Positions 1 to 64,000 of a stretch of 64,000 nucleotides of DNA are shown one piece after another. The notes under the pieces were generated by a model. The model was not told the DNA's origin and did no database searches. It saw only the letters and a program-made list of their open reading frames with translations. The translations under genes were made by a program, and so were the position numbers. Position 1 is the first letter of the stretch; each line of letters opens with the position of its first letter. Source of the DNA: Caulobacter sp. Root1455 (GTDB taxonomy: Bacteria > Pseudomonadota > Alphaproteobacteria > Caulobacterales > Caulobacteraceae); NCBI RefSeq assembly GCF_001426905.1, contig NZ_LMFQ01000024.1:596234-660233 (forward strand), read 5' to 3'.

Positions 1-1
1 G

Positions 2-1549
2 ACCCCGGTGCGCCTGCGCGACCTGATGACCCACACCGCCGGGTTCGAGGACCGGGCCCTGGGCCAGCTGTTCGAGCGCGACCCGCGCCGCGAGCGTCCG
101 CTGGAGCTGTATCTGCGCCAGGAGCGTCCCAACCGCGTGCGCGAGCCGGGCCTGCTGCCGGCCTATTCCAACTACGGCGTCGGCCTGGCCGGCGCGGCCC
201 TGGCCAATGTGACGGGCCAGCCGTTCGAGAAGGTGGTCGCCGAACAGGTGATCCTGCCCGCCGGCCTGACGCACACCACCTTCCGCGAAAACCGTCCGTG
301 GCAGGACAATCTGCCCGCCCCGATGGCGCCGAACCTGGCGGCCGACCTGTCGGACGGCTTCCGGTGGACCCCGCTGGGCTTCCAGACCGAGGCGCCCGAA
401 TTCATCGGCCACATCGCGCCCGCCGGTTCGGCCTCCAGCACCGCCGGCGACATGGCCCGCTACATGACCCTGCTGCTGAACGGCGGGACCATCGACGGCA
501 AGACGATCTTCTCGTCCAAGACCGGCGCGCTGTTCCGCACCCCGACCTACCGCCCGGCCGACGGCGCCCCCGGCTGGAACGCCGGCTTCCAGGACATCCC
601 CCTGCCCGGCGGCCGCCGCGGCTTCGGCCACGCCGGCGCGACCCTGTGGTTCCACTCCAACATGGTCATGGTTCCCGACCTGGGCCTGGGCATCTTCGTG
701 GCGGTCAACACCGACACCGGCGCCGACCTGCCCAGCAGCCTGCCCTCGACCATCCTCGAGCGCTTCTACGCCCCGCGCCCCGAGATCCCCGCCGCCAGCC
801 GGATCACCCATGACGAGGCGCGGGCCTATGAAGGCCAGTTCCTGACCACCCGCCGCGCCTATGGCGGGCTGGAGGGCTTCATCGACCGCCTGATCGGCGA
901 GGCGACCGTGCGCGCCGCCCCGGACGGCCGCCTGACCCTGACGATCGACCGCAAGTCCAGCCAATGGACGGCGACCGACCAGCCCGACACCTTCGCGCCG
1001 GTCAGCGGCCCGGGCCTGCTGGTCTTCCAGCGCGACGACGGCAAGGTCACGCGGTTCTTCTCGCCGATGGGCGAGGCGGCGTTCGAGCGCGTCGGCTTCC
1101 CGCATCAGCCCGCCCTGCTGACGACCTTCGCCGTGCTGACCGCCCTGGCGGCCATCGCCACCCTGATCGGCGTGGCCACCCGCGATCGCCGCGAGGCGCG
1201 CCAGACCCCGACCCAGGCCCGCGCCAGCCTGCTGCAGACCATCCAGGCCATCCTCTGGCTGATCGCCCTGATCGGCGTCGGGGTGTTCGCCAACGGCGCC
1301 AGCGATCTGGCCAAGGTGTTCTACGGCTGGCCCAGCGGCTGGCTGCTGAGCGCCTCGGCCTGCGCCTTCGTCGCCACCCTGCTGACCATCGCCACCCTGG
1401 CCATGCTGCCCCTGGTGTGGCGCGGCGGCCGCCGGGTCGACAGCTGGGTTTCGCTGCGCAAGCTGGCCTTCACCTGCACGACCCTGATCTTCCTGGGCTT
1501 CGCGCTGCTGCTGGCGGCGTGGGGCTTCCTGGAGTTCTGGAACACCTGA
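2..1549 (+). CDS. Serine hydrolase (class C beta-lactamase/penicillin-binding family) with C-terminal membrane segments, 5'-partial
   Basis: The reading frame is open to the window edge and already reads TPVRLRDLMTHTAGF, the conserved stretch that follows the SxxK serine in this family, so the true start and the nucleophile lie upstream. The GTG at base 8 is an internal valine. A Tyr-Ser-Asn motif (fragment residue about 55) and a His-Ala-Gly motif (about 210) fit the remaining catalytic elements. After about residue 370 come four hydrophobic helices, so the enzyme domain is tethered to the membrane. The substrate cannot be told; peptidase, esterase or beta-lactam hydrolysis all occur in the family. 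A hairpin follows the stop codon. Confidence 0.85.
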   Translation, partial: TPVRLRDLMTHTAGFEDRALGQLFERDPRRERPLELYLRQERPNRVREPGLLPAYSNYGVGLAGAALANVTGQPFEKVVAEQVILPAGLTHTTFRENRPWQDNLPAPMAPNLAADLSDGFRWTPLGFQTEAPEFIGHIAPAGSASSTAGDMARYMTLLLNGGTIDGKTIFSSKTGALFRTPTYRPADGAPGWNAGFQDIPLPGGRRGFGHAGATLWFHSNMVMVPDLGLGIFVAVNTDTGADLPSSLPSTILERFYAPRPEIPAASRITHDEARAYEGQFLTTRRAYGGLEGFIDRLIGEATVRAAPDGRLTLTIDRKSSQWTATDQPDTFAPVSGPGLLVFQRDDGKVTRFFSPMGEAAFERVGFPHQPALLTTFAVLTALAAIATLIGVATRDRREARQTPTQARASLLQTIQAILWLIALIGVGVFANGASDLAKVFYGWPSGWLLSASACAFVATLLTIATLAMLPLVWRGGRRVDSWVSLRKLAFTCTTLIFLGFALLLAAWGFLEFWNT

Positions 1550-1556
1550 CTTTCAC

Positions 1557-1588
1557 CCGCTCATCCCGGCATTCGCCAGGATGAGCGG
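1557..1588 (+). terminator. Hairpin after the serine hydrolase
   Basis: A perfect 10-bp stem (CCGCTCATCC/GGATGAGCGG) starts 8 bases after the stop codon. It has an inner GGC/GCC extension and is followed by AATTTAAG. The stem is strong but the T tract is poor, so factor-independent termination is likely rather than certain. Confidence 0.55.
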
Positions 1589-1618
1589 AATTTAAGTCGG
1601 CACGTCCCATGCACCGCC

Positions 1619-1643
1619 CTCCCCGAGAAAGCCTCGGGGGGAG
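1619..1643 (+). promoter_or_regulatory. Hairpin covering the ribosome binding site of the next gene
   Basis: CCCCGAG pairs with CTCGGGG across a five-base loop, and the downstream arm runs into GGGGGGAG, the apparent Shine-Dalgarno sequence 6 bases before the GTG start. In RNA the ribosome site would be partly buried. Whether this regulates translation is inference. Confidence 0.3.
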
Positions 1644-1649
1644 CCGATC

Positions 1650-2039
1650 GTGTCAAAACTGGACGCCGCCATCTTCGGTCTGGCCGGCCTGCTGGCCTGG
1701 CTGGCGGCCACGCTGTTCTACGCCGCCTACGGAAACGGCCTGCTCGAGCAGGCCTTCTGGTTCTACGCGCTGAACGCCTTCGCGGCGGCGGCGGCCGTGA
1801 CCTTCGTGTTCCAGGCGACGGCGCGGTTGCGGCGCATTCCGCGCGGTCGGCGGCTGTTCCCGGCCTTGGCCTACGGCATGCCGATCCTGGCCGGCGCCGA
1901 CCTGGTGCTGGCCAACTTCCAGAAACTGATGTCCGACGACCCGGCCAGCCAGGGCCGCTACGGCGCCTTCATGCTGGTGCTGCTGTTCGCGGTGGGAGCG
2001 TCAGTCTTCGAGCGTGGCCCGCAGAAAGCGCGACTCTAG
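1650..2039 (+). CDS. Small integral membrane protein, DUF5367-like
   Basis: A 129-residue protein with a GTG start preceded by GGGGGGAG. It shows about four hydrophobic segments separated by a short basic loop (RLRRIPRGRR) and then a glycine/proline/aspartate turn (YGMPILAGAD). The size and this layout resemble the DUF5367 group, but the assignment is from memory of the family pattern. No enzymatic motif is visible. Its last 39 bases overlap the end of the convergent RusA-like gene, which is unusual spacing. Confidence 0.7.
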   Translation: MSKLDAAIFGLAGLLAWLAATLFYAAYGNGLLEQAFWFYALNAFAAAAAVTFVFQATARLRRIPRGRRLFPALAYGMPILAGADLVLANFQKLMSDDPASQGRYGAFMLVLLFAVGASVFERGPQKARL

Positions 2040-2399
2040 CTTCCGCACCACGATGACGATCCGCTCGCGCTCGGCCGGGCGGCGCTCGACCAGCAGCCGG
2101 GCGACCTGGGCGTCGTCGTGGAAGGCGTAGCCCTTGATCGCGTCCAGCAGGGCCTTGGCCAGGTTGTCCAGGTCCATCCACGGCGGCTCGCCGACGAACT
2201 CCATGCCGATCTCGACCGAGAACTCGCCCCAGGCCGGCCGCGAACCGCGCCAGACCTTGCGGAAGAACTCGTAGATCAGCGGCTTGTAGTACTTGGCCTG
2301 GGTGGTCAGGCCGTCGACCACCAGGGTCAGTTCGCCGCCGTCCTCGCGGGCCCTGACCTTGCCGTGATGCGTCCAGCCGTCGTCCATTCCCCCCGGCAT
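2001..2399 (-). CDS. RusA family Holliday junction resolvase-like protein
   Basis: A 132-residue protein. The core DLDNLAKALLDAIKG followed by HDDAQ matches the RusA pattern of acidic residues (DxDN, Lys, Asp, then DD) that bind metal in these junction endonucleases. The start is chosen at the ATG sharing an A with the stop of the YbjQ gene (TGATG), which suggests coupled translation; a second ATG 12 bases later is possible. RusA genes are usually phage-borne, but no other phage gene is nearby, so this is a domesticated or chromosomal copy. Function in repair or recombination is inferred from the family only. Confidence 0.8.
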   Translation of the reverse strand: MPGGMDDGWTHHGKVRAREDGGELTLVVDGLTTQAKYYKPLIYEFFRKVWRGSRPAWGEFSVEIGMEFVGEPPWMDLDNLAKALLDAIKGYAFHDDAQVARLLVERRPAERERIVIVVRKLESRFLRATLED

Positions 2400-2722
2400 C
2401 AAGCTTGGGGCTCGACCTTCACGGCGGTGCCATAGGCCAGGACCTCGGTGATGCCTTCCATGATCTCGTTGGCGTCGTAGCGCATGGCGATGACGGCGTT
2501 GGCGCCCAGCTCGGCCGCGTGGGCCACCAGCAGGTCGTAGGCTTCCTTGCGGGCCGCCTCGGCCAGGTCGACATAGATCGACAGCTTGCCGCCGAAGATC
2601 GACTGGATCGAGCCGCCCAGATTGCCGATCACGCTGCGCGAGCGGACGGTGACGCCTCGCACCAGGCCCAGATGGGCGACGACACGGTAGCCGGGCAGGT
2701 CGTTGGTGGTGGCGACGAGCAT
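2399..2722 (-). CDS. YbjQ/UPF0145 family protein (putative heavy-metal-binding)
   Basis: A 107-residue protein opening with TNDLPGYRV and containing GLVRGVTVRSRS, ARKEAYDLL, GANAVIAMRYD and a terminal AYGTAVKVE, the full pattern of the UPF0145 (YbjQ) family. Members form pentameric beta-rich rings; the older label 'heavy-metal-binding' is weakly supported. It is the first gene of a two-gene unit with the RusA-like gene, whose ATG overlaps its stop codon. The joint role is unknown. Confidence 0.88.
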   Translation of the reverse strand: MLVATTNDLPGYRVVAHLGLVRGVTVRSRSVIGNLGGSIQSIFGGKLSIYVDLAEAARKEAYDLLVAHAAELGANAVIAMRYDANEIMEGITEVLAYGTAVKVEPQA

Positions 2723-2788
2723 GGGAGTCTCCCAAAGAGCGGAGGTGCGTCCCGCCCCTATATCGGACCGCTCGCCGCCCCGCCATGA

Positions 2789-2856
2789 CTAGAGCATTTT
2801 CGAGCGAAGTGGACATCGGTTCGCGTGAAGAAAATGCGTCGAAACAAATACCTAGA
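2789..2856. repeat. Dispersed intergenic palindromic repeat of alphaproteobacteria
   Basis: The element has arms GCATTTTC and GAAAATGC around a core with TTCGAGCGAA and GGTTCGCGTGAA, flanked on both sides by CTAGAG. This layout matches an AT-richer repeat recalled as common in Rhizobiales and relatives. Its right edge supplies the TAG stop codon of the acyltransferase gene. It stands out from its GC-rich surroundings. Confidence 0.7.
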
Positions 2857-4045
2857 GCCGCAGATGGATCCCGCGCCGGTGCAACGGGGCGATCACCAGC
2901 GTGATCAGGGTCAGGATCGCCAGGGCGCAGAGGAACGAGGCCAGGTAGGGATCCGCGGTCAGCCGCTGGGCCGTCTCGAAGCCGAAGCCCTGGGGCGTCA
3001 GGTCCGGAAGGCCCGCGCGATGCTTCAGTGTCAGGCCGCCGCAGGCGCCCAGCACCTGCGAGACCACGAAGGCCAGGATGGCGTTGCCGCCCAGCACCTT
3101 CAGCGGCGCCGCGATGATCCGGGCCGCCCGGACCTTCAGGACGGCCTGGAGGACGACCAGGGCGACCAAGGAGGCGCCGCTGCTGAACAGGGCGAAGCTG
3201 GACGTCCAGATCCGCTTGTTGACCGGTACGACCGGATCCAGCGCCAGGCCGGCGACCACCAGGGCCGCGCCCAGAACCAACAGCGGGACGAGACTGGCCG
3301 CCCCCTCCGCGCCCCGCTCCGAGCGCCGGGTCAGCATCGTGGCGGCGATCGCGCCGAGCAGCACGTTGACGGTCGCCGGCAGGGTCGAGAGCAGGCCCTC
3401 CGGGTCGTAGGTCACGCCCACGCCCTCGGTCAGGCCGTAGGGCCACAGGTGCGGGATCGTGAACACGGCCCGGTCGACGAAGGCCGGCAGCGAGCCGTGC
3501 GAGTCCAGCCGCCCGACGCCGAAGGCGGGAACCGGCGTGAACGCCAGCAGCGCCCAATAGCCGACCAGCAGCGCCACGGCGGCCAGGGCGGTGAAGCCGA
3601 TATCGATCTGCGGCGTTCCGTCGGCGGCCGGCTTGGCGGGCAGCAGACAGACCGCGCTGGCCAGGGCGTAGCACAGGCCGATCCGCTGCAGGACGCCGGG
3701 TATGCGCAGGTGGGCCAGGTCGAAGGTCGGCAGGGCGTTGAGCACCAGGCCCAGCAGGATCAGCAGGCCGGTCCGGCGGGCCACCTTGACCCACAACGCG
3801 GCCGAGGCTCGATCCCCCGCCCGCAGGCGCGGCGCCGAGAGGCCGATCGCCATGCCGACGCAGAACAGGAAGGTGGGAAACACCAGGTCGGCCGGGGTCC
3901 AGCCATTCCAGGCCGCGTGCTTGAGCGGCCCATAGCTTTGGTCCCACGATCCGGGACTGGTCACGAGGATCATGCCGGCGACGGCCAGTCCTCTCAAGAC
4001 GTCGAGCGCCAAGATCCGTCCATCGCCAGCCTTCGCCGAGCCCAT
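2852..4045 (-). CDS. Heparan-alpha-glucosaminide N-acetyltransferase-like membrane protein (NagX/DUF5009 type)
   Basis: A 397-residue polytopic protein. The N-terminal motif LALDVLRGLAVAGMILV, followed by a short charged loop and FPTFLFCVGMAIGLS, is typical of the HGSNAT/DUF1624/NagX acyltransferases that move an acetyl group across the inner membrane onto amino sugars. About ten hydrophobic helices follow. The start is the ATG preceded by GGGGAGGA; the frame is open further upstream but has no ribosome site. A promoter with a LacI-type palindrome lies just upstream, so sugar-responsive repression is likely. N-acetylglucosamine metabolism is the probable context, by family analogy. The stop codon lies in a repeat element. 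Confidence 0.82.
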   Translation of the reverse strand: MGSAKAGDGRILALDVLRGLAVAGMILVTSPGSWDQSYGPLKHAAWNGWTPADLVFPTFLFCVGMAIGLSAPRLRAGDRASAALWVKVARRTGLLILLGLVLNALPTFDLAHLRIPGVLQRIGLCYALASAVCLLPAKPAADGTPQIDIGFTALAAVALLVGYWALLAFTPVPAFGVGRLDSHGSLPAFVDRAVFTIPHLWPYGLTEGVGVTYDPEGLLSTLPATVNVLLGAIAATMLTRRSERGAEGAASLVPLLVLGAALVVAGLALDPVVPVNKRIWTSSFALFSSGASLVALVVLQAVLKVRAARIIAAPLKVLGGNAILAFVVSQVLGACGGLTLKHRAGLPDLTPQGFGFETAQRLTADPYLASFLCALAILTLITLVIAPLHRRGIHLRL

Positions 4046-4070
4046 GGTCGTCCTCCCCTGTGTCTCGGGA

Positions 4071-4099
4071 GATATGAGCATGAAAGACAGCGCTGTCAA
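4071..4099 (-). promoter_or_regulatory. Sigma-70 type promoter overlapped by a LacI-family operator
   Basis: On the minus strand a perfect -35 hexamer TTGACA is followed after 17 bases by CATATC as a weak -10. The -35 box is embedded in the 12-bp palindrome GACAGCGCTGTC (4086-4097), which has the central CG of LacI-family operators and resembles NagR-type boxes recalled from other proteobacteria. Binding there would block the polymerase. It lies 26-54 bases upstream of the acyltransferase start. No LacI gene is in the window. Confidence 0.65.
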
Positions 4100-4244
4100 T
4101 CAAAAATGGATTTGTCCGTTACATATCATGCGCCGACTAGGCTCATCAGATCATCCGCGCGGCGCCGTCAAATCCTGCGAAAACGACCAGATCTCAAGAT
4201 CTTGACGCTCTCTCGTCCGGGTCAGGAAGACCGCCCTTCCCGCC

Positions 4245-4799
4245 TCAGATTCCCGCCATCGCGGCCAGCTTCATCACCGTGTTCCAGTTGCGGGCGGTGC
4301 CGACCGGGGCCTTCTTGGTCTTCTTCCAGTCGCGATCCAGCATCGACTCGCCGATGCCGTCGATGAAGTCGACATAGAGCTCCTTGCCGCCGCCCTCGAC
4401 CCGCTCGCGGCCGGTGATCGCCGCGCGCAGCACTTCGACGTCGGCCGCCGGGATCGGATGCTTGAGGAAGTTGACGACCAGGTGGCTTGGCCGGGCCTCG
4501 ACCAGGTCCGGAAACGGATTGGCGGCGATGATCGCCTTCAGCTCCGCGGGCGAGCGGACCATGAAGTCGGTGCGCAGGCCCATGCGCTTCTCCAGACCGT
4601 CCTCCAGGCGTCTTTCGATGTCGGCGTCCGCATCGCTTTTGTGGGGGCCGCCCTTCCCCCATAGCACCAGGTTGCCGCTGGCCAGCAGGGTCTTGGCGTC
4701 GTCGAAGCCCAGGTCCTTGGCCAGGCCCAGCAGGTCGTCCTTCAGCACCTTGCGGCCGCCGACATTGACGGCCCGCAGCAGGGCGATGTGGGGGCTCAT
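4245..4799 (-). CDS. DUF1697 domain-containing protein
   Basis: A 184-residue protein opening with HIALLRAVNVGGRKVLKDDL and then LASGNLVL, the signature of DUF1697, a small family of unknown biochemical function. The start is the ATG after ACGGAGTTCGCCG; the frame extends 19 codons upstream without a family-like sequence. It stands alone, divergent from fumC. Nothing in the sequence suggests its substrate. Confidence 0.88.
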   Translation of the reverse strand: MSPHIALLRAVNVGGRKVLKDDLLGLAKDLGFDDAKTLLASGNLVLWGKGGPHKSDADADIERRLEDGLEKRMGLRTDFMVRSPAELKAIIAANPFPDLVEARPSHLVVNFLKHPIPAADVEVLRAAITGRERVEGGGKELYVDFIDGIGESMLDRDWKKTKKAPVGTARNWNTVMKLAAMAGI

Positions 4800-4927
4800 C
4801 GGCGAACTCCGTTCCTCGAACGTTCTTGTCGTAGCGTCGCCGGTGCGGCTTCGCAAGTCGGGAGCGTTGCCCTCCGCCCGCCTTGGGTCTAGACCCCCGC
4901 TCGACAGATTTCCGGGAGACCCGCCGC

Positions 4928-6319
4928 ATGACCGCCACGCGCAACGAGACCGACACCTTTGGCCCGATCGCCGTCGAGAACGACAAGTACTGGGGCGCTC
5001 AGGCCCAGCGTTCGCTCGGCAACTTCAAGATCGGCTGGGAGAAGCAGCCGCTTCCCGTCGTCCGCGCCCTGGGCATCGTCAAGCGCGCCGCCGCCGAGGC
5101 CAATCTGGCCCTGGGCAAGCTGGACCCGAAGATCGCCGAGACCATCGTGGCGGCCGCCAACGAGGTCATCGACGGCAAGCTGAACGCGCACTTCCCGCTG
5201 GTGGTCTGGCAGACCGGCTCGGGCACCCAGTCGAACATGAACGCCAACGAGGTGATCTCGAACCGCGCGATCCAGATGCTGGGCGGCGAGATGGGCAGCA
5301 AGAAGCCCGTCCACCCCAACGACCACGTCAATATGAGCCAGTCGTCGAACGACACCTATCCGACGGCCATGCACGTGGCCTGCGCCGAGCAGATCGTCCA
5401 CGACCTGCTGCCGGCCCTCAAGCACCTGCACGCGGCGCTGAAGGCCAAGTCCGACGCCTGGGCCAAGATCATCAAGATCGGCCGCACCCACACCCAGGAC
5501 GCCACGCCCCTGACCCTGGGCCAGGAGTTCGGCGGCTACGCCCAGCAGGTGGCCAACGGCATCGAGCGCATCGAGAGCACCCTGCCCAAGCTGATGGAGC
5601 TGGCCCAGGGCGGCACCGCCGTCGGCACCGGCCTGAACGCACCCGTAGGCTTCGCCGAGAAGGTGGCCGCCCAGATCGCCGCCATCACCGGCCTGCCCTT
5701 CACCACCGCCCCGAACAAGTTCGAGGCCCTGGCCGCCCACGACGCGATGGTCTTCAGCCACGGCGCGATCAACACGGTCGCCGCCAGCCTGTTCAAGATC
5801 GCCAACGACATCCGCTTCCTGGGCAGCGGCCCGCGCGCGGGCCTGGGCGAACTGAGCCTGCCGGAAAACGAGCCCGGCTCGTCGATCATGCCCGGCAAGG
5901 TCAACCCGACCCAGTGCGAGGCCCTCACCCAGGTCTGCGTCCAGGTGTTCGGCAACCACGCCGCCGTCACCTTCGCCGGCAGCCAGGGCCACTTCGAGCT
6001 GAACGTCTTCAATCCGGTGATGGCCTACAACTTCCTGCAGTCGGTGCGTCTGATGTCGGACGCCGCGATCAGCTTCACCGACAACTGCGTCGTGGGCATC
6101 GAGCCGCGCGTCGACAACATCAAGAAGGGCGTCGAGAACTCGCTGATGCTGGTCACGGCCCTGAACGGCAAGCTGGGCTACGACATCTGCGCCAAGATCG
6201 CCAAGACCGCGCACAAGAACGGCACCACCCTGCGCGAGGAAGCCGTCGGCGGCGGCTACCTGACCAATGAAGAGTTCGACCAGTACGTCCGCCCCGAGAA
6301 CATGATCTCGCCGGGCTGA
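4928..6319 (+). CDS. fumC: Class II fumarate hydratase
   Basis: A 463-residue cytosolic enzyme that interconverts fumarate and malate in the citric acid cycle. The fumarase/aspartase signature [11 protein letters not shown] is at about residues 317-327, with [14 protein letters not shown] near residue 100 and [12 protein letters not shown] further on. The length is normal for the iron-independent class II enzyme. The ATG is chosen because GGGAG lies 10 bases upstream and [14 protein letters not shown] matches the usual N-terminus. An acetyltransferase gene follows after two bases and is probably cotranscribed. Confidence 0.97.
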
Positions 6320-6321
6320 CT

Positions 6322-6768
6322 TTGATCCAGCTGATCCGGATCATCGACGACCTGCCGGACGGCTTCGACGCCCTCCTCGCCGACGCGGCGAGCGAGGGCG
6401 TCGGCAACATGGCGCGGCTGGCCGAGGGCTGGACCGGCGGCGGCCAGCGCTTCGACGGCGACGGCGAGGCCCTGCTGGGCGCGCTGCTGGCCGGTGAGCT
6501 GGCGGGGATCGGCGGCCTGTCGGTCGAACCCGCCGCCGACGAGCCGGCCCGTCGCGTGCGCCGCTTCTACGTCCGCCCGACCTTCCGCCGCCAGGGCGTG
6601 GCGCGGACCCTGGCCGCGGCCCTCGTGCAGGAAGCCCTCGACCAGGTCGATCTCCTGACCTGCAACGCCGCCGCCTCCCCCGCCGCCGCGCCGTTCTGGG
6701 AAGCGCAGGGGTTTTCGCCGGACGATACGGGACCTTGGACGCACGTGTTGCGGCGGAGCGCGAGCTAG
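6322..6768 (+). CDS. GNAT family N-acetyltransferase
   Basis: A 148-residue protein with a TTG start two bases after the fumC stop. The motif RRFYVRPTFRRQGVARTLAAAL is the acetyl-CoA binding segment of GNAT enzymes, and APFWEAQGF near the C-terminus is the usual beta6-beta7 region. The N-terminal sequence before the first internal ATG aligns with related acetyltransferases, which supports the TTG start. The substrate is unknown, and cotranscription with fumC may only reflect compact gene order. Confidence 0.85.
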   Translation: MIQLIRIIDDLPDGFDALLADAASEGVGNMARLAEGWTGGGQRFDGDGEALLGALLAGELAGIGGLSVEPAADEPARRVRRFYVRPTFRRQGVARTLAAALVQEALDQVDLLTCNAAASPAAAPFWEAQGFSPDDTGPWTHVLRRSAS

Positions 6769-6822
6769 AAACGCCAGTTTCCGCGCCTGTCAGGCGGTCG
6801 AGGGTCGTGTTAGCCTTCGCCC

Positions 6823-7065
6823 ATGGGCAAGGTCGAACTCGACATCGGCATCGATCCGGAACTGCTGGCGCAGGCCAAGCAGCTGGGGATTTCAGTCGCC
6901 GGCATGAGCGAGATCCAGCTGAGGCTGCACCTCCAGAAGATCGATCCCGCCGGCGCCGAGGAACGCGCTCGGCGCTGGGCGGAGGAGAACGCCGAGGTGA
7001 TCGGCGAACTCAATCAGTTCGTCGAAGAACACGGCGCGTTCGGCGCGGAGTGGCGCCGCTGGTGA
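6823..7065 (+). CDS. ccdA: Type II antitoxin, CcdA family
   Basis: An 80-residue protein. The N-terminal half looks like a short ribbon-helix-helix (VELDIGIDPELLAQAKQLGI). The C-terminal half, RRWAEENAEVIGELNQFVEEHG ending in EWRRW, is the CcdA tail that wraps and neutralises CcdB. It overlaps the following toxin gene by four bases (GTGA), the normal arrangement for such a pair. Autoregulation by the complex is known for the family. The locus is chromosomal, between fumC and yccF, rather than on an obvious mobile element. Confidence 0.88.
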   Translation: MGKVELDIGIDPELLAQAKQLGISVAGMSEIQLRLHLQKIDPAGAEERARRWAEENAEVIGELNQFVEEHGAFGAEWRRW

Positions 7066-7376
7066 CCCGCCAGTACGACGTCTTCCAAAATCCTGGCGCG
7101 CCCACGCGCGCCAAGGTCCCCTATCTCGTCGTCTTGCAGTCCCACCTGTTCGAAGCCCTGCCAACGGTGGTCATCGCGCCACTCATGCGTCTTGAACAGT
7201 CGGCGCACGACAGCAAGGTCTTGGTGGAAGTCGAGTTCGCGGGCGAAAACCTCGTCGTCAACGCGGCGTTCCTCAGCAACATCGAGCACCGCGAACTAGG
7301 TCGATCGCGAGGTTCACTCGCCGCCTACGAAGACGACATCCGCCGCGCCGTCGACCGCCTGTTCACCGGGTTCTGA
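7062..7376 (+). CDS. ccdB: Type II toxin, CcdB family DNA gyrase inhibitor
   Basis: A 104-residue protein starting at the GTG overlapping the antitoxin stop. It reads TRQYDVFQNPG, then PYLVVLQSHLFEALPTVVIAPLM, the beta-strand core of CcdB proteins that trap gyrase on DNA. The C-terminal FTGF matches the usual final residues; E. coli CcdB ends WGI and tolerates little change there, so gyrase poisoning is probable but not proven. The reading frame is intact. It ends three bases before the convergent yccF-like gene, leaving no room for a terminator. Confidence 0.88.
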   Translation: MTRQYDVFQNPGAPTRAKVPYLVVLQSHLFEALPTVVIAPLMRLEQSAHDSKVLVEVEFAGENLVVNAAFLSNIEHRELGRSRGSLAAYEDDIRRAVDRLFTGF

Positions 7377-7379
7377 CGC

Positions 7380-7781
7380 CTAGCGCCGGTCCACCACCGT
7401 CCGCCCGATCGGGGCGATGGCCGCGATGGCCAGCTGCAGGTCCTTGATCGCGAACGGGATGCCGATGATCGTCACGGCCTCGGCGGCGGCGGCGATCAGG
7501 TGCGACAGCGCGATGTACCAGCCGCCCAGCAGGAACCAGATCACGTTGAGCACGCAGCCCAGGCCGCCGGTGCCCAGGTCCTCGCGCCCGGTGACCAGCT
7601 CGCGCGGCACGAGCTCCTTGCCGAAGGGCCAGAAGGCGAAGCCGGCGATGCGCCAGGCCGCGCCCGTATAGGGCAGGCCCACGATCGTGATGGCCAGCAG
7701 CGCGCCGCCCAGCAGCCACAGGCAGCCCGAGATGAAGCCGCCGCAGATGAACCACAGGATGTTGAGCAACAGGCGGATCAT
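7380..7781 (-). CDS. YccF domain-containing inner membrane protein
   Basis: A 133-residue protein with two tandem copies of a short hydrophobic unit. The first is LLLNILWFICGG followed by GLPYTGAAWRIAGFAFWPFGKELV; the second is CVLNVIWFLLGGWYIAL followed by IIGIPFAIKDLQL. This duplicated pattern defines the YccF (DUF307) family. About four membrane helices are expected. Function is unknown in the family. It is divergent from the FkbM methyltransferase gene. Confidence 0.9.
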   Translation of the reverse strand: MIRLLLNILWFICGGFISGCLWLLGGALLAITIVGLPYTGAAWRIAGFAFWPFGKELVPRELVTGREDLGTGGLGCVLNVIWFLLGGWYIALSHLIAAAAEAVTIIGIPFAIKDLQLAIAAIAPIGRTVVDRR

Positions 7782-7965
7782 GACGGTCTCCGGCGAAAGC
7801 GTGGTCCCAGGGCGCGGCCTAGGCGTGCGACGAATCGGGATCGATGTCGAGCTTCACCTTTCTCGCCCGGCGGACGTGACCTTGCCACAAGCTATCGCTA
7901 TGTGTCGGTCGAGAAACGAAGCCGCCGCGCTTGATTCCAAGGCGCCGCGCCGCCACGAGGGCTCC

Positions 7966-8820
7966 ATGGGTCTGTTCCGCAAGAAGAAGCACCAGGCGAT
8001 CTCGCTGCCGGTCGGCGTCGCCCCGGTCCCGGCCTCTGTGAAGTTCCGCGGCTGCACCTTCCGCATGCCCGATCACTGGGTGATCACCAAGCAGCTGCTG
8101 GACGGCAAGGACTACGAGCCCTGGGTGCTGGACTATTTCCTGCAGACCCTGAAGCCCGGCATGACCGTGCTGGACGTCGGGGCCAGCTGGGGCGCCTTCG
8201 CCTTGCCCGCCGCCAAGAAGGTCGGGCCGACCGGCCGGGTGATCGCCATCGAGATGAGCCCGGGCAACGGCCGGGTGATCCTGGAAAGCGCCAAGACCAA
8301 CGCCGTCGACAACATCCGGCTGATCCTGGTGGGCGTGTCCGACAAGCTGGAGACGGCCTTCCTGCGCCGCCAGACCATGCACAACAACCACCAGCTGGAG
8401 CCGGCCGGCCAAGCCGCGCCGGACGACCTGAGCGACTATGACTTCGCCCCGGTCGTGCCGATCGACCTGCTGCGCGGCGAGCTCGGGCGGGTCGACGTGA
8501 TGAAGATCGACATCGAGGGCATGGAATACCGCGCCTTCATGGGCGCCAAGGCCTTCATGGCCGAGCAGAAGCCGATCACCTTCCTGGAATATTCGCCGCG
8601 CTTCCAGGCCGAGACCTCGCGCGCCGAGGGTTCGGCCCTGCTGAGCTTCTTCCTGGACCTGGGCTACGGCGTGGAGATCCTGCACCGCAAGAAGAAGCGC
8701 GAGGCGGTCAAGGGCGCCAGCGCGGCCGAGGTGATCGCCGCTATCGACGCGGCCTGGACGCGCCACGTCGAGGACGACAACGGCACCCACTTGGACCTTT
8801 GCCTGAAGGCGAAGGCCTAG
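7966..8820 (+). CDS. FkbM family methyltransferase
   Basis: A 284-residue protein. The SAM-binding loop is LDVGASWGAFALPAAK with the acidic residue in VIAIEMSPGN, and DVMKIDIEGMEYRAFMGA is the FkbM signature after the methyltransferase core. Such enzymes O-methylate sugars or small molecules; in Caulobacterales they often modify surface glycans, but no glycan genes lie next to this one. The ATG after GAGGGCTCC is preferred over longer frame extensions. A basic stretch (RKKKHQ) follows the start. Confidence 0.88.
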   Translation: MGLFRKKKHQAISLPVGVAPVPASVKFRGCTFRMPDHWVITKQLLDGKDYEPWVLDYFLQTLKPGMTVLDVGASWGAFALPAAKKVGPTGRVIAIEMSPGNGRVILESAKTNAVDNIRLILVGVSDKLETAFLRRQTMHNNHQLEPAGQAAPDDLSDYDFAPVVPIDLLRGELGRVDVMKIDIEGMEYRAFMGAKAFMAEQKPITFLEYSPRFQAETSRAEGSALLSFFLDLGYGVEILHRKKKREAVKGASAAEVIAAIDAAWTRHVEDDNGTHLDLCLKAKA

Positions 8821-8827
8821 GCGCGTT

Positions 8828-8927
8828 GCGTCCTTCGAGGCTCGCCTTCGGCTCGCACCTCAGGATGAGGAATTCAGCAAAACGTTCCTCATCCTGAGGC
8901 GCCCGCGCAGCGGGCCTCGAAGGACGC
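8828..8927. repeat. Palindromic intergenic repeat, family A, copy 1
   Basis: The outer arms GCGTCCTTCGAGGC and GCCTCGAAGGACGC are perfect complements. Inner arms CCTCAGGATGAGGAA and TTCCTCATCCTGAGG are also complementary. It fills the gap between two convergent genes and could act as a bidirectional terminator. A second copy is at 22299-22398. Confidence 0.85.
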
Positions 8928-8940
8928 AGGAAGGTTCAGC

Positions 8941-9543
8941 CTACTTGATCAGCTGCCACCGGCTGGCCCACGGGCCCTTGCCGAAGCGCGCGAGGATCAG
9001 CAGGTAGAGGCCCGCATAGATCACCGTGCCCACGCCCACGGCGGCCATCGCCCAGGGGCCGGGCGCGTGCCAGGGCGGCGCCGTCAGCCAGTTGTGCGGC
9101 GGAGCCGCCAATTCCAGCCACAGCCCGCCCACCCAGGCCAGCGAGAACAGCAGTACGGCCGGATAGCGCAGCAGCGGGCTCTTCTGGACCAGCAGCAGGA
9201 ATTGGACGAAGGCGACGGCCAGGCCGGCGGCGATCGCCGCGCCGGCGCTCGCCCAGCCATTATGCGTCAGGGCCTTGACCCGTACGGCGGCCGAAAGGGC
9301 GGCCGCCACCGGCGCCCACAGCATCGGACCGAACATCAGCAGCAGGACGCCCAGAACGACCACCACGCCCAAGCCCCCGCCGACCACCTTGCCGGCCGTC
9401 CCGCCGGCCTGGTGGACATGACCGTGCGGATCGCCGCTGGGATTTTCGGGCGTGGCCTTCAGGACGGTGTTCAGAGACGGCAGCGGGCCTTCCGGCGGCA
9501 GCGGAAGCATGTTGCTGATCCTGGATCCCCCCGCCCACGTCAT
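8941..9543 (-). CDS. Integral membrane protein of unknown function
   Basis: A 200-residue protein with five hydrophobic segments, beginning with a glycine/valine/leucine-rich helix at about residues 52-73. The N-terminal 45 residues are proline-rich and include the histidine-rich GDPHGHVHQ. The first ATG is one base after the stop of the polyprenyl synthase gene; a second ATG (base 9510) is possible because neither has a convincing ribosome site. Translational coupling to the upstream gene is likely. I do not recognise the family. Confidence 0.7.
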   Translation of the reverse strand: MTWAGGSRISNMLPLPPEGPLPSLNTVLKATPENPSGDPHGHVHQAGGTAGKVVGGGLGVVVVLGVLLLMFGPMLWAPVAAALSAAVRVKALTHNGWASAGAAIAAGLAVAFVQFLLLVQKSPLLRYPAVLLFSLAWVGGLWLELAAPPHNWLTAPPWHAPGPWAMAAVGVGTVIYAGLYLLILARFGKGPWASRWQLIK

Positions 9544-9544
9544 G

Positions 9545-10561
9545 TCAGGTTCGCCGGCTGACCGCGAAGTCGGCCAGGCTCTCCAGGCTCAGGCGCCAGT
9601 CGTTGGCCGGGAAGCCCGACAGCGCCGCCTTGGCCTTGTCGGCATAGCCTCCAGCCAGATCCAGCGTGGCCTCCAGCGATCCGGTGCCGACGATCAGCTC
9701 GCGGGCCCGGCGGAAGTCGGCCTCGGTCTGCTCGCGACGGCCGATGGCCCGCTCCCAGAACTCGGCCTCGCGCGGACCCGAGCGGGCGATGGCCAGCAGC
9801 AGCGGCAGCGTGGCCTTGCCTTCGCGGAAGTCGTCGCCGGCGTTCTTGCCCAGGGCCTCGGTCGTGCCGCCGTAGTCCAGGGCGTCGTCGGCCAGCTGGA
9901 AGGCCAGGCCCAGGTTCATGCCGTAGGCGCGCAGGGCGTCCGACTGGCTCGGAGAGACTCCGGCGGAGACGCCGCCGGCTTCCGAGGCCGCGGCGAACAG
10001 CTCGGCGGTCTTGGCGCCGATGATTTCGAGATAGAGCGCCTGCGATAGGTTCAGGTCGTGGCTGCGGGTGAGCTGCAGCACCTCGCCCTCGGCGATGACC
10101 CGGCTGGCCTTGGCCAGGATCTCCAGCGCCTTCATCGAGTTGGTCTCGACCATCAGCTCGAAGGCCCGGGCGAACAGGAAGTCGCCGACCAGCACGCTCT
10201 GGGCCGCGCCCCAGATCAGGTGGGCCGCGACCTTGCCGCGCCGCAACTGGCTGCCGTCGACCACGTCGTCGTGCAGCAGGGTGGCGGTGTGGATGAATTC
10301 GACGGCGGCGGCCAGCTTCAGGCAGGTGTCGTTGTCCGACCCGGCCAGGCGCGCGGCGGCCACGGTGAGCAGCGGGCGCAGGCGCTTGCCGCCGGCGGCG
10401 ATCAGATGCTCGGCCAGGGCGGGAATGACCGGAACCTCGCTCTGCATGCGCGCGGTGATCAGGGCGTCGACCCCGGCCATGTCGGCGGCGGCCAGCCGCA
10501 CGAGACGATCCACCGATCCCGGCTCCCGGGCGAGGGTCGCTGCAGCTGCGTCCAAAACCAT
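9545..10561 (-). CDS. ispB: Trans-polyprenyl diphosphate synthase (octaprenyl/decaprenyl type)
   Basis: A 338-residue cytosolic enzyme that chains isopentenyl diphosphate units to make the ubiquinone side chain. The first aspartate-rich motif is LLHDDVVDGSQLRRG, the second is QLADDALDYGG, and GGKRLRP lies before them. Length and motif spacing fit long-chain synthases (C40-C50) rather than geranylgeranyl synthase, but chain length cannot be read directly. The start is the ATG after AGGGAGAGT; upstream codons have no ribosome site. It is divergent from the methyltransferase gene and followed at one base by a membrane protein gene. Confidence 0.92.
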   Translation of the reverse strand: MVLDAAAATLAREPGSVDRLVRLAAADMAGVDALITARMQSEVPVIPALAEHLIAAGGKRLRPLLTVAAARLAGSDNDTCLKLAAAVEFIHTATLLHDDVVDGSQLRRGKVAAHLIWGAAQSVLVGDFLFARAFELMVETNSMKALEILAKASRVIAEGEVLQLTRSHDLNLSQALYLEIIGAKTAELFAAASEAGGVSAGVSPSQSDALRAYGMNLGLAFQLADDALDYGGTTEALGKNAGDDFREGKATLPLLLAIARSGPREAEFWERAIGRREQTEADFRRARELIVGTGSLEATLDLAGGYADKAKAALSGFPANDWRLSLESLADFAVSRRT

Positions 10562-10686
10562 ACTCTCCCTGCTGACGCCCGCCGGCGGTCGGCGTGCGCC
10601 TCGCGTCCCTCGGGCTTGATCAGCCGTTGCGAGCGACAATGCTGGCGGGATAGGTCAGGGTCAAGGCGAGCACAAGGCTTGAAACG

Positions 10687-11457
10687 TTGCCGGACGAGAT
10701 ACCCGCCCCTCCGAACCCCTCGGGGGTCACCGAAGACACCGTCCTGAACGGCCGCGTCAGGCTGCGCCAGCCCGTGGCGGGCTACCGGGCGGGCATGGAC
10801 GCGGCCCTGTTGGCGGCCGCCTGCGACGCCGGCTCGAACGAGCGGGTGATCGAGGCCGGCTGCGGCGTCGGCGGCGCCTTGCTGGCGGCGGCGGCCCGGC
10901 GACCGGGCGTCCGATTCGTCGGATTGGAGCGTGACCCCGCCGCCGTCGACCTGGCGCGCGGCAATGTCGTGCTCAACGCCCTGCGGGATCGTGTCGAGAT
11001 CGTCTCCGGCGATGTCGAGCGCGGCTTTCGGGCCCTGGACCTGCCGGTGTTCGACGCGGTGATCGGCAATCCGCCGTTTTTCGACGATCCCGGCGCCCTG
11101 CGCGCGCCCTCTCCCGAGAAATCCGGGGCCTGGATGGCCGACGGCGGGTTGGCGGCCTGGACGGGCTTCTGCCTGAAGGCGGTGCGCGAGGGCGGGACCA
11201 TCACCCTGATCCACCGCGCCGACCGCCTGGCCGACATCCTGGCCCTGCTGGCCCCCAAGGCCGGCTCGTTCAAGATCCGCCCGGTGGCGCCCTTCGCCGA
11301 CGCCCCGGCCAAGCGGGTGATCGTGCGGGCGATCAAGACCGGCAAGGCGCCGCTGGTCCTGCTGCCGCCGCTGGTGCTGCACGACCGCGAGGAATCCGGG
11401 CATTCGGCGGCGGCCGAGGCGATTCTGCGAGGCGATGCTGGACTAGGATGGACGTAG
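10687..11457 (+). CDS. N6-adenine methyltransferase, TrmN6/YfiC type
   Basis: A 256-residue protein with a probable TTG start. RLRQPVAGYRAGMDAALLAA precedes the SAM-binding loop VIEAGCGVGGALLAAA, and the catalytic motif GNPPFF (NPPY type) lies further on. This combination marks the family that methylates adenine 37 of tRNA-Val or ribosomal sites. The upstream intergenic region of 125 bases must hold promoters for this gene and the divergent polyprenyl synthase, but no clear hexamers stand out. The exact RNA target is inferred from family only. Confidence 0.85.
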   Translation: MPDEIPAPPNPSGVTEDTVLNGRVRLRQPVAGYRAGMDAALLAAACDAGSNERVIEAGCGVGGALLAAAARRPGVRFVGLERDPAAVDLARGNVVLNALRDRVEIVSGDVERGFRALDLPVFDAVIGNPPFFDDPGALRAPSPEKSGAWMADGGLAAWTGFCLKAVREGGTITLIHRADRLADILALLAPKAGSFKIRPVAPFADAPAKRVIVRAIKTGKAPLVLLPPLVLHDREESGHSAAAEAILRGDAGLGWT

Positions 11458-11485
11458 GGACCGGTTCACCTCACCCACTTGCCCC

Positions 11486-12049
11486 CTACTCCGCGTACAG
11501 CGTCAACGCCTCCAGGCACATTTCCAGGCCCGTCAGGTCGTGGAGCGGGTCGTCGGTGATGATCACGAACAGGCGGCGAGCCTCGGCCCACAGCATCAGG
11601 GTCTCGGGCAGGCCGAAGTCCTCGACCACGCAGCCGTCGCCGTCACGCCAGACGCCGTGCTCGTCGCGCTGGGCGCCGACATGCACCTCGACCCGGTCGA
11701 CATATTCGGCCTCGCTTTCGTCGGCGATGTTCACATAGGCCATGATCGGCCGCCCCAGTCCGGCCAGCACCCCGGCCTCGAAAGCGGCGGCGCTGGCGCA
11801 GGACGGGCCGCGGAACGGGGTCAGGTTGATGATCCCGGCGTCGGCCTGTCGCAGCTTGGCCATCCTCTCGGCATAGAGTTCGCGGGCCTGGATCTCGACA
11901 TTGTCGGCCTGGATCTCGACGATGGCGGGAGCGGTCAGGCCGGTGAAGCCGTTGTCTAGGCATAGGGCGCGCTGACGCGAACCTTGCGCCTCGGCATCAG
12001 GAAGCCAAGGCTCGGGTCCGGACAGCCAGATGGAACGTACGGGTCTCAT
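11486..12049 (-). CDS. Nucleoside 2-deoxyribosyltransferase family protein
   Basis: A 187-residue protein. WLSGPEPWLPDAEAQG, then DNGFTGLTAP, a run of ARELYAERM and ADAGIINLTPFRGP with a downstream AAFEAGVLAG form the PF05014 pattern: nucleotide-binding strand, catalytic region and the GxSxxxAFE-like helix. Such enzymes swap or hydrolyse bases on deoxyribonucleosides or nucleotides. The start is the ATG after AAGGGTCT, and it lies in the loop of a small hairpin. The gene faces the methyltransferase gene tail to tail. Confidence 0.85.
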   Translation of the reverse strand: MRPVRSIWLSGPEPWLPDAEAQGSRQRALCLDNGFTGLTAPAIVEIQADNVEIQARELYAERMAKLRQADAGIINLTPFRGPSCASAAAFEAGVLAGLGRPIMAYVNIADESEAEYVDRVEVHVGAQRDEHGVWRDGDGCVVEDFGLPETLMLWAEARRLFVIITDDPLHDLTGLEMCLEALTLYAE

Positions 12050-12055
12050 AGACCC
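12041..12055 (-). promoter_or_regulatory. Hairpin with the start codon in its loop
   Basis: GGGTCT and AGACCC flank CAT, the reverse complement of the deoxyribosyltransferase ATG. In mRNA the six-base stem would hold AAGGG (the ribosome site) paired and show AUG in the loop. Regulation is inference; a chance palindrome is possible. Confidence 0.3.
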
Positions 12056-12099
12056 TTAGAGCTTGCCGAAACGGGACGCTGTCAACCGCCTTGAGGACC

Positions 12100-12912
12100 A
12101 TGAACGCCCCAAACCGCCGCACGCTGATCGCCGCGACCGCTTCCGCCCTGGTCACGCCATGTCTCATCCCCAACCCCGCGCGGGCCGCCACGAGCGCCCC
12201 CTGGCTGGCCTATGACCGCCGCCTGCGTCGCCAGCTGGCCGAGAACCGGGGCGACTTCGATCCCGACTTCGAGATCGACCTGCACGACCTGGGCGACATC
12301 TTCCGGCGCGGCCAGGGCCTCTCCGAGCTGGCGCACGATCCCGGCCTGACCCTGGCGGCCCGCGCCCACGCCGCCGACGTCGCCCGCACGAGCGTCTTCG
12401 ACCACATGACCCGCGAGGGCTTCGGCCCCGCCGCCCGGGTGGGCCTGCTGGCCCGCGACCTGATCGGCGCCCCGGGCGAGAACATCGCCGAGCGGATGAA
12501 CGGCAGCGGCGCGGTGCGGCCCGACCAGATCATGGGCCAGTGGAAGGGCAGCGCGGGCCACCGCGCCAACCTGCTGGCGCCCGGCTTCACCCATGTCGGC
12601 TACGGCGTGCTGCGCCAGGGCCGCGAGGTGCTCGCGGTCGGGGCCTATGCCGAGGTCTCCGCCCGCCTGGCCGCCCCCGCCCCGCTGCGAGTGGCGTCGG
12701 TCACCGCCATCGCCGCGGCCCTGTCGAACGCCGTCCCGCGCATCGACCAGTTCTCGATCTCCGAACCCGGCGCCGAGGCCCTGATCGAGACCTATGTCGA
12801 GGCCCCCGGCGCCCGGACCCTGCCGCCGGGCGCCTGGCAGCTGCGCCCGCACCTGTCGACCGGCGCGCGGAAGCACCTGGTGGCCTGGGGGCCGGTGTTC
12901 GTGCTGGGCTAG
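12100..12912 (+). CDS. CAP (SCP/PR1) domain protein, Tat-type exported
   Basis: A 270-residue protein. NRRTLIAATASAL is a twin-arginine-like signal with cleavage expected after PARA. The CAP domain covers about residues 75-190: LTLAARAHAADVARTSVFDHM, PGENIAE, MGQWKGSAGHRANLLAPGFTHVGYGV. These are the histidine and glutamate positions of bacterial YkwD-type proteins, whose biochemical role is unclear. The C-terminal 80 residues have no recognised motif. The start follows TTGAGGACC, a good ribosome site. A palindrome ends the transcription unit. Confidence 0.88.
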   Translation: MNAPNRRTLIAATASALVTPCLIPNPARAATSAPWLAYDRRLRRQLAENRGDFDPDFEIDLHDLGDIFRRGQGLSELAHDPGLTLAARAHAADVARTSVFDHMTREGFGPAARVGLLARDLIGAPGENIAERMNGSGAVRPDQIMGQWKGSAGHRANLLAPGFTHVGYGVLRQGREVLAVGAYAEVSARLAAPAPLRVASVTAIAAALSNAVPRIDQFSISEPGAEALIETYVEAPGARTLPPGAWQLRPHLSTGARKHLVAWGPVFVLG

Positions 12913-12939
12913 GGCTTACCTTCGGACACGGTGCGTGAT

Positions 12940-13025
12940 CCTCGTCTTTCGACAAGCTCAGGATGAGGACCAAGAGCAGGCGGTAGCAGTAGAAAACCTC
13001 ATCCTGAGCTTGTCGAAGGACGAGG
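12940..13025. repeat. Palindromic intergenic repeat, family B, copy 1
   Basis: Arms of 29 bases, containing CTCAGGATGAGG on the left and CCTCATCCTGAGC on the right, pair with a single mismatch. The flanks GTGCGT and GAAAACC...GTTTTCGCTTCCG are shared with the copy at 51853-51952. It separates two convergent genes and probably terminates both. Confidence 0.85.
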
Positions 13026-13057
13026 TTTTCGCTTCCGAAGCCGAAAGTCGATCGGCC

Positions 13058-13642
13058 CTAAGGCTGCGCCACGCCCAGCGTCTCGATGCGGATGGCCACG
13101 GCGTCGCCGATCATGCCCGCCGCCCCGGCGCTGCCGAAGGCCTTGCGGCTGATCGCGCCGGTGATGGTGAAGCCGGCCTGCTTCTTGTTGTTGTTCGGGG
13201 CCGAGCCGAGCTTGTTCAGCTTGACGTCGAAGGTGGTCGGCAGGGTCACGCCCATGATGGTCAGGTCGCCGGTGACCTTGGCCGTCGTGTCGCCGGTCTT
13301 CTCCACCTTGGTGGACTTGAAGGTCATGGTCGGGTTCTTGGCCGCGTTCAGCCAGCGCTCGCCCTTGACGTGCTCGTCGCGAGTGGCGTTGGCGGTCAGC
13401 AGGCTGTCGACGGTGACCGTGGCCTCGACGCGCGACTTCTCGGGCGCGGCCTCGTCCAGCCAGATCGTGCCCTCCGACTTGGCGAAGATGCCGATCACCG
13501 AGGTGTAGCCGAAGCGGTCGATGACGAAGGTCGTCTCGGTATGGGCCTCGTCGAGCTTGTAGGCGACCTCGGCGGCGGCGGCCGGCGCGGCGGTCGCGCC
13601 CAGGGCGGCGCAGGCGGTCAGGACGGCGAGCAGGCGTTTCAT
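13058..13642 (-). CDS. YceI family periplasmic protein
   Basis: A 194-residue protein. A signal peptide (about residues 1-23) ends in PAAAA. The mature part is one lipocalin-like beta barrel with YKLDEAHTETTFVIDRFGYTS, VDSLLTANATRDEHVKG and LTIMGVTLPTTFDV, the YceI pattern. Members bind isoprenoid quinones or similar lipids in the periplasm, and are often induced by stress. The gene is monocistronic, with ilvC next on the same strand and a terminator between them. Confidence 0.92.
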   Translation of the reverse strand: MKRLLAVLTACAALGATAAPAAAAEVAYKLDEAHTETTFVIDRFGYTSVIGIFAKSEGTIWLDEAAPEKSRVEATVTVDSLLTANATRDEHVKGERWLNAAKNPTMTFKSTKVEKTGDTTAKVTGDLTIMGVTLPTTFDVKLNKLGSAPNNNKKQAGFTITGAISRKAFGSAGAAGMIGDAVAIRIETLGVAQP

Positions 13643-13722
13643 CGAGCGTTCCCCTCATCCCGTTCAGCGGGATCGTGCAAGCTTCACGCGAGCGACGGCG
13701 GACGGCAAGCGCCCAAACGAAA

Positions 13723-13750
13723 AACGGCGGGCCCTTTCGAGCCCGCCGTT
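13723..13750 (-). terminator. Rho-independent terminator of ilvC
   Basis: Reading the minus strand, AACGGCGGGC pairs perfectly with GCCCGCCGTT over an eight-base loop and is followed by TTTCGTTT. It starts 27 bases after the ilvC stop codon. Confidence 0.85.
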
Positions 13751-13776
13751 CGTCGTTTCAGCGATGAAGCCGAAGC

Positions 13777-14886
<1,110 letters not shown>

Positions 14887-14963
14887 TCAAGGCGATGACG
14901 ACAGAACACCGTGACCCGAAAGCCTCTGCGGCGACGTTTTAGACGCTGGGGCGTTCCACCGCC

Positions 14964-15911
14964 ATGGCTAGTCCTCAAGAAGCCCCTTCAAACACGTCCA
15001 AGGACGCGCCCATCGTCTCCCCCGAACCCAGCGAGGACCGCGCCCTTCGGGTGCTGGTGATGGCCGGCTCGCAACGGCGGCACAACAGCTGCCCGGGGCT
15101 CGACTCCAAGGCGCGGGCCCTGATGCTGCGAATGGCCGCGGCCCTGCCGCCCGAGTGGCAGATCGACACCGAGGACCTGGGCAACCAGCACGGCAAGCCC
15201 AAGATCCAGGCCTGCAACGCCTGCGTCAGCTCGTCGATGGCGCTGTGCGTGTACCCTTGCAACTGCTACGGCCCGCGCAGCGCCACCCAGCCCGACCTGA
15301 TGTGGGACCTGGACCTCTACGGCCGCCTGGCCCGGGCCGACGCCTGGGCCTTCATCGGCCCGACCAACTGGTACGGACCCACGACCAATTTCAAGCTGAT
15401 GTTCGACCGCCTGGTCTGCGCGGCCGGCGGCAATCCGCGCCCCGACCTGATCGACAAGAAGGACACGCTGAAGGCCCAGGCCCTGGAGCGCTCGCCTCAA
15501 TGGCGGCGGCTGACCAAGAACCACCTGGAAGGCCGCACGGCGGCGTTCTTCACCTATTGCGACGGCGGGGCCAACGAGATGGGCGAGGACGGGCGGCCCA
15601 GGCTGGTCAGGCGCAAGGACTGGTTCGATCCGGGCCAGGAGCCCTACACGGACGAGAAAATGGCCTATCAGGGCCTGGTCTGGCAGTGCCGCTACAGCGG
15701 GATCGAGGTTCCGGACGCCCTATGGACCGCGGGCGTGTTCGGCGAGGGCAAGCCCTACGCCGACGACCAGACCGACGACATGATGACCGAGACCGACCAC
15801 GTGGCTCAATTCGACGCCTGGGTCGAAGGTTTCATCGCCCACGTGGCGTTGAAGGGGATCGTCGCGACCAAGGACGACGAGCGGGCGGCGAAATCGACGA
15901 CGAACCTCTGA
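14964..15911 (+). CDS. Flavodoxin-fold NAD(P)H-dependent FMN reductase-like protein
   Basis: A 315-residue protein. RVLVMAGSQRRHNSCPG is the FMN phosphate loop and PTNWYGPTTNFKLMFDRL is the second flavin-contact segment of the NADPH-dependent FMN reductase family. A cluster of cysteines, ACNACVSS and CVYPCNCYGP, fits the subgroup with possible iron-sulfur or disulfide chemistry. The C-terminal third, after about residue 180, is an extension seen in a few relatives. The electron partner is unknown. The gene is divergent from ilvC and ends in a good terminator. Confidence 0.85.
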   Translation: MASPQEAPSNTSKDAPIVSPEPSEDRALRVLVMAGSQRRHNSCPGLDSKARALMLRMAAALPPEWQIDTEDLGNQHGKPKIQACNACVSSSMALCVYPCNCYGPRSATQPDLMWDLDLYGRLARADAWAFIGPTNWYGPTTNFKLMFDRLVCAAGGNPRPDLIDKKDTLKAQALERSPQWRRLTKNHLEGRTAAFFTYCDGGANEMGEDGRPRLVRRKDWFDPGQEPYTDEKMAYQGLVWQCRYSGIEVPDALWTAGVFGEGKPYADDQTDDMMTETDHVAQFDAWVEGFIAHVALKGIVATKDDERAAKSTTNL

Positions 15912-15919
15912 GATCCGGA

Positions 15920-15947
15920 CGGGGACGCACGCTGGCGCGCGTCCCCG
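15920..15947 (+). terminator. Rho-independent terminator of the FMN reductase-like gene
   Basis: CGGGGACGC pairs with GCGTCCCCG across a ten-base loop and is followed by CTTTTC. It lies 8 bases after the stop codon and 10 bases before the stop of the convergent RcnB-like gene. Confidence 0.75.
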
Positions 15948-15956
15948 CTTTTCGGT

Positions 15957-16895
15957 CTACCAGAACAGGCCGTAATAGACGCTCAGGACCTGGCCGCTCC
16001 AGACGTCGACCAGCAGGGCGTCATTGCCGACGCGGACCCACTCGCAGCCGACCGGCGGGAACGGCAGGCCATATTGCCAGGCGTCCAGATAGTAGGACTG
16101 GCCGTACCAGCCGCCCGGCAGGTAGTCGCCGAACGACCAATGGCGAACATAGTAGCCGCGCGGATAGCGGTAGGCGCCGACACGATAGCGCTGCGACGCG
16201 TGATAGGCCGGCCGGTAGCGACGCTGGTCGTAGCGCTGGCGGTCATTGTCGCGGGTGCGCCATTGGCCGTTGTACTGGCCGCCCCGTCCTTGTTCGGCGC
16301 GTCCTTGATCGCCGCGTCCAGGACCGCGATCCCAGCCGCCGTTCTGGCCGTCGCGGTTCCTGTCGCCGCGATCGGCGCGGTTCTGGTCGCCGCGGTTCTG
16401 GTCCCAGCGACCTTGGTCGCCGCGGTTCTGATCGCCCCGGTTCTGATCGCCGCGCGCCTGATCTCGGCGGTCCTCGCCGCCGCCGCGTCCACCCTGGCGC
16501 CAGCCGCCTTCGCGGCCTTGCTGCGGGCTCTGGGCCTGGGGCGCGGGCGCGGGCTGCTGCGGCGGTTGGGCCTGGGGCGCCGGGCGAGCGCCGCCGTCAC
16601 GGTCGGGTCGAGCGCCGCGATCGCCGCGTTCACTGCCGGATTGACGCCAGCCGCCGTGATCGCCGCCCGGGGGCCGGGCTTGAGCTTGCGGTTGAGCCTG
16701 CGGTTGCTCTTGCGGCTGGGTCTGCGGTTGCTGTGGTTGCGACCGTTGCTGGCGCCAGCCGCCGCCTTCGCCCGAGTCGCGTCCGCCGCGTCGATCCAGG
16801 TGATCCTGCATTCCGCCCAGCCCCGCGCCGGCGGCCTGGGCCGAGGCCCCGCCCAGCAGGGACAGGACCAAGGCGGTCGTGATCAGACGTTTCAT
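15957..16895 (-). CDS. RcnB-like periplasmic protein with long low-complexity linker
   Basis: A 312-residue protein. A signal peptide (about 1-22) is followed by roughly 180 residues rich in Gln, Pro, Arg, Gly and Asp, including QPQAQPQAQA and tandem RGDQN repeats near residues 150-170. The C-terminal 80 residues (YRYPRGYYVRHWSFGDYLP... ending near SVYYGLFW) match the RcnB domain, which in E. coli modulates nickel/cobalt efflux. No RcnA pump is nearby, so a metal role is only family analogy. The linker looks prone to repeat length change. Confidence 0.82.
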   Translation of the reverse strand: MKRLITTALVLSLLGGASAQAAGAGLGGMQDHLDRRGGRDSGEGGGWRQQRSQPQQPQTQPQEQPQAQPQAQARPPGGDHGGWRQSGSERGDRGARPDRDGGARPAPQAQPPQQPAPAPQAQSPQQGREGGWRQGGRGGGEDRRDQARGDQNRGDQNRGDQGRWDQNRGDQNRADRGDRNRDGQNGGWDRGPGRGDQGRAEQGRGGQYNGQWRTRDNDRQRYDQRRYRPAYHASQRYRVGAYRYPRGYYVRHWSFGDYLPGGWYGQSYYLDAWQYGLPFPPVGCEWVRVGNDALLVDVWSGQVLSVYYGLFW

Positions 16896-17021
16896 CGCTT
16901 TCCAAATGCTCCAAGGGGCCTTGTGCCGGCCCTGTCGCTCATCCCTTGTATTGAGTGTCGCCCGTGCTCCATGAACCGCGTTTGAACGACGCCCTTTCGA
17001 AAGACACCCAGGGGATCCGCC

Positions 17022-17576
17022 ATGACCGCCAAACCGCAGGACGTTCTGGGCTTCTGGACCGCCGCCGGTCCGGACAAGTGGTTCGCCAAGTCAGACGCCT
17101 TCGACTCGGCCATCCGCCTGAAGTTCGAACCCGTCCACCTGGCCGCCGCGCGCGGCAAGTACGACGCCTGGGCCGCCGACCCCGAGGGCGCCCTGGCCCT
17201 GGTCATCCTGCTGGACCAGTTCCCCCGCAACCTCTACCGCGACAGCGGCCACGCCTTCGCCACCGACGGCAAGGCCCGCTCGATCGCCGTCGCCGCCGTG
17301 GCGGCCGGCCACGACAAGGCCGTCGCGCCCGAGCTGCGGCCGTTCTTCTATCTGCCGTATGAGCATTCGGAGTCGCTGGCCGACCAGGAGACCTGCATCG
17401 CCCTGTGCGAAGGGCTGCTGAAGGACACCGGCGACGCCGACACCCTGAAATGGGCCATCGTCCACCGCGACATCATCGCCCGCTTCGGCCGCTTCCCGCA
17501 CCGGAACAAGGCCCTGGGCCGCACCACGACGGCGGCCGAGCAGGCGTTCCTGGACGAGGGCGGGTTCGCGGGGTGA
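17022..17576 (+). CDS. DUF924 family protein
   Basis: A 184-residue helical protein. VLGFWTAAGPDKWFAKSDAFD, LALVILLDQFPRNLYRDSGHAFA and FFYLPYEHSESLADQE are the three conserved blocks of DUF924, a family with a TPR-like fold and no established activity. It lies 107 bases upstream of thyA on the same strand, so the two may share a transcript, but no functional link is shown. Confidence 0.9.
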   Translation: MTAKPQDVLGFWTAAGPDKWFAKSDAFDSAIRLKFEPVHLAAARGKYDAWAADPEGALALVILLDQFPRNLYRDSGHAFATDGKARSIAVAAVAAGHDKAVAPELRPFFYLPYEHSESLADQETCIALCEGLLKDTGDADTLKWAIVHRDIIARFGRFPHRNKALGRTTTAAEQAFLDEGGFAG

Positions 17577-17683
17577 TTGGCCGCCCTTCCCTCCCATAAA
17601 GGGGCGGGAAAAGTCCCGTGAGCCTGTGGACCATCGTCCATGCCGCACTACCCAGCGGCCCGATTCGCCCCCAAAGTCCGACC

Positions 17684-18556
17684 ATGAACGCCATCGCGCC
17701 CATCCACGCCGAACAGGCCGCCGCCGACCATCCCGAGCGGCAGTATCTGAACCTGCTCGCCGACATCCTGGAAAACGGCGTCGAGCGCGGCGACCGCACG
17801 GGCACCGGTACGCTGGGCGTGTTCGGCCGGCAGATCCGCTTCGACCTGTCCAAGGGCTTCCCGGTCCTGACCACCAAGAAGCTGCACCTGCGCTCGATCA
17901 TCGTCGAGCTGCTGTGGTTCCTGCGCGGCGACACCAACGTAAAGTACCTGCAGGACAACGGCTGCAAGATCTGGGACGAGTGGGCCGACGAGAACGGCGA
18001 CCTGGGTCCCGTCTACGGCAAGCAGTGGCGCTCGTGGGCCGCGCCCGCCAAAGACGGAAAGAGCAACCAGTCGATCGACCAGATCGCCAACCTGGTCGAG
18101 GGCCTGAAGACCAATCCCAACGGCCGCCGCCACATCGTCAGCGCCTGGAACCCGGCCGACGTCGAGGACATGGCCCTGCCGCCCTGTCACTGCCTGTTCC
18201 AGTTCTTCGTCGCCCCCGATGGAGAAGGTGGCGGAAAGCTCAGCTGCCAGCTCTACCAGCGCAGCGCCGACGTCTTCCTGGGCGTGCCGTTCAACATCGC
18301 CTCCTACGCCTTGCTGACGATGATGGTCGCCCAGGTGACGGGCCTGAAGCCCGGCGAGTTCGTCCACACCTTCGGCGACGCGCACCTCTATCTGAACCAC
18401 CTGGACCAGGCCCGCGAGCAGCTCCAGCGCGAGCCCAAGCCCTTCCCCACCCTGAAGATGGCCGACAAGCGCGACCTGTTCGCCTTCGACTATGAGGACT
18501 TCCAGCTGGAAGGCTACGAGGCCCACCCGCACATCAAGGCGGCGGTCGCCGTTTGA
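17684..18556 (+). CDS. thyA: Thymidylate synthase
   Basis: A 290-residue enzyme that makes dTMP from dUMP with methylene-tetrahydrofolate. [12 protein letters not shown] binds dUMP phosphate; [12 protein letters not shown] holds the nucleophilic cysteine; [23 protein letters not shown] and [17 protein letters not shown] complete the signature. It is slightly longer than the 264-residue E. coli enzyme, with a short N-terminal extension and an insertion before the cysteine. The ATG at [11 protein letters not shown] is chosen as the first with family-like sequence. It leads a cluster with folA, which regenerates its cofactor. Confidence 0.97.
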
Positions 18557-18981
18557 CCTGGGCCACCGACCGGCTCGACCAACTCAAGGGCGGCGACGTC
18601 GTCCTGCCGCCGGTGGTTCAAACGCTTCAGCTCGGCGGTCTCGACGACTGGGGCGAGGGCTGGGCGCGCAAGACCTGGACCCCGGCGCAGGAGCTGCTGA
18701 ACGCCGACGGCTCGCTGTTCGGCGGCTACATCGCCGCCCTGGCCGACCAGATCCTGGCCTTCGCGGCCATGACCGTCGCGCCCGGCGACGCCATGTTCCG
18801 CACCAGCAACCTGAAGGTCGACTTCATCCGGGTCGGCAAGGCGGAAATCCTGACGATCGAAGGCCGCGTGGTCGCCGGGACCAAGAGCATGATCCACGTC
18901 GAGGCCGACTTCCGCCGCCCGGACGGCGAGCTGATCGCCCGCGCCTCGGCGCAGCAGATGGTGGTTCCGTTCGGCGGCTGA
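18553..18981 (+). CDS. PaaI family (hotdog fold) thioesterase
   Basis: A 142-residue protein with a TTG start overlapping the thyA stop by four bases (TTGA), so translation is coupled. The hotdog motif is [19 protein letters not shown] with [17 protein letters not shown] and a central [17 protein letters not shown]. Such proteins cleave acyl-CoA thioesters. The place between thyA and folA suggests only shared expression, not a known role in folate metabolism. Confidence 0.82.
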
Positions 18982-19050
18982 TCGTCCGCTAACGTCGTAC
19001 GCCCGACAGACCGGGTGGCCCAGCCGCCCGACGCAGGGTAAACAGGGCCC

Positions 19051-19566
19051 ATGTCCGTTATCCTTACCGTCGGCCCCGTCGCCCGCTCGCTCAACGGCGT
19101 CATCGGCCGCGACAACGACCTGCCCTGGCGGCTGAAGTCCGACCTGGCGATCTTCAAGGCGTGCACGATGGGCAAGCCCGTGATCATGGGACGCAAGACC
19201 TGGGACAGCCTGCCCAGGAAGCCCCTGCCCGGGCGGATGAACATCGTGCTGTCGCGCGACGGCTCGTTCGAGCCGCCCCAGGCCGTGGTCTGCGAAAGCT
19301 TCCTGGAGGCCGTGCAGATGGCCAAGGAACAGGCGGCCGAGGACGGCGTCGACGAGGTCTGCGTGATCGGCGGCCGCGCCCTGTTCGAGACCGCCCTGCC
19401 CAAGGCCAAGCGCCTCTACCTCACCGAGGTGCAGGCCGAGGTCGAGGGCGACGTCAGCTTCCCCGCCTTCGACGAGGCGGCCTGGACGGAAGTGCGTCGC
19501 GAGGCGCATTCTGCGGGTCCCGACGACGACCACGCCTTCGTTTTTCGTGTGCTGGAGCGCCGATGA
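19051..19566 (+). CDS. folA: Dihydrofolate reductase
   Basis: A 171-residue enzyme that reduces dihydrofolate made by thymidylate synthase. NGVIGRDNDLPWRLKSDLAIFK is the canonical N-terminal block with the catalytic aspartate, followed by GKPVIMGRKTWDSLP for NADPH and VIGGRALFETAL. Pairing with thyA closes the dTMP cycle. The stop codon overlaps the next gene's ATG (ATGA). Confidence 0.96.
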   Translation: MSVILTVGPVARSLNGVIGRDNDLPWRLKSDLAIFKACTMGKPVIMGRKTWDSLPRKPLPGRMNIVLSRDGSFEPPQAVVCESFLEAVQMAKEQAAEDGVDEVCVIGGRALFETALPKAKRLYLTEVQAEVEGDVSFPAFDEAAWTEVRREAHSAGPDDDHAFVFRVLERR

Positions 19567-19976
19567 TGCGACCCCGTTCCTGGTCTTTGGCCGCCCTGCT
19601 CGGCGCTATCGCCCTTTGCGTCGGCCTGACCGGCATCGCCTCGGCCGACGTCAGCCTGGGCCAGAGCGACAGCCTGGCGCGGGCCGCGGCCACCGACGTG
19701 GTGGTGTTCAACGTGGTCAAGGTGCGGCCGCTGGACGGCGGCGAGGTCGCCTCCTGCCGGGTCTTCGGCCGGGCGATCCGGGCCGAGCGCGGCAAGCGCT
19801 TCCGGCCCCGGCAGTCGGTGCGCCTGACCGTGCCTTGCGCGACGCAGGGCGCGGACGCCTCGGACGCCACGCCCAAGTGGGTGGACCGCGAGGCCCTGGT
19901 GCGCTCGGCTCACGGCCGCGCCTTCCTGGGCGGCGACGGCGGGCTGATCGCCTACGAGCTCTATGATCTGAACTGA
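19563..19976 (+). CDS. Small exported protein of unknown function
   Basis: A 137-residue protein whose ATG overlaps the folA stop. A signal peptide of about 28 residues (SLAALLGAIALCVGLTGIASA) precedes a mature part with LARAAATDVVVFNVVKVRPLDGG, a possible disulfide pair (SCRVFG and TVPCATQ) and a C-terminal FLGGDGGLIAYELYDLN. I do not recognise the family. Coupling to a cytosolic folate enzyme is odd for an exported protein. Confidence 0.75.
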   Translation: MMRPRSWSLAALLGAIALCVGLTGIASADVSLGQSDSLARAAATDVVVFNVVKVRPLDGGEVASCRVFGRAIRAERGKRFRPRQSVRLTVPCATQGADASDATPKWVDREALVRSAHGRAFLGGDGGLIAYELYDLN

Positions 19977-20061
19977 CGCATCGTCAGCCTTGCGGGGCCG
20001 TTCAAACGCCCGTTTACTCCCTCTGTACGCCCGCTAGAGGCGTCATCCCAGGGAGAGACGC

Positions 20062-20973
20062 ATGGAGCTGGAACTCGTCGCCGAGGACCTGCGGTTTCCG
20101 GAAGGCCCGATCGCCATGGCCGACGGCTCGGTGATCCTCACCGAGATCCAGGGCCAGGTCCTGACCCGCGTGCATCCCGACGGCCGCAAGGAGACCGTCG
20201 CCGAGGTCCCCGGCGGTCCCAACGGCGCGGCCGTCGGCCCGGACGGGGCGATCTATGTCACCAACAACGGCGGCGCCTTCCAGTTCTTCGACATGGGCGG
20301 TCTGAACGTCCCCGGCCCCACCCCGCCCTCGCACACGGGCGGCTCGATCCAGCGCGTCGACATCGCCACGGGGAAGGTCGCCACGCTCTACACCGAATGC
20401 GACGGCAAGCCCCTGGTCGGCCCCAACGATCTGGTGTTCGACAGGCAGGGCGGCTTCTGGTTCACCGACCACGGCTGCAGCACGCCCGAGGGCCGCAAGT
20501 TCGGGGCCCTCTATTACGCCCTGGCCGACGGTTCGCAGATCACCCGCTGGCGCGACCACTTCGTCTCGCCCAACGGCGTGGGCCTCTCGCCCGACGAGAA
20601 GACCGTCTACATGGCCGACACCCTGCTGGGCCGCCTGTGGTCGTTCGACATCGCCTCGCCGGGGGTGCTGGCCGATCCGGTCCCGCTTCTGCCCGGCAAC
20701 GTGGTCTGCAACCTGCCGGGCTATCAGCTGCTGGACAGCCTGGCGGTCGAGGCCGACGGCAAGGTTTGCGTGGCCACGATCATCAACGGCGGGATCACCG
20801 CCTTCTCGCCGGACGGCTCCACCGAGCACTTCGCCGTGCCCGACGTGATCGTCACCAACATCTGCTTCGGCGGGGCCGACATGCGCGACGCGTGGATCAC
20901 CGCGTCGGGGACGGGGAAACTGTACAAGGCGCGGTGGCCGCGGGCGGGGTTGAAGCTGAACTTCAACGGGTAG
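20062..20973 (+). CDS. SMP-30/gluconolactonase/LRE family protein
   Basis: A 303-residue beta-propeller. FPEGPIAMADGSVILTEI opens the first blade; PGGPNGAAVGPDGAIYVTNN, GPNDLVFDRQGGFWFTDHG and SPNGVGLSPDEKTVYMADT carry the glutamate, asparagine and aspartate that coordinate the divalent metal in this family. Lactonase action on a sugar or other lactone is likely; the substrate is not readable. It has a good start (GGGAGAGACGC ATG) and no signal peptide. It ends in a repeat element shared with the convergent flavin enzyme gene. Confidence 0.9.
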   Translation: MELELVAEDLRFPEGPIAMADGSVILTEIQGQVLTRVHPDGRKETVAEVPGGPNGAAVGPDGAIYVTNNGGAFQFFDMGGLNVPGPTPPSHTGGSIQRVDIATGKVATLYTECDGKPLVGPNDLVFDRQGGFWFTDHGCSTPEGRKFGALYYALADGSQITRWRDHFVSPNGVGLSPDEKTVYMADTLLGRLWSFDIASPGVLADPVPLLPGNVVCNLPGYQLLDSLAVEADGKVCVATIINGGITAFSPDGSTEHFAVPDVIVTNICFGGADMRDAWITASGTGKLYKARWPRAGLKLNFNG

Positions 20974-21080
20974 GTCCTCCCCCTGTGGGGGAGGTGTCGG
21001 CGCAGCCGACGGAGGGGGGAGTTTGCCGAGGTGGGTCTGCTCCCCCCACCGGCGCTTCGCGCCGCCTCCCCCACGGGAGG
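20974..21080. repeat. Palindromic intergenic repeat, family C, copy 1
   Basis: Nested complementary blocks lie in the order CCTCCCCC / GTCGGCGCAGCCGAC / GGTGGGTCTGC / CGGCGCTTCGCGCCG / CCTCCCCC. The element at 49424-49534 is nearly its reverse complement, including the AGCAGACCCACC segment. It separates two convergent genes. Confidence 0.85.
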
Positions 21081-21099
21081 TTCTTGTCAGGCCAGTCGC

Positions 21100-22191
<1,092 letters not shown>

Positions 22192-22298
22192 GGCGGCTCC
22201 GGAGAAAACATTTGTTTGAAAAACTTATGCGGTGGGTTTCGTTTCAGGACCACCCAGAAAAACTGCAAGACGGGTCAATGTCGAATTGGAAAGACATT

Positions 22299-22398
22299 GC
22301 GTCCTTCAAGGCTTCGCTTCGCTCCGCGCCTCGGGAAGAGGAATTCAGCAAGGTGCTCCTCATCCTGAGGCGCCCGCGCAGCGGGCCTCGAAGGACGC
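22299..22398. repeat. Palindromic intergenic repeat, family A, copy 2
   Basis: GCGTCCTTCAAGGC and GCCTCGAAGGACGC bound the element, with GAGGAATTCAGCAA in the centre as in copy 1 at 8828-8927. The left half carries several changes (for example GGGAAGAGG instead of AGGATGAGG), so this copy is partly decayed. It lies just after the acyl-CoA dehydrogenase stop codon. Confidence 0.8.
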
Positions 22399-22404
22399 AT
22401 GGCG

Positions 22405-23616
22405 CTAGAGCCCCAGCACCAGCTTGGTGATGATGTTCTTCTGGATCTCGCTGGAGCCCGCGTAGATCGTGGTCTTGCGGTAGCTGAAATAGGCCGGGGC
22501 GACTGGGCCGGCATAGTCGGGACCCGCGCGGCCGTCGTTGGTCGGGGCCCAGGTGTCGCGCACGAACGGCGCGGCGTAGGATCCGACCGCCTCGAGCGCC
22601 AGTTCGGTGATCGCCTGCTGGGTTTCCGAGCCCGCCAGCTTCAGCATCGACGAGGCCGGCCCCACCGCCTTGCCCGCCCCGCGCCCGGAGAAGATCCGCA
22701 GTTCGGTGGCGTTCAACGACTCCACGGCGATCTCCAGCTCGGCGATCTTGCGGCGGAAGTCCGGGTCCTCGATCAGCGCCCCGCCATCGTCGGCCCGCTC
22801 GGCCGACGCGATCTTCTTGACCTTGCGCAGCATGTGCATCAGGCCCGGCGCGTAGGCGTTGCCGCGCTCGAACTCCAGCAGGTACTTGGCGTAGGTCCAG
22901 CCCTTGTTCTCCTCGCCGATCCGGTTGGCGACCGGCACGCGGACATTGTCGAAGAAGACCTGGTTGATCTCCTGCTCGCCCTCGGCCGGGCCGTCCAGGG
23001 TGGGCAGCGGCTTGATCTGGATGCCCGGCAGGGTCATCGGCAGCAGCAGGAAGCTGATGCCCTCCTGCGGCTTGCCCTCGGTGGAGGTGCGCACCAGGCA
23101 GAACATCCAGTCGGCCCACTGGGCGTGGGTGGTCCAGATCTTCGAGCCGTTCAGCACATAGTCGTCGCCGTCGCGCTCGGCCTTCATCTGAAGCGAGGCC
23201 AGGTCCGATCCCGAGCCGGGTTCGGAATAGCCCTGGCACCACCAGATGTCGGACGACAGGATCGGCGGCAGGTGCTGGGCCTTCTGCTCGGGCGTGCCGA
23301 ACGCCATGACCACCGGCGCGCACATCTTCAGCCCCATCGGCGAGGGATTGGGCGTGCCGGCCAGCGCCAGCTCCATGTTGAAGATGTAGCGCTGCGACGG
23401 CGTGAAGCCGGCCCCGCCCAGCTCGACCGGCCAGTCAGGAGCCGCCCAGCCGCGCTCGAACAGCTTCTTCTGCCACTTCACCTGGCCGGCCTTGTCCAGA
23501 TAGCCGTTCTTCGACTGCGCCGCCTTGCGGCGCAGGTCGTCGTCGAAGGCCGTGGCGATCCAGTCGCGGACCTCTTGCTGGAAGGCCAGGTCCTCGGCCG
23601 AGAAGGCGAGATCCAA
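22405..23616 (-). CDS. Acyl-CoA dehydrogenase
   Basis: A 403-residue flavoenzyme that introduces a double bond into acyl-CoA. QGYSEPGSGSDLASLQM is the first signature, LNGSKIWTTHAQWADWMF the second, and TTIYAGSSEIQKNIITK the C-terminal FAD/CoA segment. The TTG start is chosen because GGAGTAGGGGCC precedes it and MDLAFSAEDLAFQQEV matches the family N-terminus. It follows the monooxygenase gene by five bases and is likely cotranscribed. Sequence style suggests the long or branched-chain FadE-like group. Confidence 0.92.
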   Translation of the reverse strand: MDLAFSAEDLAFQQEVRDWIATAFDDDLRRKAAQSKNGYLDKAGQVKWQKKLFERGWAAPDWPVELGGAGFTPSQRYIFNMELALAGTPNPSPMGLKMCAPVVMAFGTPEQKAQHLPPILSSDIWWCQGYSEPGSGSDLASLQMKAERDGDDYVLNGSKIWTTHAQWADWMFCLVRTSTEGKPQEGISFLLLPMTLPGIQIKPLPTLDGPAEGEQEINQVFFDNVRVPVANRIGEENKGWTYAKYLLEFERGNAYAPGLMHMLRKVKKIASAERADDGGALIEDPDFRRKIAELEIAVESLNATELRIFSGRGAGKAVGPASSMLKLAGSETQQAITELALEAVGSYAAPFVRDTWAPTNDGRAGPDYAGPVAPAYFSYRKTTIYAGSSEIQKNIITKLVLGL

Positions 23617-23621
23617 GGCCC

Positions 23622-23912
23622 CTACTCCACCGCGTCGAGATATTCGATCTCGGGGCGGCCGGCCATGAACGGCCCCATGGCCGCGCCGGCGGCCTTGAAG
23701 TAGTCGGTCCCGCCATGATGCTTGAGGGCGTCTTCCGAGGCGTAGAGCTCCAGCACCTTGTAGACGCCGGCCTCGGTCTTGCTGCGGGTCAGCTGATAGG
23801 TCAGGCAGCCCGGCTCGTTGGCCTTCACCTTGGCCGCCAGGCCGAGGAACACCTTCTCGAAGTCGCCCGCCTTGTCCGGCTGAACCTTCAGCACCGCCAC
23901 CACGCCGATCAT
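23622..23912 (-). CDS. Antibiotic biosynthesis monooxygenase (ABM) domain protein
   Basis: A 96-residue single-domain protein of the dimeric ferredoxin-like fold. IGVVAVLKVQPDKAGDFEKVF opens it, then EPGCLTYQLTRSKTEAGVYKVLELYASEDALKHH, the conserved YgiN-like block. Quinol oxidation or a heme-free oxygenase role is known for a few members only. It is the first gene of a two-gene unit with an acyl-CoA dehydrogenase. Confidence 0.88.
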   Translation of the reverse strand: MIGVVAVLKVQPDKAGDFEKVFLGLAAKVKANEPGCLTYQLTRSKTEAGVYKVLELYASEDALKHHGGTDYFKAAGAAMGPFMAGRPEIEYLDAVE

Positions 23913-24008
23913 GTCGTCCTCCCGAGGCCTTCGGCCAAACGCTTGTTTGAAGGCAGTGTCGGGGAAGCAGCGGCGGAGGGCAAGGGGTCTAGCGCTCTAC
24001 CTTCACAA

Positions 24009-24138
24009 CCGTCATCCCGGGCCTTGTGCCCGGGACCCCTGGTTCAGCTGACGGTGAAGTAGAATGGCGCGCCAGCGCGCCACCCTCCTGCCCTTGCGGC
24101 AGACAGAGGGGTCCCGGGCACAAGGCCCGGGATGACGG
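24009..24138. repeat. Long perfect inverted repeat (32-bp arms)
   Basis: Bases 24009-24040 and 24107-24138 are exact reverse complements (CCGTCATCCCGGG... and ...CCCGGGATGACGG). The 66-base centre contains GGCGCGCCAGCGCGCC. No coding frame of interest spans it. The element type is a dispersed palindrome; its sequence differs from families A to D here. Confidence 0.9.
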
Positions 24139-24161
24139 TGATCTTGTGGTGAAGGCGTTAT

Positions 24162-24452
24162 CTACCGCCGCTCGTTCCAGCCGTAGGCCACCCACGAGTG
24201 GCCGCCCATGTGGCGGGCTTCGATCAGGCCGGGGTCGCCGCTGGGGGCGGCGGCGGTCGCGCCGCGGCCGCGCAGGGCGAAGGCGGCGAGGCCGAGAAGG
24301 GCCGTGGCCATGAAGCCGATGACCACCAGGGTGGCGGCGAACACCACCGCGATAACAGCGGCGACGGCGACGGCGATGGAGGTCGCGACGGCGCCGGCCA
24401 GCGTGGCCAGGCTGCGCCAAGCGATACCGGTAGCCTTAGCTGTCTCCATCAT
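24162..24452 (-). CDS. Small membrane protein of unknown function
   Basis: A 96-residue protein with two adjacent hydrophobic helices (about residues 12-35 and 38-60) rich in Ala and Val. The hydrophilic tail ends EARHMGGHSWVAYGWNERR. That tail resembles a short C-terminal motif recalled from small alphaproteobacterial membrane proteins. ATG-ATG gives two possible starts, both after GAGGACG. No function is visible. Confidence 0.7.
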   Translation of the reverse strand: MMETAKATGIAWRSLATLAGAVATSIAVAVAAVIAVVFAATLVVIGFMATALLGLAAFALRGRGATAAAPSGDPGLIEARHMGGHSWVAYGWNERR

Positions 24453-24574
24453 CGTCCTCGCAGGCGTGCCCCGCCCATGGATTCAAGATGGGGCGCCAGT
24501 ACTGAACGTCAACTGAACACCCGACCAATCATTCCGCAAAATGAATTCCGCGCTAACCACCGCGAATTGGCGGT

Positions 24575-25270
24575 TTAGCTGGCGCCGAACCCCGCCAATT
24601 CGCGACGCTCGCGCATCACCGTGCTGAAGGCGGCGTTGATCGCGGCCGACTTGGCCTCGGCCACCTCGATGAACTCCAGCGGCAGGCCGCGGGCCCGGGC
24701 GCGGTCGGGGTGGGCCTCCGACATCGCCGCGCGCCAGGCCGAGTGCACCACCGCGTCGTCGGCGTCGGCCGGCACGTCGAGGATGCGGTAGGGATCGTCC
24801 GGCCCGGTCCCGACATGGGTGGCGGTCAGGCGGCGGAACGACAGCGGCGACATGCCGAACAGGTCGGCCACGCGCTCAAGATAGCTGAGCTCCTCCTGGG
24901 TCACCGCCCCGTCGGCCTTGGCAATATGGAACAGGCCGTCCAGCACGTCCTCGAGGATCTGCGGGCAGGTGCGATAACGCTTGGCCAGCCGCTTGGCGTA
25001 GCTCTCGAAGCCGTGCGTGGTCTGCCGGGCCAGGTCGTACAGGCGATGGATGTTGTTTTCCGACTCCGGGTCGGGATGAAACACCTCGGCGAAGGCGGCG
25101 TATTCGTCGCCGTCGGCCGATCCGTCGGCCTTGGCCAGCTTCGCGCCCAGCGCCGTGACCGCCGTCGAGAACGCGGGATCCTGCCCCGGCAGACCGGGCG
25201 GACATTCCTGGCATTCCGCCATGTCCAACCGTCGCGCGGCCAGGGTTGCGATGTTGCGCCAGAAGGTCAT
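24575..25270 (-). CDS. DnaJ-like/TerB domain protein, DjlA type
   Basis: A 231-residue protein. Residues about 30-150 form a TerB-like helical domain (KLAKADGSADGDEYAAFAEVF, then FHIAKADGAVTQEELSYLERVADLFG). The C-terminal 65 residues are a J domain (DPYRILDVPADADDAVVHSAWRAAMSEAHPDR) with the HPD tripeptide needed to stimulate DnaK ATPase. Domain order is that of DjlA but without its N-terminal membrane anchor; the short N-terminus MTFWRNIATLAARR is only weakly hydrophobic. A co-chaperone role is inferred. The start is the ATG nearest the conserved region. Confidence 0.85.
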   Translation of the reverse strand: MTFWRNIATLAARRLDMAECQECPPGLPGQDPAFSTAVTALGAKLAKADGSADGDEYAAFAEVFHPDPESENNIHRLYDLARQTTHGFESYAKRLAKRYRTCPQILEDVLDGLFHIAKADGAVTQEELSYLERVADLFGMSPLSFRRLTATHVGTGPDDPYRILDVPADADDAVVHSAWRAAMSEAHPDRARARGLPLEFIEVAEAKSAAINAAFSTVMRERRELAGFGAS

Positions 25271-25640
25271 GGTTGCGACGAAAATCCAGAAGCGTGGCGG
25301 AGGTATGACGGGGGCGATACGTCGCCCGCCTCTCAACGGATCACGCTCCCGTTTTGCCTTCTAGCATAAAAAAGTCGCGTCCCCACCCGGTCCTTGCTGC
25401 GGCGCACATTGAAACTTTGTAACGTACGGAGGAACGGCCAAGGTTCGCAACGCTCGGCTGCACACAGAAATCTTTGCCCGGAGCGGGAGCGTTTGGCCGA
25501 TCCGTTCGTTATGGTGGCGCTTGACCGACCGCGGTGCAAAACACCTCGGCGCCATGCTCCGGTCCCAATGCGACCGGAAATGCTCTATTCGAATGCGACC
25601 GACTCTCTGAGCGACGCCCCATAAGAGGACTTCCGCCCGC
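25271..25640. other. Divergent intergenic region without recognised feature
   Basis: This 370-base gap lies between the J-domain gene and the next gene on the other strand. It must contain both promoters. I saw no tRNA, no clear sigma-70 hexamer pair, no strong hairpin and no plausible small gene. CATAAGAGGACTTCC before the right-hand gene is its ribosome site. Confidence 0.6.
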
Positions 25641-26543
25641 ATGGCGACCGCCTTCCTTCTCGCCCTGGCCCTGATCGCCCAGGATGCCCCCGTCTCCACC
25701 GCGCCGACCGCCACCGCTCCCCCGCCTCGCACCACCCCGGCCAACACGCCGCCGACGGACGACTACGGCTATGTCGGCTGGTGCTATGGCGCGCTGGGCG
25801 GCTATGTCGAGCTGTACGACAAGGTGATGCCCGAGGTCACCCGCATCGAGAAGGCCTTCCCCGGTCCCGACGGCTTCGCCGCCTCGATGAAGGAATATCC
25901 GGCGCTGCGCGACCAGGCCAAGAAGGACCTGGTGGTCTACCGCTCGGCCATCGTCGCGGCCGAGAAGGCCAGCCCCCGTCCGATCTCGGAATACGGCGCG
26001 GCGGCGATCAAGAAGGGCCACTCGGTCTGGAGCGGCGCCGATCAGGTCGAGAAGGCGCGCCTGGCCCAGGTGTGGATGAGCTGGAGCCCGCCCGGCGACT
26101 GCGACACCCGCGCCAAGACCCTGGAGACCAAGTCCAACCTGTTCGGCCAGGCCCTGAACTACAACGTCAAGAAGGACCAGGCGCCCGCCGCCGCCCCGGC
26201 CGAGCCGACCCCCGCCCCGGACGCCGTCAAGGAAGAAGCCGCTCCGGCGGCCGCCGCGCCCGAAGCGCCGGCCCCGATCGCGGAGACGCCCGCCGCGGCG
26301 GCCGAAGCGCCCGCCGCCGAAGCCCCGGTCAAGACGACCGCCAAGCCGTCCACGACCAAGACCGCCGCCAAGAAGCCGACCGCCGCCGCCGGTCTGCCGC
26401 CGATCGGCGCCAAGCCCGCGGCCATGCCGATCGCCGCCAAGGGCGAGGTCATCATCGATCCCGCCAATCCCCAGCCCTGCGCCGGCAGCCTCGTCCCCGC
26501 CAAGCGCGGCGGCAAGAACGTGCTGATCTGCAAGGCGGACTAG
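25641..26543 (+). CDS. Exported protein with Ala/Pro-rich C-terminal half, unknown function
   Basis: A 300-residue protein. A short hydrophobic start (FLLALALIAQDAP) may be a signal peptide. Residues about 38-175 form a globular region with conserved-looking WCYGALGGYVELYDKVMPEV and DCDTRAKTLETKSNLFGQALNYNV. After that, about 100 residues of Ala, Pro, Glu, Lys and Thr precede a terminal CAGSLVP...NVLICKAD with two cysteines. The linker looks like an envelope-spanning spacer. I do not recognise the family. Confidence 0.75.
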   Translation: MATAFLLALALIAQDAPVSTAPTATAPPPRTTPANTPPTDDYGYVGWCYGALGGYVELYDKVMPEVTRIEKAFPGPDGFAASMKEYPALRDQAKKDLVVYRSAIVAAEKASPRPISEYGAAAIKKGHSVWSGADQVEKARLAQVWMSWSPPGDCDTRAKTLETKSNLFGQALNYNVKKDQAPAAAPAEPTPAPDAVKEEAAPAAAAPEAPAPIAETPAAAAEAPAAEAPVKTTAKPSTTKTAAKKPTAAAGLPPIGAKPAAMPIAAKGEVIIDPANPQPCAGSLVPAKRGGKNVLICKAD

Positions 26544-26557
26544 GGCCGGCGCCGATT

Positions 26558-26583
26558 GGGGACATGCCCATGGGCATGTCCCC
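26558..26583. repeat. 26-base perfect palindrome, family D, copy 1
   Basis: GGGGACATGCCCA is followed directly by its reverse complement with no spacer. It lies 14 bases after a stop codon and 8 bases before the stop codon of the convergent glucosidase gene. A related copy is at 46666-46692. Confidence 0.85.
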
Positions 26584-26591
26584 AGCCGCAC

Positions 26592-28040
26592 CTAAGTCGT
26601 CGGCAGCAGCCCCGTCGTCGCCACCTGCTTGAACCACCCGTACGACGCCTTGGGCGTTCGCACGCCGGTCGCGCGGTCCATCGCCACCAGGCCGAACTTG
26701 GAGGTGTAGCCGATGTCCCATTCCCAGTTGTCGATCAGGGTCCAGGTGAAGTAGCCGCCGATCCGCGAGCCGGCCTCCATCGCGCTCTTCACCGCCTCCA
26801 GGTGGCGGCGCAGATACTGGCATCGGAAGCCGTCGTCGATCACCGCCGGGCCATCGCCGAACGGGTCAGAGCAGCCGTTCTCGGTGATCATCACCGGCGG
26901 GTTGCCGTAGTCGCGGCGGACCATCTCCAGCACCTGCGCCAGGCCCGACGGATCGATCTGTCGGCCGAAGGCGTCCAGCTCCGCCCCCTTCGGCGGCGCG
27001 CCGGGGGCGATGTGGCTGGGGCTGGCCAGGTCCAGCTTCACATAGGCCGGGGCGTAGTAGTTGACCCCCAGGAAGTCGATCGGCTGATGCACGGTCTTCA
27101 GGTCGCCGTCGCGAACGCACCCCTTGAGGAAGTCGTCCATCAGCTTCGGATAGGTCCCCTTCAGCAGCGGGTCCAGCCAGGCCCGGTTCCACAGGGCGTC
27201 CAGCCCGTCGGACGCCGGACGGTTCCAGAACGCCAGCGGCCCGCCCGAAGGCCGACACGGCTGCAGCGCCTGGGTCGTGCCGATCCGCAGGTCGCCGCGG
27301 GCCGCGCGCAGGGCCTGGATCGCCAGACCCTGGCCCAGGTTCATGTGGTGGGTGGTCGGGCCCAGCAGAGCGATGTCCTTCAACCCCGGCGCTTGTTCGC
27401 CCAGCACGTGGCCGAACACCGTGTGCACGGCCGGCTCGTTGAGGGTGATGAAGTGTTTGAGCCGGTCGCCCAGCCGCCCGGCCACGGCGGCGGCGTAGTC
27501 GGCGAAGCTCTTGGCGGTGTCGCGCGCGCTCCAGCCGCCCTTGTCCTGCAGGGCCTGGGGCAGGTCCCAGTGGAACAGGGTGGCGTAGGGCGTGACCCCC
27601 TTGGCCAGGCAGGCGTCGACCAGGCGGTCGTAGTGGTCCAGCCCCGGGGCGTTGACCGTCCCCGAGCCGGTGGGCAGGACCCGCGACCAGGCGATCGAGA
27701 AGCGGAAGGCCTTAAGCCCCGCCCCGGCGATCAGGTCGAGGTCCTCGGCGTAGCGGCGATAGCTGTCGGTGGCGACATCGGCGTTCGAGCCGTCCTTGAT
27801 CCGCCCCGGCTGCTTCTCGAAGGTGTCCCAGATGCTGAGGCCGCGGCCGTCGGCGTTGGGCGAGCCTTCGGTCTGGAAGGCCGCCGTCGCCACGCCCCAG
27901 ACGAAGTCGCTCGGGAACTGGCGGGACTTGATCGTGGCCTCGGTCTGGCCGACGCGGTCGCAGCCGCTCAAGGTCGCGCTGGCCGCGCCTCCGACCGCCA
28001 ACGCGCCCAGCGCTCGACGGCTGATGCCCCTGTCGCCCAC
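26592..28040 (-). CDS. Glycoside hydrolase family 1 beta-glucosidase, exported
   Basis: A 482-residue retaining glycosidase. TLNEPAV holds the acid/base glutamate (about residue 202) and MITENGCSD the nucleophile (about 387), with FVWGVATAAFQTEG near the start and FTWTLIDNWEW near the end. The N-terminus RGISRRALGALAVGGAASATLSGC combines a twin-arginine pattern with a lipobox-like cysteine, so the enzyme is probably a Tat-exported lipoprotein. GTG start after AGGGGGCGGAC. The substrate is a beta-glucoside or related disaccharide. No transporter is next to it. Confidence 0.93.
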   Translation of the reverse strand: MGDRGISRRALGALAVGGAASATLSGCDRVGQTEATIKSRQFPSDFVWGVATAAFQTEGSPNADGRGLSIWDTFEKQPGRIKDGSNADVATDSYRRYAEDLDLIAGAGLKAFRFSIAWSRVLPTGSGTVNAPGLDHYDRLVDACLAKGVTPYATLFHWDLPQALQDKGGWSARDTAKSFADYAAAVAGRLGDRLKHFITLNEPAVHTVFGHVLGEQAPGLKDIALLGPTTHHMNLGQGLAIQALRAARGDLRIGTTQALQPCRPSGGPLAFWNRPASDGLDALWNRAWLDPLLKGTYPKLMDDFLKGCVRDGDLKTVHQPIDFLGVNYYAPAYVKLDLASPSHIAPGAPPKGAELDAFGRQIDPSGLAQVLEMVRRDYGNPPVMITENGCSDPFGDGPAVIDDGFRCQYLRRHLEAVKSAMEAGSRIGGYFTWTLIDNWEWDIGYTSKFGLVAMDRATGVRTPKASYGWFKQVATTGLLPTT

Positions 28041-28132
28041 GTCCGCCCCCTATTCCCCGCCGAGGGTCGAACGCCCTCGTGCGGGGTCAGGATGAACGCA
28101 AAGCGCGAGCTTTGGCTAGCCTGCCCTTTAGG

Positions 28133-29971
28133 TCAGGTCCGCCGCCCCTTCACGTAGGCGTCGATCACGCCCTCCAGTTCGGTCAGCGGGACGTTGCCGC
28201 CCATCACCACCGCGTCGTCGAAGGTGCGCAGGTCGAACCGGGCCCCGAGCGCGGCCTGGGCCTTGCCGCGCAGGCGAACGATCTGGCTGTGACCGACCTT
28301 GTAGCCGCAGGCCTGGCCCGGCCAGGCGCAGTAGCGATCGACCTCGCCCTGCACTTCCTCGCGGGTCGAGCCGTTGGTGGCCACGAACCAGTCGATGGCC
28401 TGGTCGCGGGTCCAGCGCTTGGCGTGGATGCCGGTGTCGACCACCAGGCGGCAGGCCCGGAAGGCGATGGACTGGAGGTAACCCAGCTGGCCCAGCGGAT
28501 CGCCGTCATAGGCGCCCAGCTCGTCGGCCAACTGTTCCGCGTAGAGGGCCCAGCCTTCCGAATAGGCGTTGAAGGCCAGCAGCGAGCGGACCAGCGGCAG
28601 CTTGTAGGTGTACTCGCCCTGCCAGATGTGGCCGGGCAGCCCCTCGTGATAGGTCAGGGTCGGCAGGCCGTAGCGCGGCCACATGCCCGTGTCGCGCAGG
28701 TTGATGTAGTAGTTGCCGGGCACGGTCCCGTCGATCGAACCGGCCGCCGCATAGCCGCCCGGCGCCCCGTCCTGGATCTCGACCGGCACCCGCTTGATCA
28801 GCAGATTGCCCGGAACCATCGTGGCGAAGGCGCGCGGCAAACGCGCGCGGATGTCGGCCACCCGGCCGTTCAGATAGGCCAGGATCTGGGCCCGGCCTTC
28901 GTCGGTGTTGGGGAACAGGTTCTTGGGGTCCTCGCCCAGGGCCTTCATCCGCGCGCCGACGCTGCCCTGGGTCAGGCCCTGGGCCTTCAGCAGCGTGTCC
29001 ATGCGCGAAGACAGCGCCTTCAGCTCCTCCTGGCCCATCTGGTGGACCTCGTCGGGCGTCATGCGGCTGGTGGTGCCGGCCCGCAGCGCCCAGGCGTAGT
29101 AGGCCTCGCCGTTGGGCAGCTTCCAGGCGCCGGCGTCCGAGTTGGCCTTGGCGCGATGGGCGGTCAGCTCGGCGATCTGGCGGTCCATGGCGGGCGCGAT
29201 CTTGCCCTCGACGATGGCGGCGGCGCGGCGCGCGTGGTCGCCGGGGATGTCCTTGGCCTTCTTGGCCAGCGAGGTGACCAGGCCCCAGTCGGCGATCGGC
29301 GCGGCCCGCGCGCCTTTCTGCTGCTTCAGGGTCTTGTCCAGCAGGAAGTCCGGGGCGATCACGCCCAGGGCGCCGTCGTGCTTCAGGCGCGCCGTCTCGC
29401 CGTCCAGCTGGGCGGCGTAGAGCTCCAGGCGGTGGAGATAGGCCTCGACGTCGGCGACGCCCGTCACGCCGTGCAGGCTGTCGAGGAAGTCAGGCGTCTC
29501 GACGAAGGCCCCGGTGTTCTGGGCCACCACGTAGGGCGCGTTGCGATACGACCACTGCGACGACAGGCCGATGGCGTCGCCATAGGGGAAGTCGAAGCCT
29601 TCGACGGCCAGTTCGTGGGCGGTCTGGACGACGCCCAGATCGAGCGCGGTCGCCGGGCTCAGTCCCTTGCGGTCGACCGCCTTCATCCGGGCGACCCGCG
29701 CCTTGGCGGCGGCGGCCAGCTTGCCGCGGCCTTCCAGCGAGCGGTCGGTCAGGGTGGCCTTCAGGGCGGCCCGCGCGCCCTTGTCCAGGCCGAGCGCGGA
29801 AGCGTTCTCGGGATATTCCCGCATCAGGTCCTCGGCGACCGAGGACAGCAGGGCCTCGGCGGCGGCGTCGCCGGGCGCGGCGGCCAAAGCCTTGCTTCCG
29901 AGAGCGCTCCCACCGAACGCGGCGGCGGCCGCGCCGAGGGCTAGAACGTCACGTCGATTGAACTGGCTCAC
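28133..29971 (-). CDS. DUF885 family protein (putative metallohydrolase), Tat-exported
   Basis: A 612-residue protein. The signal NRRDVLALGAAAAAFGG is twin-arginine type. The late region has YHEGLPGHIWQGEY followed about 30 residues later by NAYSEGWALYAEQL, a HExxxH-plus-glutamate layout that suggests a zinc-dependent peptidase or esterase fold; DUF885 has been linked to that clan. Earlier conserved blocks include FPYGDAIGLSSQW and GTVPGNYYINLRD. The substrate is unknown. The gene is followed by the palindrome-free gap before the glucosidase gene on the same strand. Confidence 0.88.
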   Translation of the reverse strand: MSQFNRRDVLALGAAAAAFGGSALGSKALAAAPGDAAAEALLSSVAEDLMREYPENASALGLDKGARAALKATLTDRSLEGRGKLAAAAKARVARMKAVDRKGLSPATALDLGVVQTAHELAVEGFDFPYGDAIGLSSQWSYRNAPYVVAQNTGAFVETPDFLDSLHGVTGVADVEAYLHRLELYAAQLDGETARLKHDGALGVIAPDFLLDKTLKQQKGARAAPIADWGLVTSLAKKAKDIPGDHARRAAAIVEGKIAPAMDRQIAELTAHRAKANSDAGAWKLPNGEAYYAWALRAGTTSRMTPDEVHQMGQEELKALSSRMDTLLKAQGLTQGSVGARMKALGEDPKNLFPNTDEGRAQILAYLNGRVADIRARLPRAFATMVPGNLLIKRVPVEIQDGAPGGYAAAGSIDGTVPGNYYINLRDTGMWPRYGLPTLTYHEGLPGHIWQGEYTYKLPLVRSLLAFNAYSEGWALYAEQLADELGAYDGDPLGQLGYLQSIAFRACRLVVDTGIHAKRWTRDQAIDWFVATNGSTREEVQGEVDRYCAWPGQACGYKVGHSQIVRLRGKAQAALGARFDLRTFDDAVVMGGNVPLTELEGVIDAYVKGRRT

Positions 29972-30032
29972 GCTGGATCTCCCCGGATTCGGAGAGAGTC
30001 CTAGCGCGGCTTTTCATCAGAACGAACCTGAT

Positions 30033-30198
30033 CCTTCTCCCCTTGCGGGAGAAGGTGTCGGCCGAAGGCTGACGGATGAGGGGTCTCTCAAACGAAGCCC
30101 GCCGCGACCGGCCTTTCGGTTGATCGCGGCGGTGATGTCCTTCAACCCCTCACCCGACCTCGCTTCGCGAGGCCACCCTCTCCCGCAAGGGGAGAGGG
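30033..30198. repeat. Large GC-rich palindromic element after the metH operon
   Basis: CCTTCTCCCCTTGCGGGAGAAGG at the left pairs with CCCTCTCCCGCAAGGGGAGAGGG at the right. A nested stem, CCGCCGCGA/TCGCGGCGG, lies in the centre. It lies 4 bases after the end of the second metH gene, a likely end of the long transcript. Confidence 0.75.
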
Positions 30199-30202
30199 AA
30201 AA

Positions 30203-32868
<2,666 letters not shown>

Positions 32869-32872
<4 letters not shown>

Positions 32873-33270
32873 TGGGCGGTGCTCAAGGTCGATTGCAGGG
32901 CGGCGATCTGGATCAGCCACGCGTCGTGGTCGTCACCTTCCTGCCAGAGTTCGTCGAGTTCGGAGGCCGGGGCGACCACGCGCGCCAGGGCCGAGCGGGC
33001 CAGGGCGACAGCCCCTTCCGGCGGCGCGCCGAGGGCGGCCTTCAGCTCGCGGTGATTGTCGGGCAGGATCGTCACGTCGCCGACCGAGGCGGCGACGATG
33101 GCGGCGGCGGCCACGGCGATCTGCCCCTCCGGCGCTTCCAGATAGCCCGCCGTCCTGGTCACGTGGTCGAGGATCTGCACCACCGTGCGCCAGTCGGCCG
33201 CCTCGGCCAGGTCGTCGATGAAATCCAAGGCGTCGTCGTTGTCGAAAGGTCCATGGGCCCAAGCGCTCAT
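32869..33270 (-). CDS. DUF4259 domain-containing protein
   Basis: A 133-residue protein opening [19 protein letters not shown], the signature of DUF4259 (often seen as 'xWGxGxFDNDxAxDF'), followed by alternating acidic and hydrophobic helices and a C-terminal [19 protein letters not shown]. No catalytic motif is evident. It sits between the Ddl-like gene (one to two bases upstream) and the larger metH gene (four-base overlap), so it is firmly in the methionine operon, though nothing ties it to that pathway chemically. Confidence 0.88.
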
Positions 33271-33272
33271 GA

Positions 33273-34277
33273 TCAGGCCGCCCCTTCGCTGACGTGTTTG
33301 GCGCGGGCGACCGCCAGGGCGATCTGGCCGTCGAGGAAGTCGCGGAACGCGATGCCCTGGGCCTTCAGCGACTTGGGATACAGCGACGCGGCGGTCATGC
33401 CCGGCAGGGTGTTGATCTCCAGGAAGATCGGGCCGTTCGGGGTGACGATGAAGTCGCTGCGCGAATAACCGCCGGCCCCGACGGTCTTGTGGGCCTTCAG
33501 GGCGGCCTCCTGCATGGCGGCGTTGACCTGCGGCGCGAACGTGGCCGGGCAGATCTCTTCGGTCGTCTTGGCCAGGTACTTGCCGACATAGTCGAAGGCG
33601 CCGTCAGCCGGGCGGATCTCGACCGGCGGCAGGGCGAACACCTTGCCGTCCTGCTCCAGCACCCCGCAGGTGGCCTCGGCGCCGGCCACGAAAGGCTCGA
33701 TCACATAGGCCTCGCGGGCGGCGGCGGCCTTCAGGGTCTCCAGGTCGGCGGCTTCGTTGACGAAGATCAGGCCGTAGCTGGAGCCGTCGGCCACCGGCTT
33801 GGCGACCAGCTTGCCGTACTTGGCCAGGGCGGCCTCGGCGTCGGTCAGGGCCACGGTCGAGGGCGCGACGACGCCGGCCTTGGCCACGGCGGCCTTGGTG
33901 GCGATCTTGTCGAAGGCCAGGCGGCTGGACTGGCTGTCCGAGCCGGTGAAGGCCACGCCGCGCGCCTCGCACAGGGCCGCCAGGTCGCCGTTCTCGGCCG
34001 CGCCGCCGTGCATGCCCAGCACCAGCACGCGGTCCTCGGCCTTGGCCTTGTCGAGCGCGGCTTCGACGCCACCGATCGGCGCGCCCTCGGTGGGCAGGTC
34101 GATCTCGAACGGCCGCTCGTGGGCCTGCAGCACGGCGTCGCTGGCCACATAGACCTGGTCGTCGGGGGCCCAGAACCACAGGTCGGCGTCCGGCAAGGCG
34201 GCGGACAACGCCTTGGCGCTGGCCACCGACACCAGGCGCTCGCGGCTCATGCCGCCGAAAAGAAGAGTCGTACGCAT
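33273..34277 (-). CDS. D-alanine-D-alanine ligase homologue (ATP-grasp)
   Basis: A 334-residue protein. LLFGGMSRERLVSVAS aligns with the E. coli DdlB N-terminus and keeps the glutamate equivalent to Glu15. KPVADGSSYG, FDYVGKYL (Lys-Tyr of the omega loop), GGYSRSDFIV, LEINTLPGMTAASLYPK keep the ATP, metal and D-Ala residues; the Tyr suggests dipeptide rather than D-lactate synthesis. The HGxxGEDG loop is changed to HGGAAENG. The start is at MRTTLLFGG after GAGATCAAG. Its place between the two MetH halves is unusual, and it may be a second Ddl. Peptidoglycan precursor or another dipeptide is the product. Confidence 0.85.
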   Translation of the reverse strand: MRTTLLFGGMSRERLVSVASAKALSAALPDADLWFWAPDDQVYVASDAVLQAHERPFEIDLPTEGAPIGGVEAALDKAKAEDRVLVLGMHGGAAENGDLAALCEARGVAFTGSDSQSSRLAFDKIATKAAVAKAGVVAPSTVALTDAEAALAKYGKLVAKPVADGSSYGLIFVNEAADLETLKAAAAREAYVIEPFVAGAEATCGVLEQDGKVFALPPVEIRPADGAFDYVGKYLAKTTEEICPATFAPQVNAAMQEAALKAHKTVGAGGYSRSDFIVTPNGPIFLEINTLPGMTAASLYPKSLKAQGIAFRDFLDGQIALAVARAKHVSEGAA

Positions 34278-34288
34278 CGTCTTGATCT

Positions 34289-35365
34289 CTAGGCCAGCTC
34301 GAACGGTTCCAGGCCCGCCAGGCGCATGGCCTTCGGGCGCTCGGGGATGGCGCGGGGCTTCACGCCGCGCACTTCGTCGGCCACGTGCTTGATGTGGTCG
34401 GGGGTGGTGCCGCAGCAACCGCCCAGGATGTTGACGATGCCGTCCTTGGCCCACTCGTGCAGCTGGTGACCGGTCTGGTGCGGCTCCTCGTCGTACTCGC
34501 CCATGGCGTTGGGCAGGCCGGCGTTGGGATAGGCGGCGACCAGCGTGTCGGCGATGCGGGCCATCTCGGCGATGTGCGGGCGCATCAGGTCCGCCCCCAG
34601 GGCGCAGTTGAAGCCCACGGCGAACGGCTTGCAGTGCTTGATCGAGTTCCAGAAGGCTTCGGCCGTCTGGCCGGACAGGGTGCGGCCCGAGCGGTCGGTG
34701 ATGGTGCCGCTGATCCAGATCGGCAGCTCCTCGTAGCCCTCGTCGACCAGGTCCATGATCGCCTTGATCGCGGCCTTGCAGTTCAGGGTGTCGGTGATGG
34801 TCTCGATCAGGAACAGGTCGACGCCGCCGTCGTGCAGCGCCGCCGCCTGCTCGCGATAGGCCTGGTAGACCTGGTCGAAGGTCACCTTGCGCGCGCCCGG
34901 ATCGTTCACGTCCGACGACATCGACAGCATCACGTTCAGCGGCCCGATCGAGCCGGCCACGAAGCGCGGCTTTTCCGGCTCCTTGGCCAGCCACTCGTCG
35001 GCCACCGAACGGGCGATGCGCGCGCCCTCGAAGTTGATGTCGCGCACCACGTCGCTGCCCAGCCGATAGTCGGCCTGGGCGATGGTGGTGCCCGAGAAGG
35101 TGTTGGTCTCGGAGATGTCGGCCCCGGCCGCGTAGTACTGGTGGTGCAGGTCGGCGACGATGTCCGGCCGGGTCAGGCACAGGATGTCGTTGTTGCCCTT
35201 CATCTGGCCGTCGTAGTCGGCGAAGCGCTCGGCGCGGTAGTCGGCCTCGGCCAGCTTGCGCTTCTGGAACATCACGCCCCACGAGCCGTCGAGGATCAGG
35301 ATGCGTTCCTTGGCGGCGGCCTTCAGGGCGGCAATGCGCCCCGCTCGGGTGGTGAGATCGGTCAT
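34289..35365 (-). CDS. metH: Methionine synthase, homocysteine S-methyltransferase half
   Basis: A 358-residue polypeptide equal to the first barrel of MetH. GSWGVMFQKRKL and ADISETNTFSGTTIAQADY are typical; the zinc ligands are Cys in FNCALGA (about residue 254) and the Cys pair in GGCCGTTPDHI (about 317-318). Together with the 889-residue partner it makes 1247 residues, about the size of a one-piece MetH. Two genes lie between the halves. It is 11 bases upstream of the Ddl-like gene. GGAGCC upstream of the ATG is the ribosome site. Confidence 0.95.
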   Translation of the reverse strand: MTDLTTRAGRIAALKAAAKERILILDGSWGVMFQKRKLAEADYRAERFADYDGQMKGNNDILCLTRPDIVADLHHQYYAAGADISETNTFSGTTIAQADYRLGSDVVRDINFEGARIARSVADEWLAKEPEKPRFVAGSIGPLNVMLSMSSDVNDPGARKVTFDQVYQAYREQAAALHDGGVDLFLIETITDTLNCKAAIKAIMDLVDEGYEELPIWISGTITDRSGRTLSGQTAEAFWNSIKHCKPFAVGFNCALGADLMRPHIAEMARIADTLVAAYPNAGLPNAMGEYDEEPHQTGHQLHEWAKDGIVNILGGCCGTTPDHIKHVADEVRGVKPRAIPERPKAMRLAGLEPFELA

Positions 35366-35472
35366 GGTCGGCTCCTGCCGGAGGATCGGGCTCCGGCCGT
35401 TCGGGTCTTTCTAGCGCTTCGCGAGGAAGCGGGACTCAATTCTGCTCGCTCCGGCCGGAGCCGGGACGAGGA

Positions 35473-36351
35473 TCACGGTTTGCGAGCGCTTTCCTGGCGC
35501 GCCAGCTCCTTGTCGAACGCTTCCTCCGAGGTGGTGGCGTAGCGGGCGATTTCCGTTGGGTCGACGAAGGCGTTGACGTCGCCGGCCAGCATCTTCTTGC
35601 GCTTGGCCAGCAGGTCGGCCTGCTCCTCGTGGCTGGGCAGCATCACGTCGGTGGGCAGGGCCTTCAGCTTGGCGAAGGTGGCGCGATAGTCGGCGACGAT
35701 GTTTTTGTAGGTCTTGTTGCCGACCAGCACGTTGCCCGCCACCGAGGTCGAGCAGTTGAAGGTGACGTTCAGCGGCCGGCCGCGGTCGATCACCTGGGTG
35801 GTCCAGGTGGTGCAGCCGATCGTGTGGCCCGGCGTCAGGTGGGCGACCAGGGTGGTCTCGCCGAGCTTCAGCTTCTGGCCCTCGCCGAACGCCTTGTCGA
35901 CCTTGACCGCCGGGAACGGCGTCAGGCCGTTGTCGTTGTCGCCGAAGTGCTGCCCCTTTTTTACCGCCGGTTCGTCCGGCCGCGAGATCCAGACCTTGGC
36001 GCCGGTGTCGGCCTTGAGCTGGGCCAGCCCGCCGGCGTGGTCGAAATGGGCGTGGCTGTTGATCAGGACCTTCACGTCCGAGAGCTTGAAGCCCAGCGCC
36101 TGGATATTGGCCTCGATCAGCTTCGCGCCCGCGGCCGAAGGCCCGCTGTCGAGCAGGACGTGGCCTTGCGACGACGAGATCAGCCAGGCCGACAGCCCTT
36201 CGGAGCCGACATAGTAGATGTTGCCGACGACCCGATAGGGCCGGATCGGCTTGGACCAGCTGGCCGGCTGATTGTCGACGATCGTCGTCGCTCCCTGGAC
36301 CGGGATCGCCAGGGCCAGGGCGGCCAGAAATATTGACGCCGTTCGTTTCAT
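35473..36351 (-). CDS. Subclass B3 metallo-beta-lactamase, periplasmic
   Basis: A 292-residue protein with a signal peptide of about 20 residues. NSHAHFDHAGG gives His100, His102, Asp104 and His105; TPGHTIGCTTW gives His176; LPSHEEQ gives His241. This is the complete B3 dizinc set, with the B3-specific GHTxGC-TTW. It resembles CAU-1 (Mbl1b) recalled from Caulobacter crescentus. Its ATG overlaps the metF stop (ATGA). Beta-lactam hydrolysis is plausible but must be measured; a housekeeping role is possible. A 107-base gap with the palindrome GCTCCGGCCGGAGC separates it from the next metH gene. Confidence 0.9.
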   Translation of the reverse strand: MKRTASIFLAALALAIPVQGATTIVDNQPASWSKPIRPYRVVGNIYYVGSEGLSAWLISSSQGHVLLDSGPSAAGAKLIEANIQALGFKLSDVKVLINSHAHFDHAGGLAQLKADTGAKVWISRPDEPAVKKGQHFGDNDNGLTPFPAVKVDKAFGEGQKLKLGETTLVAHLTPGHTIGCTTWTTQVIDRGRPLNVTFNCSTSVAGNVLVGNKTYKNIVADYRATFAKLKALPTDVMLPSHEEQADLLAKRKKMLAGDVNAFVDPTEIARYATTSEEAFDKELARQESARKP

Positions 36352-37292
36352 GCCGCCGCCTCCGAGGGCGCCGGCGCGGCCTCGCGCACGCCCAGCACGC
36401 GGCAGATCGCATAGACCAGGTCGGCCCGGTTCAGGGTGTAGAAGTGGAAGTCGCCGAAGCCCTGCTCCTGCAGCTTGGCGCACATCTCGGCGGCCACGGA
36501 GCAGGCGAGCAGGCGGCGGGTGTCGGCGTCCTCGTCCAGGCCGTCGAAGATGTTGGCCAGCCAGCCGGGCACCGCCGTCTGGCAGGCGGCCGACATCTTC
36601 AACAGGCCCTTGAAGTTGGTCACCGGCATGATGCCGGGCACGATCGGGATGGTGATCCCGGCGGCCCGCACCTTGTCGACGAACCGCAGGAAGGCGTCCG
36701 TGTCGAAGAAGAACTGGCTGATGGCCAGGGTGGCGCCGGCGTCGATCTTGGCCTTCAGCACCTCGATGTCGTGTTCGATCGACGGGCTTTCGGGATGCTT
36801 TTCCGGATAGACGCCGACCAGCACGTTGAACGGCGCGATCGAGGTCAGGGCCGCGGTCAGTTCGGTGGCGTTCTTGTAGCCATCCTCGCGCGGCACATAG
36901 ACGCCGCCGATGCCGCCCTCGCCGGGAGGCGGATCACCGCGCAGCGACACCACGTGGCGCACGCCGCTCTCCCAGTATTCGCGGATCACCTCGTCGACCT
37001 CGGCGCGGCTGGCGCCGACGCAGGTCAGGTGGGCGGCGGGCTTCAGACTGGTCTCCGCGAGGATGCGCTTGACCGTGCGGTGCGTGCGCTCGCGCGTCGA
37101 GCCGCCGGCCCCGTAGGTCACCGAGACGAAGGCCGGGTCCAGAGGGGCCAGGCGCTTGATCGCCGACCACAGGTTCTCTTCCATCTGCTCGGTCTTGGGT
37201 GGGAAGAATTCGAACGAGACGCGCGGACGGTCGGTGCGTTCGCCGGCGCGGGCGACCGGACCGAGAACACGGCGGGGGGCGGAAACGGTCAT
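36348..37292 (-). CDS. metF: Methylenetetrahydrofolate reductase
   Basis: A 314-residue FAD enzyme that makes 5-methyltetrahydrofolate for methionine synthase. RVSFEFFPPKTEQME is the canonical N-terminal block, followed by FVSVTYGAGGSTRERTH, then HVVSLRGDPPPGEGG and QFFFDTDAFLRFVD. The start is the ATG overlapping the stop of the ArsR-methyltransferase gene (ATGA), and its own stop overlaps the next ATG, so three genes are translationally linked. Confidence 0.96.
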   Translation of the reverse strand: MTVSAPRRVLGPVARAGERTDRPRVSFEFFPPKTEQMEENLWSAIKRLAPLDPAFVSVTYGAGGSTRERTHRTVKRILAETSLKPAAHLTCVGASRAEVDEVIREYWESGVRHVVSLRGDPPPGEGGIGGVYVPREDGYKNATELTAALTSIAPFNVLVGVYPEKHPESPSIEHDIEVLKAKIDAGATLAISQFFFDTDAFLRFVDKVRAAGITIPIVPGIMPVTNFKGLLKMSAACQTAVPGWLANIFDGLDEDADTRRLLACSVAAEMCAKLQEQGFGDFHFYTLNRADLVYAICRVLGVREAAPAPSEAAA

Positions 37293-38266
37293 GCGGCGCT
37301 TCTTTCGGCGTTTCGAACGGCGGGACGGCGCGCCGTCCAGATCTTCACGGTCAACCCCTCGGCCGAGGTCGGCGGCAGGGCGATGTTGGCGTCCGGGACC
37401 AGGCCGGCGGCCTCGATCCACGGGATGATCTCGGCGTCGGCGAAGCCGAGGCGGCGGTGCTGGTGGTTTTCGCGCAGGAACTCGTGATCGTGCGGCGCGA
37501 AGTCGGCGATCAGCAACAGCCCGCCGTCGGCCACCAGCCGGGCGGCCTCGGCCACAGCCGCGGCGGGGTCGCCCAGATAATGCAGCACCTGGTGAACGGT
37601 CACCAGATCCGCGCAACCGTTCGGCAGACCGGTGGCGAAGATGTCGCCGTGACGCAGCTCGCACCGCACGAGACCGGCCTTGGCCACCTCGTCACGGGCG
37701 ATGTTGAGCATCTGCTGCGACAAATCCAGCCCCACGGCCGCGTTGGCGCGGCTGCCGAGGAGCGTCAGCATGCGGCCCGATCCCGCGCCCAGATCGACCA
37801 TCTCGCCGAAGGGGCCCTCGCCCGCCGCCTGCAGGATGGCGGCCTCGACCTCGGCCTCGTCGACGTAGAGCGAGCGGATTTCGTTCCAGCGCGCGGCGTT
37901 ACGGGCGAAATAGGCCTGGGCGCCGGCCGCGCGTTCGGCGCGCACCAGGGCCAGCCGCTCGGCGTCGCCCAGGGCGACGGGATCTTGCGGGTCGATCAGG
38001 TCCAGGATCCGGCCGATCACGGCTCGGCCGGGCGATTCCAGGGCCAGGCGGTAGAACACCCAGGCGCCGTCCGGAAAGCGTTCGACCAGCCCGGCCTCGG
38101 CCAGCAGCTTGAGGTGCCGCGACACCCGAGGCTGGCTCTGGTCCAGAATCCGGCACAGCTCCAACACCGACAGCTCTTCGGCCGCCAGCAGGGCCAGCAC
38201 GCGCAGGCGGGTCGACTCCCCCGCCGCGCGCAGTAGATCCACGACCTGTTCGGATGCTATCTTCAT
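37289..38266 (-). CDS. ArsR-family regulator fused to a SAM-dependent methyltransferase
   Basis: A 325-residue protein. Residues 1-90 are a winged helix (LRAAGESTRLRVLALLA, LSVLELCRILDQSQPRVSRHLKLL). From about residue 145 a methyltransferase core follows: MVDLGAGSGRMLTLLGSRA, LDLSQQMLNIARDEV, LVTVHQVLHYLGDPAAAVAEAARLV. The domain order equals that of regulators placed before metF in many alphaproteobacteria, where SAM or SAH binding by the fused domain is thought to control methionine genes. A near-perfect palindrome ends two bases before the ATG, so autoregulation is likely. Confidence 0.92.
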   Translation of the reverse strand: MKIASEQVVDLLRAAGESTRLRVLALLAAEELSVLELCRILDQSQPRVSRHLKLLAEAGLVERFPDGAWVFYRLALESPGRAVIGRILDLIDPQDPVALGDAERLALVRAERAAGAQAYFARNAARWNEIRSLYVDEAEVEAAILQAAGEGPFGEMVDLGAGSGRMLTLLGSRANAAVGLDLSQQMLNIARDEVAKAGLVRCELRHGDIFATGLPNGCADLVTVHQVLHYLGDPAAAVAEAARLVADGGLLLIADFAPHDHEFLRENHQHRRLGFADAEIIPWIEAAGLVPDANIALPPTSAEGLTVKIWTARRPAVRNAERSAA

Positions 38267-38268
38267 GG

Positions 38269-38292
38269 GGACATAAAGATATCCTTATGTCC
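38269..38292. promoter_or_regulatory. Palindromic operator of the methionine operon (SahR-like)
   Basis: GGACATAA, the eight bases AGATATCC, and TTATGTCC make a 24-base palindrome with two mismatched central pairs. The core ATAAAGATATCCTTAT resembles the ArsR/SahR-type sites recalled for methionine genes of proteobacteria. It touches the first gene of the operon (two bases from its ATG) and leaves almost no 5' leader, so the ribosome site or promoter must overlap the operator. Confidence 0.7.
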
Positions 38293-38362
38293 GATTTGGC
38301 AAGCTAAATCCGAACCCGCCGCCCCGCGCGACGTCGACTTTCAAATCGGCCGGCGCGGTAAA

Positions 38363-38737
38363 CTATGCCTCGGGAGGCTCTTTCGACGGCTCCCAAAGCT
38401 CAATCTTCACCCCGGCCGGGTCGATCAGCCAGGCGAACCGGCCCATGTCCTCGTCCTGACGTCCGGTCGGCTCCACCCCCTCGGCGGCCGCCCTGGCCAG
38501 CACGCCGTCCAGGTCATCGACGATGAAGTTGATCATGAACGACGCCTGCGACGGTTCGAAATAGTGGGTGTCGGCCGCGAACGGCGACCAGTTCGTGCCG
38601 CCGACCCGCGGATGCTCGAACGCGACCCCGCCCCATTCGGACACCTCGAAGCCCAGCACGCGCGCGTACCATGCGCCCACGGCGGCCGGATCCTCGGCCT
38701 TGAAGAACACGCCGCCCAAGCCCAGCACCTTGGCCAT
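38363..38737 (-). CDS. VOC superfamily (glyoxalase-like) protein
   Basis: A 124-residue protein made of two beta-alpha-beta-beta-beta modules. LGGVFFKAEDPAAVGAWYARVLGFEV and MINFIVDDLDGVLARAAAEGVEP are the paired halves, and RFAWLIDPAGVKIELWEP ends with the usual metal-site glutamate. Substrate and reaction are unknown. Its ATG directly abuts the stop of the HxlR gene after GGAGGAGGG, so the two form an operon. Confidence 0.88.
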   Translation of the reverse strand: MAKVLGLGGVFFKAEDPAAVGAWYARVLGFEVSEWGGVAFEHPRVGGTNWSPFAADTHYFEPSQASFMINFIVDDLDGVLARAAAEGVEPTGRQDEDMGRFAWLIDPAGVKIELWEPSKEPPEA

Positions 38738-39133
38738 CTAGCCCTCCTCCGCATCGGAACACGGATCGGGCGCCCCCAGATCCTTGGCCCAAGCCTGCGA
38801 CCAAGCCTGTAATGGCGCAAGGGCGTCCAGCAGTTGGCCGCCGCGCGGCGTCAGGCGATAGCCGCCGGCCGCGGCCACCACACCGGCGGCCCGCAGCTCG
38901 CCCAGGCGGGCGTTGAGCGTGCCAGGAGGCAGCTCGGCCGCCGCCTGCAGGGCGCGGAAGGTCAGGACCGCGTCGTCGCGCAGCTCCCACAGGATCCGCA
39001 GCGCGCCGCGTCGCCCCATCAGGTCCAGCGCCGCCATGACCGGTCGGCCCGTCGTCGAGCCGCGCACCGGCCCGCCGGGCAGCGGCGCTTCGGTAATTGC
39101 TTCAATTTTTGTAGCGGACTCGGATTTCACCAT
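38738..39133 (-). CDS. HxlR family transcriptional regulator
   Basis: A 131-residue winged-helix protein. ALDLMGRRGALRILWELRDDAVLTFRALQAA followed by LNARLGELRAAGVV and YRLTPRGGQLLDAL is the HxlR pattern. No conserved cysteine is seen at the N-terminus. It is divergent from a carboxymuconolactone decarboxylase-like gene, with a short operator in the shared region, so it probably controls that gene and itself. The ATG at MVKSESATK is chosen; eleven earlier codons would run into the operator. Confidence 0.88.
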   Translation of the reverse strand: MVKSESATKIEAITEAPLPGGPVRGSTTGRPVMAALDLMGRRGALRILWELRDDAVLTFRALQAAAELPPGTLNARLGELRAAGVVAAAGGYRLTPRGGQLLDALAPLQAWSQAWAKDLGAPDPCSDAEEG

Positions 39134-39135
39134 GA

Positions 39136-39148
39136 TACAGATTCTGTA
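39136..39148. promoter_or_regulatory. HxlR-type operator
   Basis: TACAGATTCTGTA is a perfect 13-base palindrome with an odd centre, three bases upstream of the HxlR gene start and 16 bases upstream of the divergent gene start. Its position in a 31-base shared promoter region makes it the likely regulator binding site. Confidence 0.6.
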
Positions 39149-39164
39149 GCACGAGGAGACCACC

Positions 39165-39737
39165 ATGTCCGCTCACGCCACGAACACCCGCATCGCCCCG
39201 GCGCGCATTCCACCGGCCCAGGCGCCCTATCCCGCCGCCGTCCAGGAAACCCTCGATCGCCTGAAGACGCCCGGCGACCAGCCGCTGTCGCTGTTCCGCA
39301 CCCTGGCCCGCGACCCGCGGCTGTTCGCCCGCTTCACGGGCGGCGGCCTGCTCGACAAAGGCCATCTGAGCCTGGCCGAGCGCGAGATCGTCATCCATCG
39401 GATCTGCGCCCTGAACGGCGCGGCCTACGAGTGGGGCGTGCACGCGGCGATCTTCGCGGACGCCGCCGGACTGAACGCCGAGCGGCTGGCGGCCACGACG
39501 ACCCCGGGGATCGCCGCCTGCTGGACGCCGCGCGAGGCGCTGCTGATCACGTTCTGCGACGCGGTCAACGCCAGGGCCGACGTCGACGACGCCCTGTGGG
39601 CCCGCCTGTCCGAGGCCTTCGACGAGGAAGCCCGGATCGAGCTGATGATGCTGGCCGGCTTCTACCGGACGGTCAGCCTGCTGACGAACGGCCTCCGGCT
39701 GGCGCCCGAACCGTTCGCCACGCCCTTTCCGGCCTAG
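39165..39737 (+). CDS. Carboxymuconolactone decarboxylase (AhpD-like) family protein
   Basis: A 190-residue helical protein. LSLAEREIVIHRICALNGAAYEWGVHAAI and FCDAVNARADVDDALWARLSEAFDEEARIEL are the family blocks. The EWGVH segment is kept but the CxxC of AhpD is absent, so it is probably not a peroxidase. It is controlled by a divergent HxlR gene. GAGGAGACCACC before the ATG is a strong ribosome site. The stop codon overlaps that of the convergent dehydrogenase gene. Confidence 0.85.
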   Translation: MSAHATNTRIAPARIPPAQAPYPAAVQETLDRLKTPGDQPLSLFRTLARDPRLFARFTGGGLLDKGHLSLAEREIVIHRICALNGAAYEWGVHAAIFADAAGLNAERLAATTTPGIAACWTPREALLITFCDAVNARADVDDALWARLSEAFDEEARIELMMLAGFYRTVSLLTNGLRLAPEPFATPFPA

Positions 39738-40693
39738 ACGTCCACCGGCGAGGCCAGGGCCTCGCCCTTGAAGAACCGGCGCAGGTTCTCGACCGTCAGC
39801 CCGACCATGGCCGGGATGCTGTCGAGGGTGGCGCCGGCCGTGTGGGGCGTCAGCACGGTGTGCGGCACGCCCGCCCAGCGCGAGGCGGGCGTCGGCTCGT
39901 GGTCGAACACGTCCAGCCCCGCCATGCCCAGCCGGCCGTCCTTGAGGGCGGCGATCAGGGCGTCCTCGTCGACCAGCGAGCCGCGCGCCACGTTGACCAG
40001 CAGGCCCTGCGGCCCGAGCGCCTCGATGACCGCCTGGTTGATCATGTGGCGGTTGGTGGCGTCGGGACGGGCGCAGACCACCAGGATGTCGCTGTCCTTG
40101 GCCAGATCGAGCAAGGTCTTGGCGCGCGGACGTTCGGTCTCCTTGGGACGCGGCGCCCACCACGACACCTTCAGCTCGAACGCCTCCAGGCGCTGTGCCA
40201 CCGCCTCGCCGATATGGCCCAGGCCGACGATCCCGGCCTTGCGGCCGCGCAGGCCGTGGCGAGGGCTCATCCGCTCCATGGTGGTCCAGTGGCCGCTGCG
40301 TAGCTTCTGGTCGCCCTCGACGATGCCGCGCCAGGCGGCCAGCACCAGGCCCACGGCGTGGTCGGCGACATCGGCGGCGTTCAGGCCGGTCGAATGGGTG
40401 ACGGCGATGCCGTGCTGCTTGCACCACGGCACGTCGACGCCGTCATAGCCGACGCTGACGCAGGCGATCAGGCCCAACCGGGGCATCTCGGCCAGCAGAT
40501 CCTTGGCCAGCACGATCTCGCCCGCATGGACGACGGCCCGCACCTGGCGCCCCGGCCCGTCCAGGAACGCCAGGCGGTCGGGATAGTCCCACAGCCGGTG
40601 CACCTGGTACGCCCCCTCGAGAAGCGGCTGCAACGGCGTCAGCATCTCGTGCGAAAGAGCGATGTGGGGCTTTTCGGCGGGGGTTTGAGGCAT
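39734..40693 (-). CDS. D-2-hydroxyacid dehydrogenase (glyoxylate/hydroxypyruvate reductase-like)
   Basis: A 319-residue NAD(P) enzyme. LRGRKAGIVGLGHIGEAVAQRLEAF is the nucleotide-binding loop. NVARGSLVDEDALIAAL carries the arginine, DVFDHEP the glutamate and LTPHTAGAT the catalytic histidine. The residue after the second beta strand is in WWAPRPKE, hinting at NADPH (arginines there bind the phosphate). It reduces a 2-keto acid, possibly hydroxypyruvate or glyoxylate. The stop codon shares CTAG with the convergent gene. Confidence 0.93.
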   Translation of the reverse strand: MPQTPAEKPHIALSHEMLTPLQPLLEGAYQVHRLWDYPDRLAFLDGPGRQVRAVVHAGEIVLAKDLLAEMPRLGLIACVSVGYDGVDVPWCKQHGIAVTHSTGLNAADVADHAVGLVLAAWRGIVEGDQKLRSGHWTTMERMSPRHGLRGRKAGIVGLGHIGEAVAQRLEAFELKVSWWAPRPKETERPRAKTLLDLAKDSDILVVCARPDATNRHMINQAVIEALGPQGLLVNVARGSLVDEDALIAALKDGRLGMAGLDVFDHEPTPASRWAGVPHTVLTPHTAGATLDSIPAMVGLTVENLRRFFKGEALASPVDV

Positions 40694-40952
40694 TCTTCTT
40701 CTCCATCCCGGACAACGCGCGCGACTCGCGAGCCGCGCATCCGCAACCTGTTCCTGAAAGATCGGGATCAGTGTGGCGGGATCAAGCTACTCCAGTTCCT
40801 AACGAACGCCATTGCCGGTCAGGTCCCGCGATAGTGATCGATTGACGTCCCCGAGCACGGCCGCGAAAGGCCAAGCTGTGAACCGGCGCCGCGCCGAGGG
40901 GTTTCTTCTGCCGACGCGTCCTGTTGGCGCGCCAGGCCTGGAGAATAGTCCC

Positions 40953-41384
40953 ATGATGATCAGAACGCTCGCCGCCGGCGTCGCGCTGGCCGCGCTCGTC
41001 TCGGGCGCCGCTTCGGCCGCGCCGCAAGCCAAGGCCTCCGGGGTCGTGGCCGGCCCGTCGCAGCCGATCCCCTATGCCCAGCTGGACGCCTATCTGAAGG
41101 CCTCGCCCAAGGCGCGGGCCAGCAAGGACTGGTGGAGCGGCTCGGCCTCGACCGGCATGTCGGCCGACACCTCGGCCACGACGTCGACCACGACGACCAC
41201 GACGACCACCACCCCGGCTCCCGACACCTCGGTGAACCCGCCGGCTTCGACCAGCATGCCCTCGGACTCCTCGACCAGCATGCCGTCCACGCCGCCGACC
41301 ATGCCGGAGTCCGGCACGCCGGCGCCGGGCTCGAACCTGCCCGGCTCGACCACGACGCCCGGCGCGCCGACCGAACCGAAGTAG
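40953..41384 (+). CDS. Exported Thr/Ser/Pro-rich protein
   Basis: A 143-residue protein. A signal peptide of about 22 residues ends in ASA. Residues 23-60 contain YAQLDAYLKASPKARASKDWW. The remainder is almost entirely Thr, Ser, Pro and Gly, including TSTTTTTTTTTPAP. The Thr run is encoded by mixed ACG and ACC codons, a three-base repeat that could change length. Function is unknown; the composition suggests a cell-wall or surface linker. Start after CTGGAGAATAGTCCC. The 259-base gap before this gene shows no other feature. Confidence 0.75.
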   Translation: MMIRTLAAGVALAALVSGAASAAPQAKASGVVAGPSQPIPYAQLDAYLKASPKARASKDWWSGSASTGMSADTSATTSTTTTTTTTTPAPDTSVNPPASTSMPSDSSTSMPSTPPTMPESGTPAPGSNLPGSTTTPGAPTEPK

Positions 41385-41401
41385 GCTCGGCCCAAACCAC
41401 A

Positions 41402-41429
41402 ACGGGGCGGCCTTCGCAGGCCGCCCCGT
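41402..41429. terminator. Bidirectional hairpin between convergent genes
   Basis: ACGGGGCGGCCT and AGGCCGCCCCGT form a perfect 12-bp stem with a TCGC loop. It lies 17 bases after the Thr-rich gene and 28 bases before the stop of ettA. T tracts are weak on both sides. Confidence 0.65.
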
Positions 41430-41457
41430 CCGATGTTTCTCCCGAAGCGCCCGCGGT

Positions 41458-43125
<1,668 letters not shown>

Positions 43126-43334
43126 GGGGGGCGTCGGTTCTCGCTGGAGCGGGGGATCGGGGGTCGGGCGCTCAGATAGCCTCCGGGACGGGATTCCGCA
43201 ATGTTCCCGGCCGGCGCGCGGGTGCGACAGCCCGTCACCCGGTTGTCGCCGACCCGTCGGAAACCCGACATCAAACTGTCGACGCGCTGTCGCCGGCCGC
43301 TGTTACCGCAGCTCTCCAAGCCGGCGCCGCTCCC

Positions 43335-43344
43335 TTTTTTTTTT
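43335..43344. repeat. Ten-T homopolymer tract before the TonB receptor gene
   Basis: An uninterrupted run of ten T lies 25 bases before the receptor ATG, after GCCGGCGCCGCTCCC. Such a tract is rare in this base composition. It could be a site of slippage or part of a leader hairpin. Confidence 0.8.
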
Positions 43345-43369
43345 GAGCGTCGGCGTGGGGATCCAAATC

Positions 43370-45754
43370 ATGAAACGACACCTGATGCTCGGCGGGGCCC
43401 TGTGCGCCTTGCTGTCGGCCGCGCCGCTCCTGGCCCTGGCCGCCGAAACCGCGCCCGCGGCCGCCGCGGCCCTTCCCAACGCCAGCGAGGCCGACGCCAA
43501 CGAAGTCGACGCCGTCATCGTGCTGGGCCAGGGCCAGAGCCGCCAGGTCCAGACCATCAACACCACCCAGATCGAGGTGCTGGCCGCCGGCTCGAGCCCG
43601 CTGCGCGCCGTCGAGAAGCTGCCGGGCGTCAGCTTCCAATCGGCCGACGCGTTCGGCGCCTACGAGTGGTCGACCCGCGTCGCCATCCGCGGCTTCGACC
43701 AGAGCCGCCTGGGCTTCACCCTGGACGGCGTGCCGCTGGGCGACATGAGCTACGGCAACTACAACGGCCTGCACGTCAGCCGCGCGGTCACCAGCGAGGA
43801 CCTGGGCAAGGTCGAGCTGGCACAGGGCGCCGGCTCGCTGTCGACCGCCTCGACCAGCAACCTCGGCGGCACGCTGCAGTTCTTCACCCGCGACCCGTCG
43901 CGCGAGTTCCACGTCCAGACCAACGCCACCGTCGGCTCGGACAACATGCACCGGGTGTTCGGCCGGCTCGACACCGGGGCCATCGAGGGCCTGGGCGGCC
44001 TGCGCGGCTATGTCTCGGCGGTCGACCAGAAGGCCGACAAGTGGAAAGGCGGCAGCGAGCAGAAGCAGCGCCAGTACGACGCCAAGCTCGTGCTGCCCCT
44101 GGGCGAGACCGGCTCGCTGACCGCGTTCTGGAACCACTCCGAGCGTCGCGAACAGGACTACCAGGACATGTCGTTCGACATGATCAAGCGCCTGGGCCGC
44201 GACTGGGACAATTTCCAGCCCGACTGGAACAAGGCGACCGGCGTCGGCGCCGTGCTCAACAACCCGGCCTATTACGCCGGCCCCAACCCGATCCTGAGCG
44301 GCGGCTACTGGACCGGCGTCGGGACCAACCCCTACGCCCAGTACGGCGTGGCCACGCCTGACGACGCCTACTACGCCGGCGCCGGCATCCGCGACGACGA
44401 CCTCTACGCCGTCGCCCTCAAGCACGACCTGGGCGAGACGGCCCGCTTCGACCTGACCGGCTACGGCCACAAGAACCAAGGCCAGGGCCTGTGGTACACG
44501 CCCTACACCGTCAGCCCCGGCTACGGCACGGCCGGCTCGACCGCCGCGCCGCTGTCGATCCGCACCACCGAGTACGACATCGACCGCAAGGGCCTGATCG
44601 GCAACGTCTATGTCGACCTGGGCGGGCATGCGATCAGCGCCGGCTTCTGGACCGAGGACAACGACTTCCACCAGGCCCGCCGGTTCTACGCCGAGACCCT
44701 GGCGGCTCCGTCGCGCGACCCGCTGGACTTCCAGTCCAACCCGTTCTTCACGCAGTGGGAGTACAAGTTCAACACCAAGACCACGACCGGCTACATCCAG
44801 GACGTCTGGACGATCAACGACGCCTTGAAGGTCAATTTCGGCTTCAAGGCCCTGAAGGTCGAGAACGAGGTGACCTCGGTCGTCGGCGCCGTGAACGGCA
44901 AGATCCAGTCCGAGGACAGCTTCCTGCCCCAGGTGGGCGTCGTCTATAACTTCAACAACGGCATCGAGCTGTTCGGTGGTTATACCGAGAACATGGCCGC
45001 CTTCGTCTCGGCCGCCACCTCGGGTCCGTTCGCCTCGCAGAACCAGTCGGTCGTCAACTACATCCGCGACAACCTCGAGCCCGAGACCTCCAAGACCTTC
45101 GAAAGCGGCGTCCGCTACAAGACCGACCGCTTCCAGGGCGTGGCCGCGTTCTATCACGTCGACTTCGAGAACCGCCTGGACAGCGCCAGCACGGCCCCGC
45201 CGATCCTGGGCCTGCCGGCGGTGTTGTCGAACGTCGGCTCGGTCAAGACCCAGGGCGTCGAGCTGGCCGGTCAGTTCCTGATGACCGACGCCTGGTCGGT
45301 GTACGGCTCCTACGCCTACAACGGCTCGACCTACCAGGACGATGTCCCCGGCGCCGGCGGCGCGGTGGCCATGCACACCAAGGACAAGGACGTGATCTAC
45401 ACGCCCGAGCACCTGTTCAAGGCGGTGCTGAGCTATGACAAGGGCACGGGCGTGTTCGCCAATCTCGGCGTCAGCTACACCAGCTCGCGCTGGTATACGT
45501 TCGAGAACAACGGCGGCCACGTCGAGGGTTTCACGGTGGCCGACCTGACGCTGGGCTACCGCTTCGACGGCGAGACCAACGCCTGGCTGCGCGGCCTGGA
45601 TATCCAGGCCAACATCACCAACCTGACCGACGAGGACTACATCTCGACGGTCGGCTCGGGCGGCGCGGCCAAGGCCGACCCGACCGGCCAGGCCATGACC
45701 CTGCTGCCGGGCGCCCCGCGCCAGGCCTATCTGACGATCCGCAAGCAGTTCTAG
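43370..45754 (+). CDS. TonB-dependent outer membrane receptor
   Basis: A 794-residue protein. A signal peptide (about 24 residues) is followed by an Ala-rich spacer and EVDAVIVLGQG, the probable TonB box. The plug runs to about residue 170 with LRAVEKLPGVSFQSADAFGAYEWSTRVAIRGF. The barrel has the family-style LEPETSKTFESGVRYK and the final YLTIRKQF (aromatic C-terminus). The ligand is not readable; no binding or transport partner is adjacent. The start ATG lies 25 bases after a ten-T run. A strong terminator follows. Confidence 0.93.
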   Translation: MKRHLMLGGALCALLSAAPLLALAAETAPAAAAALPNASEADANEVDAVIVLGQGQSRQVQTINTTQIEVLAAGSSPLRAVEKLPGVSFQSADAFGAYEWSTRVAIRGFDQSRLGFTLDGVPLGDMSYGNYNGLHVSRAVTSEDLGKVELAQGAGSLSTASTSNLGGTLQFFTRDPSREFHVQTNATVGSDNMHRVFGRLDTGAIEGLGGLRGYVSAVDQKADKWKGGSEQKQRQYDAKLVLPLGETGSLTAFWNHSERREQDYQDMSFDMIKRLGRDWDNFQPDWNKATGVGAVLNNPAYYAGPNPILSGGYWTGVGTNPYAQYGVATPDDAYYAGAGIRDDDLYAVALKHDLGETARFDLTGYGHKNQGQGLWYTPYTVSPGYGTAGSTAAPLSIRTTEYDIDRKGLIGNVYVDLGGHAISAGFWTEDNDFHQARRFYAETLAAPSRDPLDFQSNPFFTQWEYKFNTKTTTGYIQDVWTINDALKVNFGFKALKVENEVTSVVGAVNGKIQSEDSFLPQVGVVYNFNNGIELFGGYTENMAAFVSAATSGPFASQNQSVVNYIRDNLEPETSKTFESGVRYKTDRFQGVAAFYHVDFENRLDSASTAPPILGLPAVLSNVGSVKTQGVELAGQFLMTDAWSVYGSYAYNGSTYQDDVPGAGGAVAMHTKDKDVIYTPEHLFKAVLSYDKGTGVFANLGVSYTSSRWYTFENNGGHVEGFTVADLTLGYRFDGETNAWLRGLDIQANITNLTDEDYISTVGSGGAAKADPTGQAMTLLPGAPRQAYLTIRKQF

Positions 45755-45779
45755 GGCGCGGCGTCAGCGAACAGACGGA

Positions 45780-45805
45780 GGGCCGGGAGCGATCCCGGCC
45801 CTTTT
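45780..45805 (+). terminator. Rho-independent terminator of the TonB receptor gene
   Basis: GGGCCGGGA pairs with TCCCGGCCC across a GCGA loop and is followed by TTTTC. It is the cleanest terminator in the window. Confidence 0.9.
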
Positions 45806-45883
45806 CGTGTCCGGACAAGATTTCACGACTGTCCCGACACGGCTTTTCTGGCCTTTCGCGGCAAGGCGGGCCGTCCTCGGGGC

Positions 45884-46660
45884 ATGACCGACACACCCTC
45901 CCCCTCCCCCGCTCCTCGTCACGCCGCTGCAAGCGTTCGGCGCGAGGTGATCGAGATCGTCCGCACCACCGGCGCCGGCCTCGCCATCGCCCTGGCCTTG
46001 CGGGTCGTCGTCTTTCAGCCCTTCACCATCCCCTCCTCCTCGATGGAGCCGGGCCTCGTCACGGGCGACTACATCGTGGTCTCGAAACTGGCCTATGGCT
46101 GGAGCCGCGCGTCGTTTCCCCTGAACCCGCCGCTGTTCGAAGGGCGCCTGTTGGGGCGCTCGGCTAAGCGCGGCGACGTGGTGGTGTTCCGGCTGCCGCG
46201 CGATCCCGCCCAGACCTGGGTCAAGCGCGTGATCGGCCTGCCCGGCGACCGGGTCCAGGTCCGCGGCGCTCAGGTCTTCGTCAATGGCGAGGCCATCCCG
46301 CGGACGCCCTTGGGCGTGACCCGGGACCACGACGCGCCGCAGCGGCGGGTGTTGGCGATCGGCGAGCGCGCCCCGAACGGCCAAGCCTACGTCACCTACG
46401 ACGGCGGCCCCGGCCAGCCCGGCGACGACACGGACGTCTATGTCGTCCCGGCCGGCCAGTATTTCGTGATGGGCGACAATCGCGACAACTCGCTGGACAG
46501 CCGCTTTCCCCGCGAACTGGGCGTGGGCCTGCTGCCCGCCGAGAACCTGGTCGGCAGGGCCAAGTTCGTGCTGCTGTCCTGGCGTTCGGGAGCCGCGCTT
46601 CTCAAGCCCTGGACGTGGCTGAACTTGCAGGTGGACCGCTTTCTCAAACCGATCCGATAG
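45884..46660 (+). CDS. lepB: Type I signal peptidase
   Basis: A 258-residue inner membrane serine-lysine protease that removes signal peptides. PSSSMEP gives the nucleophile Ser53; WVKRVIGLPGDRV gives Lys114; GDNRDNSLDSR is box E. A single N-terminal membrane helix (ALRVVVFQPF region) anchors it. The N-terminus is Pro/Ser/Arg rich and cytosolic. It is slightly shorter than the E. coli enzyme and lacks its second helix. A family D palindrome follows, then a convergent EF-hand gene. Confidence 0.94.
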   Translation: MTDTPSPSPAPRHAAASVRREVIEIVRTTGAGLAIALALRVVVFQPFTIPSSSMEPGLVTGDYIVVSKLAYGWSRASFPLNPPLFEGRLLGRSAKRGDVVVFRLPRDPAQTWVKRVIGLPGDRVQVRGAQVFVNGEAIPRTPLGVTRDHDAPQRRVLAIGERAPNGQAYVTYDGGPGQPGDDTDVYVVPAGQYFVMGDNRDNSLDSRFPRELGVGLLPAENLVGRAKFVLLSWRSGAALLKPWTWLNLQVDRFLKPIR

Positions 46661-46665
46661 CGGCT

Positions 46666-46692
46666 GGGGACATGCCCTCGCGGCGTGTCCCC
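46666..46692. repeat. Palindromic repeat, family D, copy 2
   Basis: GGGGACATGCC and GGCGTGTCCCC flank CTCGC; one base pair is mismatched. It shares GGGGACATGCCC with the copy at 26558-26583 and also lies between two convergent stop codons. Confidence 0.75.
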
Positions 46693-46695
46693 GGC

Positions 46696-47031
46696 TCAGC
46701 GCCGGCTGAATTCCTCGAGGCTCAGAGCGCCGTCGTGGTTGGCGTCCAGGCGATCGAAGGCCGCGTGAGCCGCGATCGGTCGGGCCAGCGAGGGAGCGGC
46801 GACCGCACCGACCGCCAGGCCGGCCAAGGCGGCGGCCAGGACGCGCCAGACGAGGTTGGACCGGCTGGGTTTGGTCGCGCGGCCGGCCAGTTCCCGGTCG
46901 ATGAAGATCCGGACGGCCTCGCTGGCGGTGCTCCGCGTCTCGCGGCATCGCGCCATGAAGGCGGTCTTGGTCTCGTGCGGGAGACGGACCTCGAGCACTT
47001 CGCTTTTCTTGAGCGGTTTTCCAGCGTTCAT
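46696..47031 (-). CDS. Small protein with ribbon-helix-helix-like, membrane and EF-hand segments
   Basis: A 111-residue protein. Residues about 10-48 read SEVLEVRLPHETKTAFMARC with TASEAVRIFIDREL, the strand-helix-helix of MetJ/Arc-type DNA-binding proteins. Residues about 60-80 are a hydrophobic helix (VLAAALAGLAVGAVAA). Near the end DANHDGALSLEEF is a complete 12-residue EF-hand calcium loop. If the helix spans the membrane, DNA binding would face the cytosol and calcium the periplasm. The DNA-binding role is inferred from fold pattern only. The ATG follows GAAAGGGTGTTCC. Confidence 0.8.
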   Translation of the reverse strand: MNAGKPLKKSEVLEVRLPHETKTAFMARCRETRSTASEAVRIFIDRELAGRATKPSRSNLVWRVLAAALAGLAVGAVAAPSLARPIAAHAAFDRLDANHDGALSLEEFSRR

Positions 47032-47087
47032 GGAACACCCTTTCAGACGTTCCCAACGGCTAGCACTTTTCCGCGCGCGCAAAAAGA

Positions 47088-47111
47088 AAGCCCGGCCAAA
47101 AGACCGGGCTT
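47088..47111 (-). terminator. Rho-independent terminator of the SPFH gene
   Basis: On the minus strand AAGCCCGG pairs with CCGGGCTT over eight bases and is followed by TCTTTTT. It lies about 145 bases after the stop codon of the SPFH gene, which leaves a long 3' leader-free tail containing a second stem, GAGGCGC/GCGCCTC (47145-47161). Confidence 0.8.
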
Positions 47112-47256
47112 GAAGTCATTAGGGAGGAAACGCCCAGAAGGGCAGAGGCGCTCGGCGCCTCACGGGTGCCTGTTACCGCTAACATGGATGGGGTTGCAAG
47201 CGATTCCTGCCGGGCGCGGCGAGCTGACGCACCCGCCGCGCCCCATGCGTTCCCGC

Positions 47257-49266
47257 TTAGGCCTGTTCCTCCTCGTACTGAACCGGGGCGGCGTCGACCG
47301 CCAGGCCCAGCTTCTCGGACATCAGCAGGGTCAGCAGGGCCTGCATAACGCCGCCGTTGGCGCCGCCCTCCCCGCCGGCCCCGGTGATCGACACCTTGGG
47401 CACCACGTCGACGCCGCTGGTCTCCAGGGCCTGAGCGAAGCGTTCGGCGACCTGGCGGGCCAGCTGGTAGCGGGCGCCGCCCGAGGCCTCGACCTGGCTG
47501 GCGATGGCCTCGGCGGTGGCCAGACCCACCTTGGTCACCTTCTCGGCCTCGGCCCGGGCCAGGGCCACGACCTTGCCGGCCTCGCCCTCGCCGAGCAGCC
47601 GGATGGCGTCGGCGTCGGCCTTGGCCAGGGTCCGGCGCTGCTGGGCCTCCTGCTCCGAGCGGGCCAGGTTGGCCTTACCGGCGTTCTGCTGCACCTGGAT
47701 CGACAGCTGGCTCTCGGTGATCGCCGTCTGCTGCTTGGCGAAGGCTTCCGCCTCGCGCAGCTCGCGCTCCTTCTGGGCGGCGAACTTCTGCCGCTCGTAG
47801 GTGCCGACCTGCTCGTCGGCGATCTGCCGCTGGCGCAGCTGGGTCAGGATCTTCTCGATCTGGTCGTCGCCGCTGGCCGACGGACGCGGCGTGCCGATCA
47901 GCACCTCCTGCAGCTCGAGGTTATAGAGGCCGAACTTGGCCTTCATCTCCTCGCTCGACTGGCTCTGGATCGCGCTGCGGTCCTGCAACAGTTCGATCAG
48001 GGTGCGGGTCTGGCCGATGTTCTTGAAGTAGGCGCTGACCATCGGGTCCAGGGTCTGCTCGACCAGCTTCTTGATGTCGCCGAACCGTTGGATGACCAGC
48101 GGCGCCTTGCGGTAGTCGATGTGGACCACGACCGAGACCGGCAGGGTCGGCTCGAACGCGTCGCGGGTGATCAGCGACACCTCGGCCAGGTTCTCGTCAA
48201 ACTTGTGCGAGCCCACGGCCATCGTCTCCCACTTCAGGATGAAGTTGGTCGTCGGCACCATGGTCACGCGGCCGGCATAGGTGTTGAAGGCGTACTTGCC
48301 CGGCAGCAGCGGGTCGCGCCACACGCCGCGCTCGCCGTTGGCCACCAGCTCGCCGTGGCGATAGCCCTCGCCCGAAGTGTCGGCGCCCAGCGCGCCGGTG
48401 TAGGACACCACCACGCCCACCTGGCCGACCTCGACTACGGTCTTGTTGATCCGCTCGACCGTCGCGAACAGCCGGTTGATGTAGTAGGTGCCCTCGACCA
48501 GCACCTGCAGCTGGCGACCCTTGCGGCCGCCGGCGGCGAGGAACTTGCCGGCCTCCTGGAAGCTGTTGTGATAGGTCGCGTGATCCTCGGGGTCGGTCCC
48601 GACCAGCGGCGCGATCAGCTCGCCCGACGGCAGTCCAGGGCCGTCATGGACGGTGATCACCCCGATCTGGTCGTCTGCGTCCTTGATCACCACCGGCTCG
48701 AAGCCGCCGCGTTCCTCGATGATCTCGGCCATCTGGGCCAGCAGGGCCGCTTCGTCGCGGTCCAGGCTGAGCGCGAAGGTGCGGTCCTTGGTCACCACCA
48801 CGAACTGGGCCAGGTTGATGGCGTAGGCGCCCTCGCGCAGGATCTTGCGCTGCGGCCCCTTCTGCCCGCCGGCCTCGAGGAAGGCGCGGGCGTTCTGGAA
48901 GTCGACGCCGTCGGGATGGGTGGCCAGCGTCTGGTCGGCCTCGAGCGGCGCGCCGTCGCGGGCGAAGACATAGCCGACCCGCCCCTGCGGGATCGTCACC
49001 AGGGTCTGGACGTGCAGCCGGTACTGGAACGGGAAGAAGAAATGCAGGCCGCCGCGCAGGACGTCGGGCTGGAAGCCGGCCTCCTCCTTCAGCGCGATCA
49101 GGCCGCCGGCAATCGAACCGCGCCGGCTCCACAGCTTCTCGACCACCGCCACGCGGTTGTTGCCGATGTAGCGGACCATGCCCGAGAGCGCGACAAACAC
49201 CGCCGAAGCGAGCACGACAAAAAGCGCCGAACCGACAAGCGGTCCCAACGCCATGACGTTAGACAT
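47257..49266 (-). CDS. SPFH/Band 7 (flotillin-like) membrane protein
   Basis: A 669-residue protein. A single N-terminal membrane helix (VGSALFVVLASAVFVALSG) is followed by a duplicated Band 7-type region with FFFPFQYRLHVQTLVTIPQGRVGYVFARDG and a second copy near residue 270 (VVEVGQVGVVVSYTG). The C-terminal 220 residues are a long coiled coil of Glu, Ala, Gln and Arg, as in flotillins, ending Gly-rich. Such proteins scaffold membrane microdomains. No NfeD-type protease partner is adjacent. ATG after GGGGCTACCTAA. Confidence 0.9.
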   Translation of the reverse strand: MSNVMALGPLVGSALFVVLASAVFVALSGMVRYIGNNRVAVVEKLWSRRGSIAGGLIALKEEAGFQPDVLRGGLHFFFPFQYRLHVQTLVTIPQGRVGYVFARDGAPLEADQTLATHPDGVDFQNARAFLEAGGQKGPQRKILREGAYAINLAQFVVVTKDRTFALSLDRDEAALLAQMAEIIEERGGFEPVVIKDADDQIGVITVHDGPGLPSGELIAPLVGTDPEDHATYHNSFQEAGKFLAAGGRKGRQLQVLVEGTYYINRLFATVERINKTVVEVGQVGVVVSYTGALGADTSGEGYRHGELVANGERGVWRDPLLPGKYAFNTYAGRVTMVPTTNFILKWETMAVGSHKFDENLAEVSLITRDAFEPTLPVSVVVHIDYRKAPLVIQRFGDIKKLVEQTLDPMVSAYFKNIGQTRTLIELLQDRSAIQSQSSEEMKAKFGLYNLELQEVLIGTPRPSASGDDQIEKILTQLRQRQIADEQVGTYERQKFAAQKERELREAEAFAKQQTAITESQLSIQVQQNAGKANLARSEQEAQQRRTLAKADADAIRLLGEGEAGKVVALARAEAEKVTKVGLATAEAIASQVEASGGARYQLARQVAERFAQALETSGVDVVPKVSITGAGGEGGANGGVMQALLTLLMSEKLGLAVDAAPVQYEEEQA

Positions 49267-49423
49267 TTAGGTAGCCCCATATGGCCGCCTGGGAAGCGAT
49301 CATCGCTCCATGAAACAGCGGCCAAGCTTCAGGTATGCATGCTGCGGCGCAACGCAATCATGGGGCGATCACATCGGATCACGGACGCGGGATAAGGATT
49401 ACGGCACGTTCATGTGGAGTAGG

Positions 49424-49534
49424 TCCTCCCCCCGTAGGGGAGGCGGCGCGAAGGCGCCGGTGGGGGAAGCAGACCCACCTTACGCAAACTCCCCCTCCGT
49501 CGGCTTCGCCGACACCTCCCCCGTGGGGGGAGGA
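49424..49534. repeat. Palindromic intergenic repeat, family C, copy 2
   Basis: It is almost the reverse complement of the element at 20974-21080, with CCTCCCCC ends, CGGCGCGAAGGCGCCG and GTCGGCTTCGCCGAC stems, and AGCAGACCCACC in the middle. It fills part of the 319-base gap between the SPFH gene and the peptidase gene; I saw nothing else there. Confidence 0.85.
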
Positions 49535-49585
49535 TCTAACTTTCCCTGCTGACAACAGTCGCGCTTCCCCATAGCGTCCCGCGCC

Positions 49586-51817
49586 ATGATCAGACCCTCG
49601 CTCCTGGCCATCGCGGCCTGCCTCGCCCTGACCTCGCCCGTGATGGCGGAAAAACTGACCCCGGAGCGGATCTTCGCCGACCCGGCCCTGAACGGTCCCA
49701 CCGCCAAGGGCGTGGCCCTGTCGCCCGACGGCAAGCGCGTCACCTATCTGAAGGGCAAGGCCGAGGCGGCCAACGTCCAGGATCTGTGGGCGGCCGACGT
49801 CAAGGGCGGCGAGCCCTATCGCCTGATCGACTCGGCGGCCCTGTCGGCCGGCGCCAAGGAGCTGTCGGAGGCCGAGAAGGCCCGCCGCGAACGGGCCCGC
49901 GTCTCGGCCCGCGGCATCGTCGAATACAGCTGGGACGAGGAAGGCCGCTTCATCCTGGTGCCGCTGGACGGCGACCTCTATCTGGACAGCGTCGCCGACG
50001 GCAAGGTCACCCGCGTCACCCAGACCCCGGGCGACGAGGTCGACGCTAAGGTCTCGCCCAAGGGCGGCTTCGTCTCCTACGTCCGCGACCAGAACCTCTA
50101 CATCAAACCGCTGGCGGGCGGGGCCGAGAAGGCCCTGACCACCGAGGGCAAGGACGCCCTGTCGTTCGGCACGGCCGAGTTCGTCGCCCAGGAGGAAATG
50201 GACCGCTTCACCGGCTATTGGTGGAACCCCAACGAAACCAGCATCGCCTATACCCGCGTCGATGAAACCACCGTCGACGTCGTCCCCCGGGCCGACATCG
50301 GTCCAGGCGGCGCCACGGTGGTCGAGCAGCGCTATCCGCGCGCCGGCCGCCCCAACGCCGTGGTCGACCTGTTCGTCCAGGACCTGGCCACCGGCAAGGT
50401 CGTCCAGATCGACCTCGGACCCAACAAGGACATCTATGTCGCCCGCGTCGACTGGTCGGCCGACGGCAAGACCCTGTACGTCCAGCGCCAGACCCGCGAC
50501 CAGAAGACCGTCGAGCTGATCGCCTACGACCCGGCCAAGGGCCCCAACCCGATGGTGAAGGGCAAGACGATCGTCACCGACACCGACGCCCACTGGATCG
50601 AGCTTTCCGACGACTTCCATCCGCTCAAGGACGGCAGCTTCCTGTGGTCGTCCGAGAAGTCGGGCTGCAAGCACCTCTACCACTACGCCGCCAGCGGCAA
50701 GCTGATCGCCCAGGTCACCCAGGGCGACTGGCCCGTCGCCGATCTGGAAGGCGTCGATGAGGCCCGCAAGGTCGCGATCTTCTCGGCCTCGATCGACACC
50801 CCGCTGGAGCGCCGGATCTACGAGGTCTCCTATGCCAAACCCGGCAAGCCCAAGGCCCTGACCCCGGCCGGCGGCTGGTGGACCGCCAAGGTCGCCGAGA
50901 CCGGCGGCGCCTTCACCGCCGGCTACAGCGATCCCAAGACCCCGCCCCAGACCGCGCTCTATGACGCGACCGGCAAGCGCGTGCGCTGGATCGAGGAGAA
51001 CAAGCTGGCCGAGGGTCACCCCTACTGGCCCTACGCCGCCACCCTGCCCGTTCCCGAGTACGGCACGCTGAAGGCCGCCGACGGCGAGGTCCTGCACTAC
51101 GAGATCCTCAAGCCGATCGGCTTCGATCCGGCCAAGAAGTATCCGGCCATCGTCTCGGTCTATGGCGGCCCGCACGCCCAGACCGTCAGCCGGTCCTGGC
51201 AGAAGGTCGGCGAGCGTCCGTATCTCGAGGACGGCTACGTCATCTTCAAGCTGGACAATCGCGGCAGCACCAACCGCTCGGCCAAGTTCAAGCGCGCCCT
51301 GGACCGCCGCATGGGCACGGTCGAGGTCGAGGACCAGCTGGCCGGCGCCAAGTTCCTGGCCGGCCTGCCCTATGTCGATCCCGAGAAGCTGGGCGTGATG
51401 GGCTGGTCGTACGGCGGGTTCATGACCCTGATGCTGATGACCGCCCCCGACACCCCGTTCAAGGCCGGGGCCGCGGGCGCTCCGCCCACGGAGTGGGGCC
51501 TCTACGATACGCACTACACCGAGCAGTTCATGGGCAAGCCGGACGAGAACAAGGACGGCTACGCCAATTCGGACGTGGTCAATCGCCTCAAGGCCCTCAA
51601 GCCGAACAGCCTGCTGCTGCTGCACGGCATGGCCGACGACAACGTCATCTTCGAAAACAGCACCCGTCTGATCGCGGCCCTGCAGAAGAACGCCATTCCG
51701 TTCGAGATGATGCTCTATCCGGGCGAACGCCACAGCGCGCCCGGCAGCAAGACCAAGGGCCTACATGTGCTGAAGACGCACCTGGAGTTCTTCGATCGCC
51801 AGCTGAAGGGCCAGTAG
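49586..51817 (+). CDS. Dipeptidyl peptidase IV-type S9 family peptidase, exported
   Basis: A 743-residue protein with a signal peptide (about 21 residues, ending VMA). A beta-propeller covers residues about 40-500, with the double-glutamate motif VAQEEMDRFTGYWW (about 203-204) that anchors the substrate N-terminus. The hydrolase domain has GWSYGG (Ser608), GMADDNVIF (Asp684/685) and GERHSAPG (His716). It removes X-Pro dipeptides from peptides in the periplasm. Clean start after a ribosome site region; monocistronic. Confidence 0.94.
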   Translation: MIRPSLLAIAACLALTSPVMAEKLTPERIFADPALNGPTAKGVALSPDGKRVTYLKGKAEAANVQDLWAADVKGGEPYRLIDSAALSAGAKELSEAEKARRERARVSARGIVEYSWDEEGRFILVPLDGDLYLDSVADGKVTRVTQTPGDEVDAKVSPKGGFVSYVRDQNLYIKPLAGGAEKALTTEGKDALSFGTAEFVAQEEMDRFTGYWWNPNETSIAYTRVDETTVDVVPRADIGPGGATVVEQRYPRAGRPNAVVDLFVQDLATGKVVQIDLGPNKDIYVARVDWSADGKTLYVQRQTRDQKTVELIAYDPAKGPNPMVKGKTIVTDTDAHWIELSDDFHPLKDGSFLWSSEKSGCKHLYHYAASGKLIAQVTQGDWPVADLEGVDEARKVAIFSASIDTPLERRIYEVSYAKPGKPKALTPAGGWWTAKVAETGGAFTAGYSDPKTPPQTALYDATGKRVRWIEENKLAEGHPYWPYAATLPVPEYGTLKAADGEVLHYEILKPIGFDPAKKYPAIVSVYGGPHAQTVSRSWQKVGERPYLEDGYVIFKLDNRGSTNRSAKFKRALDRRMGTVEVEDQLAGAKFLAGLPYVDPEKLGVMGWSYGGFMTLMLMTAPDTPFKAGAAGAPPTEWGLYDTHYTEQFMGKPDENKDGYANSDVVNRLKALKPNSLLLLHGMADDNVIFENSTRLIAALQKNAIPFEMMLYPGERHSAPGSKTKGLHVLKTHLEFFDRQLKGQ

Positions 51818-51852
51818 GCTCGCTGGCGTCAGCATTCAACGCCGTGCGTAGT

Positions 51853-51952
51853 CCTCGTCCTTCGACAAGCTCAGGATGAGGACTATTGTACGGGCCGTGG
51901 CGGCAGAAAACCTCATCCTGAGCTTGTCGCCAAAACAACCTGGGGGACGAGG
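51853..51952. repeat. Palindromic intergenic repeat, family B, copy 2 (interrupted)
   Basis: Left arm 51853-51881 matches copy 1 (12940-12968). The right arm begins CCTCATCCTGAGCTTGTCG as in copy 1 but is then broken by CCAAAACAACCTGGG before resuming GGACGAGGTTTTCGCTTCCG. Copy 1 has only AA at that place. It follows the peptidase gene by 35 bases. Confidence 0.85.
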
Positions 51953-51982
51953 TTTTCGCTTCCGCATGCGTGCCGGTCCGCC

Positions 51983-52513
51983 CTAGATTTCCAAGGCCTC
52001 AAGCACGAACCCAGCCCGCGCGGCCACATCGATCTTCGGCAGGATCGAGACCGCGTAGCCCAACCGCTCGTAGACCTCCAGCAACCGCTCGTATTCGGCC
52101 CGCGCCGCCTCGAAGTCGTGGGGTCGCTCGAGGTCGTTGACGTAGATCTCCGGCCACGGCGGGGTCAGGAACACCCGCTCATGAAAGCGATAGGCGCGGC
52201 CCAGCGGCTCCAGCACCGCCTCGCCGGTCGCCTGCGCCAGGGCCGCCGCCGCGTCGACGAGGCCCCGGTCGAAGAACACCCAGCCGTCCAGCCCCTCGGC
52301 CGTGGTCCGGTCCGCCAGGGCCATGGCGACCGCCCGCCGCGCGAAGGCCTCCGCATCCACCCACGGCAAGGCCGCGCCGCCGCCCGCCAGTTCCTCCCGC
52401 ACGATCCGCCGGCCGGGCTCCTCGATCACGGCATGGCCGCGTTGCGCGAGTGCGGCCAGCAAGGTGGATTTGCCCCCGCCCGAGCAGCCGGAGATCACGA
52501 CGAAACGATTCAT
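51983..52513 (-). CDS. AAA family ATPase (P-loop, AAA_28-type)
   Basis: A 176-residue protein. The P-loop FVVISGCSGGGKSTLLAAL starts it, then AVIEEPGRRIVREEL and WVFFDRGLVDAAAAL, the conserved second and third motifs of this small kinase-like ATPase family. The C-terminal half has an arginine/glutamate-rich helix (HDFEAARAEYERLLEVYERLGY). Function is unknown; predicted to phosphorylate or energise an unknown partner. Start after GGAGGCCAAC. Confidence 0.88.
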   Translation of the reverse strand: MNRFVVISGCSGGGKSTLLAALAQRGHAVIEEPGRRIVREELAGGGAALPWVDAEAFARRAVAMALADRTTAEGLDGWVFFDRGLVDAAAALAQATGEAVLEPLGRAYRFHERVFLTPPWPEIYVNDLERPHDFEAARAEYERLLEVYERLGYAVSILPKIDVAARAGFVLEALEI

Positions 52514-52544
52514 GTTGGCCTCCGATTTAACGTGAGATCACACC

Positions 52545-52665
52545 CACTTGCCCCCACCTGACCGCTTCGCGGTCTGTCCGCCCCCATAGGGGGCGGAGGT
52601 TCGCGCCGACTCCTCTTCCCCCTGTGGGGGAAGGCGACCGCGAAGCGGTCCGTAGGGGGCAAGTG
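52545..52665. repeat. Large palindromic element between divergent genes
   Basis: CACTTGCCCCC and GGGGGCAAGTG bound the element; ACCGCTTCGCGGT and ACCGCGAAGCGGT, CTTCCCCC and GGGGGAAG nest inside. It is the only large palindrome here located upstream of two genes rather than downstream, so it may lie in a shared promoter region. Confidence 0.8.
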
Positions 52666-52746
52666 TTCGCCGCACGAAGCTCCTCATTTGACTTCCGTAG
52701 CGAAAGAAGACGAACCTTCGCATACGAAACAACCGAAAGTCCCAGC

Positions 52747-53532
52747 GTGACCGCCTACACCGACCTACTCTCCGCCATGACCGCCACCGACGCCGGCTTC
52801 ACCGCCCACGTCACCGACGACTGGCGCCAGGGCCGCACCACCTATGGCGGGCTCAGCGCGGCGCTGTGCGTCGAGGCGGCCCTGCGGACCTTTCCCGACG
52901 CCCCGCCCCTGCGCTCGGCCCAGTTCGCCTTCGTCGGGCCGGCGGCGGGCGAGCTGTCGATCCAGGTCAAGCCGCTGCGCCAGGGCAAGTCGACCCTGTT
53001 TGTCGCCGTCGATCTCGTGGGCGAGCAGGGCGTGGCCACCCACGGGGTGCTGACCTTCGGCGCGGCGCGGACGTCGGCGGTGGCCTATGGCGAAGTCCCC
53101 TGCCCGGTCGTCGCCCGGCCCGAGGCCTGCGAGCCGTTCTTCCCGGGCGAGCGCGGCGGCCCCAGCTTCGTGGGCCAGTTCGAGGTGCGGATGGCCGGCG
53201 GCGCGCGGCCGCTGTCGGGCCGGGCTCCGGAATATCTGCTGTGGATCCGCCACCGCGATCCGGCCGCCCGCTCGCTGTCGGCCCTGGTCGCCCTGGCCGA
53301 CACGCCGCCGCCGCCCGCCATGACCCTGTTCCCCAGCTTCGGCCCAATCTCGACCATGACCTGGGCCCTCGACATCGTAGGCTTGCCCGACGTGCATGAT
53401 GACGGCTGGCGCCTGCTGCGCAGCCGGGCGGAAACCATCGGCGAAGGCTATTCGACCCAAGACATGACGCTCTGGAACGGGGCCGGAACGCCGTTGATCG
53501 TTGCGCGCCAGAACGTGGCGGTGTTCATCTGA
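52747..53532 (+). CDS. Acyl-CoA thioesterase, TesB-like double hotdog
   Basis: A 261-residue protein with GTG start. The first hotdog half holds WRQGRTTYGGLSAALCVEAALRTF and LRSAQFAFVGPAAGELSIQVKPLRQGKSTLFVAVDL, the second RDPAARSLSALVALADTPPPPAMTLFPSFGPISTMTWALDIVG, the common layout of tandem-hotdog thioesterases. A later ATG (52777) is possible. Catalytic residues are not obvious, so the family rather than the activity is certain. It is divergent from the ATPase gene and precedes an amidase by 26 bases. Confidence 0.85.
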   Translation: MTAYTDLLSAMTATDAGFTAHVTDDWRQGRTTYGGLSAALCVEAALRTFPDAPPLRSAQFAFVGPAAGELSIQVKPLRQGKSTLFVAVDLVGEQGVATHGVLTFGAARTSAVAYGEVPCPVVARPEACEPFFPGERGGPSFVGQFEVRMAGGARPLSGRAPEYLLWIRHRDPAARSLSALVALADTPPPPAMTLFPSFGPISTMTWALDIVGLPDVHDDGWRLLRSRAETIGEGYSTQDMTLWNGAGTPLIVARQNVAVFI

Positions 53533-53558
53533 GGGCCACGCATGTTCGGGGGTGAAAC

Positions 53559-55064
53559 GTGATCCGGAAGACCTTGCTGATCGGCGGCGCGATGGCCGCG
53601 TTGCTCGCGACCTCGACGAACGCCCAGGAGGCCAAGACCTCCGCCGTCGCGGCGACTCAAGCGTCGCTGACCGCGATCAAGGCCAAGAATGACCAGCTCC
53701 ACGCCGTCATCGCCCTGAACCCCCACGCCCTGGCCGACGCCCGGGCGCTGGACGCCGAGCGCAAGGCCGGCAAGGTCCGGGGACCACTGCACGGCGTGCC
53801 GATCCTGCTGAAGGACAATATCGAAAGCGCCGACGACCCGGCCACCACCGCCGGCTCCCTGGCGCTGAAGGACAATGTCACGGGCCGCGACGCGCCGCTG
53901 GTCAAGCGGCTGACCGACGCCGGCATGGTGATCCTGGGCAAGACCAATCTGTCGGAATGGGCCAACATCCGCTCCAGCCATTCGATCAGCGGTTGGAGCG
54001 CGGTGGGCGGCACGGTGCGCAACCCCTATGTGCTGGATCGCAGCGCCTGCGGCTCGTCCAGCGGCTCGGGCGCGGCGGTGGCGGCGGGCCTGGCCCCGGC
54101 GGCGATCGGCACCGAGACCGACGGCTCGATCACCTGTCCCGCCGCGATCAACGGCCTGGTCGGCCTCAAGCCCACCGTCGGCCTGGTGTCGCGCACCCAC
54201 ATCGTGCCGATCAGCCACAGCCAGGACACCGCCGGCCCGATGACCCGCACGGTCACCGACGCGGCCCTGATCCTGACCGCCATCGCCGGCTCCGATCCGG
54301 CGGACCCGGCGACCAAGGAGGCCGACGCCCGCAAGACCGACTACGCCAAGGGCCTGGACAAGAACGCCCTGAAGGGCGTGACCCTGGCCGTCGCCCGCTT
54401 CTACACCGGCTATTCGCCCGGCACGGACGCGGTGTTCGAACAGGCGCTGAAGGATCTCAAGACCCAGGGCGCGACCCTGGTCGAGGTCAAGGATTTCGAC
54501 GAGGGCCCGATCGGCAAGGCCGAGGGCGTGGTGCTCTATACCGAGCTGAAGGTCGACCTGAACGCCTACCTGGCCTCGACCGACCCGGCCAAGGTCAAGA
54601 CCCGCACGCTGGAGGACCTGATCGCCTTCAACAAGGCCACGCCCAAGGAGCTGGAATGGTTCGGCCAGGAAAGCTTCGAAAAGGCCCAGGCCACCAAGGG
54701 CTATGACGATCCGGAGTACATCAAGGCCGTGGCCGACGGAAAGCGGCTGGCCGGGCCGGAAGGGATCGACAAGATCCTCAAGGACGCCGGCGCGATCGCC
54801 ATCGTCGCCCCCACGACGGGGCCGGCCTGGACCATCGATCCGCTGAACGGCGACCATTACGGCGGCTCGTCCACCACCCTGCCCGCCGTGGCCGGCTACC
54901 CGCACCTGACCGTGCCGATGGGCGATGTCGGCGGCCTGCCGGTGGGGCTCAGCTTCATCGGCCCGGCCTGGAGCGAGGCGTCGCTGCTGAACCTGGGTTT
55001 CGCCTACGAGCAGGCGACGATGAAGCGCAAGGACCCGAAGTTCCTGTCGACGGTGGCGCCTTAA
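53559..55064 (+). CDS. Amidase signature family protein, exported
   Basis: A 501-residue enzyme with GTG start after GGGGGTGAAAC and a signal peptide of about 22 residues. LKDNI gives Lys85, [18 protein letters not shown] gives the cis-serine (about 166-167), [13 protein letters not shown] the nucleophile Ser190. This is a complete Ser-cisSer-Lys triad. It lies in the exported subgroup close to aryl acylamidases/peptide amidases. The substrate is unknown. Confidence 0.93.
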
Positions 55065-55067
55065 ACG

Positions 55068-55236
55068 CCCTCTCCCAGAGGGAGAGGGAGGGACCCGCGC
55101 TCGAAGAGCGTGGGAGGGTGAGGGGTTACACCCTCACCGCTTTTACGCGAGCGCCCTGTCGGCACGCCGTCTGGCTCAGAACCCCCTCACCCTCCCAAGC
55201 TTCGCTTGGGCCCCTCCCTCTCCCCATGGGAGAGGG
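55068..55236. repeat. Large palindromic element after the amidase gene
   Basis: CCCTCTCCCAGAGGGAGAGGG at the left pairs with CTCTCCCCATGGGAGAGGG at the right, with GGGTGAGGGG/CCCCTCACCCTCCC between. It starts 3 bases after the amidase stop and ends 11 bases before the lipoprotein gene stop on the other strand. Confidence 0.75.
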
Positions 55237-55247
55237 TTGGAACAGGC

Positions 55248-55409
55248 TCAGACCTTCGGCCGAATCACATCGACCGGTGGCGGCGGCGGCGTCACGCGCG
55301 AGATGTCGGGCGCCGGGACGGGCGGCGTGCGCGGCGGCGGATAATACCGGTGCCCGCAGGCGCAAAGCGCCAGGGCCAGGCCGCCGAGAAGCAGCCCCGT
55401 CCTCAGCAT
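55248..55409 (-). CDS. Small lipoprotein, last gene of the envelope operon
   Basis: A 53-residue protein found by hand. It begins MLRTGLLLGGLALALCACGH, a signal peptide with a lipobox (LCAC, cysteine at about 18), then a short Pro-rich tail (PPPRTPPVPAPD, TPPPPPVDVIRPKV). Its ATG overlaps the end of the upstream gene by seven bases, so it is translated from the same mRNA. The length and lipobox are convincing; function is unknown. Confidence 0.75.
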   Translation of the reverse strand: MLRTGLLLGGLALALCACGHRYYPPPRTPPVPAPDISRVTPPPPPVDVIRPKV

Positions 55410-55942
55410 CCCTGGCGTCCGTCGCCGCGCGGACCCGAGCCCAGACCGCCGTTCGCCCCAAGGCCCAGGCCTTGGCGGAAGCAGTTATTGTCGCCGCGCG
55501 GGTCCCAATACTGGGTCGAACCGTCCGGCGCCCGGAACGACCAGCGCTCGCCGGTCTCGCCGGTGCGGCCGGTGACCTGCATGTCGCCGGGCCCCTGCGA
55601 GCTGACGCGGTAGGCGTCGCCCGACAGCTTGTCGACGGCGCAGGACTCGGTGACGCCGGGCCGGCTGAGATCGCCGCGCAGGGCGGCCGACGAGCCGGTG
55701 TCGCGGTTGAAGGCGCTGACTTCGGTCTGCCCCTTGCCGCCCACGAACACCTGAGTGCCGGTGGCGCGGTCGAAGGTCATGACGTCGGGCGCCTCGCCGG
55801 TCAGGGGCGCGCCGCAGGGCATGGGGCGGCTGGCGGGACCGGGACCTGGGCCGGATCCGACCGGGCCCTGGGCCGAGGCGACGCCGACCAGGCTGGTCGA
55901 GGCGATCAGGCCGGCCATCAGGCCGACGGCGAGCTTGCTCAT
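55403..55942 (-). CDS. Small exported protein of the envelope operon
   Basis: A 179-residue protein. A signal peptide of about 25 residues (VGLMAGLIASTSLVGVASA) is followed by a Pro/Gly linker and a domain with APDVMTFDRATGTQVFVGGKGQ, SAFNRDTGSSAALRGDL, AVDKLSGDAYRVSSQG and a C-terminal WRSF-like RWSFRAPDGSTQYWDPRGDNNCFRQG. The repeats of 'RxTG' suggest a small beta structure; three cysteines may form disulfides. Family not recognised. Its ATG overlaps the upstream stop (ATGA). Confidence 0.75.
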   Translation of the reverse strand: MSKLAVGLMAGLIASTSLVGVASAQGPVGSGPGPGPASRPMPCGAPLTGEAPDVMTFDRATGTQVFVGGKGQTEVSAFNRDTGSSAALRGDLSRPGVTESCAVDKLSGDAYRVSSQGPGDMQVTGRTGETGERWSFRAPDGSTQYWDPRGDNNCFRQGLGLGANGGLGSGPRGDGRQGC

Positions 55943-57354
55943 CGCGGAGATCCCCCTTGCTGAGGATTGGATGGAACATAGGGCTGCGGCGAACCGGGAC
56001 CGACCGGGCCGCCGGCCGAGGGGGCGCCGGCCAGGACCGGCGTCGCGACGTCGGCGGTGACGATCGCCGCGGGCCAGTAGCCGTCGAAGTCCTGCCGAGC
56101 CCGGTCGCGGGGCGTGCGGAACAGCTCTGGCCCCTCGAACCACGGCTGACAGGTCAGCTTGCCGTCGAAATAACCGGTGATCAGCGCCTCGCAGCCGCCG
56201 GGCTTGGCGTAGACCCGGTTGTCGCGAGCCCGAACCTTGGCGCCGTTGTCGGCGAACAAGCCGGCGCGCATCACCCCGGCGATGGCGTTGTCCGAGGCGT
56301 AGACCGTGCCCGAACCGGCGTAGATGCCGACGTCGGTGGCTTCCAGCTTGCCTTCCAGCACCCGCAGGTCGGCGTTCTCGAGCACCACGGCCCAGTCGCT
56401 GTCCCGGACCACGGGCCGCAGCAGGGTCGTTTCGTCGCCCCCGCCGACATAGATGCCGCGCGAGAAGCCGTCGACATAGAGGCCCTCGATCTGCACCAGC
56501 TGCGAGCGGTTCATGCCGGCCAGCACGAAGCCGGCCGAGTTGCGGCTGCGGCTGGAGCCGGTCCAGTCGCCCAGGCGGATGACCCGCATGTCGCGGATGC
56601 GGCTGTCGTCGCCGGCCTCGAACGCCGCGCCGATGGCGGTGGCGGCGACCTCGACATTGTCGGCCATGACCGTGCCGGTCGCCTTGACCACCGCCTGACG
56701 GGTGCGGCCGATGAAGGTGGTGTCGGCGACCTCCAGGCGGCTGTCGCTCAGGTCCAGGGCCGAACCTTCGCCGTCGTAGCGGATCACCACGTCCTTCAGG
56801 GCCAGCTCAGTGGCGCGACCGGTGATGCACGAGGCGGACCCGGCCCGCGTGGCCTCGATGCCCACGCCCTCGATCACCACATAGGCCACGCCGGGCGCGA
56901 TCCGGATGCAGGGCTGATCGACCGGCGCCACCAGGATCGGCCGGTCGCGCGACGGGACGTAGCCCTCGACGACGATGTTGACCGAGCGGGTGATGTTCAG
57001 GGAGTCGACACAGGCCCGGCCGCCGCGCGACCGCAGGGTCAGGGTGCCGCCTTCATGGAGCCGTTCCAGCGCCTCGCTGACCTCGCCCGGATAGGCCCGG
57101 CCGCAATCCACCACGGCGTGATAGCGCCCGCCTCGGCCGTAGTCATAACCCGTGCCGTAGCGCGGCCTGGGCTTGCGATAGTGCCTGGTCCGGCAGCCGG
57201 CCGACAGGTTCGGGTCGAGCAGCAGGCCGAAGCACGGACGGATCTGCTGGTCGATCTTGGCGTCGGGCGATCCCGCGACGGCGACCTGCGGCGCGACGCC
57301 GAGCGCCAGGCCCCAGACCGCCAGGGCCGCGACGAGCGTGCGGAGGCGGATCAT
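55939..57354 (-). CDS. Exported right-handed parallel beta-helix protein
   Basis: A 471-residue protein with a signal peptide (about 27 residues). Residues about 120-400 consist of short irregular coils (VNIVVEGYVPSRDRPILVAP, CIRIAPGVAYVVIEGVGIEA, ALDLSDSRLEVADTTFIG) of the kind seen in parallel beta-helix or pectate lyase-like folds. Cysteines occur in pairs. The C-terminus is Pro/Gly rich. A glycan-binding or lyase role is possible but no catalytic site is identifiable. Its ATG overlaps the stop of the SEL1 gene. Confidence 0.8.
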   Translation of the reverse strand: MIRLRTLVAALAVWGLALGVAPQVAVAGSPDAKIDQQIRPCFGLLLDPNLSAGCRTRHYRKPRPRYGTGYDYGRGGRYHAVVDCGRAYPGEVSEALERLHEGGTLTLRSRGGRACVDSLNITRSVNIVVEGYVPSRDRPILVAPVDQPCIRIAPGVAYVVIEGVGIEATRAGSASCITGRATELALKDVVIRYDGEGSALDLSDSRLEVADTTFIGRTRQAVVKATGTVMADNVEVAATAIGAAFEAGDDSRIRDMRVIRLGDWTGSSRSRNSAGFVLAGMNRSQLVQIEGLYVDGFSRGIYVGGGDETTLLRPVVRDSDWAVVLENADLRVLEGKLEATDVGIYAGSGTVYASDNAIAGVMRAGLFADNGAKVRARDNRVYAKPGGCEALITGYFDGKLTCQPWFEGPELFRTPRDRARQDFDGYWPAAIVTADVATPVLAGAPSAGGPVGPGSPQPYVPSNPQQGGSPR

Positions 57355-58862
57355 CGATAATCCCTTTCGGCATAGGGCTGGGGCCGAGGCTCGCCGGCGG
57401 CGCGCGGCGGCCGCGAGACCTGGGACAGCAGCTGCTGCAGCCGCCAGACCGACGGCTTGAAGCCGGCCAGGGCCCCGTCCAGCTGGTAGACCACGGCCTT
57501 GGCCCGGTCCTGGTCCGCCACGCCCTGCAGGCCCAGCGAGAAGAAGGTCGACATGGCGTACTTGGCCTCGGCCGACCCCTGGCGCTCGGCCTCCTCGTAC
57601 CAGTGATAGGCCCGGGCATAGTCGCGCGGCACGCCCACGCCTTCGGAATACATCACGGCCAGGACCAGCTGGGCCTTGGAGGAGCCGTTGACCGCCGCGT
57701 ACTGGATGGCGCGGACCTTCTCGATGCCCGACAGGCGGCCCGTGACCGGACGGCCGATCATCGACTGGAAGGTCTGGGCTTCGTTGGTGCTCAGCATGCG
57801 CTCGTCGAGCAGCGGCGCCGGGATCACCCGCAGATAGGTCAGGGCCTCGCCGATGTGCACGAACGGCAGTTCGTTCAGCCGCGCCAGGGCCGCTTCCTTG
57901 GCGTCGCCCGACGGATCGCTCTCGTCGGAATGCGGAACGCCGCTGTCGGGCGATTCAGGCGGGTAGAATTCGTAGGGCGGGATCCAGCGCTTGGCCTTGG
58001 TCTCGACGAAGCCGCCGTAGGACGCGCGCTGCGGCGACGAGCGCTCGAAGTCCTTGAGCATCACATAGGCCGACACGTCCCCGGTCTGCACGGCCAGGTA
58101 ATTGTAGAGATAGGCGTCGACGTCGTTGCGGCGGAACAGGTCCAGCGCGGCCGGCGCGCCGGTGCGCTTGGGCGATCCGTAGGCCTCGATGGCCTGCAGA
58201 TTGTCGGACGGCTCGCCGAACGGGCCGAAGAAGCCGTCATGCATGCGCGCCAGGGCCCGGTAGCCGTCGGCCCCCTGGGTGGAAAGTATGTAGATCACGC
58301 GGTTGCGGACCTTCTCGCGCTCCTCGGTCGACATGCGCGACAAAAGTCGGTCCAGGGCGCCGTAGGCCGCGTGGCGTTCGAAGGCCCGGCAATCGTCGAA
58401 TCGCGACAGCGGTCCCTGGTCCTTGCCGCCGCGACGCTCGTAGGCGGCGATGGGCGAATAGCCGCCGGCGTTGGCCAGGGCCATGGCGTACCAGACCGCC
58501 GCCTCGACGGGGTCCTCGAGATTCTTGTCGACCGCGCGCTGGCCCTCGTAGCGACGGGCCAGCTCGAGCTGAGCGAAGAAGTCGCCGCGGAAGCCGCCCT
58601 GGCGAAGGCCGCGGATTTCCTGCTGCTGCTGATTGAACTGGCCGGAAACCCCCTGCGCGGCCTGGGGCCGGGGACAGGCGCTGGCGCGCTTGTGAAACAG
58701 GAAGCTGGGTCCGGTGTCGCAGCCGACGAGCGGAATCACCACCGCGGCGACCACGGCCCCGACCGGCAGGCGGCGGAGCAGCGTCGCGCGATTATCGACC
58801 AGATAGGCCAGCCCACGCTTGAGGGCGGCGAGATGAGAAACAGCATTGCTGGTCTCGTGCAT
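57351..58862 (-). CDS. SEL1-repeat (TPR-like) envelope protein
   Basis: A 503-residue protein. After a cytosolic-looking basic start, one hydrophobic segment (about residues 34-48, ending VGC) may act as membrane anchor or lipobox. The C-terminal region, from about residue 390, has SEL1 repeats, for example AAVNGSSKAQLVLAVMYSEGVGVPRDYARAYHWYEEAERQGSAEAKYAMSTFF. The middle is rich in Tyr, Pro and Arg. SEL1 repeats mediate protein contacts. Start after GAGGGGGAGCG. It leads a four-gene overlapping operon and lies next to a CtrA-like box. Confidence 0.85.
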   Translation of the reverse strand: MHETSNAVSHLAALKRGLAYLVDNRATLLRRLPVGAVVAAVVIPLVGCDTGPSFLFHKRASACPRPQAAQGVSGQFNQQQQEIRGLRQGGFRGDFFAQLELARRYEGQRAVDKNLEDPVEAAVWYAMALANAGGYSPIAAYERRGGKDQGPLSRFDDCRAFERHAAYGALDRLLSRMSTEEREKVRNRVIYILSTQGADGYRALARMHDGFFGPFGEPSDNLQAIEAYGSPKRTGAPAALDLFRRNDVDAYLYNYLAVQTGDVSAYVMLKDFERSSPQRASYGGFVETKAKRWIPPYEFYPPESPDSGVPHSDESDPSGDAKEAALARLNELPFVHIGEALTYLRVIPAPLLDERMLSTNEAQTFQSMIGRPVTGRLSGIEKVRAIQYAAVNGSSKAQLVLAVMYSEGVGVPRDYARAYHWYEEAERQGSAEAKYAMSTFFSLGLQGVADQDRAKAVVYQLDGALAGFKPSVWRLQQLLSQVSRPPRAAGEPRPQPYAERDYR

Positions 58863-58882
58863 CGCTCCCCCTCAGCACGCCG

Positions 58883-58897
58883 TTAACCATGATTTAC
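58883..58897. promoter_or_regulatory. CtrA-like box
   Basis: TTAA, seven bases (CCATGAT), then TTAC: one mismatch from the TTAA-N7-TTAA consensus of the Caulobacter cell-cycle regulator CtrA, with the common TTAACCAT left half. It lies 21 bases upstream of the SEL1 gene start and 185 bases upstream of the divergent von Willebrand A gene. Confidence 0.55.
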
Positions 58898-59081
58898 AAA
58901 TCACTCATGTGCTTGGCCGTAGAGACTGTCAAGCTCGCGGAACGTCGTTCGTGAGACTGTCTCGAAGATGCCCACAGAAGGATTCTCGCCTCAGGCGAAT
59001 CCCTGGGTTTTCAGTCATGGCCCAGCTTTCGCCACAACGGGCGCGCCGGCTTGATCCGCAACCCTGGGAGGATTTCAGGTC

Positions 59082-60878
59082 ATGGCGTCAGGTCTCGTTC
59101 GCGTCCTCGGCTCCACCGCTCTTTCGCTCTTGATCGCCAGTTCCACGACCGCCCCGAGCCTTGCCTCGCCTTCGCGCGGCGACGGGGCCGCGACGCCGGA
59201 AGCTTGCGCGGCCCTCGGCTATGCCCCGCCCGAGCGACAAGACAGCTTCACGACCACCCAGGCCCGAAAAAGAAGCGCCCTGACGCAGTACGCCCCGACC
59301 GGCGTCGCGCCGCCGCCGCTGCCGATCCCGCCGGTCCAGGAACGCTTCGCGGGTCCGCCGCCGCCGCTCCCGCCGCCCCCGGCTCCGATGGCTTACAGCG
59401 GCGCGACGGCGGACATCGGCGCCTTCCCGTCCGTTCGGCCCAACTTCCCGTCGCCGGCCCGCGACACCGAGAAATACCCCGGCGCGGCGGCCAACCCGAT
59501 CAAGCGGGTGGCCGAGGAGCCGGTGTCGACCTTCTCGATCGATGTCGACACCGCCGCCTACGCCAATGTCCGCCGGTTCCTGAACGAAGGCGCCGCCCCG
59601 CCGCGTGACGCGGTCCGGGTCGAGGAGCTGGTCAACTATTTCGACTACGGCTACGCCCGCCCGACCGCCAAGGACGAGCCGTTCAAGGCGACCGTGGCCG
59701 TCGTCCCCTCCCCCTGGTCCAAGGACCGTCAGCTGCTGCACATCGGCGTCCAGGGCTACGCCGCGCCGCGCGCCGGCCAGCCGCCGCTGAACCTGGTGTT
59801 CCTGATCGACACCTCCGGCTCGATGTCCGGTCCCGACCGCCTGCCGCTGGCCCAGAAGGCGCTGAACGTGTTGATCGACCAGTTGCGGCCGCAGGACCGC
59901 GTGGCGATGGTGGCCTATGCCGGTTCGGCCGGGGCGGTGCTGTCGCCCACGGACGGACGCTCCAAGCTGAAGATGCGCTGCGCCCTGACGGCGCTGCATT
60001 CGGGCGGCTCGACCGCCGGCGGCCAGGGGTTGAAGCTGGCCTACGACCTGGCCAAGCAGAACTTCGACCCCAAGGCGGTCAACCGGGTGATCCTGGTGAC
60101 CGACGGCGACTTCAATGTCGGCATCGCCGAGCCGGCGCGCCTGAAGGACTTGGTGGCCGACCAGCGCAAGAGCGGGGTCTATCTGTCAGTCTACGGCTTC
60201 GGACGCGGCAACTACAATGACACGATGATGCAAGCCCTGGCCCAGAACGGCAACGGAACGGCGGCCTATGTCGACAGCCTGCAGGAGGCCCGCAAGCTGC
60301 TGCGCGACGACTTCGACAGCGCTCTGTTCCCGATCGCCGACGACGTGAAGATCCAGGTCGAGTTCAATCCGGCGAAGGTCAGCGAATACCGGCTGATCGG
60401 CTACGAGACCCGGCTGCTCAATCGCGAGGACTTCAACAACGACCAGGTCGACGCCGGCGAGGTCGGTTCGGGCGCGGCGGTGACGGCGATCTACGAGATC
60501 ACCCCCGCCGGGGCCAGGCCCTCGTCCGACCCGCTGCGCTACGGCGCCACCCCGCCTCCCGCGGCGGGCGGAAGCGAGCTGGCCTTCCTGAAGATCCGCT
60601 ACAAGCCTCCAGGCGGCTCGACCTCGAAACTGATCGAACGCCCGATCGGCGCCGGCGACGTGCGTCCGAGCCTGGCCGCCGCGCCGGAGTCGACCCGCTT
60701 CGCGGTGGCCGTGGCCGCCTATGGCCAGAAGCTGCGCGGCGATCCCTGGATCGACGCCGGCTTCGACTGGGACGCCGTCACCGGCCTGGCCCAGGGCGCG
60801 CGCGGCGAGGATCCCTACGGCCTGCGCGCCGAGTTCGTGCAGTTGGCCCGGGCGGCGAAGGACGTGAAGGGCAGCTAG
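59082..60878 (+). CDS. Von Willebrand factor type A domain protein, YfbK-type, exported
   Basis: A 598-residue protein with a signal peptide and a Pro-rich stretch (residues about 80-105, PPPPLPPPPAP). VSTFSIDVDTAAYANVRRFLNEG and VEELVNYFDYGY are the conserved N-terminal block. The A domain holds the metal site DTSGSMS (about residue 243), then VTDGDFNVG. The C-terminal part corresponds to DUF3520. Such proteins bind partners through a divalent metal. The ATG follows GGGAGGATTTCAGGTC. It is divergent from the SEL1 operon. Confidence 0.92.
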   Translation: MASGLVRVLGSTALSLLIASSTTAPSLASPSRGDGAATPEACAALGYAPPERQDSFTTTQARKRSALTQYAPTGVAPPPLPIPPVQERFAGPPPPLPPPPAPMAYSGATADIGAFPSVRPNFPSPARDTEKYPGAAANPIKRVAEEPVSTFSIDVDTAAYANVRRFLNEGAAPPRDAVRVEELVNYFDYGYARPTAKDEPFKATVAVVPSPWSKDRQLLHIGVQGYAAPRAGQPPLNLVFLIDTSGSMSGPDRLPLAQKALNVLIDQLRPQDRVAMVAYAGSAGAVLSPTDGRSKLKMRCALTALHSGGSTAGGQGLKLAYDLAKQNFDPKAVNRVILVTDGDFNVGIAEPARLKDLVADQRKSGVYLSVYGFGRGNYNDTMMQALAQNGNGTAAYVDSLQEARKLLRDDFDSALFPIADDVKIQVEFNPAKVSEYRLIGYETRLLNREDFNNDQVDAGEVGSGAAVTAIYEITPAGARPSSDPLRYGATPPPAAGGSELAFLKIRYKPPGGSTSKLIERPIGAGDVRPSLAAAPESTRFAVAVAAYGQKLRGDPWIDAGFDWDAVTGLAQGARGEDPYGLRAEFVQLARAAKDVKGS

Positions 60879-60937
60879 AGCGTGACAGCCGAGCGTGGAG
60901 GCCGGTTTCGGCGCCCGTCACGCCGCGATGTCCGAAG

Positions 60938-61402
60938 CTAGAGCTTTTCGCGCCGGACCCGGGCGATGGCCTTCAGCACCTCGTCGCGGTTCTTGGCCGC
61001 CTTGGCCCAGGCCGGCAGGCGCGAGACGATGGAGGCGTTGCGGACCCCGCCCTCCGGGGCGGGCGTCTCTTCGCGCAATCCGCCGGCCAGATAGCGTTCC
61101 AGATAGTCGAGGTGGTCCTCGTTCCAGGCGACCAGGAACCCGTGCCGCGTCTCGGCGCACAGGCGCGGCGCCCGGCCCATGAACGGATCCAGGATCACGC
61201 CCATCGGCGTCGCCGGCTGGTCGCGGGTCAGGCCGCAGGCCTCGCAGACCAGCCGGCGGGCGGCGGCGTCGACAGGCCGCTCGCCGGGCTCGCCGACATG
61301 GATCACCGCCTTGCCCCCGCAGGCGGGGCAATCGACCAGCAACCGACGGCCGAAGGCCTCGGGCGGCAGGGCCGCCACGCGCGACCGGGATGTCTGGCTC
61401 AT
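60938..61402 (-). CDS. Zinc-ribbon-containing protein of unknown function
   Basis: A 154-residue protein. CPACGG and CEACGL are separated by about 30 residues, a typical zinc ribbon. RHGFLVAWNEDHLDYLERYLAGGLREE follows and the C-terminus is helical and basic (KAIARVRREKL). This layout occurs in small bacterial proteins that may bind nucleic acid or a protein partner. Start after GGAGAGCCC. It is convergent to the von Willebrand A gene and 28 bases downstream of the phospholipase D-like gene. Confidence 0.8.
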   Translation of the reverse strand: MSQTSRSRVAALPPEAFGRRLLVDCPACGGKAVIHVGEPGERPVDAAARRLVCEACGLTRDQPATPMGVILDPFMGRAPRLCAETRHGFLVAWNEDHLDYLERYLAGGLREETPAPEGGVRNASIVSRLPAWAKAAKNRDEVLKAIARVRREKL

Positions 61403-61430
61403 GGGCTCTCCACGCCGGGGAGCCCGAAGG

Positions 61431-63140
61431 CTAGGTGATCAGTCCCAGGAAGGCCAGACGATCGCGCTGGTCGCGCGTGCCGGGGGTGAAGTAGCGCTCG
61501 GACCAGTCGTCGGTGTCCTTCAGGGCGAAGATCTGGTTGGCCTCGAACTTCTCGTCCTTGCGCGACCGGAACCAGTAGTGCTCGAACATCCGCATGAAGT
61601 CGGCGACATAGACATCGGCCACCGCCGTATCGCCCCGGAAGACCAGTACGTTGGAATCGTTGGCCACCGTCGAGTTGGTCGAGAAGTTGGCCGAGCCGGT
61701 GATCAGCACGGGATCCGGGCCGAACGGATCGGCCAGGATGATCTTGGAGTGGATGTGGATGCCGGCGTGGTGAAAGCCCTCGTCCATCATCAACCGATCG
61801 CGATCGAGCTTGCGCTTCTGGAAGTCGGTCAGCTTGATCCCCTCGAAGGGCTTGGCGACGGCGGCCATGTTGCCGGGATCGGCGTTGAGCGCGTCGATAT
61901 TGCCCTTCGCGCCGTATGATCCTTCCTTGTCGGCCAGCATGAACCGCATCGCCCCGTCGGTCGGAGACCCCAGCACGTCACGGATCTTCTCGTGCAGGGC
62001 GAAGGGGGCGCTGACCATCAGCACCTTGGCCGTCCTGCAGACGTCGGCGTAGAGCTCGATCATCCCCAGCCCGTTCTGCGGCGAGAACAGCGGCGTCGCC
62101 CCGTGCTGCAGCGCCGCGCGGTTCAGCGGCGTGGGCGTGATCACGTCATTCTTGGCCTGGGTCTGGTCGATGCTCAGGTCCAGGGCCAGCACCTGGAAGC
62201 CGGCCTCGTAACGCTCGGCGACGGCGGTGTCGTAGACCGCGTGGCCGACGTTCAGCTGGCCGTAAATGCCGCCCTCGGTCCAGTTGGTGCCGCCGGTCCA
62301 CACCGCGATCGGCTTGAGCACGCCCGTCGCGTCCTTGCGCAGCAGCACCAGGTACTTGTTGTGCATGATCGCCGAGCCCTGGGCGCGAGGCGTGGTGGCG
62401 AAGGTGACGCCCAGGTCGGCGATGGCCGCCTTGTTCTCCTCGGCGGTGTTGCCCCCGGCCCGGGCGTGATAGACGATGTGCACCTCGGCGCCGCGCTTCT
62501 GGGCCTGCACCAGCGCCTTGATCGGCGTCGGCTTCTCGAATTCGTAGATGCAGCCGTGCAGGGCGTAGTCCGGCCCGTTCGCCTTGGCGATGAAGGCCAC
62601 CAGCCCCTCTTCCAGCCCGCGCGACAGCCAGGTCAGGGCCTCGGGAATGGCGTCGGGATCGTTGTCGCCGAACTTGTTGACATAGGCCTGGCTGGCCGCG
62701 GCCCCGCGATTGAAGAAGATCGAGGTCGCCTCGTTGCGGCAGTCCTCGGTGCGCAGTTCCAGGGTGACCCCGCCGGGGATGGCGTCGAAGCCGCCGGGGC
62801 GTTCGGCCAGAATCCCCTGGGCCAGGATCTCGGCCGGCGTCCCGTAGCGAGCCACCACCCGGTAGCGATAGAGGCGTCCGGGCTCGGTGGTGTAGTCGCC
62901 CCAGCGGAACTTCTGCAGCGGCGCCCGGGCCGTGGTCACCCATTCCGGGTTCGGGTCGCTCATGAAACGCAGCGAGTTCGGCAGCCAGCGGCGATCGCCC
63001 GTGCCGACGTCGGTCCGCTCGATCGAGAAGCCCAGGCATCCGGCGCGGCGCTCATCCGCCAGGTCGAACGCGAGCAACGCCGCGTGCGTCCCCGCGATCA
63101 CCCTCACCGTCAGACCGTCCTTCGAAGCTCTCGCGCGCAT
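61431..63140 (-). CDS. Phospholipase D-like domain protein
   Basis: A 569-residue protein with two HKD regions. The second, HSKIILAD followed by LITGSANFSTNST (His about 464), is complete. The first, MHNKYLVLL followed by WTGGTNWTEGG (His about 260), has leucine where the aspartate stands. The N-terminal 150 residues contain an immunoglobulin-like region (GFSIERTDVGTGDRRW) of unclear role. No signal peptide. Activity could be a lipase, nuclease or transferase. Confidence 0.87.
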   Translation of the reverse strand: MRARASKDGLTVRVIAGTHAALLAFDLADERRAGCLGFSIERTDVGTGDRRWLPNSLRFMSDPNPEWVTTARAPLQKFRWGDYTTEPGRLYRYRVVARYGTPAEILAQGILAERPGGFDAIPGGVTLELRTEDCRNEATSIFFNRGAAASQAYVNKFGDNDPDAIPEALTWLSRGLEEGLVAFIAKANGPDYALHGCIYEFEKPTPIKALVQAQKRGAEVHIVYHARAGGNTAEENKAAIADLGVTFATTPRAQGSAIMHNKYLVLLRKDATGVLKPIAVWTGGTNWTEGGIYGQLNVGHAVYDTAVAERYEAGFQVLALDLSIDQTQAKNDVITPTPLNRAALQHGATPLFSPQNGLGMIELYADVCRTAKVLMVSAPFALHEKIRDVLGSPTDGAMRFMLADKEGSYGAKGNIDALNADPGNMAAVAKPFEGIKLTDFQKRKLDRDRLMMDEGFHHAGIHIHSKIILADPFGPDPVLITGSANFSTNSTVANDSNVLVFRGDTAVADVYVADFMRMFEHYWFRSRKDEKFEANQIFALKDTDDWSERYFTPGTRDQRDRLAFLGLIT

Positions 63141-63219
63141 CGCCCACCCTTTGCGTTGATTTTCGCGGGAGGATGAATGAGCCGCACCCTAAAGGCGAGT
63201 CATGTTCGGCGAACAGCGA

Positions 63220-64000
63220 TCATCGTCCGGTGGGCATGTCCTTGAACGCCACGTCCTTGTCGACCCGGACGTCGCCGGGCAGGCCCAGGACCCGTTCGGC
63301 GATGATGTTCTTGAGGATCTCGTCGGTGCCGCCGGCGATCCGCAGGCCCGGAGCCCACATCAGGCTGGCCTGGAAGGCCGCCTCCATGGGGGCCAGGGCC
63401 GGATCGGTCAGGATGCCGTATTCGCCCTGGGCTTCGACGGCGGTATTGGCCAGGTCCTGAAGCTGATTGGCCGAGATGATCTTGCCGATCGAGCTTTCCG
63501 GTCCCGGCGTCTGGCCGCGCGACAGGGCGGTCATGGTCCGGAAGCGGGTGAACTTCAGGCCCTGGGAATTGACGTACCAGTCGGCTAGCTTCTCGCGGAA
63601 GGCGGCGTCCTTCAGCGCCGGGCCGTTGGCGCCCGACAGGCCGCGCGCCAGCTCCATGACCTGGCGATAGTCCGGCCCGGCCGAGCCGCCGACCGCCAGG
63701 CGCTCGTTCATCAGGGTGACCAGGGCCACCTTCCAACCGTCGCCGACCGCGCCCAGCCGCTGGCTGTCCTTGACCCGCAGGTCGGTGAAATAGACCTCGT
63801 TGAACTCGCGCCCGCCCGACATCTGGTGGATCGGCCGGCACTCGACGGCCGGATCGCGCATGTCGATCCAGAACATGGTCAGGCCCTTGTGCTTGGGCAC
63901 GTCGGGATCGGTGCGGACCAGCAGGATGCCGTAGTCGCAATAGTGGGCGCCGGTGGTCCAGACCTTCTGGCCGTTGATGACCCAGTCGTCGCCGTCCTTC
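63220..64000 (-). CDS. Acyl-CoA dehydrogenase, 5'-partial
   Basis: The gene continues beyond the window; its start is outside. The visible 260 residues begin KDGDDWVINGQKVWTTGAHYCDYG, the FAD-binding middle segment, and end in GGTDEILKNIIAERVLGLPGD, the C-terminal signature. FNEVYFTDLRVKDSQRLGAVGDGWKVAL is the linker to the helical domain that closes the active site. It resembles the larger FadE-like group. It is separate from the other dehydrogenase in this window. Confidence 0.92.
   Translation of the reverse strand, partial: KDGDDWVINGQKVWTTGAHYCDYGILLVRTDPDVPKHKGLTMFWIDMRDPAVECRPIHQMSGGREFNEVYFTDLRVKDSQRLGAVGDGWKVALVTLMNERLAVGGSAGPDYRQVMELARGLSGANGPALKDAAFREKLADWYVNSQGLKFTRFRTMTALSRGQTPGPESSIGKIISANQLQDLANTAVEAQGEYGILTDPALAPMEAAFQASLMWAPGLRIAGGTDEILKNIIAERVLGLPGDVRVDKDVAFKDMPTGR

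Follow-up and report, generated by a model that had tools for sequence, protein, structure and literature searches.

Four overlapping genes within the 64,000-nucleotide window (the whole stretch of DNA analysed here) very likely constitute the Caulobacter crossband operon, with gene 1 encoding StpA and gene 2 encoding StpB, as judged from sequence and gene order (Table 1). In C. crescentus, crossbands have been described as disc-like protein complexes that span the stalk envelope and block protein movement between stalk and cell body, with StpA being required for the assembly of the other crossband proteins. The preliminary description had stated that no known pathway matches the four genes, which the match of the first two to StpA and StpB contradicts; its suggestion of one envelope complex is supported by the same match, since both proteins are published as parts of one such complex. 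The third and fourth genes (SEP and LIP, respectively) are offered as two small, strictly coupled candidate crossband parts that are directly testable in C. crescentus.

Table 1 Features of the putative crossband operon and its upstream flank (positions within the window).
Feature	Position	Strand	Basis
stpA ortholog, SEL1-repeat lipoprotein, 503 aa	57351..58862	minus	Pfam; ordinal match to Bresu_2758 and Astex_0986
stpB ortholog, 471-aa secreted protein with a predicted beta-helix and five invariant cysteines	55939..57354	minus	ordinal match to Astex_0987
SEP (third gene), 179-aa secreted protein of no known family; a low-confidence model predicts 8 beta strands	55403..55942	minus	
LIP (fourth gene), 53-aa lipoprotein, near-constant TPPPPP...RP tail	55248..55409	minus	
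Conserved promoter-like block before stpA: TTGAC (-35-like), then ATGGTTAAC	58881..58932	minus	
YfbK-type von Willebrand A (VWA) protein, divergently oriented, inconstant neighbour	59082..60878	plus	PF12034, E 3.1e-63

Genes 1 and 2 match StpA and StpB

The two identities were assessed by matching orthologs and gene order to published locus tags, with ordinals taken from a home-made gene finder. At E < 1e-20, the SEL1 protein has a single match in genome G224, which we take to be B. subvibrioides, and one locus, matched in two pieces, in genome G200, which is A. excentricus CB 48 by a 100% match to plasmid NC_014818.1. In the former, the SEL1 gene lies 566 genes past BacA (Bresu_2189), giving a counted tag of 2755, and in the latter the SEL1 and beta-helix genes take the counted numbers 987 and 988. 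The published tags are Bresu_2758 for StpA in B. subvibrioides and Astex_0986/Astex_0987 for StpA/StpB in A. excentricus (PMC5590869 Table 1). By this count, the SEL1 gene is the ortholog of Bresu_2758 and Astex_0986, and the gene directly after it that of Astex_0987; stricter gene-finder score cut-offs gave an interval of 555-561 genes in B. subvibrioides and ordinals of 947 and 969 in A. excentricus, further from the published tags.

StpA contains one significant Sel1 repeat (PF08238, E 2.6e-11; 44.1 bits against a Pfam cut-off of 30.7) at residues 395-430, and a model built from this canonical repeat found only itself when searched for a second copy in the protein. Profile comparison with solved Sel1 proteins gave a best E of 4.1e-33, with residues 387-435 as the best stretch. 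The lipobox, which like the other signal peptides and lipoboxes of the operon proteins was read by eye, is LVGC at Cys48 with Asp as the next residue; the cysteine is conserved in 31 of 33 aligned homologs, and the homolog at locus L131 has a plain hydrophobic anchor in place of the lipobox.

Structurally, StpB is probably a cysteine-rich, non-enzymatic beta-helix rod, as its predicted fold and conservation suggest. It has no significant Pfam match (PF13229 at E 0.11), and its AlphaFold2 model is confident, with many short strands and a pLDDT of at least 90 in 261 of 471 residues. Foldseek matches were weak (best E 6.5e-4, TM about 0.2-0.5), with most of the best-ranked ones being beta-helix proteins, and the best hit of a profile search against solved structures was a phage tail needle at E 0.001, the rest being weaker. 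Across 41 sequences, the 12 invariant and 16 near-invariant (90%-conserved) columns are free of Asp, Glu, His and Lys; their sole Arg is the near-invariant R39, which precedes the helix in a stretch that the model does not predict confidently. Since identity across clades is only 25-30% in this alignment, a catalytic residue may have been misaligned.

Coupling and promoter of the operon

The preliminary reading of four minus-strand genes overlapping by 4, 4 and 7 bases was borne out by the coordinates, and the couplings are conserved: the 4-base stpB/SEP overlap recurs in 29/29 loci and the 7-base SEP/LIP overlap in all 28 loci whose contig reaches that far (L077 and L094 being left out because their contigs end), which exceeds chance. 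The divergent YfbK-type VWA gene noted next door is present as described, but it is not a constant partner, adjoining in 22 of 60 covered loci (four short-flank loci were dropped), being absent from the flank in 35 and lying elsewhere in 3, for which reason the protein was rejected as a fifth part. At L109, one of the loci counted as elsewhere, an open frame runs past the stpA start and may represent a 23rd adjacent case.

Upstream of stpA, the combination TTGAC-N34-42-TGGTTAACG is found a single time in the window (expectation 0) and has no second copy genome-wide, and 53 of the 64 loci examined conserve a TTGAC...GTTAA pairing at this spacing (L138, which has a broken SEL1 frame, was left out). 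The ATGGTTAAC element sits about 20 bases before the stpA start and presents a CtrA half-site, TTAACCAT, on the other strand. The CtrA-like box reported earlier is therefore real as a motif with a conserved pairing, but it amounts to a half-site, the full TTAA-N7-TTAA box being found in 0 of 63 loci tested. We propose that the block would act as a sigma-70-type promoter whose putative CtrA half-site lies close to or slightly beyond the predicted start; active CtrA would then silence the operon, which would fire in the stalked phase. A published study reports stpA as up-regulated under severe phosphate starvation (PMC11208175).

Distribution of the core pair and its small partners

StpA and StpB form a two-gene core: of 299 Caulobacteraceae genomes, the 145 with one also have the other (lists compared by eye), the same holds for 46 of 101 relatives after dropping SEL1 matches above E 1e-20, and their genes stand side by side in 68/68 loci. 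Among the relatives, sequence search found neither gene in G003, presumably C. segnis; this species has been reported with visible stalks in <3% of cells rather than as stalkless, and therefore no conclusion linking the absence of stpAB to stalk loss is drawn. A table of 2017 listed StpB as absent from Brevundimonas (PMC5590869), and from this came the suggestion of StpA-only crossbands. Contrary to that report, which we correct here, a StpB relative lies directly after stpA in B. subvibrioides, in synteny, with a profile E of 1.6e-148; blastp aligns it with the C. vibrioides protein over 389 aa at 27% identity (E 9e-20).

A gene-neighbourhood comparison across related genomes, as proposed in the preliminary description, thus keeps stpA and stpB together but not all four genes, as strong SEP matches (E < 1e-50) occur in 36 of the 299 family genomes, with LIP adjoining SEP in 35 of them. 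These strong matches are nearly confined to the window's genus (34/36), the other two being in genus-g23 genomes, one of which is perhaps the Phenylobacterium aquaticum locus L138. Diverged, weak SEP relatives lie on the opposite strand next to stpB in the sole genus-g20 genome and, for genus g31, in 11 of the 13 genomes that gave a match; several of these relatives are lipoproteins, several Asticcacaulis-group genomes encode one lipoprotein with a SEP-like domain, and no SEP match was found in A. excentricus CB 48. SEP itself yielded a low-confidence structure model (mean pLDDT 60), no credible Foldseek match and nothing below E 0.4 when its profile was compared with solved structures. For LIP, a search of the 299 genomes gave matches in 110 at E 0.001; besides the 35 beside SEP these were weak (best 2.9e-6), and those away from SEP were not counted. 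The LIP alignment (A4) holds 17 of 28 sequences, and two variants fall outside it: L087 has PPPPS instead of PPPPP, and L096 is 42 aa long with the tail missing.

A proposed two-membrane crossband and its alternatives

Our literature search found no account of how crossbands link the membranes. The membrane sides proposed here follow the E. coli lipoprotein sorting rule. Mechanistically, StpA would be a lipoprotein held in the inner membrane, a placement favoured because Asp follows the lipid Cys in most homologs, and would recruit StpB as a rod; the outer-membrane side may then be formed by SEP and LIP, which share the transcript through their 4- and 7-base overlaps. We regard these two proteins as conserved candidate extra crossband parts, and posit tentatively, with less than even confidence, that they are unrecognised components tying the StpA-StpB disc to the outer membrane. 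If so, StpA in the inner membrane and LIP in the outer would make the crossband a two-membrane clamp, the Asticcacaulis group would do the same job with a single SEP-like lipoprotein whose gene runs the other way, and in each of the 12 genera with the StpA-StpB core, Brevundimonas among them, that core would represent the ancestral barrier.

The pairing of a SEL1 protein with a beta-helix also recalls an alginate-type export and modification module, with an AlgK-like lipoprotein scaffold beside an AlgG-like enzyme; in that system, a SEL1/TPR-type lipoprotein accompanies a periplasmic beta-helix, much like the pair in the window. An NCBIfam search linked the SEL1 protein weakly to AlgK (E 0.0021), and Foldseek listed carbohydrate-acting beta-helices, including AlgE4 and AlgG, at E 6.5e-4 or weaker, both of which would fit, but the AlgK match reflects the shared Sel1 repeat only, at 16.8 bits of a 700-bit cut-off, and the locus matches the StpA/StpB tags. 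Judged by the family columns alone, StpB lacks the conserved Asp, Glu, His or Lys of an AlgG-type C5 epimerase or polysaccharide lyase, and a family search found no porin, polymerase or glycosyltransferase among the four genes. Because conserved charged residues and partner genes are lacking, we rejected this reading, which is highly improbable.

Genes 1 and 2 may be StpA and StpB with SEP and LIP as mere passengers, such as a small pair acting at the outer membrane or binding peptidoglycan, a reading we consider possible though short of probable. Most genomes with stpAB have no strong SEP, so the two proteins would be dispensable for the basic StpA-StpB pair, in line with the passenger reading; yet the overlaps are kept in all covered loci, and the weak SEP relatives that adjoin stpB on the opposite strand in genus-g31 and genus-g20 imply that the association outlives a shared message. 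Conceivably, and again with some doubt on our part, SEP and LIP correspond to StpC and StpD as already published, leaving nothing in the operon new. This would agree with the near-confinement of both genes to the window's genus and with StpC and StpD being in neither Brevundimonas nor Asticcacaulis (PMC5590869), but not with the two genus-g23 genomes that carry strong SEP and LIP, and pull-down mass spectrometry would rarely be expected to recover a lipoprotein of ~53 residues.

Comparison with known systems

Compared with AlgK/AlgG, the operon shares the single Sel1 repeat only and is without porin or polymerase. StpA resembles Sel1 repeat proteins (PF08238) in its one significant repeat and its profile matches to solved structures, but its other ~400 residues, conserved within the family, have no Pfam model above cut-off. 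The likeness to StpA-StpB of C. crescentus, where StpC and StpD accompany them, consists in the gene-order match in two genomes, the adjacent pair and the export of both proteins, and extends to occurrence in Caulobacter, Asticcacaulis and Brevundimonas. A third and a fourth overlapping gene, SEP and LIP, which may be StpC and StpD, are described here in addition, and the StpB relative of B. subvibrioides departs from the published distribution.

Identity and genomic context of the operon

The preliminary description had claimed four overlapping genes, and these were indeed found on the minus strand, running from 58862 to 55248 with overlaps of 4, 4 and 7 bases. The 503-aa product of the first gene carries one significant Sel1 repeat (Pfam), and the 471-aa product of the second had no significant match in the Pfam search. 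An AlphaFold2 model of the latter, fed a 41-sequence alignment, confidently placed many short strands at residues ~79-404, and its top Foldseek matches, weak and with a single one at E < 0.001, were in their majority proteins that we take to be beta-helix proteins. The third and fourth products, a secreted protein (SEP, 179 aa) and a mini-lipoprotein (LIP, 53 aa), matched zero Pfam or NCBIfam families even at E of 1.

Features of the operon, its neighbours and the B. subvibrioides StpB relative
Feature	Location	Strand	Remark
stpA	window 57351-58862	-	SEL1-repeat lipoprotein
stpB	window 55939-57354	-	beta-helix by prediction
SEP	window 55403-55942	-	secreted protein
LIP	window 55248-55409	-	mini-lipoprotein
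YfbK-type von Willebrand A protein	window 59082-60878	+	divergent from stpA
569-aa protein	window 61431-63140	-	phospholipase D-like (by eye)
StpB relative, B. subvibrioides	G224:C1:2771447-2772895 (locus L143:7442-8896)		directly after stpA

The set of genes resembled the crossband proteins of C. crescentus. Comparing gene ordinals with published locus tags, by far the best reading is that the SEL1 gene encodes StpA and the beta-helix gene StpB, because the counts in two genomes miss the tags by no more than 3 genes and 1 gene, respectively. Genome G224, which we take to be B. subvibrioides ATCC 15264, has its bactofilin gene and two of three transglycosylase-family genes at positions consistent with Bresu_2189, 2191 and 0560. 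From bacA to its SEL1 gene we counted 566 genes (555-561 with stricter gene-score cut-offs), giving tag 2755, and the same count placed the neighbouring transglycosylase gene 2 after bacA, in agreement with its tag. The second genome, A. excentricus CB 48, has 12 kb on its third contig that is 100% identical to that strain's plasmid NC_014818.1, and its SEL1 and beta-helix genes have ordinals 987 and 988; stricter cut-offs lowered the ordinal count to 969 and 947. The published orthologs are Bresu_2758 for StpA in B. subvibrioides, and Astex_0986 (StpA) and Astex_0987 (StpB) in A. excentricus (PMC5590869, Table 1).

Pairing of stpA and stpB

Searches with stpA and stpB returned identical sets of 145 of the 299 Caulobacteraceae genomes, spanning 12 of 22 genera (lists compared by eye), and both genes occurred in the same 46 of 101 relatives when SEL1 matches stronger than 1e-20 were counted, weak matches to other Sel1 proteins inflating the tally to 86. 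Across 68 loci selected for carrying the SEL1 gene (64 named, 4 further), stpB always lay directly 3' of stpA, with a gap, as derived from starts set by a simple rule, of -4 bases in 34, -1 in 13, 0 in 6 and 5 to 53 in 15. Both genes were missing from 10 same-genus genomes that are at least 99% complete (G003, G007, G009, G013, G027, G031, G047, G049, G056, G184). One genome, G029, held two pairs on separate contigs (C47:39570-42493; C5:45418-48128), either a genuine duplication or the result of mixing in the assembly (contamination 3), and the differing loci L110 and L123 came from a single, probably mixed metagenome bin (E19_concoct.bin.98).

The YfbK-type gene sits beyond the opposite end of the operon at L085 and L088, and of the 60 covered loci 35 have no copy in the flank; relatives of the 569-aa protein were near stpAB only at L075, L093 and L102 (64 loci).

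In a published comparison that used full-length best hits, StpB is scored absent from Brevundimonas (PMC5590869, 2017). The syntenic B. subvibrioides relative matched the StpB profile at E 1.6e-148, its own sequence being one row of that profile, and pairwise at E 9e-20. Between B. subvibrioides and C. vibrioides, the StpA proteins share 57% identity and the StpB proteins 27%; judged from these sequences, StpB is diverging much faster, and it may have been listed as absent because it is too diverged for full-length best hits.

Membrane anchors and conserved residues

Of 33 aligned homologs, 31 retain the StpA lipobox cysteine, and in 24 of these 31 the next residue is Asp. Of the two others, L128 likewise has no cysteine, and L131 has in its place a simple hydrophobic stretch, consistent with anchoring in the inner membrane. 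For LIP, Asp follows the lipobox cysteine in 0/28. The residue after this cysteine governs lipoprotein sorting in E. coli, a rule not established for Caulobacter, and by it StpA would go to the inner membrane and LIP to the outer.

StpB has 12 invariant columns (A32, F42, L45, C84, C115, C149, C176, G195, A199, G349, N379, C388), comprising five Cys, two Ala, two Gly, Phe, Leu and Asn. Asp, Glu, His and Lys are absent from these and from a further 16 near-invariant columns, among them a single Arg (R39) ahead of the helix; as far as an alignment only 25-30% identical between clades allows, this argues for a structural rather than a catalytic role.

Coupling of SEP and LIP to the operon

SEP was detected at E < 1e-50 in 36 of 299 genomes (34 in the genus of the window, 2 in genus g23), and its 4-base overlap with stpB was kept in 29/29 loci. 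LIP followed in 35 of these 36 genomes; in the sole exception, G004, the SEP match starts at contig base 1, where the contig ends. Among the named loci and the window, 28 of 30 SEP loci had LIP, the remaining two contigs stopping too early, and every one of the 28 had a start codon in frame at exactly -7; at L101, whose script output gave a longer TTG start, this is an ATG in the same frame. The LIP C-terminal tail is near-constant, V-[TI]-P-P-P-P-P with R-P close behind; its five prolines are invariant in 17 aligned sequences, and among the other 11, L087 has PPPPS. The 42-aa fourth gene of L096 (Caulobacter vibrioides T5M6), also one of these 11, has no proline tail, perhaps through a frameshift or sequencing error. 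LIP gave a median dN/dS of 0.61 (27 sequences); the +2 frame, open in 23/27, gave 1.30, and the +1 frame is open in only 2/27. Given how short the gene is, the signal is modest.

Fourteen further SEP matches (E 7e-25 to 8e-7) fell in g31, the genus of A. excentricus (13), and g20 (1), with none in A. excentricus CB 48 itself. Twelve (11 in g31 and the single g20 match) lie on the opposite strand, at most ~1.2 kb downstream of stpB, and two (G182, G235) lie elsewhere. By eye, the six Asticcacaulis or g31 genes inspected (L135-L137, L157, L159, L161) bear their own lipobox, and the g20 relative (L158) is longer and has none. Because of these lipoboxes, one protein in part of the Asticcacaulis group seems to unite a lipid anchor with a SEP-like domain.

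A conserved promoter-like context

In 53 of the 64 loci inspected, a TTGAC upstream of stpA has GTTAA 40-46 bases further along, in the form TGGTTAACG in 47 of the 53; the pairing is missing from L090, L103, L112, L117, L121 and six Asticcacaulis loci (L132-L137). GTTAA here is a CtrA half-site (TTAACC, opposite strand), and its pattern with TTGAC occurs just once in the window and has no second copy in the genome. On its own, TTAACCAT occurs once in the window and also turns up in 10/100 shuffles, and the weight therefore rests on the conserved context. The full TTAA-N7-TTAA box was found in 0/63 loci tested. The half-site lies near or just past the expected transcription start, a position that suggests repression; ctrA P1 is reported to be repressed via one half-site at -10 (PMC11264516).

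Relation to the crossband

We posit that StpA would sit on the inner membrane, StpB would form a periplasmic rod and SEP and LIP, either of which could be StpC or StpD, would occupy the outer membrane, with the operon presumably transcribed in the stalked phase. In the literature searched, we found no mention of StpB in Brevundimonas, identical StpA/StpB presence, a coupled mini-lipoprotein or the inverted SEP relatives. Our analysis assigns the StpA and StpB genes of this genome and shows both that the two are strictly paired and that SEP and LIP are coupled in a conserved way. The StpA/StpB core is known biology: as described for C. crescentus, crossbands are disc-like, contain StpA-D, require StpA and stop exchange between stalk and cell body (PMC5590869, PMC4460556, PMC6373972).
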